Shown: positions 1 to 33,388 of the stretch, piece after piece | How positions within the stretch are numbered: the stretch's first letter is position 1 | How the letters are laid out: each line of letters opens with the position of its first letter | Origin: a virus | Length of the DNA stretch: 33,388 bases | IMG/VR virus record: IMGVR_UViG_3300021440_000639 | Span: 1-33,388 of that record | Strand: one strand, 5' to 3' | Made by a program: the position numbers and the translations under genes | Notes under the pieces: model-generated | Told to the model about the DNA's origin: nothing | The model's database searches: none | Seen by the model: the letters and a program-made list of their open reading frames with translations, nothing else

Positions 1-594
1 TGGCCGAAGGGCTTCCATGACATCATCCGTCATGCCGCGCTCCTGCAAATCGGTGTCGAGGTTGCGGCCGGTTCTGCGGTGATAGTCCCGTGACGCCAAA
101 GCCCAGGCATATTTGTCCTGATTTTCCGGGGTGAACGGGGTATCTTCGCCCGCCACGTCCTTCCATGTCGTCCAGGTGAATTGGTAACGGCCCGCCGCCG
201 ATGATTTTCCGGCCGGGCCATCCTCGTAGATGCGCGGATGGCCTCCGCTCAGATCAAAGGTCTGACCACCATTCGGGCTATAGCGCACATTGTAAGCGCC
301 ATTGCTTTCGCCCGATGCAATGGAGTTCAGAAAGGCACGCTGGTAGGCGGTCAATGACGTGTTAGCGGGGTCGGGAACAGACATTCTGGCTGATCCCCGG
401 CCACTGTCCCGGCCGCCGCCGCCATACTCGCGCGATCCATCGCCGGAACCAAGTTCCGCCCAGCGAAGATCGCGCTCCGCTTGGCGATCCTGAAAGAACC
501 GATCATCTCGCTCCTGCATGGCCTTGCGGTCCCGCTGGCGAGAGAACCCATTGGAAAAGCCGGTCAGGAAACTTCCCGCTGCACCGCCGCCCAT
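1..594 (-). CDS. Virion-associated lysozyme/transglycosylase-domain protein, partial (C-terminus off window)
   Basis: The frame is open for 198 codons from an ATG at 594 to the left edge, so the C-terminus lies outside. The start overlaps the stop of the gene upstream (TAATG). Residues 1-80 are polar and rich in Arg, Asp, Gln and Gly with no signal peptide. Residues 84-170 look like a phage lambda-type lysozyme/lytic transglycosylase domain (GH104-like): AFLNSIASGESNG, with E96 as the probable catalytic acid, then AAGRYQF at 134-139. Such a domain cleaves peptidoglycan. Its place at the end of the virion gene block, with a long non-catalytic N-terminus, suggests a wall-degrading protein carried in or ejected from the particle rather than a free endolysin, though a lysis role cannot be excluded. 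Family assignment is by motif only. Confidence 0.72.
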   Translation of the reverse strand, partial: MGGGAAGSFLTGFSNGFSRQRDRKAMQERDDRFFQDRQAERDLRWAELGSGDGSREYGGGGRDSGRGSARMSVPDPANTSLTAYQRAFLNSIASGESNGAYNVRYSPNGGQTFDLSGGHPRIYEDGPAGKSSAAGRYQFTWTTWKDVAGEDTPFTPENQDKYAWALASRDYHRRTGRNLDTDLQERGMTDDVMEALRP

Positions 595-1547
595 TATGCC
601 GCCTCCTGCATGACCGAGCGGCCCTTGGCGATCTTGTCCACCTTGGCCGAAAGTTCCTTGATTGCGCCCATGGTGGTGCCGATAGCGTCAATCACGTTGA
701 TGGAGCGGCCGTCACCGTGGCCGGTCTGCTTCTTGAAGTCCTGCGCATAGGTGCCGACATGGCGCTGACCGTCCCCCTGACCATCCTTGTAAGACCATTC
801 CTCCACCGGCATCTTCTCCACCGCCTTGAGCAGGCTGCGGCCAGGCTTCTTGATGTCGGTCTTGATCTTCTTGTCAGAGGGAAATGCCAGACCGATGATC
901 GACCCAATCCCGCCCATCAGGCTGTTGTTTTGATCCTGATTGGCCTGATAGGTCCGCATCCGGGCGTCATATTGGGCCTGCAAGAGGTTGCCTTGCTGTC
1001 CGTATCCGCCCATGGCACCGCCAAATCCGCCAGATGCGGCGCTGTTGGAAAGGCCAAGGGAGGTTGCCGGGTTTACTTGCCCGCCAGCCCCAAGATTGAT
1101 TGCGTTGGCCTCCCGAACGTCCGCTTCGGCGCGCACCGCCCGGCGCTCGTTGTTGATCGCCCCCGCCTTCGCAAGCCCTTCCTGAACCGCGATACTGCGT
1201 CCACCGGCCAAAGCCCGCCCCGAACGGGGATCAACGCCCATGGCGGCCAAGCTGCGCTCCCTCTGGGCATTGGCGGAGTCGATCTGCTGTTGAACCCCGC
1301 TGGCGGCCATGTTGACGCGCGCCGCCATGTTTTCCGGGCTGGCCCAAGTCTTTGCCTTGGCGATGTAAGCGTCCTCCAAAGGCTCAAACACGCTCTTATG
1401 GCGCGTCCGATCTTCGGTGGCCCAACCGTTTGAGACGGCCGCCTGATTTTTCATATAAGCGAGATAGTCTTGCCCGGTCTGGGCCGAGAGCATCGCGGCA
1501 TCGCCGATGCGCGGATCAATCGCCGGGGCTTTGCTTTTCTTACCCAT
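594..1547 (-). CDS. Virion protein with C-terminal peptidase S74 (intramolecular chaperone) domain
   Basis: 317 residues from the ATG at 1547, chosen because it has an AGAAGGAA-type ribosome site and an 8-base overlap with the upstream stop; a longer frame would only read into the neighbouring gene. Residues 1-210 are Ala/Gln/Arg-rich and probably helical, then Gly-rich (170-190). Residues 222-305 match the S74 fold seen at the C-terminus of phage tail spikes and fibres: PSDKKIKTDI, then RHVGTYAQDF, then NVIDAIGTTMGAIKEL. The catalytic pair expected in this family, Ser followed five residues later by Lys, is present as S224 and K229, so self-cleavage before S224 is plausible. The domain normally helps a fibrous trimer fold and is then released. 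The N-terminal part is not a recognisable spike and resembles an internal or ejection protein. The S74 call is firm, the role is not. Confidence 0.75.
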   Translation of the reverse strand: MGKKSKAPAIDPRIGDAAMLSAQTGQDYLAYMKNQAAVSNGWATEDRTRHKSVFEPLEDAYIAKAKTWASPENMAARVNMAASGVQQQIDSANAQRERSLAAMGVDPRSGRALAGGRSIAVQEGLAKAGAINNERRAVRAEADVREANAINLGAGGQVNPATSLGLSNSAASGGFGGAMGGYGQQGNLLQAQYDARMRTYQANQDQNNSLMGGIGSIIGLAFPSDKKIKTDIKKPGRSLLKAVEKMPVEEWSYKDGQGDGQRHVGTYAQDFKKQTGHGDGRSINVIDAIGTTMGAIKELSAKVDKIAKGRSVMQEAA

Positions 1548-1992
1548 CTGCCAATTCCTTCTCAGTGTGCAGCCAGTGGCATTCCTCGGCAAACATCGAG
1601 GTCATTATGTCGGCGTCGCCTGTGGCGTTTCTCCGCATCCGGCCTTCGATCTGAAACCCCAGCTTGAAGGCGAGTTTCAGCGCCGGGGCATTGTCGCAAG
1701 GCGTAAGGCCGATCACGCGCGCCAGCCCCTTGAAGGTGAAGATATAGCCGAACAACTTGGTCACGATGTCCCGCGTTGCCCATCCCATTGTCCCATCGGT
1801 GGCGAAGTGCAGAACCGCCGCATCGCCGATGAATCCATTCAGGATCATCACAGCCCTGATCCGGCCGGTCCCGACATCTAGAACTCCGACTGCTTCCGCG
1901 CTCGGCCCAAAGGTGTCCGGTTCGCAGCCGACTTTGCTTACCGCCCAGGCGATAAGCGTTTCTTGCTCGGAAACAGTCAGGAACAGCGACAT
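1540..1992 (-). CDS. GNAT-like acetyltransferase fold protein in the virion block
   Basis: 150 residues, with AAAGG about 7 bases before the ATG. The middle holds a pattern of strands, then FGYIFTFKGLARVIG and ALKLAFKLGFQIEGRMR, which is typical of the acetyl-CoA-binding C-terminal half of GNAT proteins (helix, then LGFxxEGxxR). The end reads AEECHWL, also common in these. Similar small GNAT-like proteins occur next to internal virion or tail genes in several podoviruses, where their substrate is unknown. The gene overlaps the S74 protein by 8 bases, so the two are probably translated together. Enzymatic activity is inferred from fold resemblance only. Confidence 0.6.
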   Translation of the reverse strand: MSLFLTVSEQETLIAWAVSKVGCEPDTFGPSAEAVGVLDVGTGRIRAVMILNGFIGDAAVLHFATDGTMGWATRDIVTKLFGYIFTFKGLARVIGLTPCDNAPALKLAFKLGFQIEGRMRRNATGDADIMTSMFAEECHWLHTEKELADG

Positions 1993-2002
1993 TGTTAGCC
2001 TT

Positions 2003-2680
2003 TCATGCGCTGAGTGCTGCGGAGATTTTAGCCCACTTTTCTGCGCTTGTCAGCCGTTCGCCCATTGTTCCGGGTGCGCCATGCGAGGCCGCCAAAGCCG
2101 CCCAGACGGCATCTGCAATGGCATCCGGGGTCAGCACCGGCGCAGCATCGGGTGCAGATACAAGGAAGGCGTTCGCATGAGTGATCAACCCTTCGGTGAA
2201 GGTGAAGGTATCGGACCCAGAGAGGAACGCCACGGCGAAGGTTTGGGCGGACTCGGAGAACGTGAAGGTGTCCGATCCAGTCAGGCTGACCACGGCGAGG
2301 ATCGAGGCAGAATCGGTAAAAGTGATGGTGTCGGAACCGATCAGGTTGACGATGGCCTGTAGTGTCCCGCTTTCAGAGAACTCAATGGCATCCGTTCCGA
2401 CCAGAGCCATACCCATCGACATGCTTAGGCTTTCGGAGAACACGATACGAGCGTCCGTATAGGAGGACATGCCTCCCGCCTTTATAGGCAGAGTCCACGA
2501 TGACGGTGCCAGATGACCATTCGGAACGCCTGCCTTGTTGGACAGACCAGCCCATCCCATGCTCTGCGCAAAGCGATCCCCGGTTCGACCGGGCGTTGCC
2601 CCTCGCCCAATAGTTCCGCCTTGAGCGCCTACATAGTTGAGCGGCAGGGCTGAGAGGGGGTGTTGGTTTATGAGCAGCAT
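2003..2680 (-). CDS. Structural protein with five 20-residue repeats
   Basis: 225 residues; GGGG lies 8 bases before the ATG at 2680. The N-terminal 70 residues are ordinary phage structural sequence. Residues 75-174 consist of five repeats of exactly 20 residues, the clearest being units that begin GSDTxTFxxS and end in a hydrophobic stretch. The alternating polar/hydrophobic pattern suggests stacked beta-strands. The last 40 residues (DAIADAVWAALAASH...GTMGERLTSAEKW) match a C-terminal motif frequently seen in phage tail or virion proteins. It lies between the tail paralogues and the GNAT gene. I infer a fibre or tip component; no enzymatic motif is visible. Confidence 0.6.
   Translation of the reverse strand: MLLINQHPLSALPLNYVGAQGGTIGRGATPGRTGDRFAQSMGWAGLSNKAGVPNGHLAPSSWTLPIKAGGMSSYTDARIVFSESLSMSMGMALVGTDAIEFSESGTLQAIVNLIGSDTITFTDSASILAVVSLTGSDTFTFSESAQTFAVAFLSGSDTFTFTEGLITHANAFLVSAPDAAPVLTPDAIADAVWAALAASHGAPGTMGERLTSAEKWAKISAALSA
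2159..2458 (-). repeat. Five 60-bp in-frame tandem repeats (20 aa)
   Basis: The block encodes residues 75-174 of the protein at 2003-2680. Glycines at residues 95, 115, 135 and 155 mark the exact 20-residue period. The DNA copies are diverged, so the protein pattern is better kept than the nucleotides, which argues for selection on structure rather than a fresh expansion. Confidence 0.75.
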
Positions 2681-2684
2681 TCAA

Positions 2685-3566
2685 TCAACCCCAAGCATAC
2701 TCATGGGAACCGATGAACGTGGTGTTTGCGGCAACGGCAGCACCGGCCACGAAGATAGGAACAATACAGGCACCGTCCATGATACGCGGCATGGAGGGCA
2801 GTTGGTTCACCAAGTCGCGTTCAGAAGCCACGCCAACCGTGGTAATCGGGATATGAGCCAGAACACGCGCCAAGCAGAGTGCGAAGGTTCCGGTGTTCGC
2901 GGCCGACATGGTGACGGATGCGACGTTCTGAACCCCGGAATCTCCACCCGCCAGAGGCAGGAACGGGCCGAAGTTCGTGGCAGCGGTGCCGGAATGTGCA
3001 ATGTGCCCGACGATTGCCGAAGCAGTCATGGCCACGGTTGCCCCCAAGGCGCGGCCGGAAGTGCCCGCTTGGTTCGTGTAAGACAGAGCGATGTTTTGCG
3101 CCGTTGCACCAGAAGCAGCCGTTGCCACTGAAAACAGTTTCAAACCGGCACCGTTGGCATAGCGCAGCGTCGGCGTCCCGGTCAGGGTTTGTGCCGTCGC
3201 CAAGTTGTTGCTGATCCCCGGCCAGTATCCTTGCAGATCGAGAAGATAGATAGTGCCGGGAACACCCGTGGCGATCATGGTCATCGCCATGATGTTCACC
3301 AGATGCTTGGTGTCCGTGCTGACGTTCCCGCCATGGGGCATCCCGAAAATCTGCGTCCCGTTTCCGGCGCTTTCGTTGCAGGAGGTCCATGCCAGCGCCG
3401 TTCCCGCCCAGGCGTTCGCAATCGGGGAACCAGGCAGAGAACCGAAGTCGTAGGCGCGGCCTGCGGTATAGGCACTGGCCCCAGTTACCTTGTTCCAGTC
3501 ATAGCGCCCGAACTTTGCATTGACCGTTATTTCGTTTACGAAATCATCCAGAGACGAGAAGCCCAT
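2685..3566 (-). CDS. Phage tail/virion protein, paralogue A of a tandem pair
   Basis: 293 residues of unrecognised family. It begins MGFSSLDDFVNEI and ends SHEYAWG. It shares with the next upstream gene the same opening (MGF, then a hydrophobic/acidic helix), a central GD(S/T)GVxxxxSVT(M/L)S segment, a (M/L)PRIMDGA segment near the end and the final AWG, so the two arose by duplication. The composition (Ala, Thr, Gly, Ser; few charges) is that of a beta-rich virion protein. Position between the tail-fibre-like gene and the repeat protein suggests a distal tail or surface component. No known domain can be named. Confidence 0.65.
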   Translation of the reverse strand: MGFSSLDDFVNEITVNAKFGRYDWNKVTGASAYTAGRAYDFGSLPGSPIANAWAGTALAWTSCNESAGNGTQIFGMPHGGNVSTDTKHLVNIMAMTMIATGVPGTIYLLDLQGYWPGISNNLATAQTLTGTPTLRYANGAGLKLFSVATAASGATAQNIALSYTNQAGTSGRALGATVAMTASAIVGHIAHSGTAATNFGPFLPLAGGDSGVQNVASVTMSAANTGTFALCLARVLAHIPITTVGVASERDLVNQLPSMPRIMDGACIVPIFVAGAAVAANTTFIGSHEYAWG

Positions 3567-3572
3567 AGTTCT

Positions 3573-4433
3573 TTAACCCCATGCAAAGTGAAGGTGGCCG
3601 GTCATAGGCACAACGGCTTGGGATGCCCCGCCATTGCTTCCAATGATTCCGAGATATGCCCCATCCATGATACGCGGCAGGGCAGGTTGATGACGCATCA
3701 TGTTCTTTTCGGTAAGCTGTTGCGGTCCCGTGAGCATGGACAGGAGAGCCAAAGGCTCGACAATGACGGCTGCAAAAAAGCCACCACAAGGCGTTGACAG
3801 CGTAACACTGTTAATCTGAGACACACCGGTATCACCATCTTGAAGAGTCATGAATGGGATACGGCCAGGAGTTGCCGCCACCTTCGGAGAGTTCACCAGC
3901 CCACCCGCAACCGATTGCGCTTCGATGGTGAACATCTTGGCCTGCACCACACCTTTATCGCTGGTATAGTTGACCGTGACGCTGGCGCTTGCACTGATTG
4001 GCGTCGTGCAGACCAGCATGACTTGACCACCCGAATACCGAGGAATGGTTGCGGTATTGTCCATGATCTGATCATCGGTGCTGTCCCCGTCGATCAGGGG
4101 ATAGAACATCAGATAATCAAGAAGATAGAAGATACCCCCAGCAAAGTTGGCATCCCCAATTCGCTGTTGCCAGTTGATCAGGTGCTTGGTCATGCCGGTA
4201 GGTGGTGTAGGGCCACAATAGATACCGTTGTTCCCCGATCCCACCAGGGGAGTTGCTTCCAACTGACTGCCCACATAGGCATTATATTTTGGGGTTCCCC
4301 CACCCATGGTAAAATCAGCAAAGCGATATTGGCCCCAGTTCGATGGCGCACTCGCACGATGGTAATGACTGATCCAGTCCCGGCCACTCTCCGAGATTGA
4401 ATCAGCCAATTCTCGCACCGAACGGAACCCCAT
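3573..4433 (-). CDS. Phage tail/virion protein, paralogue B of a tandem pair
   Basis: 286 residues from the ATG at 4433 (MGFRSVRELADSI). A start further upstream would read Arg/His-rich sequence that is only the shadow of the previous gene, and 4433 leaves a 5-base gap after that gene's stop. It matches paralogue A in the opening, in GDTGVSQINSVTLS, in LPRIMDGAY and in the closing HFAWG, but the middle is strongly diverged (for instance an Asp/Thr-rich DGDSTDDQIMDN stretch). Function unknown; probably a virion surface or tail protein. Confidence 0.65.
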   Translation of the reverse strand: MGFRSVRELADSISESGRDWISHYHRASAPSNWGQYRFADFTMGGGTPKYNAYVGSQLEATPLVGSGNNGIYCGPTPPTGMTKHLINWQQRIGDANFAGGIFYLLDYLMFYPLIDGDSTDDQIMDNTATIPRYSGGQVMLVCTTPISASASVTVNYTSDKGVVQAKMFTIEAQSVAGGLVNSPKVAATPGRIPFMTLQDGDTGVSQINSVTLSTPCGGFFAAVIVEPLALLSMLTGPQQLTEKNMMRHQPALPRIMDGAYLGIIGSNGGASQAVVPMTGHLHFAWG

Positions 4434-4438
4434 CTGGA

Positions 4439-4846
4439 TCAATCCACGCTGATCGACAGGGCGCTTGCGGCGAACTGCGGCTGAACACCGGTGGACGGAA
4501 TGACGGAAGCAGACAATGCCCCCCGGTCGATGATCTGCCCCGCGCCGCTGGCGGTGGTGACAATTGCCCAATAGGTAATGGGGGTCGCGCCGCCCGTCGA
4601 GGTCGGGAACTGAACCAGTGCCGCATTGACCGCGTTGTTACCGCTGACCGTAAAGCCCGTAGTGCGAGAGATCGAAACACGGGCATAGCTGGTATAGGTG
4701 GTTTCGTTGGTGATTGCCGTTCCGGTTTCGCCGGGGTCAGCCGTGTAGAGTGCGACCCAGAAGTTCGCATTCGCCGCCCAGCCGGGGGCGGTTGTCTTGA
4801 AGATGTAGTTCATCACATCATTTTCAGTGGTATCGCCCAAGGACAT
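4439..4846 (-). CDS. Tail-fibre-like protein
   Basis: 135 residues from the ATG at 4846, preceded by AAAGGGGA; the upstream extension in frame lies inside the neighbour. The pattern NYIFKTTAPGW...FWVALYTADPGETGT, then TYTSYARVSISR, then alternating strands with polar turns, is that of small phage tail-fibre or virion proteins found in many siphoviruses and podoviruses. It is probably an all-beta structural subunit. It sits between the YD-repeat gene and the paralogue pair, consistent with a place near the tail tip. The family call comes from recognising the pattern. Confidence 0.65.
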   Translation of the reverse strand: MSLGDTTENDVMNYIFKTTAPGWAANANFWVALYTADPGETGTAITNETTYTSYARVSISRTTGFTVSGNNAVNAALVQFPTSTGGATPITYWAIVTTASGAGQIIDRGALSASVIPSTGVQPQFAASALSISVD

Positions 4847-4859
4847 AGCGGTTCCCCTT

Positions 4860-5330
4860 TCAAGTGGAATAGGTGATCCCGACCAGATCACCGGCCGAGT
4901 AGTTCAGGTGTTTCACGGTGTCGATTCCTGGCGGGAGCGTGCCGGTCAAGGTGATGGTCGAAAGGTTCCCGTCGATGTCGTAGGCGAATGTTTTTATGGC
5001 CCCGCTGGCGTAGGTGACGGCTTCGAGCCTTCCGTCGATGTCGTAGGCGATGGACCCATTGGACGACTGAATGTTCTTCGAGACTGTCTCAAAGGAAGGG
5101 TCGATCATTTCAGAGTCGAGGATGGCCACGGCATCCGACAATGCGTCGAGTGCTGCGGTCGCGGCGGCAAGCGACGTGGTGATGGCCGCCGCATCGCGTT
5201 TCAGCTTGCCGATCAAGACTTGGAGTTCCGTGATGTCGCGCTTGCGCAGGGCGTGATCCTGCGGATCGCCGCGCTCCCCGGCGAGAACCAGAAGCTTCTG
5301 TTCCTTGATCTGTTCGGCCATGGACATCAT
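4860..5330 (-). CDS. Coiled-coil protein with C-terminal YD (Rhs-type) repeats
   Basis: 156 residues from the ATG at 5330, which forms an ATGA overlap with the stop of the nozzle-like gene and has GGAG about 11 bases upstream; two further in-frame ATGs at 5327 and 5321 are alternatives. Residues 25-75 are helical and Ala/Leu-rich, probably a coiled coil. Residues 92-128 hold two copies of a YD-type repeat (AYDIDGRLEAVTY and FAYDIDGNLSTIT), the motif that builds the shells of Rhs and teneurin proteins and also appears singly in some phage tail proteins. With only two copies it cannot make a shell. I infer a tail attachment or fibre-adaptor role. Confidence 0.65.
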   Translation of the reverse strand: MMSMAEQIKEQKLLVLAGERGDPQDHALRKRDITELQVLIGKLKRDAAAITTSLAAATAALDALSDAVAILDSEMIDPSFETVSKNIQSSNGSIAYDIDGRLEAVTYASGAIKTFAYDIDGNLSTITLTGTLPPGIDTVKHLNYSAGDLVGITYST

Positions 5331-6928
5331 TGCTGGGCAATCTCCGTGGGCGTGTGGGCAATGGTGACGGCGCTGATAGTCAGCGTGCCAATCACTTCGA
5401 TCTCCCACTGTGTTGCAAGGAAGCCGGATGGAAGCCGCTCAACGGCATTGAAACTGGTGATGGTGGCCCTCAAAACCCCGTCCGCATAGACCTTGACCGC
5501 GTTTGCGGGGTTGGGCGCGGTGAAGTCATCCGAGTCAACCATAATGGCCCCGAAGTTCACCGGAGTTTGCAGGTTGTAAATCTTCGACCGCCAGACTTGG
5601 CTTTTGGGTGCCTGCGACAGGTCGTCCCATTCGTAAATGGTGCTGGACCCAATCAGCATGTAAAGCGCCCCACGGCCGACCTCAAAGAACATCGCAGTCG
5701 GGGCTTCGCTGGCGGTGATCAGGAATGGCTGTTCGCCTGTCAGGTCGATGATGCCGATATAGCGGCCAAGGCCATCCTCGGGATCATGCGAGAACACATA
5801 GCGCCCGATATGCTGACTGCACACGAAGGTTTCTGCATTCAGATCTGCCCATTGCTTGCGCGTAAAGAGGCCGCGAGACACCAACTGCGCGCCACCGCTG
5901 GGGCTGATGGTCACAAGCCCCTCCGTCGAGGGATAGGCTACGGCATAGCCAAGATCGACAATCCCGCGCTTTGTGACGCAAGGAAGGTTCTGCTCGATCC
6001 GCTGCATAGCCATGGCGGAAGGGTGTGTTCCCTGCACGATGTAGGGAACACCGGTGGTCAGCACGATCACGGAGGTTCCAAGCGCCGCCAGCCCGACAAT
6101 CGGGTAATCGACCGTCAGGGCATATTTGGCGGGCCAAGCGTGCGGCCGGTAGGGTTCACTGAAATAGAGGTCTTTCCCAGAGAAAGCCGCCATTATGCCG
6201 TTGGCGCAGGCGATGATGCCCTTGAGTGTTCCAAGGGGCGGGTCATAGTCGAGCGACGGAATGCTTTCCTGCATCGGATCGACCGCGAGGTCATGGATAT
6301 AGCTGGCCCCGATTGCCCCGGTGGCGATTTCCTTGACCAGATACAGGTCGGCGACGCCCAGAGCATCGGTTTGGCTGCGATAGAACCGATACCGGTTGAT
6401 ACCCCGACCGGCAGGCGGCGAGGAAAACCCGGTGAGCGTCACAATGCAGTTCGTCGAAATCGTCATGGAGTTCGACAGGGGCGAAGGCTGGCTTTCCTCG
6501 TCCAGAACCGTAACGAAGGTATAGGCATAGGTCACGGATTCCGCCGTGTCGGCGTCCACGGTGCCGGTAAAGCTTGCGGACAGGGCACTCACGGGCGGAG
6601 GAAGGGCGAGATCGTATTGCTGGCCAAGGCCGATGTCGCCCCAGACCTTCGGTGCGCCAGAGCCGGTCAGGTAGGTGCGCTCGGTTGCGACGGGTCCATC
6701 CACCGCATCCACAAGAGTCGGCCACGACAGCCAGTCGCCACCGGGGCGGCGATAGATGGTCATCGGGTTTGAGACGCCAAGGGTTGCAACGAGGCCGGGA
6801 TTGCACAGCGGGACAAGCGCCCCGTTTTCAAGGCGCGTGTTCTTTGCCACTTGGGCGGCGCTATCGGACAGCAGGCGCGGATGAATGCGCGGGACAGCCC
6901 CTTGGAATCCGGCAATCCTGATCCTCAC
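5327..6928 (-). CDS. Nozzle-like tail protein (T7 gp12 / podovirus beta-propeller type)
   Basis: 533 residues from a GTG at 6928 that overlaps the upstream stop as GTGA. It opens with MRIRIAGFQGAVPRIHPRLL, then SAAQVAKNTRLENGALVPL, a start shared by large podovirus tail proteins thought to form the tail nozzle. The rest is repeated strand-rich segments (for example RYRFYRSQTDALG, KDLYFSEPYRPHAWP, GIVDLGYAVAYPSTEGLVTISP) consistent with beta-propeller-like modules. Position after the connector genes fits a tail protein acting in DNA ejection. The family call is by recognition of the pattern. Confidence 0.65.
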   Translation of the reverse strand: MRIRIAGFQGAVPRIHPRLLSDSAAQVAKNTRLENGALVPLCNPGLVATLGVSNPMTIYRRPGGDWLSWPTLVDAVDGPVATERTYLTGSGAPKVWGDIGLGQQYDLALPPPVSALSASFTGTVDADTAESVTYAYTFVTVLDEESQPSPLSNSMTISTNCIVTLTGFSSPPAGRGINRYRFYRSQTDALGVADLYLVKEIATGAIGASYIHDLAVDPMQESIPSLDYDPPLGTLKGIIACANGIMAAFSGKDLYFSEPYRPHAWPAKYALTVDYPIVGLAALGTSVIVLTTGVPYIVQGTHPSAMAMQRIEQNLPCVTKRGIVDLGYAVAYPSTEGLVTISPSGGAQLVSRGLFTRKQWADLNAETFVCSQHIGRYVFSHDPEDGLGRYIGIIDLTGEQPFLITASEAPTAMFFEVGRGALYMLIGSSTIYEWDDLSQAPKSQVWRSKIYNLQTPVNFGAIMVDSDDFTAPNPANAVKVYADGVLRATITSFNAVERLPSGFLATQWEIEVIGTLTISAVTIAHTPTEIAQQ

Positions 6929-7452
6929 GTCCAGCCTCCAAGATCGGTCAGCGGCGGCGCAATAGGTGCGCCGAGCGTGTCAGTCAGGAACTCGGTGGAC
7001 AAATCCCCGGAACCCAGAAGGGCGGGCGGGACATAGTTGGTGTCGGCCTCGTTGGCATCCCCAGTGGTTTCGATCTGGGCGGAGACTTGGAAAACGCGAC
7101 CGGTGGAAGTCTTGATCGACAGATAGAGGTCGAATACCGATCCATCGACGCCACCGGCTGCATAGGCCAAAGCGCCCTTCATGGCATAATAGACCCAAGT
7201 GACGACAAGGCTTGTGGGGGCGGATGACCACGCATAGGCCCCGATCACGGTTTCGGTGGTTTCGAGCCGCGTCGAGAGGTCGATGGAATAGTCCAGGTGG
7301 GCCGCCGAAGGCTTGGAAAACAGCGTCGGATCGCCATTGACATCATCCAGCACGATCCTGCGGGCACGAACGCGCGGGAACCGATCTTCGGGGATGGCAG
7401 TCCCGACAACGGCGATTTCAGAAATGGTCAGGACGGACTCTGGCAGCGGCAC
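6925..7452 (-). CDS. Conserved virion protein, unknown function
   Basis: 175 residues from a GTG at 7452, with GAGGGGG about 8 bases upstream deciding the start. The start lies 35 bases inside the previous gene, so the two are translationally coupled. It is rich in Thr, Ser, Ala and Asp with alternating strands. No domain is recognised. Position between the connector-type gene and the nozzle-like protein suggests a tail or head-tail joining component. Confidence 0.6.
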   Translation of the reverse strand: MPLPESVLTISEIAVVGTAIPEDRFPRVRARRIVLDDVNGDPTLFSKPSAAHLDYSIDLSTRLETTETVIGAYAWSSAPTSLVVTWVYYAMKGALAYAAGGVDGSVFDLYLSIKTSTGRVFQVSAQIETTGDANEADTNYVPPALLGSGDLSTEFLTDTLGAPIAPPLTDLGGWT

Positions 7453-8086
7453 GGTGTTGCCCCCTCAAATTGCTGGCGAAGTGGGTGTTCACCGCCCGTT
7501 CAAACATGAGTGCATATTCGGCGGCGCGGGCAGGATTGGTGTAAGGTTGGCCGGGAATGTTGAGCAGCCGGTTCAAAGCGCCGAAGGCGATGGTTTCCGC
7601 ATGTTTGACGAACAGGAAATCCGGCACGACATTGGCGCGATCTTCGGTGTCCTCGTCATAATCCGATGGAATCACGCCATCCAGCCCGACACGCGGCTTG
7701 AGAAAGACCGAAATGAACAACTCGCCCTCGGCGAACGGCATCAGCGTGATGGTGTCAGCAGAGGTTTGCGTGATGTATTTGGGCTGACCGGCCTGTTCGC
7801 TTTCCGATGCCTGCCAGTCGATGTCGGAGAACTGCGTCGGGGTCAGGTCCATCCCGTCGATGCTGGCATTCTCGATTTCGTGAATCGTTGCATATTCAGG
7901 GGCGACCAAGCAGGACGTGGCGCGCGTGATCCTGCGGCGCGTGACTTGCCGCCAGCAGCGGGTGCGCTCACAGAACTCCGCGGCCGCGAGACGAAGGCAT
8001 TGTTCCGCCACCGGCCAGGGCGCATCCGGCGCGTTCGGCAGGAGCAGAGGCATGAAGTCTGCCAGCGCGCGAGTCTCCAATGCCAT
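7418..8086 (-). CDS. Head-tail adaptor-like virion protein
   Basis: 222 residues. The N-terminal part (DFMPLLLPNAPDAPWPVAEQ then CLRLAAAEFCERTRCWR) is a helical pattern that recurs in podovirus connector or adaptor proteins located just after the capsid region. The middle is strand-rich (DTITLMPFAEGELFISVFLKP) and the C-terminal helix (EYALMFERAVNTHFAS) resembles the helical end of adaptor rings. I infer that it sits under the portal. No catalytic motif is present. Confidence 0.55.
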   Translation of the reverse strand: MALETRALADFMPLLLPNAPDAPWPVAEQCLRLAAAEFCERTRCWRQVTRRRITRATSCLVAPEYATIHEIENASIDGMDLTPTQFSDIDWQASESEQAGQPKYITQTSADTITLMPFAEGELFISVFLKPRVGLDGVIPSDYDEDTEDRANVVPDFLFVKHAETIAFGALNRLLNIPGQPYTNPARAAEYALMFERAVNTHFASNLRGQHRAAARVRPDHF

Positions 8087-8099
8087 CCTGCTTCCTCAT

Positions 8100-8804
8100 T
8101 TACGCGGTTTGCTGGGAGTTGATGCCGAAGGCCATTTCCGCCTGACCTTTGATGCCGAGAGCGTTGGCGAATTGCTGATAGTGCATCTGGGCGCGGTCGG
8201 CGGCCCCGCCATACTGCATATCCTTCGAGAAGGCGCGCGAGAGGATATAGTCCATCAGCGCCGACTGATAGATCACCGGGATCGGGATGGTTTTGTCGGA
8301 ATAGCTGTCGATGTCCTCGGGATCATCCCCAACGTCTGCGGCAATGTCCGCGAGGATGGTGGACATGATACATTCGATTTTCCCGGTCCCGGTGTTGCCC
8401 GGATAGACATAGAACACGCGCTGTTCCAGCGGGTCAGCGATGACATGCCGAACGGTGGCGCGGAACGGGGTGCGCGCCGGGTCGTGCCAGTTTGGGTTCT
8501 GCACGTCGAGGATTTCGCGGGCGATCTGGGTCACAGATGCGCCGCCAACATAGGTCGGATCGGTCCCCGTCATGTTGCGCGTCACGCGCAGCAGAGCGTT
8601 ATAGCCATCAGGAAGTGTCTGCTTGGTGCCGGAAACCAGCGGAAACACCACAGTAGAAGATGAAACGGTCGGCTTGTGGAGGGTGATTTCCCGCAATCCC
8701 GCGTTCATCCACTTGACCAGTTCGGTGAGTGGCCAGCGAGTTGCCGCCCCGTCTTGGAGGATGATGTGGGCTTGGGAAAGGATTTCGCTGGCGGTGATGG
8801 GCAT
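8100..8804 (-). CDS. DUF6682-like phage connector/adaptor protein
   Basis: 234 residues beginning MPITASEILSQAHIILQDGA, then RWPLTELVKWMNAGLREITLHKP, GTKQTLPDGYNALLRVTRN and RVFYVYPGN. This run of an N-terminal helix pair, a GT(K/R)Q.LP turn and a FYVYP strand is the pattern I associate with DUF6682, a family found between capsid and tail genes. It probably forms part of the neck connecting portal and tail. The database name is from memory and was not checked. Confidence 0.6.
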   Translation of the reverse strand: MPITASEILSQAHIILQDGAATRWPLTELVKWMNAGLREITLHKPTVSSSTVVFPLVSGTKQTLPDGYNALLRVTRNMTGTDPTYVGGASVTQIAREILDVQNPNWHDPARTPFRATVRHVIADPLEQRVFYVYPGNTGTGKIECIMSTILADIAADVGDDPEDIDSYSDKTIPIPVIYQSALMDYILSRAFSKDMQYGGAADRAQMHYQQFANALGIKGQAEMAFGINSQQTA

Positions 8805-8811
8805 GGCCGGA

Positions 8812-9243
8812 TCACTCCTTCGGGAGGGCTTTCAGGGCCGCAATGAGGGTCGCACGGCTGGCATTCTTCTTCGCTGCCTGTCCGAATGCCTTGGCATATT
8901 CATCGCGCAGCTCCGCATTCGAGGCGTTTGCGAAGGCGTCGGCATCTTGGGGGACCGAGGTTTCGGCCTCATCGGTCCCGGCGTCGCTTGGGTTGTCAAT
9001 CGGAGCATCTTCATGCTCAACGATCATGCCCATGGCGGCCAGAACATCGCTGTCGAGCGAAAACGGAGCATAGGCCTCGGGGATTGCCAGCAGGATTTCG
9101 ACGTGTTCGACTCTCGACACTTCGGCTACATGCGGCGTGTGCATCCAATGGGCCTCGGCGTCCATCGGCGCGAAGATATAGGTGTCGTCGTCAAGCGTGA
9201 CGATGGTTCCCGTCTCCCGCTTGAGTTTGCATTCGATCTGCAT
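8812..9243 (-). CDS. Small virion-block protein, unknown function
   Basis: 143 residues from the ATG at 9243 (MQIECKLKRETG), chosen for its AGGAGAAGG ribosome site; the longer frame adds only non-coding-like residues. The N-terminal 60 residues look like a small beta domain (IVTLDDDTYIFAPMDAEAHW), the middle is acidic (EDAPIDNPSDAGTDEAETS), and the C-terminal 35 residues form a helical piece resembling a short SAP/HeH-like or Rho-N-like hairpin (ELRDEYAKAFGQAAKKNASRATLIAAL). A capsid-associated or head-completion role is possible from position alone. Confidence 0.55.
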   Translation of the reverse strand: MQIECKLKRETGTIVTLDDDTYIFAPMDAEAHWMHTPHVAEVSRVEHVEILLAIPEAYAPFSLDSDVLAAMGMIVEHEDAPIDNPSDAGTDEAETSVPQDADAFANASNAELRDEYAKAFGQAAKKNASRATLIAALKALPKE

Positions 9244-9326
9244 GGCCTTCTCCTGGCGGTGTTCTGGGTGCTGAAATGCCGGGCGATCATCACCGCCCGG
9301 CATGGCGGATTTCGTCAGCGTCGGCT

Positions 9327-9767
9327 TCAGAGCGTGTAGAACAACAGCAGTTCGACCTTTTTGGAGGGCGAAGCGGTGATGTTCGCAGTCGTGGTCAGGC
9401 CGATGGACCGGTCATAGTCTGCCTTGGCGAACTGGAAGCCGGTTGCCAAAGACATGCGCGTGACGGCGGCGTTGATGTCGGTGGCGGAGAAGAACTCCGA
9501 ACCGATGGTGCGCGCGGCGTTCGGATCGCCGACATCACCAGACATGATACCCACGTTTGCGGTGCAGACCGCGCCGATAGCGCCGATCAGAACCGCATCA
9601 CAGACGTTGGCGAAGGCGGGGAGGACGCCGAGTTCCAACTTGTCGGTGGCGAAGGTAAACGCGGTCGAGAACACGAAGGGGAAGCGGGCGACCATGACGC
9701 TGCCCGACGACAGGGCGCGCGGCGGCGTCAGGCGGCGCAAGGCGGTGGAGGACTGAAAGAATGCCAT
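9327..9767 (-). CDS. Possible capsid decoration protein
   Basis: 146 residues with AGGAG 7 bases before the ATG. It is rich in Ala, Thr, Phe and Val with few charges, like a small virion surface protein. It lies directly after the major capsid gene, from which it is separated by a GC hairpin, the usual place for a decoration or head-fibre gene. No domain is recognised and the function is inferred from position. Confidence 0.5.
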   Translation of the reverse strand: MAFFQSSTALRRLTPPRALSSGSVMVARFPFVFSTAFTFATDKLELGVLPAFANVCDAVLIGAIGAVCTANVGIMSGDVGDPNAARTIGSEFFSATDINAAVTRMSLATGFQFAKADYDRSIGLTTTANITASPSKKVELLLFYTL

Positions 9768-9802
9768 GAGGTTGCTCCTGTTCTGGCGATCTATTGAGGA
9801 AA

Positions 9803-9823
9803 GCGCGGGCTATTCGCCCGCGC
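9803..9823 (-). terminator. Hairpin after the major capsid gene
   Basis: On the minus strand GCGCGGGC pairs perfectly with GCCCGCGC across a 5-base loop, followed by TTTCC. It begins 16 bases after the capsid stop. The short T-run suggests a partial terminator or an mRNA-stabilising 3' end that would let capsid message exceed that of the downstream tail genes. Confidence 0.55.
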
Positions 9824-9838
9824 CGGTCATTCAGGCGA

Positions 9839-10933
9839 TCACGGAGCCGCCGAATAGGTATCCACGGCAATCACGCCGAAGTCGCGGTTGTTGAACCGGG
9901 TTTTCTTCATGCCGAAGATCGTGCCCGCAACCACGGTCGGTTCGTTGCCGTAGTCGTCAACATCTTCTTCCCACATGAAGCGGTTGCCGCCCGGAACGCC
10001 GTAGGCCACCACACCGGCCTGCCGCGCCATGAACAGAGCGCGGGAGGCGGGCAGGTTCGCGCCTGCGCCGTAATCCGAGAAGCGGATTACCGATTTGTGC
10101 GAGTGCAGAATCACATTGTTGATCATGCCCAAGCTGCCCTTGAACAGCTTGTTGTCGGAACCTTCTGCCTGCGCGGCGGCCTTTTGCAGTTCAAGCCAGC
10201 CGGTCGTGCCGGTGTTCGTGCGCAGCGAATATTCCTGAAACAGCGACATCAGCAGGACATACCGCTGTTCGCCCTCGATGGAGACGGGAACCATGTTGGC
10301 CGCGTCGGGGTCCAGTGCCCGGATCATTCCCGCGTTGGTGTTGATCTTTTCGATCAGGTCGCGCGACATGATGTCGGTCGAAACCATGGAGGCCTTGGAA
10401 GTTGCCACGCCGCCATAGACAAGGTGCTGCGCATCCGGGGCTTGCAGGGCATTGGTCGCAAAGCCGGTGTAATCGGTGTCCTCGTAGAAGTCCTGGTTGA
10501 TGCCACGCGCACCGGACAGATAGATGAACGTGATCTGGTCCATGTATTCGGCCCAGTAGTCCGAGAGGCGGTCCTTGGCGATCTTGCGCAGGTCATGCGC
10601 CGTGCGCTTGCGGGTCATCCGGCCACCAGCCGAAACGCTGTGACGGATTTGGTCGATGGTCACGCTGTCGGTGTAGAACCGCAGGTTTTCTTCGCGGCCC
10701 TTGATCCGGTTGTCGCCGGTGGTGGGCTTGCCCTTGAGTTGGACCGACAGGTCGAACGACACGGTGTCACCGGCGTCCGATTCCAGTTCGGTTTTCTGGT
10801 GGATGATGGCGTTGTCACCGGTGCCGATGAACTTCTTCTGGAAGTAGGACTTGGACAGAGCGTCCACGGCCAGAAGGTTTGCCCACCGTTTTTGAGCGCG
10901 CGGATCGCCAAACGGAATGACAGTCTGGGACAT
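9839..10933 (-). CDS. Major capsid protein, N4-gp56 family
   Basis: 364 residues; GAGGT lies 6 bases before the ATG. Features of this HK97-fold capsid family are visible: a short N-terminus (MSQTVIPFGDPRAQKRWANL), the early GDNAIIHQKTELESDAGDTV segment, the RHSVSAGGRMTRKRTAHDLR helix region and YLSGARGINQDF, then strand-rich domains ending GVIAVDTYSAAP. Length fits the family. It forms the icosahedral shell, assembled on the scaffold-like protein encoded two genes upstream. A CsrA-like gene and a hairpin lie immediately before its leader, suggesting post-transcriptional control. Confidence is high from several matching segments. Confidence 0.88.
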   Translation of the reverse strand: MSQTVIPFGDPRAQKRWANLLAVDALSKSYFQKKFIGTGDNAIIHQKTELESDAGDTVSFDLSVQLKGKPTTGDNRIKGREENLRFYTDSVTIDQIRHSVSAGGRMTRKRTAHDLRKIAKDRLSDYWAEYMDQITFIYLSGARGINQDFYEDTDYTGFATNALQAPDAQHLVYGGVATSKASMVSTDIMSRDLIEKINTNAGMIRALDPDAANMVPVSIEGEQRYVLLMSLFQEYSLRTNTGTTGWLELQKAAAQAEGSDNKLFKGSLGMINNVILHSHKSVIRFSDYGAGANLPASRALFMARQAGVVAYGVPGGNRFMWEEDVDDYGNEPTVVAGTIFGMKKTRFNNRDFGVIAVDTYSAAP

Positions 10934-10991
10934 TTTGATACCTCATGCAGAGAAAAGCTTGAGGCACATCATGCGCCGGGGTGTGGGTGCA

Positions 10992-11043
10992 TCCTACCAC
11001 CTATGGTATGCACTTGAAAAGGGGGCAGCTATAGGTGGTAGGA
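10992..11043 (-). promoter_or_regulatory. Inverted repeat in the major capsid mRNA leader
   Basis: A perfect 13-base inverted repeat (arms 10992-11004 and 11031-11043, 26-base loop). On the minus strand the first arm contains the last codons and stop of the CsrA-like gene, and the second arm ends in UAGGAU, about 60 bases before the capsid start. The 3' arm holds the RGGAUG core typical of CsrA sites. No T-run follows either arm, so it is not a classic terminator. I infer a regulatory RNA hairpin. Confidence 0.55.
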
Positions 11044-11220
11044 CTCGGGGAGTTCGCGCACCGGTTCCGATGCGCGCTCGATTTTTTGCAGGTTGATGTT
11101 GCGGTTTTCAGGGGCGGAAATGGCCAGCCGCAACACGCCTGATGTTGCTGCCTTGCAGTCGAGAAACACATCATCCCCTATGGCGATGCGATCCCCGGCT
11201 TTCAATTTCAACACCAGCAT
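11029..11220 (-). CDS. CsrA-like translational regulator
   Basis: 63 residues with GGGAG 7 bases before the ATG. The sequence lines up along its whole core with CsrA/RsmA: MLVLKLKAGDRIAIGDDVFL (CsrA: ML.L....GE...IGD.V), then a turn, then VLRLAISAPENRNINLQKIERA (CsrA: V.IGI.AP....V.R.EI). CsrA dimers bind GGA in RNA hairpin loops near ribosome sites to repress or stabilise messages. Some expected residues differ (the R before the first GD/GE, and the H/R of V.R.E), so binding specificity may have changed. It sits between scaffold and capsid genes; the stop lies within the hairpin of the capsid leader. A role in tuning capsid expression or altering host messages is inferred. Confidence 0.7.
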   Translation of the reverse strand: MLVLKLKAGDRIAIGDDVFLDCKAATSGVLRLAISAPENRNINLQKIERASEPVRELPESYHL

Positions 11221-11248
11221 GTTGCGGCTCCCGTTGCTCGTTCAGGGT

Positions 11249-12202
11249 TCAGTAGATCGACGCGCCATAGGCCTCGCGCTCGGCGGGCGACATGCGCGAC
11301 AGGATGGCCTCTTTCTGATCCGGGCTTGCCCGGTCCAGCATCGCATCGAGGGCCTGGGCGCGGGACTCGCCTCCAAGCGCACCGTTGTCCGCAGCGGATG
11401 GGATGCGCGCCAAGGTGATCGGCGGTGTGGGCCGCTGCGCTTGGGGCTGGGCGGCCTGCTTCTGCGCTGGTTTCGGGTCGGCCGCAGCCTTGCGGGCTGG
11501 TGCCGCAAGTGCCGGGTTTCCGGTGGCGTCGGCATAGTTGCGCGCCGCGATCTGCAACTGCCGGTCAAAAGGCAGATTTGCCATGGGGCTGTCTGCGCGC
11601 GTCACCGCCATGACGTGCTTGTTGAACGCTTCGACATGCGCGGTCGAGAACAAGACGGGATTGCTGGACTTGAATGCCGCAACAGAGGCATTCCAGCGGG
11701 CGTCCTCCTTCTTGGCGACTTCGGCGGCCTGCTCTTGCAGGATTTCCAGCTTGGCCTCCACGCGGCCAGCCTGACGGGCCACGCGGTCAATCTCGCGGGC
11801 ATATTCCTCGTCGCCTATTTCCCCATCCTGAAAGCGGCTGTCCAGCGCCTCTTTTTCAGAGGCAAACGTGGCGAGTTGCGCCTCAAGCGTAGATGGGTCG
11901 CCGATCTGGACCGCCTGCGGAGCGGACTCGGCGGCGGGTTGGGCCGCGTCGCCAGTGGCATCCATCGCATCCGGGGCGTCGTCGGCCTCGTCGTCGTAGG
12001 TGTCAGGGACGGAAAGATCATCTTCGAGGAAGGCGCGTTCGTCGTCCGACAGCAGCGACGGGTCAATGCGTTCTTCGGCGGGCGGAGTGTTGTCGAGCGT
12101 GGACTTGCCTTCGGGAAGGCCTGCCTCTTGCTCGAAATCCGGCGTTTCGCCGGTGTCAGTGAAGTCAATATCAGGATTTTGGGTCGCTACATCTTGCGGC
12201 AT
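11249..12202 (-). CDS. Scaffolding-like protein
   Basis: 317 residues, strongly acidic in the first 100 (DDERAFLEDD, TYDDEADDAPDAMDATGD), a long coiled coil around residues 105-175 (LEAQLATFASEKEALDSRF, EARWNASVAAFK), then an Ala/Pro/Gln-rich linker (KPAQKQAAQPQAQ) and a short helical C-terminus (REAYGASIY). This architecture, and its place between portal and capsid genes, match phage scaffold proteins that direct shell assembly and then leave. No protease domain is visible. The function is inferred from context and composition. Confidence 0.7.
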   Translation of the reverse strand: MPQDVATQNPDIDFTDTGETPDFEQEAGLPEGKSTLDNTPPAEERIDPSLLSDDERAFLEDDLSVPDTYDDEADDAPDAMDATGDAAQPAAESAPQAVQIGDPSTLEAQLATFASEKEALDSRFQDGEIGDEEYAREIDRVARQAGRVEAKLEILQEQAAEVAKKEDARWNASVAAFKSSNPVLFSTAHVEAFNKHVMAVTRADSPMANLPFDRQLQIAARNYADATGNPALAAPARKAAADPKPAQKQAAQPQAQRPTPPITLARIPSAADNGALGGESRAQALDAMLDRASPDQKEAILSRMSPAEREAYGASIY

Positions 12203-12214
12203 GGGTCGTCTCCG

Positions 12215-14464
12215 TCAGGGTTGGGGTGGAAGGGAGGGTGAAGCGGGGTTGAAGGGGGGGTGAACGGCAGCGGGTGCCGTCTCACCTTCGGCCATTTCTT
12301 CCGGGTTGGGGTGGGCCGTCGCAAAACCGGCGTGATCCAACAGCCGGTCGGCCACGGGAACGGATTGCGGCACGGAAATGACGGCAAGGGCGGCTTCCAG
12401 CGCCGATTTCAGCGCCGACATGCGGTCCAGAGGCAAGCCCTCCATGACCTTCTGGGCGTCAGCGCCAGCCTTTTCGGCTTGCGCGGCCTTCAACTTGGCC
12501 TCGTTCTCCATCTTGGCGATTTCGGCCATGGCACCGCGCTTCTGCATGGCGTCGGCCTCGGCCTTGGCTTGCTCCTGCGCCATTTCCTCGGGAGACTTCG
12601 GAGCGTTCGGGTCTGCATCCGGGTCTTTCATGCCTGTGATCTGGCGAATCCGCTTCACGATTTCCTCGCGGTTCGGCAATTCGTCCATGCCTTCGGCGAC
12701 AAGATCGAGGATTGCCATGACCACTTGCGGCTGGCCGGGGGCGACGCGGGCGACAAACTCCATCAGGGCTTCCACGCCAGCCTGCCGCATGGTTGCGTGC
12801 CATGACTGTTCGGAAATGATGAAATCCGCTTTCGTGCGGGTGATGTCGTTCTCGGGCGTGTCGTTGATGTTGATATACTGCGGGTTCCCGCGTTGATCCG
12901 TGATCCTGAACGACTTCTGCTCGGACATGAATTGCTCGGTGAGGGAGAGCATCTTCTCGCCGTGAATCTTGCGGGCGAAGCGCAGGTTGTCGAAGGGTTC
13001 GGCGGTGGCAAGCGCCCCCTGATCCTGCCGGGCCACGATGGCCTTTCCAGACACGGCATTGGTGGTGCGGCCAAGGCTTTCATCGGTGACGCCTGACTGT
13101 TGCTGCACCATCTGGATCATGCGCGACATCAGGTCCAGATGGGCAGGCGCAAGATCGCGGTCCACGTTCATTTCGAGACGCTTGCCGGGGTTCACGACGA
13201 TGATCGCGTCGGGGCGGGCGGCTTCTTCCTCGTATTGCTCAAGGTCGTCAACTGCGCCCTTTTCCATGATGGTCTTGTTTGTCGCCAGCACATATTGGGC
13301 CTTGGACGCAGACTTGTTGATGTGTGTTTGCAGGTCGCGCATTCCACGGATCAAGCCATACGGAGAACCGTCAGAGGCCTTGCGGTAGCAGATGATCGGC
13401 GTGAACGGATAGCGGTTGTGGCGATATGGCGACGGCGCGAGATAGAGCAGCCCGGCAGTCGTGAACAGCGAAACGAAGGTCCGCATCTTCACACGCTTGT
13501 GGATCGAGGCGCGGCCTGCATCCACGTCGCGCAGATGCCCCTCGGAAAACTCGTCGAAAATCTCGCCAGAGAAATCCCCGCCGACGATCACGCGAGTCAT
13601 TGCGGGCTTGCGGAACCATCCTTCGATCAGGCGCACGCGATCTCGGGAGGTTGCCGACATGCCGGGCGCAGAGCGGGCCGTGGAGGAGGCGGTGTTCTCC
13701 CACTCGTCCATGGCCTCGTCGCCGAATTGGTCGAGAGAGGCACCAAAGTTCAGCGAGGATGCCGCTGCGGTGGTGATCATTTCCTCTCGATCCGGCGTCA
13801 GCGCCACCGCGTTGTCGATGTCGGTCCATTTTGTGCGGAACATGAACCGGCCATCGCTAAAGTCGGGTGCGTTCGCCAGACTATCCCACAGAATGTTGCG
13901 CCAGCTTTCGGCGCGGTCATAGATCGGCTCCCCGCCTTCATCATCCGCCTGCCATCCGGCTTCCAGCCATCCAATCCCGCACTTCACAGCGGATGCAAAG
14001 GCCTGCGAGGACGCAAACTCGCTGTTGTTGGCGTCGGAGAGGTATTTCAGCAGTTCGGTCTTGCGCTCGGCGGCGGCGGAGCCTTCCTTGCGCCGCGCGA
14101 GGATCTTGTAATCCGTGCGCCCGCGCCGTTCCGTTCCAATCAACCAGTTCAGGGTGGTGGAAATCACGTTGTAGTTGGTCGCCATCTGGCCGCGCTGCGC
14201 GAGGATGAACTTTTCTTCGTCCGTCCACGGGTCGTTGTCGTAGAAACGCTCGTCCTTCGCCATTTCGGCGCGGTTGCCGGCCTGCTTGTCGAGTTCGGCC
14301 AGGTAGTGACCCAAGAGGTTGGAATGCAGCTTTCGGGACTCGTTCGAGTCGAGGTTGATCTTGCCTTGCACCCCCTGATCTGGGGCGACAACACCGCCCT
14401 GAAAGCGGTCAATCGGGCTATTGGGCCGGTTTGTGCGGGGCGCGGAGGCAATGATGTCAGACAT
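12215..14464 (-). CDS. Portal protein, P22 type
   Basis: 749 residues, in the range of P22-like portals. Visible features: an N-terminal GHYLAELDKQAGNRAEMAKD helix with DERFYDNDPWTDEE, then RGQMATNYNVISTTLNWLIG and RRGRTDYKILAR, characteristic of the P22 portal family; a helical segment near residues 420-470 (DLMSRMIQMVQQQSGVTDESLG); and a long C-terminal helix rich in Ala/Glu/Lys (residues 640-700) that would form the barrel. The dodecameric portal is the DNA channel and binds the terminase. The start overlaps the preceding stop by 8 bases. The last residues are Pro-rich. Confidence 0.88.
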   Translation of the reverse strand: MSDIIASAPRTNRPNSPIDRFQGGVVAPDQGVQGKINLDSNESRKLHSNLLGHYLAELDKQAGNRAEMAKDERFYDNDPWTDEEKFILAQRGQMATNYNVISTTLNWLIGTERRGRTDYKILARRKEGSAAAERKTELLKYLSDANNSEFASSQAFASAVKCGIGWLEAGWQADDEGGEPIYDRAESWRNILWDSLANAPDFSDGRFMFRTKWTDIDNAVALTPDREEMITTAAASSLNFGASLDQFGDEAMDEWENTASSTARSAPGMSATSRDRVRLIEGWFRKPAMTRVIVGGDFSGEIFDEFSEGHLRDVDAGRASIHKRVKMRTFVSLFTTAGLLYLAPSPYRHNRYPFTPIICYRKASDGSPYGLIRGMRDLQTHINKSASKAQYVLATNKTIMEKGAVDDLEQYEEEAARPDAIIVVNPGKRLEMNVDRDLAPAHLDLMSRMIQMVQQQSGVTDESLGRTTNAVSGKAIVARQDQGALATAEPFDNLRFARKIHGEKMLSLTEQFMSEQKSFRITDQRGNPQYININDTPENDITRTKADFIISEQSWHATMRQAGVEALMEFVARVAPGQPQVVMAILDLVAEGMDELPNREEIVKRIRQITGMKDPDADPNAPKSPEEMAQEQAKAEADAMQKRGAMAEIAKMENEAKLKAAQAEKAGADAQKVMEGLPLDRMSALKSALEAALAVISVPQSVPVADRLLDHAGFATAHPNPEEMAEGETAPAAVHPPFNPASPSLPPQP

Positions 14465-14909
14465 CTTCGGTGATCCCGGTTTGGGTGATCTTGCCGGTGT
14501 CGCGGTTCACCATGGTTGCAAAGGCGACTTCCACCTGATCGACGGCAGGCATCGGCGGGCAGGTCAGCAGGTCTTGCAGGTGGTTGCGGACCAGATCGGT
14601 GATCCTGAACAGGTTGCGTGGGTTCATCGGGTCCATGCCAAGCGAAGCGGCAAAGTGAATCGAGGTCGTCGCGCAATGCGCGCCATCGCCGGTGTGTTCA
14701 TCCCACATATAGGCAAGACCAAGCGGAACGATACAAGGGGTGGTGCGTTCCGGGTTGATCTGGTGGAGACTCGGGACGATCACCAGCGCCGGGCTGCGGT
14801 CGTGATGTGTCCACGTCAGATAGACCGTCAGATCGCCGTGGACGAACCGCGCGGCGGTCTTGGAGAGGTCAATCGCCAGCTTCGGCGTGTCGTTGAGTCG
14901 CATATTCAT
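14457..14909 (-). CDS. Conserved small protein between terminase and portal, unknown function
   Basis: 150 residues from the ATG at 14909, overlapping the terminase stop as ATGA. It is a mixed alpha/beta protein (VHGDLTVYLTWTHHDRSPAL then CIVPLGLAYMWDEH and NLFRITDLVRNHLQDLLTCP) without a known motif. Similar small genes sit between terL and portal in other podoviruses. It may be a packaging or head-vertex factor, but nothing in the sequence proves that. Confidence 0.6.
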   Translation of the reverse strand: MNMRLNDTPKLAIDLSKTAARFVHGDLTVYLTWTHHDRSPALVIVPSLHQINPERTTPCIVPLGLAYMWDEHTGDGAHCATTSIHFAASLGMDPMNPRNLFRITDLVRNHLQDLLTCPPMPAVDQVEVAFATMVNRDTGKITQTGITEDV

Positions 14910-16504
14910 AGGACTGAGGCTCCAAAGCGGCCGGAATTGCGGCGGGTGGGACGTGTCTGGGCGTTGACCAGCGCAGGATCGAAACCCTGTGCAAGCTGGC
15001 GCAGGGCGTCGGCGGCCTCGGTGTGCGGGTTGTCCTTGTCGGGTTCATCCGACCAGACCCCGAGCGTCGAGTTCCACTTCTTGCGGTAGAGTGACAGGTG
15101 TTCGATCCCTGCCGCGCAGGCGTCGCGGTCGAACCACAACTGCGAGAAGATCGAGCGAGTGAGGTCGATCCCGTGCTGCAACACCTGAACGCGCGGGACG
15201 ATGTGAAACTTCCAGTCGGGGGCGAGTTCCATCAGCATGTCGAGCGGCGAGGCGATGGTGTTTGCCATCTGCCGGGTCTGCACCGCGTCGTGAGGCAGGA
15301 ACATTCCACCGAACACATAGCCCGTGGCGCGCAGCCGGTTGACGTAATGGGCGTATCCCTCGGACCAGCCCTCCATGAATCCGATGATGCGGTGCTGCAT
15401 CCCGATGTATTGGTGCAGCCAGATCGCGGTGCCGTCGCCAGAACCAATATCCCAGAACGTGTTGACCGGGACGCGGGCGACATGCGGAACCACGGTGATC
15501 CGACCTTCGATGCGGGCGCGGGCCAGTTGCGCCGCGTAGAATGTCCCCTCGGTGGACCGTTGCCAGCATTCTTCGGAGGTTGACGGCCATTCCTGCCACA
15601 TCTTTTCGACATCGCCGGAAAGGTCGGTTTCCCTCTTGGAGACGTAGAAAGCCCGCTGCCAGTCATCCAGCTTGACGCCTTCCGACTTCTCGATCTTGTC
15701 GAAGTAGGCGTGATCCGCCTGGGTGATGCGGACAGTGGCCGGGTCGAGGCGATATTTCGGCTCCTTGAACCACGGGAAGAAGAAGAACCGGTATTCCGCC
15801 TTGCTGAGTTGCTTGCGCTCCTGTTTCAGCGCCTCGGCTCGGCTGGCGATCTTGTAGAACTCGCCCTCCTGCCCCTCTGCGGTGGACTCGATGACCGCCA
15901 CGCCATCAATCGGCACAGCTTGCAGCGATCCGGTGACAATCTCGCGCGCCTTCTTGGGGCTTTCCTTGCCGATCTTGCCCATTTCCGAGACATGCAGCCG
16001 GTGGATGGTGCCAGACCGCATCGAGGTCGCCACGCGGACAGTGCTGTTGTTGTTGGCGAAGCGGATCATCTGGCCGGTGTCGTTCGCCAGCGGGTGTTCG
16101 GCGCGCAATGACTCTGGCATGTTGTCGTAGGTGAACTTGATCTTGTCCGCGAAGATGGTTTCGGCGTCGGGAAGGGTGTGGGCAATGATGCCGCACCGCT
16201 GTTCGGCGTTGAACATCGCGTGATCGAAGGTGTTGATGCAGGCGGCGGTGGTGATCCCAAGCTGCCGCGCCTTCAACACCACGTTGCGATTGTGCAGGTT
16301 CAGCAGGAACTCTGTCTGCGATGCGTTGGGGATGAACGGCATCGAGGTCGTCGGCTGGCCTTCCTCCCCCTTGACGATGATCCGGTAAAGCGCCCCTGAA
16401 AACAGACGCCAGCGCCATGAGGCGAGGCACATCGCCAACTCGGCCTCGGTCGTCGGCACGAATGACGGGTCTATCTCGACTGGCTCGGGCGGAAGGATGC
16501 TCAT
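14906..16504 (-). CDS. terL: Terminase large subunit (packaging ATPase/nuclease)
   Basis: 532 residues. The ATPase domain shows a Walker A-type KARQLGITT at 78-86, a Walker B-type HRLHVSEMG at 168-176 with E174 as catalytic acid, and a coupling motif IESTAEG at 205-211. The nuclease domain shows WDIGSGDGTAIW with D352, then GFMEGW (E378) and PHDAV (D406), a plausible RNase H-like metal triad. It pumps and cuts DNA at the portal. It overlaps the small terminase start-stop by 4 bases and the next gene likewise. All core motifs are in order. Confidence 0.9.
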   Translation of the reverse strand: MSILPPEPVEIDPSFVPTTEAELAMCLASWRWRLFSGALYRIIVKGEEGQPTTSMPFIPNASQTEFLLNLHNRNVVLKARQLGITTAACINTFDHAMFNAEQRCGIIAHTLPDAETIFADKIKFTYDNMPESLRAEHPLANDTGQMIRFANNNSTVRVATSMRSGTIHRLHVSEMGKIGKESPKKAREIVTGSLQAVPIDGVAVIESTAEGQEGEFYKIASRAEALKQERKQLSKAEYRFFFFPWFKEPKYRLDPATVRITQADHAYFDKIEKSEGVKLDDWQRAFYVSKRETDLSGDVEKMWQEWPSTSEECWQRSTEGTFYAAQLARARIEGRITVVPHVARVPVNTFWDIGSGDGTAIWLHQYIGMQHRIIGFMEGWSEGYAHYVNRLRATGYVFGGMFLPHDAVQTRQMANTIASPLDMLMELAPDWKFHIVPRVQVLQHGIDLTRSIFSQLWFDRDACAAGIEHLSLYRKKWNSTLGVWSDEPDKDNPHTEAADALRQLAQGFDPALVNAQTRPTRRNSGRFGASVL

Positions 16505-17238
16505 TCCTGCGGCTTCCGAACGATGGGGGCCTGAGATTGGCGCACTTGGATTTCGCGCAGCAGGGCGGAAAGCTGGCCTCCCGTTTCCACTTCCACCTGT
16601 TCCTTGAGCAGCCCATACCGCTTGGCGAGGTTTTCCAGCGCCTTAGCCTGATCGGCGAGAATGATTTCGGCACCGTTGGCGGTGATCTTCACGCCCTGGA
16701 ACAGGGGCTTCACTTCCGGGGCCAGTTTGGTGGTGTCGTTGAAGTGGGCATATCCCACGCCCAGGCCTGCGCATTCCGGGCAGTCAGGGTTTGGCTGTCC
16801 GGTGATCTTGTAGCCAAAGCCGCCTGCGTCATTGGGCGCAGAGTCGTCGTTGATGTCCTTCTTCGGGTTGCGCGCCTGCCATGCCTTGAGTTCATCGCGG
16901 TATTCGCGGCGGGTTTTCCACTGATACTCATGGTCGATGCCGTGGCAGTAGCGGCACGGGCCGATGCGGTATTGGGTGAGAGCGTTGGCATCGGCGGTGG
17001 CGATGGATGACCAGAGTTCCAAGATGCGCGAGGCGGGGATTTCGAGATACTTCTGTGCGATCTCCGTGACCAGTTCGGTGAGCCTGTTGGCGATTTCCGG
17101 GCGGCGGATCAGCAGGCTTGCCTTGAACCTCGCGCTTTTCGGCGTGTATCCAGCCGCAATCGCGGCCTTCTGGCCGTCGAAGTCTGCCACATAGGCGTTG
17201 CAGAACAGTTCGTATTGCGGGTTGGAGAGGGCGGGCAA
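16501..17238 (-). CDS. terS: Terminase small subunit with zinc-ribbon insertion
   Basis: 245 residues from a TTG at 17238, fixed by an ideal GGAGG ribosome site 8 bases upstream. The N-terminal 60 residues form the small-terminase helix-turn-helix (FCNAYVADFDGQKAAIAAGYTPKSAR, then LLIRRPEIANRL), which binds packaging-site DNA. Two CxxC pairs follow (CRYCHG at 95-100 and CPECAGLG at 153-160), likely one zinc ribbon, then a C-terminal oligomerisation region (residues 195-235). It is the first gene of the late block, immediately behind the promoter at 17268-17296. Confidence 0.85.
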   Translation of the reverse strand: MPALSNPQYELFCNAYVADFDGQKAAIAAGYTPKSARFKASLLIRRPEIANRLTELVTEIAQKYLEIPASRILELWSSIATADANALTQYRIGPCRYCHGIDHEYQWKTRREYRDELKAWQARNPKKDINDDSAPNDAGGFGYKITGQPNPDCPECAGLGVGYAHFNDTTKLAPEVKPLFQGVKITANGAEIILADQAKALENLAKRYGLLKEQVEVETGGQLSALLREIQVRQSQAPIVRKPQE

Positions 17239-17267
17239 CGGATCGGCCTCCGGTGATGTCGTGGCCT

Positions 17268-17296
17268 ATTATCCATCAGCGGTGGACTTTTATCAA
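17268..17296 (-). promoter_or_regulatory. Probable sigma70-type promoter of the late (virion) operon
   Basis: On the minus strand TTGATA (17296-17291) and GATAAT (17273-17268) are separated by 17 bases, five of six matches at each box. Start of transcription would fall near 17260, about 22 bases before the terS TTG. The spacer contains GTCCAC (17282-17287), the core of the operator-like motif found elsewhere in this window, so repression is plausible. Confidence 0.7.
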
Positions 17297-17317
17297 TATG
17301 TCGCAGGGAAAGCGAAA

Positions 17318-17343
17318 CGCGGCCCCTAAATATGGGGGCCGCG
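17318..17343 (-). terminator. GC-rich hairpin between the small-gene block and the late promoter
   Basis: CGCGGCCCC pairs perfectly with GGGGCCGCG over an 8-base loop. It lies 23 bases after the last gene of the upstream minus-strand block and immediately before the late promoter. On the minus strand it is followed by TTTCGCTTTCC rather than a clean T-run. I read it as a terminator that isolates the late operon. Confidence 0.6.
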
Positions 17344-17366
17344 CGATGTGGTTCTGGCGGTGGCTG

Positions 17367-17741
17367 TCAGTGGCGGGGCTTGTCGCGGTTCGCAGCGGCC
17401 TCAAAGACGCGGGCGAGAGAACCCTCACCCTCAAGCTTTGAGTCAGCGTCCGATTCATCCAACAGACGCGCCCCCATGGCGACAGCTATGGCGCGGTATT
17501 GATCCCGATCTGGCAGAAACCCCGCTTCGGTCAGGTTTCTAAGGGAAATACCGATGGACACACACGCAGAACGTTCCGCCTCTGTCAGGGTGGAGCGGCG
17601 AGTGTCGTCGGTCATTATCCTGGCAAAGATGGTGTTGGCGCTTTGCAGACTGCCAATGAGGATCATCACGGCTTTGGCGGCCTCTTGCCAATAGCCCTTG
17701 TTCTCGTCCTCGATGCTCGTCATTTCACAGATCAGGCACAT
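17367..17741 (-). CDS. Phage protein of unknown function
   Basis: 124 residues from the ATG at 17741 (MCLICEMTSIEDENKGYWQ), which overlaps the previous stop by 10 bases; upstream sequence in this frame is an Arg/His-rich shadow. The protein is helical, with an N-terminal CLIC pair and many small residues, and ends in a charged tail (EAAANRDKPRH). No domain recognised. It closes the small-gene block, followed by the hairpin at 17318-17343. Confidence 0.55.
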   Translation of the reverse strand: MCLICEMTSIEDENKGYWQEAAKAVMILIGSLQSANTIFARIMTDDTRRSTLTEAERSACVSIGISLRNLTEAGFLPDRDQYRAIAVAMGARLLDESDADSKLEGEGSLARVFEAAANRDKPRH

Positions 17742-18175
17742 TTTTGCGGCTCCTTTTTGCCAAATGCGGTGGTTGCGGCGTAGTAGCCCACAGAGAACTC
17801 GCGCAGCGTGAACCACACGGGCCATTGGGGAGGCGGTGAGGCGGGCGATGTGTAACGCCTGCCGGTGTCTGGCGCGATGCCGATGGCGGCCCATGCGGTT
17901 TCGCGGCTCTGGACCTTGTGGCGAAACGCTATGGTGTCGATCATCACGGCAATGAGCGAGTAATCCGGCTCCGCATCGCCCCACGGCTCGTATCTGAATA
18001 TCTGATCAATGAGGTCGAGAGCCTGTTCGACGGTCGCGGCGAGGGGCAAAATGCCCAGCCTGATCTGTTCACGGGTTGCGGCGAGACGTTTGCCGGTCAT
18101 GTCGGGGCGGGCCAGATAGGCTTGCAGGGTGATTGCCTGCCTGATCGGGTCGAGGTCGATGGCTTTGTGATCCAT
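17732..18175 (-). CDS. Phage protein of unknown function
   Basis: 147 residues, helical in the first 90 (DLDPIRQAITLQAYLARPDM then AATVEQALDLIDQIFRY), then a Pro-rich turn (SPASPPPQWPVWFTLREFSVG). No known motif. It is co-oriented with and overlaps the next gene by 10 bases, and follows the protein at 18205 by 29 bases, so it is part of one transcript from about 20290. Confidence 0.55.
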   Translation of the reverse strand: MDHKAIDLDPIRQAITLQAYLARPDMTGKRLAATREQIRLGILPLAATVEQALDLIDQIFRYEPWGDAEPDYSLIAVMIDTIAFRHKVQSRETAWAAIGIAPDTGRRYTSPASPPPQWPVWFTLREFSVGYYAATTAFGKKEPQKCA

Positions 18176-18204
18176 GGTTTTGTCTCTGTTTTTGTCAGTT
18201 GATG

Positions 18205-18903
18205 TCAGTTGTCGGGTTGATCATCGGCCTGCTCGGCATCCTCGGCGAGGATTTGGGCCATGCTGATAGGCTCGTCGCCACCTTCGGATGCGCGGATCAT
18301 GCCCAAGAGGGCTGCGCGGACAGTTGTGCGCACTGAATTAGCGTCCAGGTTAAGGGTTTGGTCGATGATTTGCCATGCCCACGCGGGCGCGGCGCGGGAC
18401 ACGATCTTGTCATTCTCGGCTTCGGCCTCCTGTTCCACTTCAAGCCTGTAGTTGCCGCGGGCGGTGACGATGATTTCGTCGGTCGGCAGGTTTGCGCGGC
18501 GGGCCATGTGCAGGACTTGGGTGATCACGTCAGCGGCAGCGTCAGCCAGATCATCGACGCCGGTGAGATTTGCCAGCACCTTGCAGAGGGCGAGGCCTTC
18601 GGCGGCGCGGTGTTCGTTGGTTCTGGACTTTCCCAATGCGCGATCTTGGGCGTTCTGGGTGAGGATTTCGATGGCCGGGGCGAGGGCTGCGATGGCATCC
18701 GCATTGTCCGCGTTTACGGGCGGCAAGGTGGGTGCAAGTGGTTGCGGGAGAGGCTTGCCCATGGCATCGGCTTCGGATGCGAGGATGCCGCGCAGCTTGG
18801 CGGCGAGGGCGCGGGTTTCTGCATCGGCGCGGTCGATTTCGGCCTGCTCGAATTGAGCGGTGATTTTGGCTTGTTCGGACTCGTGGTCAGAGAGATTGGA
18901 CAT
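18205..18903 (-). CDS. Phage protein of unknown function, helical
   Basis: 232 residues, very rich in Ala, Asp, Glu and Leu. The N-terminal 60 residues form a probable coiled coil (EQAKITAQFEQAEIDRADAE), there is a Pro-rich linker (KPLPQPLAPTLPPV), then helical segments and an acidic C-terminus (AEDAEQADDQPDN). It contains no catalytic motif. Acidic tails of this type occur in DNA-mimic and partner-binding phage proteins, but no evidence goes further than composition. Confidence 0.55.
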   Translation of the reverse strand: MSNLSDHESEQAKITAQFEQAEIDRADAETRALAAKLRGILASEADAMGKPLPQPLAPTLPPVNADNADAIAALAPAIEILTQNAQDRALGKSRTNEHRAAEGLALCKVLANLTGVDDLADAAADVITQVLHMARRANLPTDEIIVTARGNYRLEVEQEAEAENDKIVSRAAPAWAWQIIDQTLNLDANSVRTTVRAALLGMIRASEGGDEPISMAQILAEDAEQADDQPDN

Positions 18904-18921
18904 GGTTTGATCCTTTCGGGG

Positions 18922-19425
18922 TCAGAGGTATGTTGGTCTGTTCTGCGGGGTGTATGCGGGCGGGACGCCAAGAGTGACTTGGGCGATGATGCGGTCGCCC
19001 GAGTAGGCCACGCTCGACAGGGGGCGTTTGTCTTTATTTATCAGGCACTCGATCAGATCGCTGGCGCGGCGGGCTGCGGTCCATGCGGCATCTTCTGATC
19101 GGTAGATTTTGCTGATCCTGACGAGGGTGGTGGTCTGGAAATACCAGCCACCTTCCTCCGGGCCACCATAGGAGAGGTCGATGGTGGCGAAGGACAGAAA
19201 CCAACCGGCGTGACGGCCTTCCAGTTTGGTGAGCGGGCAGCGGGGCGTTGGGTCTTGGCCTTCCGGGCCGATCCATTGGGATGAATGCGGCTCGATTTCG
19301 GCGTCGCATCTGGGGCAGCGGTCATTGCACTTGCACGACCATTCGTCGGTCCAGTGGGTGCCGCAGGACTCACAGGTGTAGCGATTGAGCCAAACGATGT
19401 CGGTGTCGTCGGTGTCCATGGTCAT
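18922..19425 (-). CDS. Zinc-ribbon phage protein
   Basis: 167 residues from the ATG at 19425, whose ATGA overlaps the upstream stop; a second ATG at 19419 has better ribosome-site spacing and may be the real start. Residues 14-42 hold a cysteine set (YTCESCGTHW, then CKCNDRCPRCDAEIE) that should bind one or two zinc ions. The rest (GWYFQTTTLVRISKIYRSEDAAW) is a mixed alpha/beta domain of unknown type. It may act on nucleic acid or on a protein partner. Confidence 0.6.
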   Translation of the reverse strand: MTMDTDDTDIVWLNRYTCESCGTHWTDEWSCKCNDRCPRCDAEIEPHSSQWIGPEGQDPTPRCPLTKLEGRHAGWFLSFATIDLSYGGPEEGGWYFQTTTLVRISKIYRSEDAAWTAARRASDLIECLINKDKRPLSSVAYSGDRIIAQVTLGVPPAYTPQNRPTYL

Positions 19426-19904
19426 GCGCTCCGGTAGAGGGCCACAGCCTCGGCGCGCGGCATGGTGTTGAGCAGCTTGGCGCTTGGGTATTTCGCCTGC
19501 ACTCCGGGCAGCAGTTTCATTGGGTCGGTTCCGGCGACTTTTGGCTTCCACGTCACGATGTTGCCGTCGAGGATGCCGATGACTTGGCGCTTGATCAGCC
19601 GGTCCAACTCCTTTCCCGCGATGTGCTGCGCCAGCAGGTCGCCGCAATGGGTTTCCAGATCAGCATCGATGGACATGGGCGCGTCGTCACCATGGTTGAA
19701 CTCGATGCGCGGCAGGTTCTCCCGGCACCATGCGTCAGCGGCAGCAAATGCGGCGTGATCGCCATGGAAATCATCGCATCCTCCGGTGCCGCGATTGGAC
19801 AGGTGGCCGATCTTCTTGCCGTCGATCCAGAGGTCAGCATCAAAGCATTCGGTTTCTTCGGACATGCTCGGATAGTGCTTGATGGATTTCAGTTCGATTT
19901 TCAT
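19422..19904 (-). CDS. Conserved phage protein, unknown function
   Basis: 160 residues; AAAGGAT lies before the ATG. The opening MKIELKSIKHYPSMSEETEC then FDADLWIDGKKIGHLSNRGTGGCDDF is a pattern seen in many proteobacterial phage genomes, always in blocks of small accessory genes. No catalytic motif is apparent. The stop overlaps the zinc-ribbon gene start. Confidence 0.65.
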   Translation of the reverse strand: MKIELKSIKHYPSMSEETECFDADLWIDGKKIGHLSNRGTGGCDDFHGDHAAFAAADAWCRENLPRIEFNHGDDAPMSIDADLETHCGDLLAQHIAGKELDRLIKRQVIGILDGNIVTWKPKVAGTDPMKLLPGVQAKYPSAKLLNTMPRAEAVALYRSA

Positions 19905-19917
19905 GGTGGTGATCCTT

Positions 19918-20016
19918 TCAGGCGAGGGTGGTGATGATCAGCAGGACACCAAGAAGGGCGGCTGCGAGGATGATGCGGGCGGTGTCGATGCCGTCGATGT
20001 CGTTGCGGCGCGGCAT
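19918..20016 (-). CDS. Small single-pass membrane peptide
   Basis: 32 codons from the ATG at 20016. After a charged start (MPRRNDIDGIDTAR) comes one continuous hydrophobic segment (IILAAALLGVLLIITTLA) that runs to the stop, a clear transmembrane helix. It fits between two genes with gaps of 4 and 13 bases, so it is co-transcribed. A weak ribosome site is a caution. Such peptides can be holin-like or affect membrane-bound host proteins; nothing here decides. Confidence 0.5.
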   Translation of the reverse strand: MPRRNDIDGIDTARIILAAALLGVLLIITTLA

Positions 20017-20020
20017 GGTG

Positions 20021-20248
20021 TCAGCCGTAGCGGCGGGCGAGGGGGGTGCCGTCCGGTCCGCACTTGTTGGGCAGGACGAGGCGAAAGCCGTTGTTGGTGC
20101 GGTGGATTTCCACTACGGACCCAGCCTTTTTGGCGTCGTCGTAATCCCGCAGGCAGGCGGCGGCGAGGCTGTTGCGGCCCAGCAGACCGGCGTAGCGGGC
20201 GAGAACGGCGCGGGCGAGGCGCATCAAGAGGCGGGTTTGTTCGGTCAT
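20021..20248 (-). CDS. Small phage protein of unknown function
   Basis: 75 residues. The first half is helical (RLLMRLARAVLARYAGLLG), the second strand-like and basic (VVEIHRTNNGFRLVLPNKCG). It is the first gene of the minus-strand block behind the promoter-like region at 20292-20334, and is only 4 bases from the membrane peptide. No family recognised. Confidence 0.5.
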   Translation of the reverse strand: MTEQTRLLMRLARAVLARYAGLLGRNSLAAACLRDYDDAKKAGSVVEIHRTNNGFRLVLPNKCGPDGTPLARRYG

Positions 20249-20291
20249 TTCGGGTTCCTCGGTGGTTTGTTTGTCTGCGTCGTCTCCCTGT

Positions 20292-20334
20292 ATAATTGTC
20301 CATCATTTTGCGCACCGTCAAGTCCTTTTGTCCA
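20292..20334 (-). promoter_or_regulatory. Promoter-like region with two operator-like sites
   Basis: On the minus strand TTGACG (20321-20316) and AATTAT (20297-20292) lie 18 bases apart, about 45 bases before the gene at 20021-20248. Two copies of the motif TTGTCCA (plus strand 20296-20302 and 20328-20334; the second is TTTTGTCCA) fall on the -10 side and just upstream of the -35, 32 bases apart. The -10 match is only fair. Repression of the small-gene block by a phage regulator is inferred. Confidence 0.5.
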
Positions 20335-20383
20335 TATTTGGAGGAAAAAAAGACAGCCCCCCCCCGCCGAAGCGAGGGGCCAC

Positions 20384-20430
20384 GTTAACAAAACCGGGAA
20401 ACGTTAACAGGTGCGGGGCGATGTGTTAAC
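20384..20430. repeat. Cluster of three GTTAAC palindromes in a noncoding gap
   Basis: GTTAAC occurs at 20384-20389, 20403-20408 and 20425-20430; the first two share ACGTTAACA. They lie in the 196-base gap between the tail-spike stop (20531) and the operators (20334), where I see no gene. The gap also has a run of nine C (20357-20365). They may be protein-binding sites or part of an origin. Confidence 0.45.
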
Positions 20431-20530
20431 TTGGCGATCCGTTAGCCTGCCCGAGGATGGAACCCAGGCTTTGACCCCTTGCGGGATTTTTATAGCGCCA
20501 CGGATCAACGGCGCTGCCCTATGCGGCTTG

Positions 20531-23299
20531 TCACCCCACGGTTTGCGTGACGGCGCTGATCGTCGTCCAGTGCGAAGTCCAGAAACCGCTATCCCATTGG
20601 TAGCCCCCCGGATTCGAAGATGTTGTGTAGCCGGTGAAGTGGCTAGGATAATTGTCAAAGGATGGCTCGTTCGGCAGGTTGGCGCGGACCACATAGCCCC
20701 GGAAGGCGTCCCACGCGCTATGGACGTAGCCCAAGGCTTGCAGGGCCACCAACTCGCCCGCCCAGGTGTTAAGGTTACGGTAGCCAGCTGCTGCATGTGG
20801 ATTGTAAAGAGATTCCGGGTTGGCGTAGTTTTCCGGCCCCTTCTTGAACCACTCATACGACCCCACGGAGTGATATGTCGGGGTGTCAGACGCAACCGTG
20901 GTGCAATTTGCAAGCAGGGTGCTATCGAATCGCGCGGGGCATCGCAATTCGTTCGTGCCAACGTCAGCGCGCAAGGTCGCCATCGCTGACGTTTGCCCTG
21001 TAACACCCAGATACAGAGCCACCGGCAGGAGGAAGCCCTGGTTTTGCCCGCCGTCAGCGGGCAGGGTTGTTTCGGCACTTACCTTGATGGCATGGTAAAT
21101 CTGCACCCCATGGCCTATCAGCAAACCGGCCAGCGTTCGGCGCAACGCAATGGCATCATCGCCGATCATGGCAAGTCCAGCGGCGTTTGTTGTTTCGATC
21201 ACCTCCGACCCATAGCCGTCATGCAGGGTAAAGCCGGACGGGGTGAAGCTGCGCCGGGTTTCTACTGCGCTCAATAATGCGGCGGCTGGGTTTGATCGGG
21301 CCATTCGCGCCGTCACATCGGCAATGGTTGGCCTGTCGTGTCCGACCGTAGAGTAGGACGGCAAAGACAGCGCAGATACGTCAATTGTCGGGCCTGCTGG
21401 GCGAGACGCCGGTGTGTCATATACGATGGCGGGGCACATTTCATTCGCGGCAGGGGCCGATGCCCGACAATGGATTTCCATGTAATTGAGGACGCGCACC
21501 GGGTGCAATGATGTCCCGCCGCCTGACGAATTGGGATACGGGTTGCAGCGCGACTTGATGTAACTGTCATTTGTGGCCAATGTCAGAGGCAAGGATACGG
21601 GCGCTTCATATTGGGGTGCGTTATTCACCCTTTCGTCGAATGGCTGTTTGGCAGACCGGCGATAAGGATTATACATTGCCCCATGCACCGCAAACCCTCC
21701 CCAAGTCGTGCGGGCGGGATACTCGGAGGCGATCTGCGCCCCGGTTGTCACCCAACTGCGAATCCCGTCAGGATAAAACCCGGCGGGCGTTGCCGTGGTA
21801 AATCGAACTCCGGCCCTGCCCGATGACAGGCCCGGCCAATTTGTCGGATCAGACGCCGCGCTGCTATTCGTGACCGTGCCTGTCCCGGCCTGCCCGTAGT
21901 TTCCTGATGAATCCAGCACCCAGTTTTGCGCAAACTCATAGGATGCGCCGGTTTCGCTGGCATAAATCACCCGGTCAAGCTGGCAAGTGATTGTCGCTGT
22001 GCTGCCCGCCACGGAAACTGAATAACTTGACACGTTGACCGGCCCCATCCCGCGCGTTGTCCAAATGTCGAGTTTGGATATATCGACGGTGGGGGTGTTC
22101 CAGACCTTCCCGCCTGGCAGGGTGGCGGTGATAACAAGATCGTCGGCGGGGATGACGTTGGCCACCACTACCGACGATGTAGTGGCCGCCACACCGCTAG
22201 TCCACGGCGGGGCAAGGTTTGCCCATACCGGGCTGCCGGTCTTGGTCCAAGCGTCCAGACTGCCCACGGTGTCCTGCAATGCGGTTTCGGACCCACTAAG
22301 GGTTGCCGCGCCGATCCGCGCGCCGCGCCAGTAGTGTTCCAAGGTGCAACCGCCATCGCCCGCAAAGTTATAGTCGGTAATTTGCCGGCCAAACGCACCG
22401 CCATTGTATAGCCATGCGTGCATCGCGGCAGGATCGCCGTAGCCCATGGCAAAACTGGATGCCCGGAACGTCGCTGGTGAACCAGACCCCGATTCCGACC
22501 GCTGCCCGAGCCTGATCTTGTTATAGGACGCGGGAGCGATGCCCGTGGTCGATCCTGCCGTATATGAAACAACTGCCTCGGCGTCCCGATAGTAATAGAG
22601 GCCGATGGTCGTTGTTACAGTCGAAGCGTGCCGCGTAAACCGGCCCGTGATCCGGTGCCAGCCGACCGAGGGAGCCGCCGCCGCCGTGGTGATCCGGTTA
22701 GTGGCGGACGACCTAGAGTTCATGGTGGTGGGCGATAACTCTATATACGATGTAGCTGACGCCGTATCGCCGACAGACATGGCAATGCCATTCAGGTTAG
22801 TTCCGTCATAATACATATCGAACGAAAACCACCCGCCATCGGCGGGAAGCGTGCCGCCGCCGACATCGAAGACCGCGCTTGTCTGTTCGAGATAGTCTGT
22901 CCCGCCTGAAACAAAATCCACCACATAGTCTGGTTGGATATAAGCGCTCGTCACAGTGTCGGTCGAATAGTTGCCCGCCGCGTCTTTCACGGTCAAATGG
23001 ACGCGCCAAAGCGCTTCGCCCCACGCATCATCATTTACGGTGATGCTGTTAGCAGTTGCCGTTGCCGCTCCGAAACCATCTGCCGCCGCAGCAATCTCGG
23101 CCCCGGGGAGCGGCGTTGCCGAAGTGTTTTTCAACCAATAGTAAGTCCCTGCCTCGTCAGACGTAAACAGCAGTGTGTTCGTGCCGCTGTCATAGGAAAC
23201 GCCCGACAGGACCGGGGCTGTGGTATCCGCAGACCCACCCCCGCCATTCCGCGTCGATAGGCCGCTCAGTCTCACCAGTTGGGCAAGACCATTAAGCAC
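20531..23299 (-). CDS. Large tail spike / fibre-like protein
   Basis: 922 residues from a GTG at 23299 that overlaps the previous stop by 8 bases; the longer frame up to 23524 is an Arg-rich shadow of the neighbour, and an ATG at 23347 is a less likely start. After a short N-terminus and a Gly linker comes an Ig-like domain (about 27-125: SADTTAPVLSGVSYD, EAGTYYWLKNTS, VTVKDAAGNYS type), then a lectin-like (LamG-type) domain about 130-320 (WFSFDMYYDGTNL, WHRITGRFTRH, TTIGLYYYRDAE). The second half (about 420-922) is unrecognised, with helical parts (AALLSAVETRR, ALRRTLAGLLIGHG) that could be a glycan-binding or degrading module. It probably recognises host surface polysaccharide. Confidence 0.7.
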   Translation of the reverse strand: MLNGLAQLVRLSGLSTRNGGGGSADTTAPVLSGVSYDSGTNTLLFTSDEAGTYYWLKNTSATPLPGAEIAAAADGFGAATATANSITVNDDAWGEALWRVHLTVKDAAGNYSTDTVTSAYIQPDYVVDFVSGGTDYLEQTSAVFDVGGGTLPADGGWFSFDMYYDGTNLNGIAMSVGDTASATSYIELSPTTMNSRSSATNRITTAAAAPSVGWHRITGRFTRHASTVTTTIGLYYYRDAEAVVSYTAGSTTGIAPASYNKIRLGQRSESGSGSPATFRASSFAMGYGDPAAMHAWLYNGGAFGRQITDYNFAGDGGCTLEHYWRGARIGAATLSGSETALQDTVGSLDAWTKTGSPVWANLAPPWTSGVAATTSSVVVANVIPADDLVITATLPGGKVWNTPTVDISKLDIWTTRGMGPVNVSSYSVSVAGSTATITCQLDRVIYASETGASYEFAQNWVLDSSGNYGQAGTGTVTNSSAASDPTNWPGLSSGRAGVRFTTATPAGFYPDGIRSWVTTGAQIASEYPARTTWGGFAVHGAMYNPYRRSAKQPFDERVNNAPQYEAPVSLPLTLATNDSYIKSRCNPYPNSSGGGTSLHPVRVLNYMEIHCRASAPAANEMCPAIVYDTPASRPAGPTIDVSALSLPSYSTVGHDRPTIADVTARMARSNPAAALLSAVETRRSFTPSGFTLHDGYGSEVIETTNAAGLAMIGDDAIALRRTLAGLLIGHGVQIYHAIKVSAETTLPADGGQNQGFLLPVALYLGVTGQTSAMATLRADVGTNELRCPARFDSTLLANCTTVASDTPTYHSVGSYEWFKKGPENYANPESLYNPHAAAGYRNLNTWAGELVALQALGYVHSAWDAFRGYVVRANLPNEPSFDNYPSHFTGYTTSSNPGGYQWDSGFWTSHWTTISAVTQTVG

Positions 23300-23582
23300 A
23301 GGACACCGCCGCAGCGGTCGCCCCGCTGGCCGAGTAGGCCCAGACATATTGCGCCGCGAGTCCCGGCCACAATGCGCCCAAGGTTTGATTGATGATGGCT
23401 CCCGGCGCGGACTGCACAACAAATCCGCCCGTGAAATCGGTAGGGGCCACATCTGCGGCGGTCCCTTTAACCCAGATCGGCGATCCAAGCGGATAGATCG
23501 AACATGCTCCGGTCGCCGCGCCACCAGTATTCAACTTTGTCCACTGGCCCTTCGGGATTGCGATGGTATCCTGCGTCGGCAT
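23292..23582 (-). CDS. Small virion-like protein preceding the tail spike
   Basis: 96 residues, AAGGGG 7 bases before the ATG. Beta-rich and uncharged (IAIPKGQWTKLNTGGAATGA, SPIWVKGTAADVAP, GFVVQSAPGAIINQ), like small fibre-attached or decoration proteins. The gene overlaps the spike start, so the two are probably made together and may interact. No domain recognised. Confidence 0.6.
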   Translation of the reverse strand: MPTQDTIAIPKGQWTKLNTGGAATGACSIYPLGSPIWVKGTAADVAPTDFTGGFVVQSAPGAIINQTLGALWPGLAAQYVWAYSASGATAAAVSCA

Positions 23583-23603
23583 GAGTGACCCCTTATGCTG
23601 GAT

Positions 23604-23639
23604 TTTTGTCCACTTTAGCAGGACGCGCTTCGAAGCGCG
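23604..23639. promoter_or_regulatory. Operator-like motif next to a 16-base palindrome
   Basis: TTTTGTCCA at 23604-23612, identical to the one at 20326, lies 22 bases before the gene at 23292-23582. Next to it is the perfect palindrome CGCGCTTCGAAGCGCG (23624-23639), which can form a hairpin after the SSB gene and could end its transcript. No convincing -35/-10 pair was found here. Confidence 0.45.
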
Positions 23640-23682
23640 ACCAAAATATCCATCCGATCACGCCACGGATACCTGATCGACC

Positions 23683-24138
23683 TCAGAACGGAATGTCGTC
23701 GTCTATGTCGCTCCGAGTGCCGCGCGGGGTGCCGGGGTCAGGCGACTGATCATAATTCCCTTGGGCCGAACGATCACCGCTGTCGGGCTTGCGATTCAGC
23801 AGGATCAGGGTGCCATTGAAAGGGCGCAACACAACCTCGGTGCTGTAGCGGTCAGCGCCCGACTGGTCCTGCCATTTGCGGGTTTCAAGCTGGCCTTCCA
23901 GATAGACCTTTGAGCCTTTTGCCAAGAACCGCTCGGCGACATCGCACAGCCCTTCGCTGAAAATCGCCACCGAATGCCATTCGGTGCGTTCCTTGCGCTC
24001 CCCCGTGGACTTGTCCTTCCAGCGTTCCGATGTTGCGATGGACAGGTTGCAGACCATGCCGCCATTGCTGAATGTCTTGGTTTCCGGGTCGCGGCCCAGC
24101 GTGCCAATCAGTTGAACTTTGTTAAGCGATGCTGACAT
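23683..24138 (-). CDS. ssb: Single-stranded DNA-binding protein
   Basis: 151 residues from the ATG at 24138 (MSASLNKVQLIGTLGRDPET), the canonical SSB start; upstream frame is a shadow. The OB fold is complete (VCNLSIATSERW, ERTEWHSVAIFSEGLCDVAERF, KVYLEGQLETRKWQDQSG, STEVVLRPFNGTL) and the C-terminus ends DIDDDIPF, the acidic tip that binds partner proteins. It coats single-stranded DNA during phage replication and recombination. It overlaps the methyltransferase gene by 17 bases. Confidence 0.93.
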   Translation of the reverse strand: MSASLNKVQLIGTLGRDPETKTFSNGGMVCNLSIATSERWKDKSTGERKERTEWHSVAIFSEGLCDVAERFLAKGSKVYLEGQLETRKWQDQSGADRYSTEVVLRPFNGTLILLNRKPDSGDRSAQGNYDQSPDPGTPRGTRSDIDDDIPF

Positions 24139-24742
24139 TTTCAGATCCTTCGTTGCGGGTGAACTTTGTGGTTTCGTTGCCCCAGACCGCCCAGCCTGGG
24201 CGGGACTGGCGCGAGAACACTTCGATGCGGCGTGCATCTGGCATCAGCCTTTCCGCCGCGAGGAATGCTTCCTCGGGTTTGCGCGAGTGTTCGCGCGCCA
24301 ACCCTTCGATCACGCTCCGAGTGCCCCGCGTCGTCTTTGGCTTGCCTATCGTGCCTATCAGGAATGGCTCCCCTGCGCTGCGCAGCACATATCCGGTCCC
24401 GAAGGCCTGCTTGCCGGTGACGGTCTTTTTTGACCAGTGGCCCGCCGTCTTGAAGGTAAATCCCCAGCCCCGCAGCACGTCGAGGGCTTGCGGCAATAAT
24501 GGATTGGTGGCCCAGAGCCACAGCAGGCAGTCACGCGCGCCCAGGGCCTCCCCTACGGGCAGCGCGGCAATGTCTGCCAGCGTCATGGTCTGGTAGTGCG
24601 CCTCTGGGCCTTTCTTGGCTCCCTTGGCGCTGAAATTGACGAACCGCCACGGCGGATCAGCCATGATCAGATCGAACCCGCCTACAGGGCGCAATTCGCA
24701 CCATTGCCGGATGATCTGTCCCGCCGAAAAAACGTCAGGCAT
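24122..24742 (-). CDS. MT-A70 family adenine methyltransferase
   Basis: 206 residues. FDLIMADPPWRF at 23-34 contains the DPPW catalytic motif of N6-adenine methyltransferases; the following segments (ALGARDCLLWLWATN, LRGWGFTFKTAGHWSKK, GTGYVLRSAGEPFLIG, RPGWAVWGNE) are the usual MT-A70 order. It probably methylates adenine in phage DNA, perhaps to resist host restriction. No restriction partner is present. It is co-transcribed with ssb. Confidence 0.88.
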   Translation of the reverse strand: MPDVFSAGQIIRQWCELRPVGGFDLIMADPPWRFVNFSAKGAKKGPEAHYQTMTLADIAALPVGEALGARDCLLWLWATNPLLPQALDVLRGWGFTFKTAGHWSKKTVTGKQAFGTGYVLRSAGEPFLIGTIGKPKTTRGTRSVIEGLAREHSRKPEEAFLAAERLMPDARRIEVFSRQSRPGWAVWGNETTKFTRNEGSENVSIA

Positions 24743-24980
24743 CCGCCCCGCCTCCCGCCATGGTTGCGCGACGATCCTGCGCCACCCTCACCGCCTGCTC
24801 GATCACCGCGACCCACGGCAGATGGTGCTGGGCAAATCTCCCCCCTGCGCGATATGCCAGCTTGCGATGCAACGACAGACGATCCATCAGCTTTTCGACG
24901 GGCATGATTTCGGACCATGTGGCGCGGGTCAGCAGCGCGGTCTTTCCGTCCAAACTGACAATGACGCGCGGATCAATCAT
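24735..24980 (-). CDS. Small phage protein of unknown function
   Basis: 81 residues from the ATG at 24980 (MIDPRVIVSLDGKTALL), overlapping the upstream stop by 8 bases; the longer frame is an Arg-rich shadow. Helical (ATWSEIMPVEKLMDRLSLHRK, VAVIEQAVRVAQDRR) and basic. It overlaps the methyltransferase start by 8 bases. A DNA-associated role is plausible from the neighbours but not shown. Confidence 0.55.
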   Translation of the reverse strand: MIDPRVIVSLDGKTALLTRATWSEIMPVEKLMDRLSLHRKLAYRAGGRFAQHHLPWVAVIEQAVRVAQDRRATMAGGGADA

Positions 24981-25650
24981 TTTCAGCCTCACGCATCGCC
25001 GCAGCCCGCGCGAGGCTTGCCTGAATGAGTGGGTTATTCGCACGGCTTTCCCGCAACTGCCGCCACGCGGGAGAATCCTCCGGTTCGATTTCAGACCAGT
25101 GCGGCCGCCGCTGGCTGTCCTCCGCCGCCGCCTGCAACGCCTCATCGCGGCTCGATGCCATCGGACGCCTCGCTATAGCCTGCGATAGGCTCAAGTTGAA
25201 ACCGGCTTTTGCGAGGATTTCGGCCGCCCTCCTGCGTTCCTCCGGGGTGCGCTCCACCACTTGCGCGGCCTCCCGAACTTCGCGCTCCATCCGGTCGCGG
25301 CGGGCCAGTTCGTCGCCAATGGGCTTCAACTCGCGCTCGGCTAGAATAACGATCTCCCCCGGCGATGGGCGGCGCTGCATCGTGCGCTCCCATGCGTCGA
25401 ACGCTCGGTGCATTGCCCATTCAGGCACATGATCCAACGCCCTCACGAATGCCCACCTGACCGCAGCCCGTGTTTCCTCGTCGGACTCCGGCTCGAAATA
25501 GCAGGCGAGGGTGACATTGACCCGGCGCAGGGTTTCAGCGGCGTTCGGCGCGGAACGGATCGCGGCTTGAAGTGTCGATCTGGATTGATCCTTGATCGAG
25601 GCCAGCGGCGATTGCTTGGATGGACTGATCGAAAGCGCGCTTTCTGTCAT
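24973..25650 (-). CDS. Helical replication-block protein of unknown function
   Basis: 225 residues with GGAG 8 bases before the ATG at 25650. It is largely helical and charged (ETRAAVRWAFVRALDHVPEW, ERELKPIGDELARRDRMERE, RRRAAEILAKAGFNLSLSQ). The N-terminus is coded inside the end of the DUF1376 gene over 116 bases in another frame. Proteins in this place in lambda-like genomes are often replisome loaders, and that is one possibility, but no motif confirms it. Confidence 0.55.
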   Translation of the reverse strand: MTESALSISPSKQSPLASIKDQSRSTLQAAIRSAPNAAETLRRVNVTLACYFEPESDEETRAAVRWAFVRALDHVPEWAMHRAFDAWERTMQRRPSPGEIVILAERELKPIGDELARRDRMEREVREAAQVVERTPEERRRAAEILAKAGFNLSLSQAIARRPMASSRDEALQAAAEDSQRRPHWSEIEPEDSPAWRQLRESRANNPLIQASLARAAAMREAEND

Positions 25651-26401
25651 CTTTCTGTCTCCGTGCGATAGATGCTTGGGAAGGGATGATGGGTTTCAGA
25701 GTTGTGGATTTGACCCCTGCAAGCCGCTGCATGGCCGGGGTGAAATATTTGAAACTGGACGGACTGCCGGGTTCCTTGCGGCTCCCCATGACCTCGATGA
25801 CGACCGCGATCTGCTCGGACTCGGTGATCCCCATAGAGGTCCATTGACCTACAATCGCCATGTCTGCGGTTCCGCCAATCCATTGCCCCCCCTTGCCGGT
25901 GAGGCCTGATGGATCGACTCCCATGGCGGTCAAAAGTTGCTCCCGATGGGTGCTGATTTCCTCGCCCGCGCGGCTCTCACCACCAATGAAAGTGGGTGTG
26001 GATGTGGGTGTGGGTGTGGGGGTATCCGAGTGGTATCCGAGTGGTATTACCGTGGTATCGGCAGTTTCCTTTGTTTTCAACCACCTAGCCATCACGTTGT
26101 TAGATTGCCGGGTGCTGTTCCGTTTAACGAAGGTGGCCTCGTCTGTTAAACGGCCCTGCGTTATCTCACCATTTTCCACCTTGAAGAACGGCGCGAGAGT
26201 TTCCCAGATGCGCGCCCATTGGGCCGAGTTGACGCGGGCATAGCGGGCGAGAAGTTTGGGGTCATTCGGAAGGCTGCATCCCTTCGACCTCCACATCGCC
26301 ATCAGCAGCAGAAGGTAGGCCCCATGCTCGATGGTCGTCAGATGAGTGGTGTCTCCGAGATAAGCATCAGTCCAGAGGGGAAGAGCCGGAAACTCCGCCA
26401 T
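25535..26401 (-). CDS. DUF1376 (YdaU-like) replication-region protein
   Basis: 288 residues. Residues 2-90 match the DUF1376 start: FPALPLWTDAYLGDTTHLTT, EHGAYLLLLMAMWRSKGCSL, NDPKLLARYARV and WARIWETLAPFF. Such proteins lie in phage replication modules beside helicase-loader type genes and are thought to act at the origin. A Pro-Thr linker (about residues 127-137) is encoded by a GTGGGT-type simple repeat. The C-terminal third resembles the DNA-binding halves of primosome proteins (GSPSSFKYFTPAMQRLAG). It follows the RusA gene directly. Confidence 0.75.
   Translation of the reverse strand: MAEFPALPLWTDAYLGDTTHLTTIEHGAYLLLLMAMWRSKGCSLPNDPKLLARYARVNSAQWARIWETLAPFFKVENGEITQGRLTDEATFVKRNSTRQSNNVMARWLKTKETADTTVIPLGYHSDTPTPTPTSTPTFIGGESRAGEEISTHREQLLTAMGVDPSGLTGKGGQWIGGTADMAIVGQWTSMGITESEQIAVVIEVMGSRKEPGSPSSFKYFTPAMQRLAGVKSTTLKPIIPSQASIARRQKDDRKRAFDQSIQAIAAGLDQGSIQIDTSSRDPFRAERR
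25992..26022. repeat. GTGGGT simple repeat and 11-base duplication in the DUF1376 gene
   Basis: A tract of about five GTGGGT-like hexamers codes for the Pro-Thr linker on the minus strand. An 11-base duplication (GGTATCCGAGT twice, 26021-26042) lies beside it. The hexamer unit keeps the frame, so length changes would lengthen or shorten the linker. Confidence 0.6.
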
Positions 26402-26992
26402 TCAAGCCTCCACTGGCTTGAGGGCCTTCACGGTGATGACGCACTTTCCTTTCGGGATCGTGGGGTCGCGCCGCACTGTGATGGCGTCCATAAAGCGATC
26501 ATCTGGCGTGACGTGCATTCGGTGCAGCAGGTCGATCAAAGCCTTGTCGCGGTTGTTGATGTCGCCCGCGTCCTCGGGGGAGAGCAGCAGCATCGCCGTG
26601 TAAGGTTGATCCGCAGGAAGCGCGCGGGCGGGCTGGCTTGGCCGCTGCGCGTTGATTTCAAGCCCGGCCTCCTGCGCCCACGCGATATAGCGCGGCGAAT
26701 GGGTGCGATTTGCGCCGGTCCCGACATACAGGTGGTTGGTGGATGGGCCTAGCGGCAGCAGGAAGGACAAAATGACCTCCGCTGGGCGCGCGGCGGGCAC
26801 ACCATCCTTCCGCATCGCATCCTCGATCTGGGCAATCCGCTCATCCAGCTTGCGGGCCTGCGCCGCCATCCTTGTGAGCATCTTCGTGTAGGCAAAGCGG
26901 GTGTTGGTGTAGGTGGACGTGGTGATACCCAATCGCGCGCAATGAGTCTGGAGTCGGGCAATGACGTTATGGGTGTGGTTTTGGACAATCAT
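26402..26992 (-). CDS. RusA-type Holliday junction resolvase
   Basis: 196 residues. After an extra helical N-terminus of about 70 residues (TRMAAQARKLDERIAQIEDA) the RusA domain is clear: FLLPLGPSTNHLYVGTG, RYIAWAQEAG, then SPEDAGDINNRDKALIDLLH with D144, D149 and D154, and VTPDDRFMDAITVRRD with D164/D165. These acids bind the metal that cuts four-way DNA junctions made during recombination or before packaging. It is the first gene of the DNA-metabolism block; the region at 27024-27083 lies upstream. GGGGG lies about 8 bases before the ATG. Confidence 0.85.
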   Translation of the reverse strand: MIVQNHTHNVIARLQTHCARLGITTSTYTNTRFAYTKMLTRMAAQARKLDERIAQIEDAMRKDGVPAARPAEVILSFLLPLGPSTNHLYVGTGANRTHSPRYIAWAQEAGLEINAQRPSQPARALPADQPYTAMLLLSPEDAGDINNRDKALIDLLHRMHVTPDDRFMDAITVRRDPTIPKGKCVITVKALKPVEA

Positions 26993-27023
26993 CTAAGCGG
27001 CCCCCTTGGAGTCGCCGCCAGAA

Positions 27024-27083
27024 TGGACAAAAAGACATCGAATGTCCAGACCAAAAGCTAGGGTGTCATTTACGACAAAACGC
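27024..27083. promoter_or_regulatory. Operator-like sites in the divergent control region
   Basis: Between rusA (minus) and the XRE regulator (plus) are TGGACAAAA (27024-27032), a dyad GACAT-CGA-ATGTC (27034-27046) continuing into TGTCCA (27043-27048), and GACAAAACGC (27074-27083). The last is the reverse complement of the core of the direct repeats at 27718 and 27748. I see no unambiguous -35/-10 pair here. Autoregulation of the regulator and control of the RusA block are inferred. Confidence 0.5.
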
Positions 27084-27135
27084 TATATGTTATCCGGCGT
27101 GACATTTGTTGATCGCATTGATTCGGGAGAGCGCC

Positions 27136-27486
27136 GTGACCACCGCAGGTATAGATCGTCTCAGCTTTCGAGAGGCGATGATCGAGCGACTGGACCTGAC
27201 CGGGATCACCGTTGCCGACCTCGCCCGAAAAACCGGCGTCTCCAAGGGGCTGCTCGACAAGCTGCGCCAGCGGAGGACGGAAACGCCGAATGTCTATGAT
27301 GCCATGCTGATCAGCCGGTTCTTCGGCCAGACCGTCGAGGAGTTCATGGGCATTCGTTCCCGCGCCGAGAAGCGCGACGAAATCATTGAAATGTTGAAGC
27401 TTTTATCCCCAGAGCATCGCGCTATGATGATTGCTCAAATCCAGGCTGTTGCGGCCTACCGTCAGAAACCGGAAGGCCAAAGGTAG
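27136..27486 (+). CDS. XRE-type helix-turn-helix regulator (possible phage repressor)
   Basis: 116 residues from a GTG at 27136, chosen for GGGAG 6 bases upstream; a TTG at 27106 is less likely. A helix-turn-helix is clear at 26-45 (VADLARKTGVSKGLLDKLRQ) inside an XRE-like fold (FREAMIERLDL to GQTVEEFMGI). The C-terminal 45 residues are helical (RSRAEKRDEIIEMLKLLSPE) and may dimerise. There is no LexA-like protease domain, so induction by RecA cleavage is not expected. It is flanked by operator-like sites and divergent from the minus-strand block. Confidence 0.75.
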   Translation: MTTAGIDRLSFREAMIERLDLTGITVADLARKTGVSKGLLDKLRQRRTETPNVYDAMLISRFFGQTVEEFMGIRSRAEKRDEIIEMLKLLSPEHRAMMIAQIQAVAAYRQKPEGQR

Positions 27487-27592
27487 CAATCCGCAGCGCA
27501 GCAACCAGCGCATTGAGGTCGCAGTCGTGCAGGATTGAAATCATTTCATCCACCGACACCAACTCGATCTCGCTCATTTCCCTGACGCACAT
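27422..27592 (-). CDS. Possible small antisense gene overlapping the regulator's end
   Basis: 56 codons from an ATG at 27592 with GAGGG 6 bases upstream; another ATG lies at 27577. The protein starts MCVREMSEIELVSVDEMISI and is helical and acidic. It overlaps the regulator's last 65 bases in the opposite direction. The good ribosome site and ordinary composition support it, but it may be chance. Confidence 0.35.
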   Translation of the reverse strand: MCVREMSEIELVSVDEMISILHDCDLNALVAALRIATFGLPVSDGRPQQPGFEQSS

Positions 27593-27710
27593 CGCGCACC
27601 CTCACGACCTTGACCCTTCCGGCCCGAAAGTGGGCGGATTGCAGCGGGACGACTCATTGCACCAAAAGGGCAAGTTGCGCAACTCTTGGATGCGGGAACC
27701 GTGCTTTTCC

Positions 27711-27757
27711 GATGGTGGCGTTTTGTCCACTTCTCTGATTGACGGTGGCGTTTTGTC
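27711..27757. repeat. Two 17-base direct repeats, 30 bases apart
   Basis: GATGGTGGCGTTTTGTC (27711-27727) and GACGGTGGCGTTTTGTC (27741-27757) differ at one base and lie 30 bases apart, close to three helical turns. The first continues into CCAC and so includes TTTTGTCCAC. They sit just upstream of and partly over the early promoter candidate. A 12-base palindrome AGTTGCGCAACT (27673-27684) lies nearby. Confidence 0.65.
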
Positions 27758-27779
27758 TGTGTAAGCTCTGTCCTATAGT
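27739..27779 (+). promoter_or_regulatory. Candidate early promoter
   Basis: Two readings are possible: TTGACG (27739-27744) with TAAGCT (27762-27767), 17-base spacing, or TTTTGT (27751-27756) with TATAGT (27774-27779), also 17 bases. Either would serve the plus-strand genes starting at 27799, and both overlap the second direct repeat. The rest of the 313-base gap after the regulator holds no other plus-strand gene I can support. Confidence 0.45.
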
Positions 27780-27798
27780 CCATACGAGGGGGCGCAAG

Positions 27799-28041
27799 AT
27801 GCGCGACGGAGACAGCTTCCGCACACTGACCGCAGAGGAATATCGTAGCCGGTTGGCGCGGATCGGCCTTGATGAAAATGCGTCGATTGCCCAGCGGTTT
27901 ATCGACCTTGGGGTGAAGATCGCCGCCCAGCGTCGGCGCGCGGCCCTTCGTCAGACCATCAGCGACTTCATCTGCGGGCGCTGGTTTGCGCCGGGGGCTA
28001 TTGCCGTAATCATGTTCATGTTTGCGTGGGTAAACCGCTGA
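27799..28041 (+). CDS. Small membrane-anchored early protein
   Basis: 80 residues from the ATG at 27799, with GAGGGGG 6 bases upstream. The first 60 residues are charged and helical (RTLTAEEYRSRLARIGLDEN, KIAAQRRRAALRQTI); the last 17 (FAPGAIAVIMFMFAWVN) form a transmembrane helix, so it is probably tail-anchored with the N-terminus in the cytoplasm. First gene of the early operon. Function unknown. Confidence 0.6.
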   Translation: MRDGDSFRTLTAEEYRSRLARIGLDENASIAQRFIDLGVKIAAQRRRAALRQTISDFICGRWFAPGAIAVIMFMFAWVNR

Positions 28042-28053
28042 CAAGCAGTTGAT

Positions 28054-28122
28054 GGCCGGGATGGTTCCTCCCTGAACCCGGCCCAACTTGCCGCTGCGCC
28101 ACCCTCCCTTGGCGCAGCGGCA
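28054..28122 (+). terminator. Two consecutive hairpins in the early leader
   Basis: The first pairs GGCCGGG (28054-28060) with CCCGGCC (28077-28083). The second pairs TGCCGCTGCGCCA (28089-28101) with TGGCGCAGCGGCA (28110-28122), 13 perfect base pairs, followed by CTTTTCC. They fill the 99-base gap before the ATG at 28141. The second is a good terminator or attenuator; read-through control by a phage factor is possible. Confidence 0.65.
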
Positions 28123-28140
28123 CTTTTCCAGAGAGACACC

Positions 28141-28515
28141 ATGATTCGCACCCCATCATCACAATTTGAGGCCTACCGCTGGTATAGGGACGCTTTGAAC
28201 AGCCTGACGCCTTCTGTGCATGATGGCGATCCGCAGCCAGGTTGGTTCAAGCGTCGGCTGGTGAAGCAAGGCCCGTGGGTTACAGTTCGCATCTGGCTCG
28301 ATCAGGTCATTGATCCCGAAACCGGCGAATTGTCCGCAGATGAATTGGTCTGCTGCGAAGTGGATGGCATCCCAGCCGACCCTCGCCCGATCTGGACATT
28401 TCTCACACCCATTACCCGCGACGAGTTCAACCGGATCGCGGCCGAGCGGCAGGCGGGCGCTGACCCCCGCCAAAAAATCAACCTTATGAAGAAGGTATCT
28501 GGACCGAATGGATGA
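28141..28515 (+). CDS. Early phage protein of unknown function
   Basis: 124 residues with GAGAGA before the ATG. It shows an alpha/beta pattern (EAYRWYRDALNSL, GPWVTVRIWLDQVI, DELVCCEVDGIPAD, FLTPITRDEFNRIA). No recognised domain. It is the first gene after the hairpins and overlaps the next by 8 bases, so it is the head of the ATGA-linked operon. Confidence 0.55.
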   Translation: MIRTPSSQFEAYRWYRDALNSLTPSVHDGDPQPGWFKRRLVKQGPWVTVRIWLDQVIDPETGELSADELVCCEVDGIPADPRPIWTFLTPITRDEFNRIAAERQAGADPRQKINLMKKVSGPNG

Positions 28516-29251
28516 TGGAAGCATGGCCGGGCTTGGCCACAACAAGCCGCCGCTGGTTGACCCTGACCTTCTGGACCAGACCGACGCCCGCATTGCGGAG
28601 TTCGCGGACAAGGCGAAGGAATGGCTTGATCTTGGGGAAATCACGTCTCAGGAGCAATCCGCCAACCTGACCGACTTCATCACCGGCGCGCGTGGTGTGT
28701 TCAAGGTGGTCGATAAAGCCCGCGCGGATGCGAAGAAGCCACATGACGAGGCGTCAAAGGCCGTCCAGGCGCTTTTTGCCGGAAAGCTTTCGACCATCGA
28801 GAGGATTGTGGACCGCGTGAAGCCTCTGCAAGCTGCGTGGCTGGCGAAGGAAAACGCGCGGATCGAGGCTGAACAGGCCGAAAAGCGCAGATTGGCAGAG
28901 GCCGCCCGGCTTGAAGCAGAGGCAAAAGCATCCATCGCCGCCGCCCATGGCGACATTGCCGGGGAAATCGCGGCCGAGGAAGCAGCCAAGGAAGCAGCCA
29001 AGTTGCAGAAGGCAGCAGAGAAGCCGTTGAAGGCGAATGCTGGGTCGGCTTCCGGGGCCGGGCGCACCATGTCCTTGCGCAAAACCCGCGTGGCCGAAAT
29101 CGACAACATTCGCTTGGCGTTCATGCAGTTCTGGGACCGCACCGAGGTCGCCGAAGTTCTGACACGACTCGCAAACGCCGAATTGCGTGGAAGCCCCGAC
29201 CTTCTGGAAATCCCCGGATTCAAGGTCACAATCAAGGAGACAGTCGCATGA
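28508..29251 (+). CDS. Coiled-coil early phage protein
   Basis: 247 residues from the ATG at 28508; an ATG at 28523 (MAGLGHNKPP) is an alternative and is how related phage proteins commonly begin. Residues 20-180 are helical with a very long charged coiled coil (KENARIEAEQAEKRRLAEA, AAEEAAKEAAKLQKAAEKP). The C-terminal 55 residues form a compact piece (RVAEIDNIRLAFMQFWDRTE then LEIPGFKVTIKETVA). Such proteins are usually found next to the conserved protein encoded here at 29248, to which it is joined by ATGA overlap, suggesting partners in DNA metabolism. Function unknown. Confidence 0.6.
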   Translation: MDDGSMAGLGHNKPPLVDPDLLDQTDARIAEFADKAKEWLDLGEITSQEQSANLTDFITGARGVFKVVDKARADAKKPHDEASKAVQALFAGKLSTIERIVDRVKPLQAAWLAKENARIEAEQAEKRRLAEAARLEAEAKASIAAAHGDIAGEIAAEEAAKEAAKLQKAAEKPLKANAGSASGAGRTMSLRKTRVAEIDNIRLAFMQFWDRTEVAEVLTRLANAELRGSPDLLEIPGFKVTIKETVA

Positions 29252-30423
29252 ATGATCATTTTGATGGGAATACCGGAGAGGTTATCGCCCTGATGGGCGA
29301 CCGCTCCACCGAAGGGCAGAGCATCATGGTGCAGATGGCTCAAGCGGAATTGAACCAGTCTGTCACCACGGCGCGGGCTTTCCCGCGTTCGATCAAGCTG
29401 GCGGTGGATCGCATCAAGTCGCTGGCCACCCTGGACGCCGTTGCGGCGCAAGAGTGCGTCTATGCGCTGCCTCGCGGCGGCAAACCCATTCGTGGCCCGT
29501 CTGTCCGCTTCGCCGAGATTGTGGCCGCGATGTATGGCAACTGCCATGTCGGAAGCCGAGTGGTCGCGGTGGATCGCGCGGAAAAGGTGGTGGTGGCCGA
29601 GGGCGTGTTTCACGACCTCGAAACCGGCATGAAGCGTGTCGCGCAGGTTCAGCGCCGGATCAGCGACAAAAACGGCAAGATATTCAACGACGACATGATT
29701 GCCGTTACCGGCAACGCCGCGTGTTCGGTCGCTATGCGGGAGGCCGTCTTGAAGGGCGTCCCCAAGGCGATCTGGCGGTCTGCCTATGAAGCTGCGGAAA
29801 TGATCAACTTCGGGAAGGCCGAGACTCTGGCGGTTCGCCGCGACAAGGCGATTGCGGCATTTGGTGGTTTTGGCGTGACCCCGGATCAAATCTTCGCCGC
29901 GCTGGAATTGGGCGGCCTGGACGACATTGGCCTTGAGGAAATTGCCACTCTGACCGCCATGTTTTTTGCAATCAAGAACGAAGAAGCGACGGTTGAGAGC
30001 TACTTTCCGCCGAAAGCCACCGATCCCCTTTCCGCCCGTGCTGCGGCGCGCGGCGTGACAAAGGCAAAACCCGCCGAATCGGCCAAGATCGGTGGTTCCG
30101 CCGCAACGGCGATAAATGCCCCTGCTGCGACCGATGACGATGCCGAGGCTGACGCGGCAAAGGAGGTTGAGGCCCAGCCCGAGCAGAAGCATGAAGAACT
30201 GGACCAGACCCAAACAAAGGCTCTGATCGTCAGCCCCAAGTCGAAGATGATTTTCGACAGCCTCATGCGCGACGTTCAGGGCATGGCCCAGGGTGACGGA
30301 ATCCGTCAGTTGCGGGAGTTCTTCGCGGCGGAAATTGCGGAATTGAGGGCCGAAGCGCCCGATCTTCATGCAGAGTTTGTCTCCGCCTGTGAGGCCCGCG
30401 CCAATGACATTGCCGGTCAATAG
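29248..30423 (+). CDS. Conserved phage protein, possible recombination factor
   Basis: 391 residues. The first 250 are a globular domain seen in many temperate phages: TARAFPRSIKLAVDRIKSLA, YALPRGGKPIRGPSVRFAEI, YGNCHVGSRVVAVDRAEKVV, MKRVAQVQRRISDKNGKIFN, DDMIAVTGNAACSVAMREAV. A basic/acidic tail follows. I do not recognise a proved function. Its partner upstream and its place in the early region resemble single-strand annealing recombinase modules, which is inference from context only. It overlaps its neighbours at both ends. Confidence 0.55.
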   Translation: MNDHFDGNTGEVIALMGDRSTEGQSIMVQMAQAELNQSVTTARAFPRSIKLAVDRIKSLATLDAVAAQECVYALPRGGKPIRGPSVRFAEIVAAMYGNCHVGSRVVAVDRAEKVVVAEGVFHDLETGMKRVAQVQRRISDKNGKIFNDDMIAVTGNAACSVAMREAVLKGVPKAIWRSAYEAAEMINFGKAETLAVRRDKAIAAFGGFGVTPDQIFAALELGGLDDIGLEEIATLTAMFFAIKNEEATVESYFPPKATDPLSARAAARGVTKAKPAESAKIGGSAATAINAPAATDDDAEADAAKEVEAQPEQKHEELDQTQTKALIVSPKSKMIFDSLMRDVQGMAQGDGIRQLREFFAAEIAELRAEAPDLHAEFVSACEARANDIAGQ

Positions 30424-31153
30424 ATCGGCCAAGCCGAAAGTGATGCGGCGCACAACCGCGCCGCATCAAAATCTGGCGAAGGCGGGGATCGCCGATGTGA
30501 CTGTGCAGCTTCCGGGGAGCAATACCCCCGTGGCCGGGCAGGAAATCTTGTGCGCGATCTGCAACAATGAATCGCTTCTCGTCACAAACGCCAGATCTGG
30601 CCGCAAGCCCATTGAGGCGATCAGGCAGGCCGCACACCGCGAAGGTTGGGAGTTCGATGGCTCTGGAAAGCACATCGGCCCCCGCTGCGTCAAAAAGGAG
30701 AAAGACAGAAAGATGAATGCAAAACCCAAGCCTGTCGGAGAGGCTGTGGCAACGGTTCCCGAAGCGGCCGCGCTGAAATCATTTGGCGATCTGCCTACCC
30801 CGGCCGTTCGCACGGCAGACCCAGCGCAGCGCCGCCGCATCTGGCGCGCGATTGAGGACGCCTACGACGAAGCCAACAGTCGGTATATGAGCGGCCACAC
30901 CGATGAATTGGTGGCAAAGGTTCTCGGATACCCGCGCAAGTGGATCGAGGATATTCGCGCGGAAAACTTTGGCCCGGCAGGGGTCGATCCTGTGCTGGTC
31001 AAACTCGAAACCGAGTTGAATGCCCTGATCGACCGGTGCGTTGCGCAGGTCGATAGCGCCATGGCCCTCGCATCTGCGGCGGAGACACTGGAAAAAGCGG
31101 TGCAGTCCATGCGGCAGCGCGTCGAGGCCGCTATTGGTCGCGGGGCAAAGTGA
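30404..31153 (+). CDS. Early phage protein with N-terminal cysteine motif
   Basis: 249 residues from the ATG at 30404, overlapping the previous stop by 20 bases. Residues 45-105 hold a small cysteine-containing piece (ILCAICNNESLLVTNARSG, AAHREGWEFDGSGKHIGPRC) that may bind zinc. The rest is helical, with a region ADPAQRRRIWRAIEDAYDEA and a coiled coil (LIDRCVAQVDSAMALASAAE). The protein has no known family. The order of a zinc element followed by a coiled coil suggests DNA or partner binding. Confidence 0.55.
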   Translation: MTLPVNRSAKPKVMRRTTAPHQNLAKAGIADVTVQLPGSNTPVAGQEILCAICNNESLLVTNARSGRKPIEAIRQAAHREGWEFDGSGKHIGPRCVKKEKDRKMNAKPKPVGEAVATVPEAAALKSFGDLPTPAVRTADPAQRRRIWRAIEDAYDEANSRYMSGHTDELVAKVLGYPRKWIEDIRAENFGPAGVDPVLVKLETELNALIDRCVAQVDSAMALASAAETLEKAVQSMRQRVEAAIGRGAK

Positions 31154-31410
31154 TGGCTCAACGCAAGAGACATTCCGAAGGCTCCATCAGCCGCGACATT
31201 CTGCTGTTTCTTGCAGGTGCGGGTTCTGCCCGCACGTCGCGCGAGATCAGCAACATGGTTGCCCTCCCGATGAACTCGATCACGGGGAAAATATCCGCAT
31301 TGGCGCGCGATGCGTTGGTCAAGAGGTCCACCAACAAGATCAAGTCGCCCGCTGGCTATCGGTCCTCGCAATGGGAGATTACCGCCAAGGGAAGAAAGGC
31401 CATCGAATGA
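31153..31410 (+). CDS. Winged-helix protein
   Basis: 85 residues from the ATG at 31153, 1-base overlap with the upstream stop (TGATG); GTG at 31150 is possible. The winged helix-turn-helix is clear: ISRDILLFLAGAGSARTSRE, ISNMVALPMNSITGKISALA as the recognition unit, then a wing (RSTNKIKSPAGYRSSQWEIT). It is probably a DNA-binding regulator, perhaps of early or late transcription. Basic overall. Confidence 0.65.
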   Translation: MAQRKRHSEGSISRDILLFLAGAGSARTSREISNMVALPMNSITGKISALARDALVKRSTNKIKSPAGYRSSQWEITAKGRKAIE

Positions 31411-31733
31411 GCGGCGCGGTAAAAATTATCGAACGCCTGCGCGACTCCACGGTTCCGGTTCTTGGAGTCGACATGGATTGGCTCAAGCAAGATCTCCACC
31501 TTCGCCGGGACGCCGCCGACTACATCGAAACCCTGCAATTGCAGTTGAGGTTGCATCGGGTCGAGGCCGAAGCCCTGGCCCCGCCGCCAGAGGTTATTGA
31601 AAGCCTTTCTGGTGTTCGCGCGGCCTTCTTGGAACGGGAGCGCGTCCTGAAAGCAAAGCTGCGCGCCCAAGAGTCAAGCCTGAGCGCAAAGGACGCCGCC
31701 CTTCGGGCTTATGAGCAAGGAGTGAAGAAGTGA
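31407..31733 (+). CDS. Coiled-coil phage protein of unknown function
   Basis: 108 residues from the ATG at 31407, which forms ATGA with the upstream stop; an ORF reaching further upstream is a shadow. The N-terminus is helical (VKIIERLRDS), then a long coiled coil (DAADYIETLQLQLRLHRVEA and FLERERVLKAKLRAQESSLS). Little more can be said. A partner role with the preceding winged-helix protein is possible. Confidence 0.55.
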   Translation: MSGAVKIIERLRDSTVPVLGVDMDWLKQDLHLRRDAADYIETLQLQLRLHRVEAEALAPPPEVIESLSGVRAAFLERERVLKAKLRAQESSLSAKDAALRAYEQGVKK

Positions 31734-32050
31734 GCGAAAAGAAGCTGAAAGTTTACGCCGGGCTTTGCGTCGGTGGGCCTTGGGATGGTCGCGCGGTCAG
31801 CGCATATGAAAATCGCGTGCGCGCCGTCAAAATCCCAGATGGCCTTGATTTTGGGGTCATGGTTAACCCCAATGACGCGCCGGTGTCTGAGCCTAATATT
31901 GGCGAGATTACGACCTACGGATGGCATCCCGGCGTTAGGATTTCCTTCGGGAAGTTCACCACCGGGTTTTGGCTGGTCGAAGGCAGCGGGAACACTATCG
32001 AGTGGGCCATCGAGCATATCATGCGCGCCTACCATTTGAAGGCGGCATGA
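31730..32050 (+). CDS. Small phage protein with GGPWDGR motif
   Basis: 106 residues from a GTG at 31730 (GTGA overlap with the previous stop). It is strand-rich (LKVYAGLCVGGPWDGRAVSA, VRISFGKFTTGFWLVEGSGN). A GGPWDGR motif like this recurs in small proteins of many phages, but its role is unknown. The protein has a balanced charge and no signal peptide. Confidence 0.55.
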   Translation: MSEKKLKVYAGLCVGGPWDGRAVSAYENRVRAVKIPDGLDFGVMVNPNDAPVSEPNIGEITTYGWHPGVRISFGKFTTGFWLVEGSGNTIEWAIEHIMRAYHLKAA

Positions 32051-32385
32051 TCATGGCCCCCAAACCCAAGAAGAAGATCATGGTCGCCTGCTCTGTGCCG
32101 GGATGCAGCACGCCCATTTCCAAGTGCCGCGCAAGCGGGTCTGGTGTCTGCTCTGTTCATCAGCACGACTACCAGTTCTGCCGCTGCTCGTATTGCCTCA
32201 AACGGCGCGGTGAGCCGCCACGGGAAACGATTGCCCAGGTTGCCAGAAGCACGCGCCTGACAGCGACGGCAGGAAGGGCAAGCACAGGTCTTTCCATGTC
32301 TCAAAAGTCGGTTCTTGCCCGCGATCACCGGCCGATCTCCCTGTCTGTCCCGCCGTGGGAGCGAGTTGAGGGCGCACGGCAATGA
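32047..32385 (+). CDS. Small zinc-finger-like phage protein
   Basis: 112 residues from the ATG at 32047 (ATGA overlap). A cysteine/histidine-rich part covers residues 14-58: CSVPGCSTPISKCRASGSGV, then CSVHQHDYQFCRCSYCLKRRG, enough ligands for two zinc ions. The remainder is basic and unstructured. Possibly nucleic-acid binding. No family recognised. Confidence 0.6.
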   Translation: MIMAPKPKKKIMVACSVPGCSTPISKCRASGSGVCSVHQHDYQFCRCSYCLKRRGEPPRETIAQVARSTRLTATAGRASTGLSMSQKSVLARDHRPISLSVPPWERVEGARQ

Positions 32386-32525
32386 TCATCTACCTTTGGT
32401 GGGCTATCTACACCTACGCCACAATCGGGGCCGCTGTCGCCGGATGGATTGTTTGGTTGGTGTGGAGGGACAGGAACGAGTGCTGCGACTGTAAAGATGA
32501 AAAGGAGCAGGAGGAACGCAAATGA
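32382..32525 (+). CDS. Small single-pass membrane protein
   Basis: 47 codons from the ATG at 32382 to the stop at 32525, ATGA overlaps at both ends. An aromatic-rich transmembrane helix (MIIYLWWAIYTYATIGAAVA then GWIVWLVWR) is followed by a charged, cysteine-containing tail (NECCDCKDEKEQEERK) that would face the cytoplasm. It may be a holin-like or membrane-anchoring peptide. It was missed by length thresholds. Confidence 0.6.
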   Translation: MIIYLWWAIYTYATIGAAVAGWIVWLVWRDRNECCDCKDEKEQEERK

Positions 32526-33259
32526 CATACATTCTTCGCACAGTCGCCGCTGATATGAAAAGCCGTGGCGGTTTTATCTGGCCGGAAAGCGGCCCGGTGT
32601 CGTGTCCCGATTGGGATGCCACACCCGAATGCGGCAATGGCCTGCACGGGTTTTTGTGGGGCGAGGGTAACGGATCACTCGCCAACTGGTCAGACGATGC
32701 AAAATGGCTGGTGGTCAAGGTTGACAAATATGTTGACCTGAAAGGCAAGGTCAAGTTTCCGCGCGGCGAAGTTGTTTTCTGCGGCACCCGCAAGGGTGCA
32801 ACAGATGAAATAATCAGGCTCGGAGCCAAGGGCGCTGTTATTGGCGCAATAGCAACGGCGGGCGACTATGGCACCGCAACGACGGGCTACGAGGGCACCG
32901 CAACGGCGGGCCACTATGGCACCGCAACGGTGGGCGACGAGGGCACCGCAACGGCGGGCGACGGTGGCACCGCAACGGCGGGCGACGGTGGCACCGCAAC
33001 GGCGGGCTACAGGGGCACCGCAACGGCGGGCGACTGGGGCACCGCAACGGCGGGCTACGGTGGCACAGCAACGGTGGGCTACAGGGGCACCGCAACGGCG
33101 GGCTACAGGGGCACCGCAACGGCGGGCAACTATGGCACCATCATCATTAAATACTGGGATGGCGCGCGGTATCGCCTCTGTGTCGGATATGTCGGAGGGG
33201 ACGGCATAGAGCCAAACCGCGCCTATAAAGTCGTCTCTGGAAAGCTGGTGGCAGCATGA
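32522..33259 (+). CDS. Protein with ice-nucleation-like octapeptide repeats (DUF7666-like)
   Basis: 245 residues. The N-terminal 110 residues are a globular domain (MTYILRTVAADMKSRGGFIW, CGNGLHGFLWGEGNGSLANW, DAKWLVVKVDKYVDLKGKVK) found in phage proteins that I recall as DUF7666, from memory. Residues 111-206 are twelve 8-residue repeats, consensus ATAG(D/Y)xGT. This is nearly the octamer of bacterial ice-nucleation proteins (AGYGSTxT): a TxT in each unit would form a threonine ladder on a beta-solenoid. The last 39 residues form a cap (IIIKYWDGARYRLCVGYVGG). The role in phage is unknown; antifreeze activity is not established. Confidence 0.7.
   Translation: MTYILRTVAADMKSRGGFIWPESGPVSCPDWDATPECGNGLHGFLWGEGNGSLANWSDDAKWLVVKVDKYVDLKGKVKFPRGEVVFCGTRKGATDEIIRLGAKGAVIGAIATAGDYGTATTGYEGTATAGHYGTATVGDEGTATAGDGGTATAGDGGTATAGYRGTATAGDWGTATAGYGGTATVGYRGTATAGYRGTATAGNYGTIIIKYWDGARYRLCVGYVGGDGIEPNRAYKVVSGKLVAA
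32852..33139 (+). repeat. Twelve 24-bp in-frame tandem repeats
   Basis: The unit GCAACGGCGGGC-nnn-nnn-GGCACC recurs every 24 bases. The variable codons give Asp, Tyr, Glu, His, Trp, Gly, Arg and Asn, while Ala-Thr-Ala-Gly and Gly-Thr are almost invariant at the DNA level too, which suggests recent expansion. It codes for residues 111-206 of the protein at 32522-33259. Confidence 0.85.
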
Positions 33260-33388
33260 CCTACATTCTTCGCACAGTCGCCGCTGATATGAAAAGCCGT
33301 GGCGGTTTTATCTGGCCGGAAAGCGGCCCGGTGTCGTGTCCCGATTGGGATGCCACACCCGAATGCGGCAATGGCCTGCACGGGTTTT
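33256..33388 (+). CDS. Second copy of the octapeptide-repeat gene, partial
   Basis: The ATG at 33256 overlaps the previous stop as ATGA and codes 44 visible residues that are identical to the start of the protein at 32522 (MTYILRTVAADMKSRGGFIW and onwards). Only one base differs (position 33261, C instead of A, synonymous). The gene runs off the right edge, so the second repeat tract is not visible. It is a recent tandem duplication. Confidence 0.75.
   Translation, partial: MTYILRTVAADMKSRGGFIWPESGPVSCPDWDATPECGNGLHGF
33262..33388 (+). repeat. 127-base exact direct repeat of 32528-32654 at the window end
   Basis: Bases 33262-33388 equal 32528-32654 without a mismatch and the window stops exactly where copy 1 would continue. 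The copies are 734 bases apart. The length of 127 equals a common maximum k-mer used by short-read assemblers, so the window end may be a graph break at this repeat. Confidence 0.85.

Follow-up and report, generated by a model that had tools for sequence, protein, structure and literature searches.

What use does a phage make of a CsrA-like protein when the gene for it stands directly ahead of the gene for its major capsid protein? This question is raised by the window, a stretch of 33,388 nucleotides which was taken from an IMG/VR virus record and carries its structural genes on the minus strand. These include a terminase gene (14906-16504), a P22-like portal gene (12215-14464), a gene of phrog_8246 with no known function (11249-12202), the csrA-like gene coding for the proposed regulator of 63 amino acids (11029-11220), and the major capsid gene (9839-10933), which was identified by Pfam Phage_capsid_3 with 226 bits and is the proposed target. 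The gene at 11249-12202 is designated scaffold by its position between portal and capsid alone; it lies upstream of csrA and probably shares one transcript with it.

The same gene at the same position is represented by JC1 gp47, CSP3 orf23 and BcepMigl gp50 (PHROG 8397 and 9500). It was reported as a moron in JC1, where one CsrA peptide was found in virions (PMC9144972), and in CSP3 (PMC10269572), and phage csrA genes were also listed in a survey which noted hosts without a chromosomal csrA (PMC7366521). In the parts of these accounts that were compared, the gene is treated as a moron or as a carbon storage gene and no target is proposed. A first-pass annotation of the window had suggested that the protein acts on a hairpin formed by the end of its own gene and the capsid leader, or that it diverts host messages. 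Diversion of host messages is less likely as a main role, given that B. cepacia and B. cenocepacia, which are hosts of relatives, and S. meliloti were reported to be without a chromosomal csrA (PMC7366521).

The identification of a CsrA-like protein encoded between the scaffold-position and capsid genes was confirmed by a match to the Pfam CsrA profile (PF02599) with 33.9 bits, above the curated cut-off of 27. A profile of the phage CsrA proteins retrieved 2jpp with E = 1.2e-14. The AlphaFold monomer of the window protein (pLDDT 88.6) agrees with this assignment, in that its 15 best PDB matches are all of the CsrA/RsmA/RsmE type, with rmsd values mostly of about 1.0-1.4 Å, and strands 1 and 5 are unpaired in the model, as would be expected if they swap in a domain-swapped homodimer. 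In the profile alignment, position 44 (E. coli numbering) is occupied by Leu, and the candidate target loop described below reads AUGAU and contains no GGA. Arg44 has been described as essential for RNA binding by CsrA (PMC7366521). Fold and profile place the window protein in the CsrA superfamily. Both Arg44 and a GGA target were looked for and neither was found, so it is not classed as a canonical CsrA, and canonical recognition is not to be assumed for it. A tblastn search with the window protein identified no close homologue in phages or viral contigs; relatives were instead gathered by the capsid gene and by profile searches among viral contigs, bacterial genomes and named phages.

The hairpin proposed earlier is based on a perfect 13-bp inverted repeat, TCCTACCACCTAT (11031-11043, minus strand) and ATAGGTGGTAGGA (10992-11004, minus strand), with a spacer of 26 nt. 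As had been stated, its 5' arm is formed by the end of the csrA-like gene, namely the last four sense codons and the T of the stop codon. The TAGGATG word in the other arm is likewise present, at 10990-10996; its reading as a CsrA site could not be upheld, because its GGA sits inside the duplex arm and the hairpin is not conserved. The window contains two perfect 13-mer repeats with loops of up to 60 nt, where 0.05 would be expected by dinucleotide shuffling; a count of two was reached in 1 of 100 shuffles. The local fold at the repeat has z = -4.3. The second such repeat (28089-28122, 8-nt loop) lies in the other arm of the window and is unrelated to csrA. Neither arm of the repeat next to csrA is conserved; the repeat is known from the window only and was absent from every relative examined, so that the regulatory hairpin failed the test of conservation which the first-pass annotation had itself named. 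Among 21 leaders with a TGGTA motif, that of the window included, the strongest inverted repeat between csrA and the conserved hairpin P1 differs in the relatives or is missing. An intrinsic-terminator-like hairpin was identified after csrA and before the capsid promoter in leaders L008, L009, L146, L078 and L090, in the first three at the place of the repeat, and the capsid gene is therefore probably transcribed on its own in these phages.

The 3' arm of the repeat falls on CATAnnTGGTAkG, a promoter-like motif which is conserved across the subclade, and overlaps a putative -10 box within this motif, TAGGAT (10991-10996, minus strand), which matches the place of the -10 boxes of the relatives, 19-25 nt upstream of P1. 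The start of the capsid transcript is predicted at about 10984, weakly so for the window itself, whose intergenic region gave no promoter in a scan for the sigma-70 consensus and no intrinsic terminator. A message starting there, past the repeat, would not contain it. The subclade motif, CATATGTGGTA(T/G)G, was found upstream of P1 in the window (10985-11045) and in L064, L105, L111, L116 and L062; it is often palindromic, with the form TACCA-N4-TGGTA in the window, and may be bound by a phage transcription factor. Sometimes a second copy is present about 30 bp upstream (L064, L105 and L116, by eye). The 5' arm of the window repeat resembles such a copy, and the repeat may thus result from a pair of DNA sites instead of RNA; it is probably not the regulatory RNA. 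Most leaders outside the subclade (for example L030, L054 and L177) have a conserved sigma-70-like TTGCnn-N17-(G/C)ATAAT sequence, also 19-25 nt upstream of P1, which places P1 at the 5' end of the late messages.

P1 (10963-10977, minus strand) lies 15 bases downstream of the repeat and is the candidate binding site of the CsrA-like protein. It reads GGCGC-AUGAU-GUGCC, with arms at 10973-10977 and 10963-10967 and the loop at 10968-10972, and falls within a conserved element (10936-10977) which was left unmentioned in the first-pass annotation of 10934-11220. About 100 distinct capsid leaders from Bcep22-like podoviruses (Lessievirus, Ittyvirus, Pavtokvirus, Lastavirus, Parlovirus, PBC5, POI1126, Atu_ph08 and others) were compared, and nearly all carry P1 in the form GCGC-ANGA(N)-GUGC, with the end of its loop about 27-50 nt before the capsid AUG. 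Over 70 distinct sequences, 84.8% of the stem cells are paired and five of the six pairs show changes on both sides (0 of 500 shuffles), while sliding controls gave 16-63%. The conserved G-U pair of the stem is sometimes swapped to U-G. Rfam gave no match at the gathering score in the window or in six relatives. Loops were assigned automatically with six manual corrections (L147, L111, L112, L097, L114 and L029); some loci were duplicated across searches, and tests were run on deduplicated leaders. All evidence on P1, its alternative P2 and csrA is comparative.

No P1 was seen in L117, and the element is degenerate in L158, L161 and L162, with the loops AGAU, AGGU and AUCAA in L161 and L162 (Chitinimonas) and L158 (Ciceribacter). 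The genomes from which L158 and L161 come gave no csrA-like match, as expected if the element decays once the protein is lost. Three outgroup phages, with capsids about 30% identical, have neither the leader P1 nor csrA. In 138 of 175 loci of a redundant set, the capsid gene is preceded by a csrA-like ORF at a distance of no more than 900 nt, and csrA was found elsewhere in the genome in 17 of 20 genomes picked mostly for a non-adjacent csrA, in PBC5 about 30 kb away. PBC5, POI1126, Atu_ph08 and the rhizobial prophages L148-L158 show a rearranged order, with the capsid gene apart from portal and csrA. In most relatives csrA adjoins the capsid gene, and with P1 as a conserved, covarying leader hairpin the reading in which CsrA acts on the capsid leader passed the same test of conservation.

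The 3' strand of P1 has a second pairing partner in the Shine-Dalgarno region, with which it forms the alternative hairpin P2 (10936-10968, minus strand; UGUGCCUCA with UGAGGUA(U)CA), which holds the Shine-Dalgarno GAGG (10941-10944) and is the MFE structure of the window capsid leader. As P1 and P2 share positions 10963-10968, the two hairpins exclude each other. For the P2 arms of 50 representatives, the native mean was -14.7 kcal/mol versus -10.5 kcal/mol for swapped arms (0 of 10000 permutations, z = -10), and covariation supports both P1 and P2. Of 98 leaders, 85 are predicted to have P2 as the more stable hairpin and 13 to have a P1 which is as stable or more so; P2 is weak in L035, L163 and L176. 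The predicted unpaired fraction of the ribosome-binding site is 0.50 in the P1 state versus 0.34 in the P2 state, and 0.71 versus 0.41 in the window. The leader of the window thereby has one feature of control of the ymdA type, a hairpin which sequesters the Shine-Dalgarno sequence and is incompatible with the form to be bound.

The link between the protein and P1 is given by residue 44. GGA-type loops are present in 40 of the 83 relatives analysed; in the profile alignment, residue 44 is Arg in 34 of these phages and Lys in three more, and it is Arg in only 3 of the 43 phages with other loops (AUGA, AAGA or similar). On the capsid tree, with the traits coded as binary, the dependent model exceeded the independent one (Pagel; LR 27, chi-square p = 2e-5), and this value was matched in 0 of 120 simulations, the largest being 16.5. 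A joint gain of Arg44 and the GGA loop was found on five branches (p = 3e-5, hypergeometric). In a scan blind to prior knowledge of Arg44, residue 44 was at the top of 120 column/residue tests after phylogenetic correction (26.8, the next being 15.7). Exceptions to the rule are L122, L159, L166, L079, L115 and L176. Pentaloops and hexaloops of the form A(N)GGAX are established CsrA/RsmE sites; structures of RsmE with RNA show AGGAX pentaloops bound and Arg44 stacked on the A of the A(N)GGAX loops (PMC4005645). Because residue 44 tracks the loop across the phages, P1 is very likely recognised by the CsrA-like protein. The earlier suggestion of such a protein acting on a hairpin of the capsid leader is in this respect strongly supported, with P1 and its AUGAU loop as the site in place of the GGAUG hairpin.

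In many genomes, additional copies of P1 were identified 20-45 nt upstream of the start codons of late genes. In 41 partly redundant records, the strict pattern GCGCANGAN{0,1}GTGC was counted 83 times and the reversed control pattern 14 times. Copies precede the endolysin gene (POI1126, Atu_ph08, PBC5, PEp14, ZX1, Itty13 and Skulduggery), genes for DarB-like giant proteins (POI1126, Atu_ph08, PBC5 and IMG genomes), the gene for an internal virion protein (POI1126 gp21), that for the phrog_8003 virion protein (POI1126, Atu_ph08 and Mwe-JY07), and also tail fibre genes. In PBC5 and Atu_ph08, a divergent endolysin gene stands before the capsid gene, and P1 is present in both divergent leaders. 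Within a genome, the loop type is the same in 94% of site pairs versus 50% after shuffling of the site labels, which were assigned by hand (0 of 20000). In JC1 and BcepMigl, the capsid leader is the only qualifying site. The same was found for the window by pattern and stem-loop scans, where a match at 29446-29457 (plus strand) and matches with one mismatch have no suitable start downstream. A scan with relaxed stems gave many stem-loops without downstream starts, which were treated as background. A P1-like word, GCGCAGGACGTGC, is conserved within the DarB-like coding sequence of the Burkholderia phages JC1 (45978) and BcepMigl (47777); it lies outside any leader and is probably incidental.

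A model in which the CsrA-like protein activates late translation by binding P1 and so blocking P2 appears probable to us as a whole. Of its parts, the recognition of P1 is well supported, and we infer the physical binding, the activating sign and the role in timing. The main target of this divergent member of the CsrA superfamily would be a cis element in the late messages of the phage itself, the 5'-proximal P1 with its C-[A-N-G-A-X]-G loop on a GCGC/GUGC stem. Being at the extreme 5' end, P1 would form first during transcription and would yield to P2 unless bound; the unbound message would fold into P2, with its Shine-Dalgarno sequence hidden and little translation. The regulator would be expressed from the upstream packaging and scaffold part of the late region, and the protein on P1 would prevent P2 and free the ribosome-binding site. 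The capsid protein, and in many relatives also lysis, tail, DarB-like and internal virion proteins, would then be made only after the regulator has built up. As csrA precedes the capsid gene within the late region, this arrangement could delay capsid synthesis and, in the relatives, lysis. P1 is clear of the Shine-Dalgarno sequence and competes with the structure hiding it, so binding should open the site. At ymdA of E. coli, CsrA acts as an activator in that it destabilises a hairpin in which the Shine-Dalgarno sequence is sequestered (PMC7492729). CsrA-dependent opening of this kind is the most economical model for the phage leaders.

The opposite sign, by which bound P1 represses late translation or recruits decay until the protein is titrated, for example into capsids, is possible but doubtful. 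Most characterised CsrA targets are repressed, the coevolution data are silent on the sign, and the one unique CsrA peptide in JC1 virions (PMC9144972) offers a possible titration route; however, P1 lies off the Shine-Dalgarno sequence and competes with the structure that hides it, and without the protein P2 is favoured in 85 of the 98 leaders. It is improbable that P1 and P2 are real but are read by a host protein, the ribosome or an RNase, with the CsrA-like protein acting on host messages or in the virion. The same JC1 peptide could be taken in this sense, as could the retention of P1 without an adjacent csrA in L001 and others, but csrA is encoded elsewhere in 17 of 20 such genomes, the residue which tracks the loop best is the known RNA-contact residue 44, and some hosts are reported without a chromosomal csrA (PMC7366521).

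The 13-bp hairpin, comprising the csrA 3' end and the capsid leader with UAGGAUG as the CsrA site, is perfect, beyond chance and stable in silico, and it contains the GGAUG word. As the regulatory unit it is nevertheless very improbable, since it is missing in the relatives, where an intrinsic terminator is often found in its place (L008, L009, L146), its GGA lies within a duplex arm, and this arm overlaps the promoter-like motif at the -10 position of the relatives. Hardly credible is the reading of GCGCANGANGTGC as a DNA operator or promoter element without RNA structure. It would account for the fixed distance downstream of the -10-like boxes, but not for the conserved G-U wobble, which also occurs as U-G, the single orientation, the covarying P2 partner strand or the loop tracking an RNA-binding residue.

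Compared to known systems, the phage proteins are like CsrA/RsmA/RsmE (PF02599; RsmE structures 2JPP and 2MF0-2MFH) in fold, length and Pfam match, and the loops belong to the A(N)GGAX type with C-G closure, with Arg44 in the GGA-type phages. Unlike the bacterial proteins, they are phage-encoded and tied to phage late leaders, and the window protein and many phage members have lost Arg44 and are paired with AUGA or AAGA loops. The likeness to ymdA of E. coli (PMC7492729) lies in upstream CsrA binding, predicted on the phage side, which acts against a hairpin sequestering the Shine-Dalgarno sequence; in contrast to ymdA, the phage site is a hairpin in its own right which overlaps the sequestering one, it is conserved throughout the phage group and recurs in front of several late genes, and its activating effect is a prediction. 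In the literature compared, which excludes the original Bcep22 paper, no published description of the P1 element or of its regulon was found. Control of a phage's own messages through leader structure is familiar from T4 RegA, gp32 and gp43 and from the MS2 coat protein; those proteins are unrelated and are mostly repressors of their own or early messages. Relative to the moron accounts, a phage target and the coevolution of protein and loop, as judged from sequence comparison, would be new.

The core motif of CsrA sites is thought to be fixed, since it is read by the protein backbone. That this lineage has made CsrA a dedicated master switch of late translation, with each late operon preceded by the element in many genomes, and has altered the recognition code repeatedly, GGA with Arg44 and AUGA or AAGA without it, seems to us about as probable as the contrary. 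Under this proposal, a gene previously classed as a moron acquires a function, and late expression in a widespread group of podoviruses and prophages would depend centrally on post-transcriptional control. Short RNAs and small proteins suffice for a direct test, and the dozens of naturally coevolved CsrA/hairpin pairs, several of them with a changed core motif, allow tests of RNA specificity in the CsrA family. If true, the recoding of CsrA recognition would provide a natural series of matched protein-RNA specificities.

Follow-up and report, generated by a model that had tools for sequence, protein, structure and literature searches.

Two groups of described proteins bear on the gene reported here: phage proteins built around short, variable peptide repeats, and the bacterial ice-nucleation proteins (INPs), which cause frost on plants. 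Among phages, the closest described system is Bbp36 of Bordetella phages BPP-1, BMP-1 and BIP-1. Its array, annotated as 'variable region 2' (VR2) in BPP-1, consists of 9-20 repeats of a 24-bp element made up of a 19-bp repeat and a 5-bp variable spacer; Bbp36 is not essential, and VR2 has not been tied to tropism (PMC2884959). A second relative, gp52 of Burkholderia phage Mica, is annotated as 'ice nucleation protein', with an INP noted in the annotation as a BLAST match. An INP role, as a factor of phytopathogens, was proposed for this gene by the Mica authors (PMC7883832). Mycobacteriophage Tweety gp54 also carries an array of repeats, in which two residues are constant and two vary, and the number of repeats differs between phages (PMC2884959). 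INPs of the InaZ type (Pfam PF00818) contain about 30-70 coils of 16 residues with a tyrosine ladder, 10-12 R-coils and a linker of ∼50 residues; in PbINP, activity is lost when few R-coils are left (PMC10727499).

Here we describe a new member of the Bbp36 (VR2) family at the end of IMG/VR virus record IMGVR_UViG_3300021440_000639. The record is a complete linear viral record of 33,388 bases that ends at position 33388, and its whole length is referred to below as the window. The head and packaging genes of the window, including terminase and major head protein, lie on the minus strand, as does an MT-A70 family methyltransferase at 24122-24742 (Pfam E 7e-30). On the plus strand lies a module with an HTH regulator, a member of an exonuclease-annotated PHROG and several genes whose families are unknown. 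At the far end of this module sits a 245-residue open reading frame, 32522-33259 (+), with a Shine-Dalgarno sequence, AGGAGG, read at 32509-32514 (+), 7 nt before the start codon. The encoded protein has three parts: an N-terminal domain of DUF7666 type (residues 1-110; 32522-32851, +), an array of 12 tandem 24-bp units encoding ATAGxxGT octapeptides (residues 111-206; 32852-33139, +), and a 41-residue C-terminal cap (residues 205-245; 33134-33256, +). A second copy of the gene begins at 33256 (+) and runs to the end of the contig at 33388.

Family membership is clear from profile searches. Residues 3-154 match phrog_18079 (E 1.3e-63), and the protein stands barely above the Pfam DUF7666 cut-off (28.3 bits against 27). 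Like the window protein, Bbp36 is encoded in an early region and has the cap, 24-bp units coding GTATAGxx and an N-domain ∼41% identical; host and phage are different, and Bbp36 is a single gene where the window shows the start of a second copy. Mica gp52 shares the three-part architecture, with an N-domain 47% identical but a shorter array. Tweety gp54, in contrast, does not match the N-domain model of the family. Rebel gp36, from another mycobacteriophage (L170:1656-2318), has a DUF7666 domain with the DW, CGxGLH and KxK motifs, but its few octad-like repeats (GSAHVEAR) lie before rather than after this domain.

The family extends well beyond these named relatives. Scans of IMG/VR yielded 35 loci, and scans that used an N-domain alignment yielded 201 confirmed relatives, 80 of which were kept. 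Fourteen further relatives were found in bacterial genomes of several phyla, and a plasmid search returned one P. aeruginosa record. This phage-wide distribution does not suggest the phytopathogen-factor reading put forward for Mica. Across the family, arrays range from 1-2 to about 26 octads, and some branches have GHASAAG or SSTAASSG in place of the TxT core. Nine loci (L077, L096, L098, L099, L103, L106, L107, L113 and L119) join the same N-domain to repeats with a 9-residue period (GHASATGDY, SSTAASSGY). One 140-residue protein (L053:3983-4405) has the family N-domain with no repeats after it, and in two Martelella loci (L108, 3884-4531, and L128, 5884-6531) the N-domain is spread across two frames, which is likely a broken prophage copy. 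No constant neighbour gene that would hint at a pathway was found among the relatives; the recurrent neighbours look RecT-like, exonuclease-like and methylase-like when read from their translations, without a library search.

The preliminary description of this DNA had noted that the octads resemble those of INPs and had placed them behind a different N-terminal phage domain. The resemblance proved stronger than it had proposed, extending as homology across N-domain, octads and cap, and the second statement was wrong, as the phage domain is itself homologous to that of real INPs. An N-domain model built from ten phage-family proteins matches nine of nine INPs at their N-termini (104-112 bits), and hhalign comparison of the N-domain and INP profiles gives 99.94%. 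These INPs come from a Pseudomonas genus reached through an RsmY match: PF00818 has matches in 14 of its 399 genomes, and nine of the gene regions were then read. With one INP, BLASTP aligns the window protein at 43% identity over 98 residues of the N-domain (E 1e-21), and a second alignment runs from the last coils into the cap. A cap model from phage-family proteins likewise matches the C-terminal end of all nine INPs. D213 and Y235 of the window cap are spaced as D1208 and Y1230 of PbINP, which are two of the three residues altered in a cap mutant with most of its activity gone (PMC10727499). The octads of both groups have their two variable residues in the same place.

Profile libraries reflect this relationship unevenly. 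INPs match phrog_18079 with E values of 5e-58 to 7e-71, the best stretch beginning in the N-domain, and the window protein is not matched by PF00818 at E 10; Pfam keeps the two families apart as DUF7666 and PF00818. PF00818 does match some of the phage relatives, one of which (L070) passes both Pfam cut-offs: at L070:3938-4975, a DUF7666 domain is joined to STLTGG octads that score 38.5 bits against the ice-nucleation cut-off of 27, forming a bridge between the families. An order-wide N-domain search of 391 genomes returned only the known copy of the centre genome (L134) and a false match (L138), and no INP was found in the genus of genome G010. From the sequence comparisons, the window protein is almost certainly a short INP homologue from end to end. 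No statement of full-length homology between INPs and this phage family was found in the searchable literature, which leaves out most subscription journals, and recent searchable INP papers, among them a 2026 phylogeny in which fungal INPs are traced back to bacteria, make no mention of phages. Within the searchable literature, the Mica annotation is the nearest to a statement of the link (PMC7883832).

The array itself is regular. Residues 111-206 form 12 consecutive octads of the pattern A-T-[AVT]-G-x-x-G-T, as a reading of the open reading frame confirmed for both the coordinates and the count given earlier, and TxT is present in each. Tandem Repeats Finder reports a 24-bp period with 11.5 copies, 88% matches, no indels and a score of 377. 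The first variable residue (x1) reads, in order, D Y H D D D Y D Y Y Y N. AlphaFold2, run on the window protein with 14 relatives, returned a model with mean pLDDT 94.8 and pTM 0.84, in which a 4-residue strand recurs every 8 residues across the array, in agreement with the beta-solenoid that had been proposed. The stacked strands that the solenoid analogy calls for are thus present in the prediction. Neither is the octamer match a product of chance composition: more than 200 relatives share the N-domain, and such arrays were present in those that were read. A Pfam DUF4774 match of the window protein was set aside as compositional, its best stretch spanning the repeats only. The full protein found no PDB sequence match at E 10, the N-domain profile found one meaningless PDB match (E 5.9), Foldseek against the PDB found none at E 0.001 for the full-protein or the N-domain model, and NCBIfam and PADLOC searches found no match.

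Variation in the array follows a simple rule. The preliminary description had pointed to two varying codons per unit, and this held across the 69 genes of 6 or more units for which mean within-gene pairwise differences were computed. The 18 core nucleotides of the unit differ by 0-0.045, while the three bases of the variable codons differ by 0.52/0.15/0.18 (x1) and 0.54/0.36/0.27 (x2), nearly all of it non-synonymous. Put differently, about 65% of unit pairs differ at the variable codons, and the difference is nearly always one of amino acid. Residue use is restricted, with x1 chiefly D, Y or N and x2 chiefly R, S, K, W, G or E. The core codons vary between genes, with 33 consensus types in the 69 genes; thus, units are homogenised within each gene. 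A diversity-generating retroelement was considered as the source of variation, but the pattern is unsupportive, as the first base of x1 varies and the middle base is mostly kept.

Arrays also change as wholes. Among Pseudomonas prophages, 14 pairs are identical in the DNA that flanks the array on either side, and in no pair is the array shared; the 226 units of these prophages comprise only 14 distinct 24-mers. Four records of one Bordetella phage species hold 14, 20, 20 and 7 octads. Some of the arrays compared across the family were assembled from short reads, and their lengths may be wrong. Length turnover was seen in these Pseudomonas prophages and Bordetella phages, the nearest relative of the window gene being ∼70% identical in the N-domain. 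The array comparison in prophage pairs and the codon variation together support the earlier suggestion of a conserved core with a diversified surface, and we are highly confident that arrays turn over fast while their flanks change more slowly.

The N-domain, modelled alone, is predicted at pLDDT 96.7. Of 680 PDB chains aligned with VIA-align, only eight score Z 2 or more; each of the six entries listed has an ADP-ribosyltransferase (ART) fold, with weak Z scores of 2.5-4.8. Because these weak scores agree with one another, an ART-like fold is suggested by the model. Matches to the N-domain among the predicted viral proteins of BFVD begin with a DUF7666 relative, followed by several phage RIIB proteins and mimivirus ankyrin-repeat proteins; in these RIIB and ankyrin-repeat models, the shared fold again lies beside repeat arrays. 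T4 RIIB contains a CSRGLH motif, but its sequence match to the N-domain is not significant (hhalign probability 1.5%).

How the phage proteins and INPs came to share an ancestor was approached with an N-domain tree of 97 phage-family and 7 INP sequences. All INPs fall in a single clade (100/100), set on a long branch (0.96), and the phage-family sequences are much more diverse. Rooting with an outgroup gave two very long branches and left the tree unrooted, and the data do not reject (p-AU 0.87) a topology in which the phages form a clade separate from INPs. Each of F18, D30, C37, G38, H42 and K76 occurs in 96-97 of the 97 phage-family rows and in none of the INPs, with the reservation that the conservation of C37-H42 was partly preselected, some loci having been retrieved with a pattern containing CG[NH]GLHG; F18, D30 and K76 were not. 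Loci from other search patterns also keep this motif, and of the six residues the D, C, G, H and K are retained in a distant DUF7666 protein, that of phage Rebel. Two INP loci that were examined lie among ordinary chromosomal genes. Since N-domain residues that are invariant in phages have been lost in INPs, the direction from phage to INP is favoured, its polarity being drawn from these residues only. INPs would then be a domesticated branch in which a phage-type protein lost its working site, a reading that we consider reasonably probable from sequence; descent from INP to phage, or from a common non-phage ancestor, is less probable.

The second gene copy raises the question of whether the duplication is real. 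Only its first 133 nt (33256-33388), or 44 codons, lie in the window. A single silent difference in codon 2 (ACC for ACA) separates it from the first copy, after which 127 nt are identical up to the contig end, and no suffix of the contig longer than these 127 nt has an earlier occurrence in it. A contig that ends after exactly 127 repeated bases suggests a de Bruijn assembly with k=127 that stopped at a repeat node, although the assembler is not stated. As such an assembly would end there in any case, the identical stretch is uninformative about the array of the second copy. This exact length, and the 25 related viral contigs that likewise stop inside the gene (including L026, L029, L032, L047, L052, L056, L061 and L070), would fit a second copy that is an assembly artefact with no duplication behind it. 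However, the duplication is probably real, because the start codon of the second copy overlaps the stop codon of the first (ATGA), its upstream context is distinct and relatives carry duplicates: in a circular phage contig, whose ends overlap by 114 bases, two copies with 8 and 13 octads are separated by 738 bp, and in a Gluconacetobacter prophage two copies lie side by side and have diverged. Together with the silent difference, these points make an artefact improbable. Of the tandem duplication described earlier, the start directly downstream and the identical protein over 44 codons stand; the window does not support a full copy, whose repeats would lie beyond its end. Assemblies, viral and other, probably lose or truncate this gene systematically.

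Turning from the gene to its product, homology to INPs might suggest that the window protein is itself a functional ice-nucleating or antifreeze-like ice-binding protein of the phage or its lysogen, acting through TxT ladders. The TxT in every octad, the flat predicted solenoid, the true INP homology and the role put forward by the Mica authors (PMC7883832) all speak for it. The window array, however, has 12 octads, equal to 6 coils, with no separate basic block of the R-coil kind, no continuous tyrosine ladder and no linker. The idea that phage octads follow the 16-residue coils of INPs failed, as 61 phage arrays have no lag-2 enrichment and no 16-residue periodicity, against 0.585 at lag 2 and 0.15 at lag 1 in INPs. 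Ice nucleation is not expected given the published dependence on R-coils (PMC10727499), TxT is replaced in other branches of the family, members occur in phages of the warm hosts P. aeruginosa and Bordetella, and the ice-nucleation profile does not recognise the protein. A genuine ice role, which the preliminary description had entertained, is therefore most unlikely. A different possibility places the activity in the N-domain, as an ART-like enzyme or a RIIB-like anti-exclusion module that the solenoid merely targets. The agreement of the listed PDB entries on ART folds, the RIIB proteins among the BFVD matches and the conserved D30, C37, H42 and K76 are consistent with such an effector; the structural scores are weak, though, and the C..GLH motif of T4 RIIB comes with no significant sequence match, and we regard this reading as rather unlikely. 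The main rival is that the protein is a self-assembling scaffold or spacer, with the array as a ruler in which the number and order of units drift neutrally by slippage and exposed residues are unconstrained. INP multimers do form fibres by way of the solenoid (PMC10727499), recombination between tandem 24-bp units is easy, and the family tolerates its whole range of array lengths. Neutral drift would, however, leave many silent changes, so the near absence of synonymous differences, with 0.52-0.54 at the first base of the variable codons and 0.18-0.27 at the third, speaks against a scaffold, as does the non-random choice of residues at both positions. The scaffold thus seems an unlikely account, if one to be taken more seriously than the others.

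The explanation that we prefer combines INP homology, a fast array and an accessory role. The octads are predicted to form a rigid beta-solenoid, on which the two variable residues of each octad would be exposed. D30, C37, H42 and K76 would make up a working site that is kept in phages and lost in INPs. The protein itself may be a non-essential accessory protein made early, its solenoid serving as a binding surface that can be adjusted when a host or anti-phage target varies; gene duplication and the recombination of 24-bp units could renew this surface. The anti-defence idea of the preliminary description would thus form one part of this tentative account. In INPs, a phage-type protein would have been domesticated on the bacterial chromosome and its array would have grown into 16-residue, water-ordering coils. 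Taken as a whole, with homology, fast array, tunable accessory surface and domestication together, this explanation stands at about an even chance. The host or defence-target role of the solenoid protein is its most tentative part, somewhat better placed than the scaffold but still well short of probable.

By full-length homology, these findings connect the best-studied ice nucleators with a variable region of phages that has long gone unexplained, a link that seems new. The INP N-domain is widely used as a membrane anchor for surface display, and its nature is now brought into question. A bolder proposal is that bacterial INPs, and fungal INPs through later transfer, are a domesticated branch of a phage solenoid family, that the INP N-domain is a decayed ART-like phage domain and that the intact phage protein presents a shuffleable surface to a host or defence target; we hold this to be a little less probable than its negation, and if true it would provide a testable candidate for the origin of INPs. 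For the phages themselves, the arrays look like a simple route to protein-surface variation by the shuffling of units, and the family amounts to a natural library of stable, predicted solenoids with variable surfaces.
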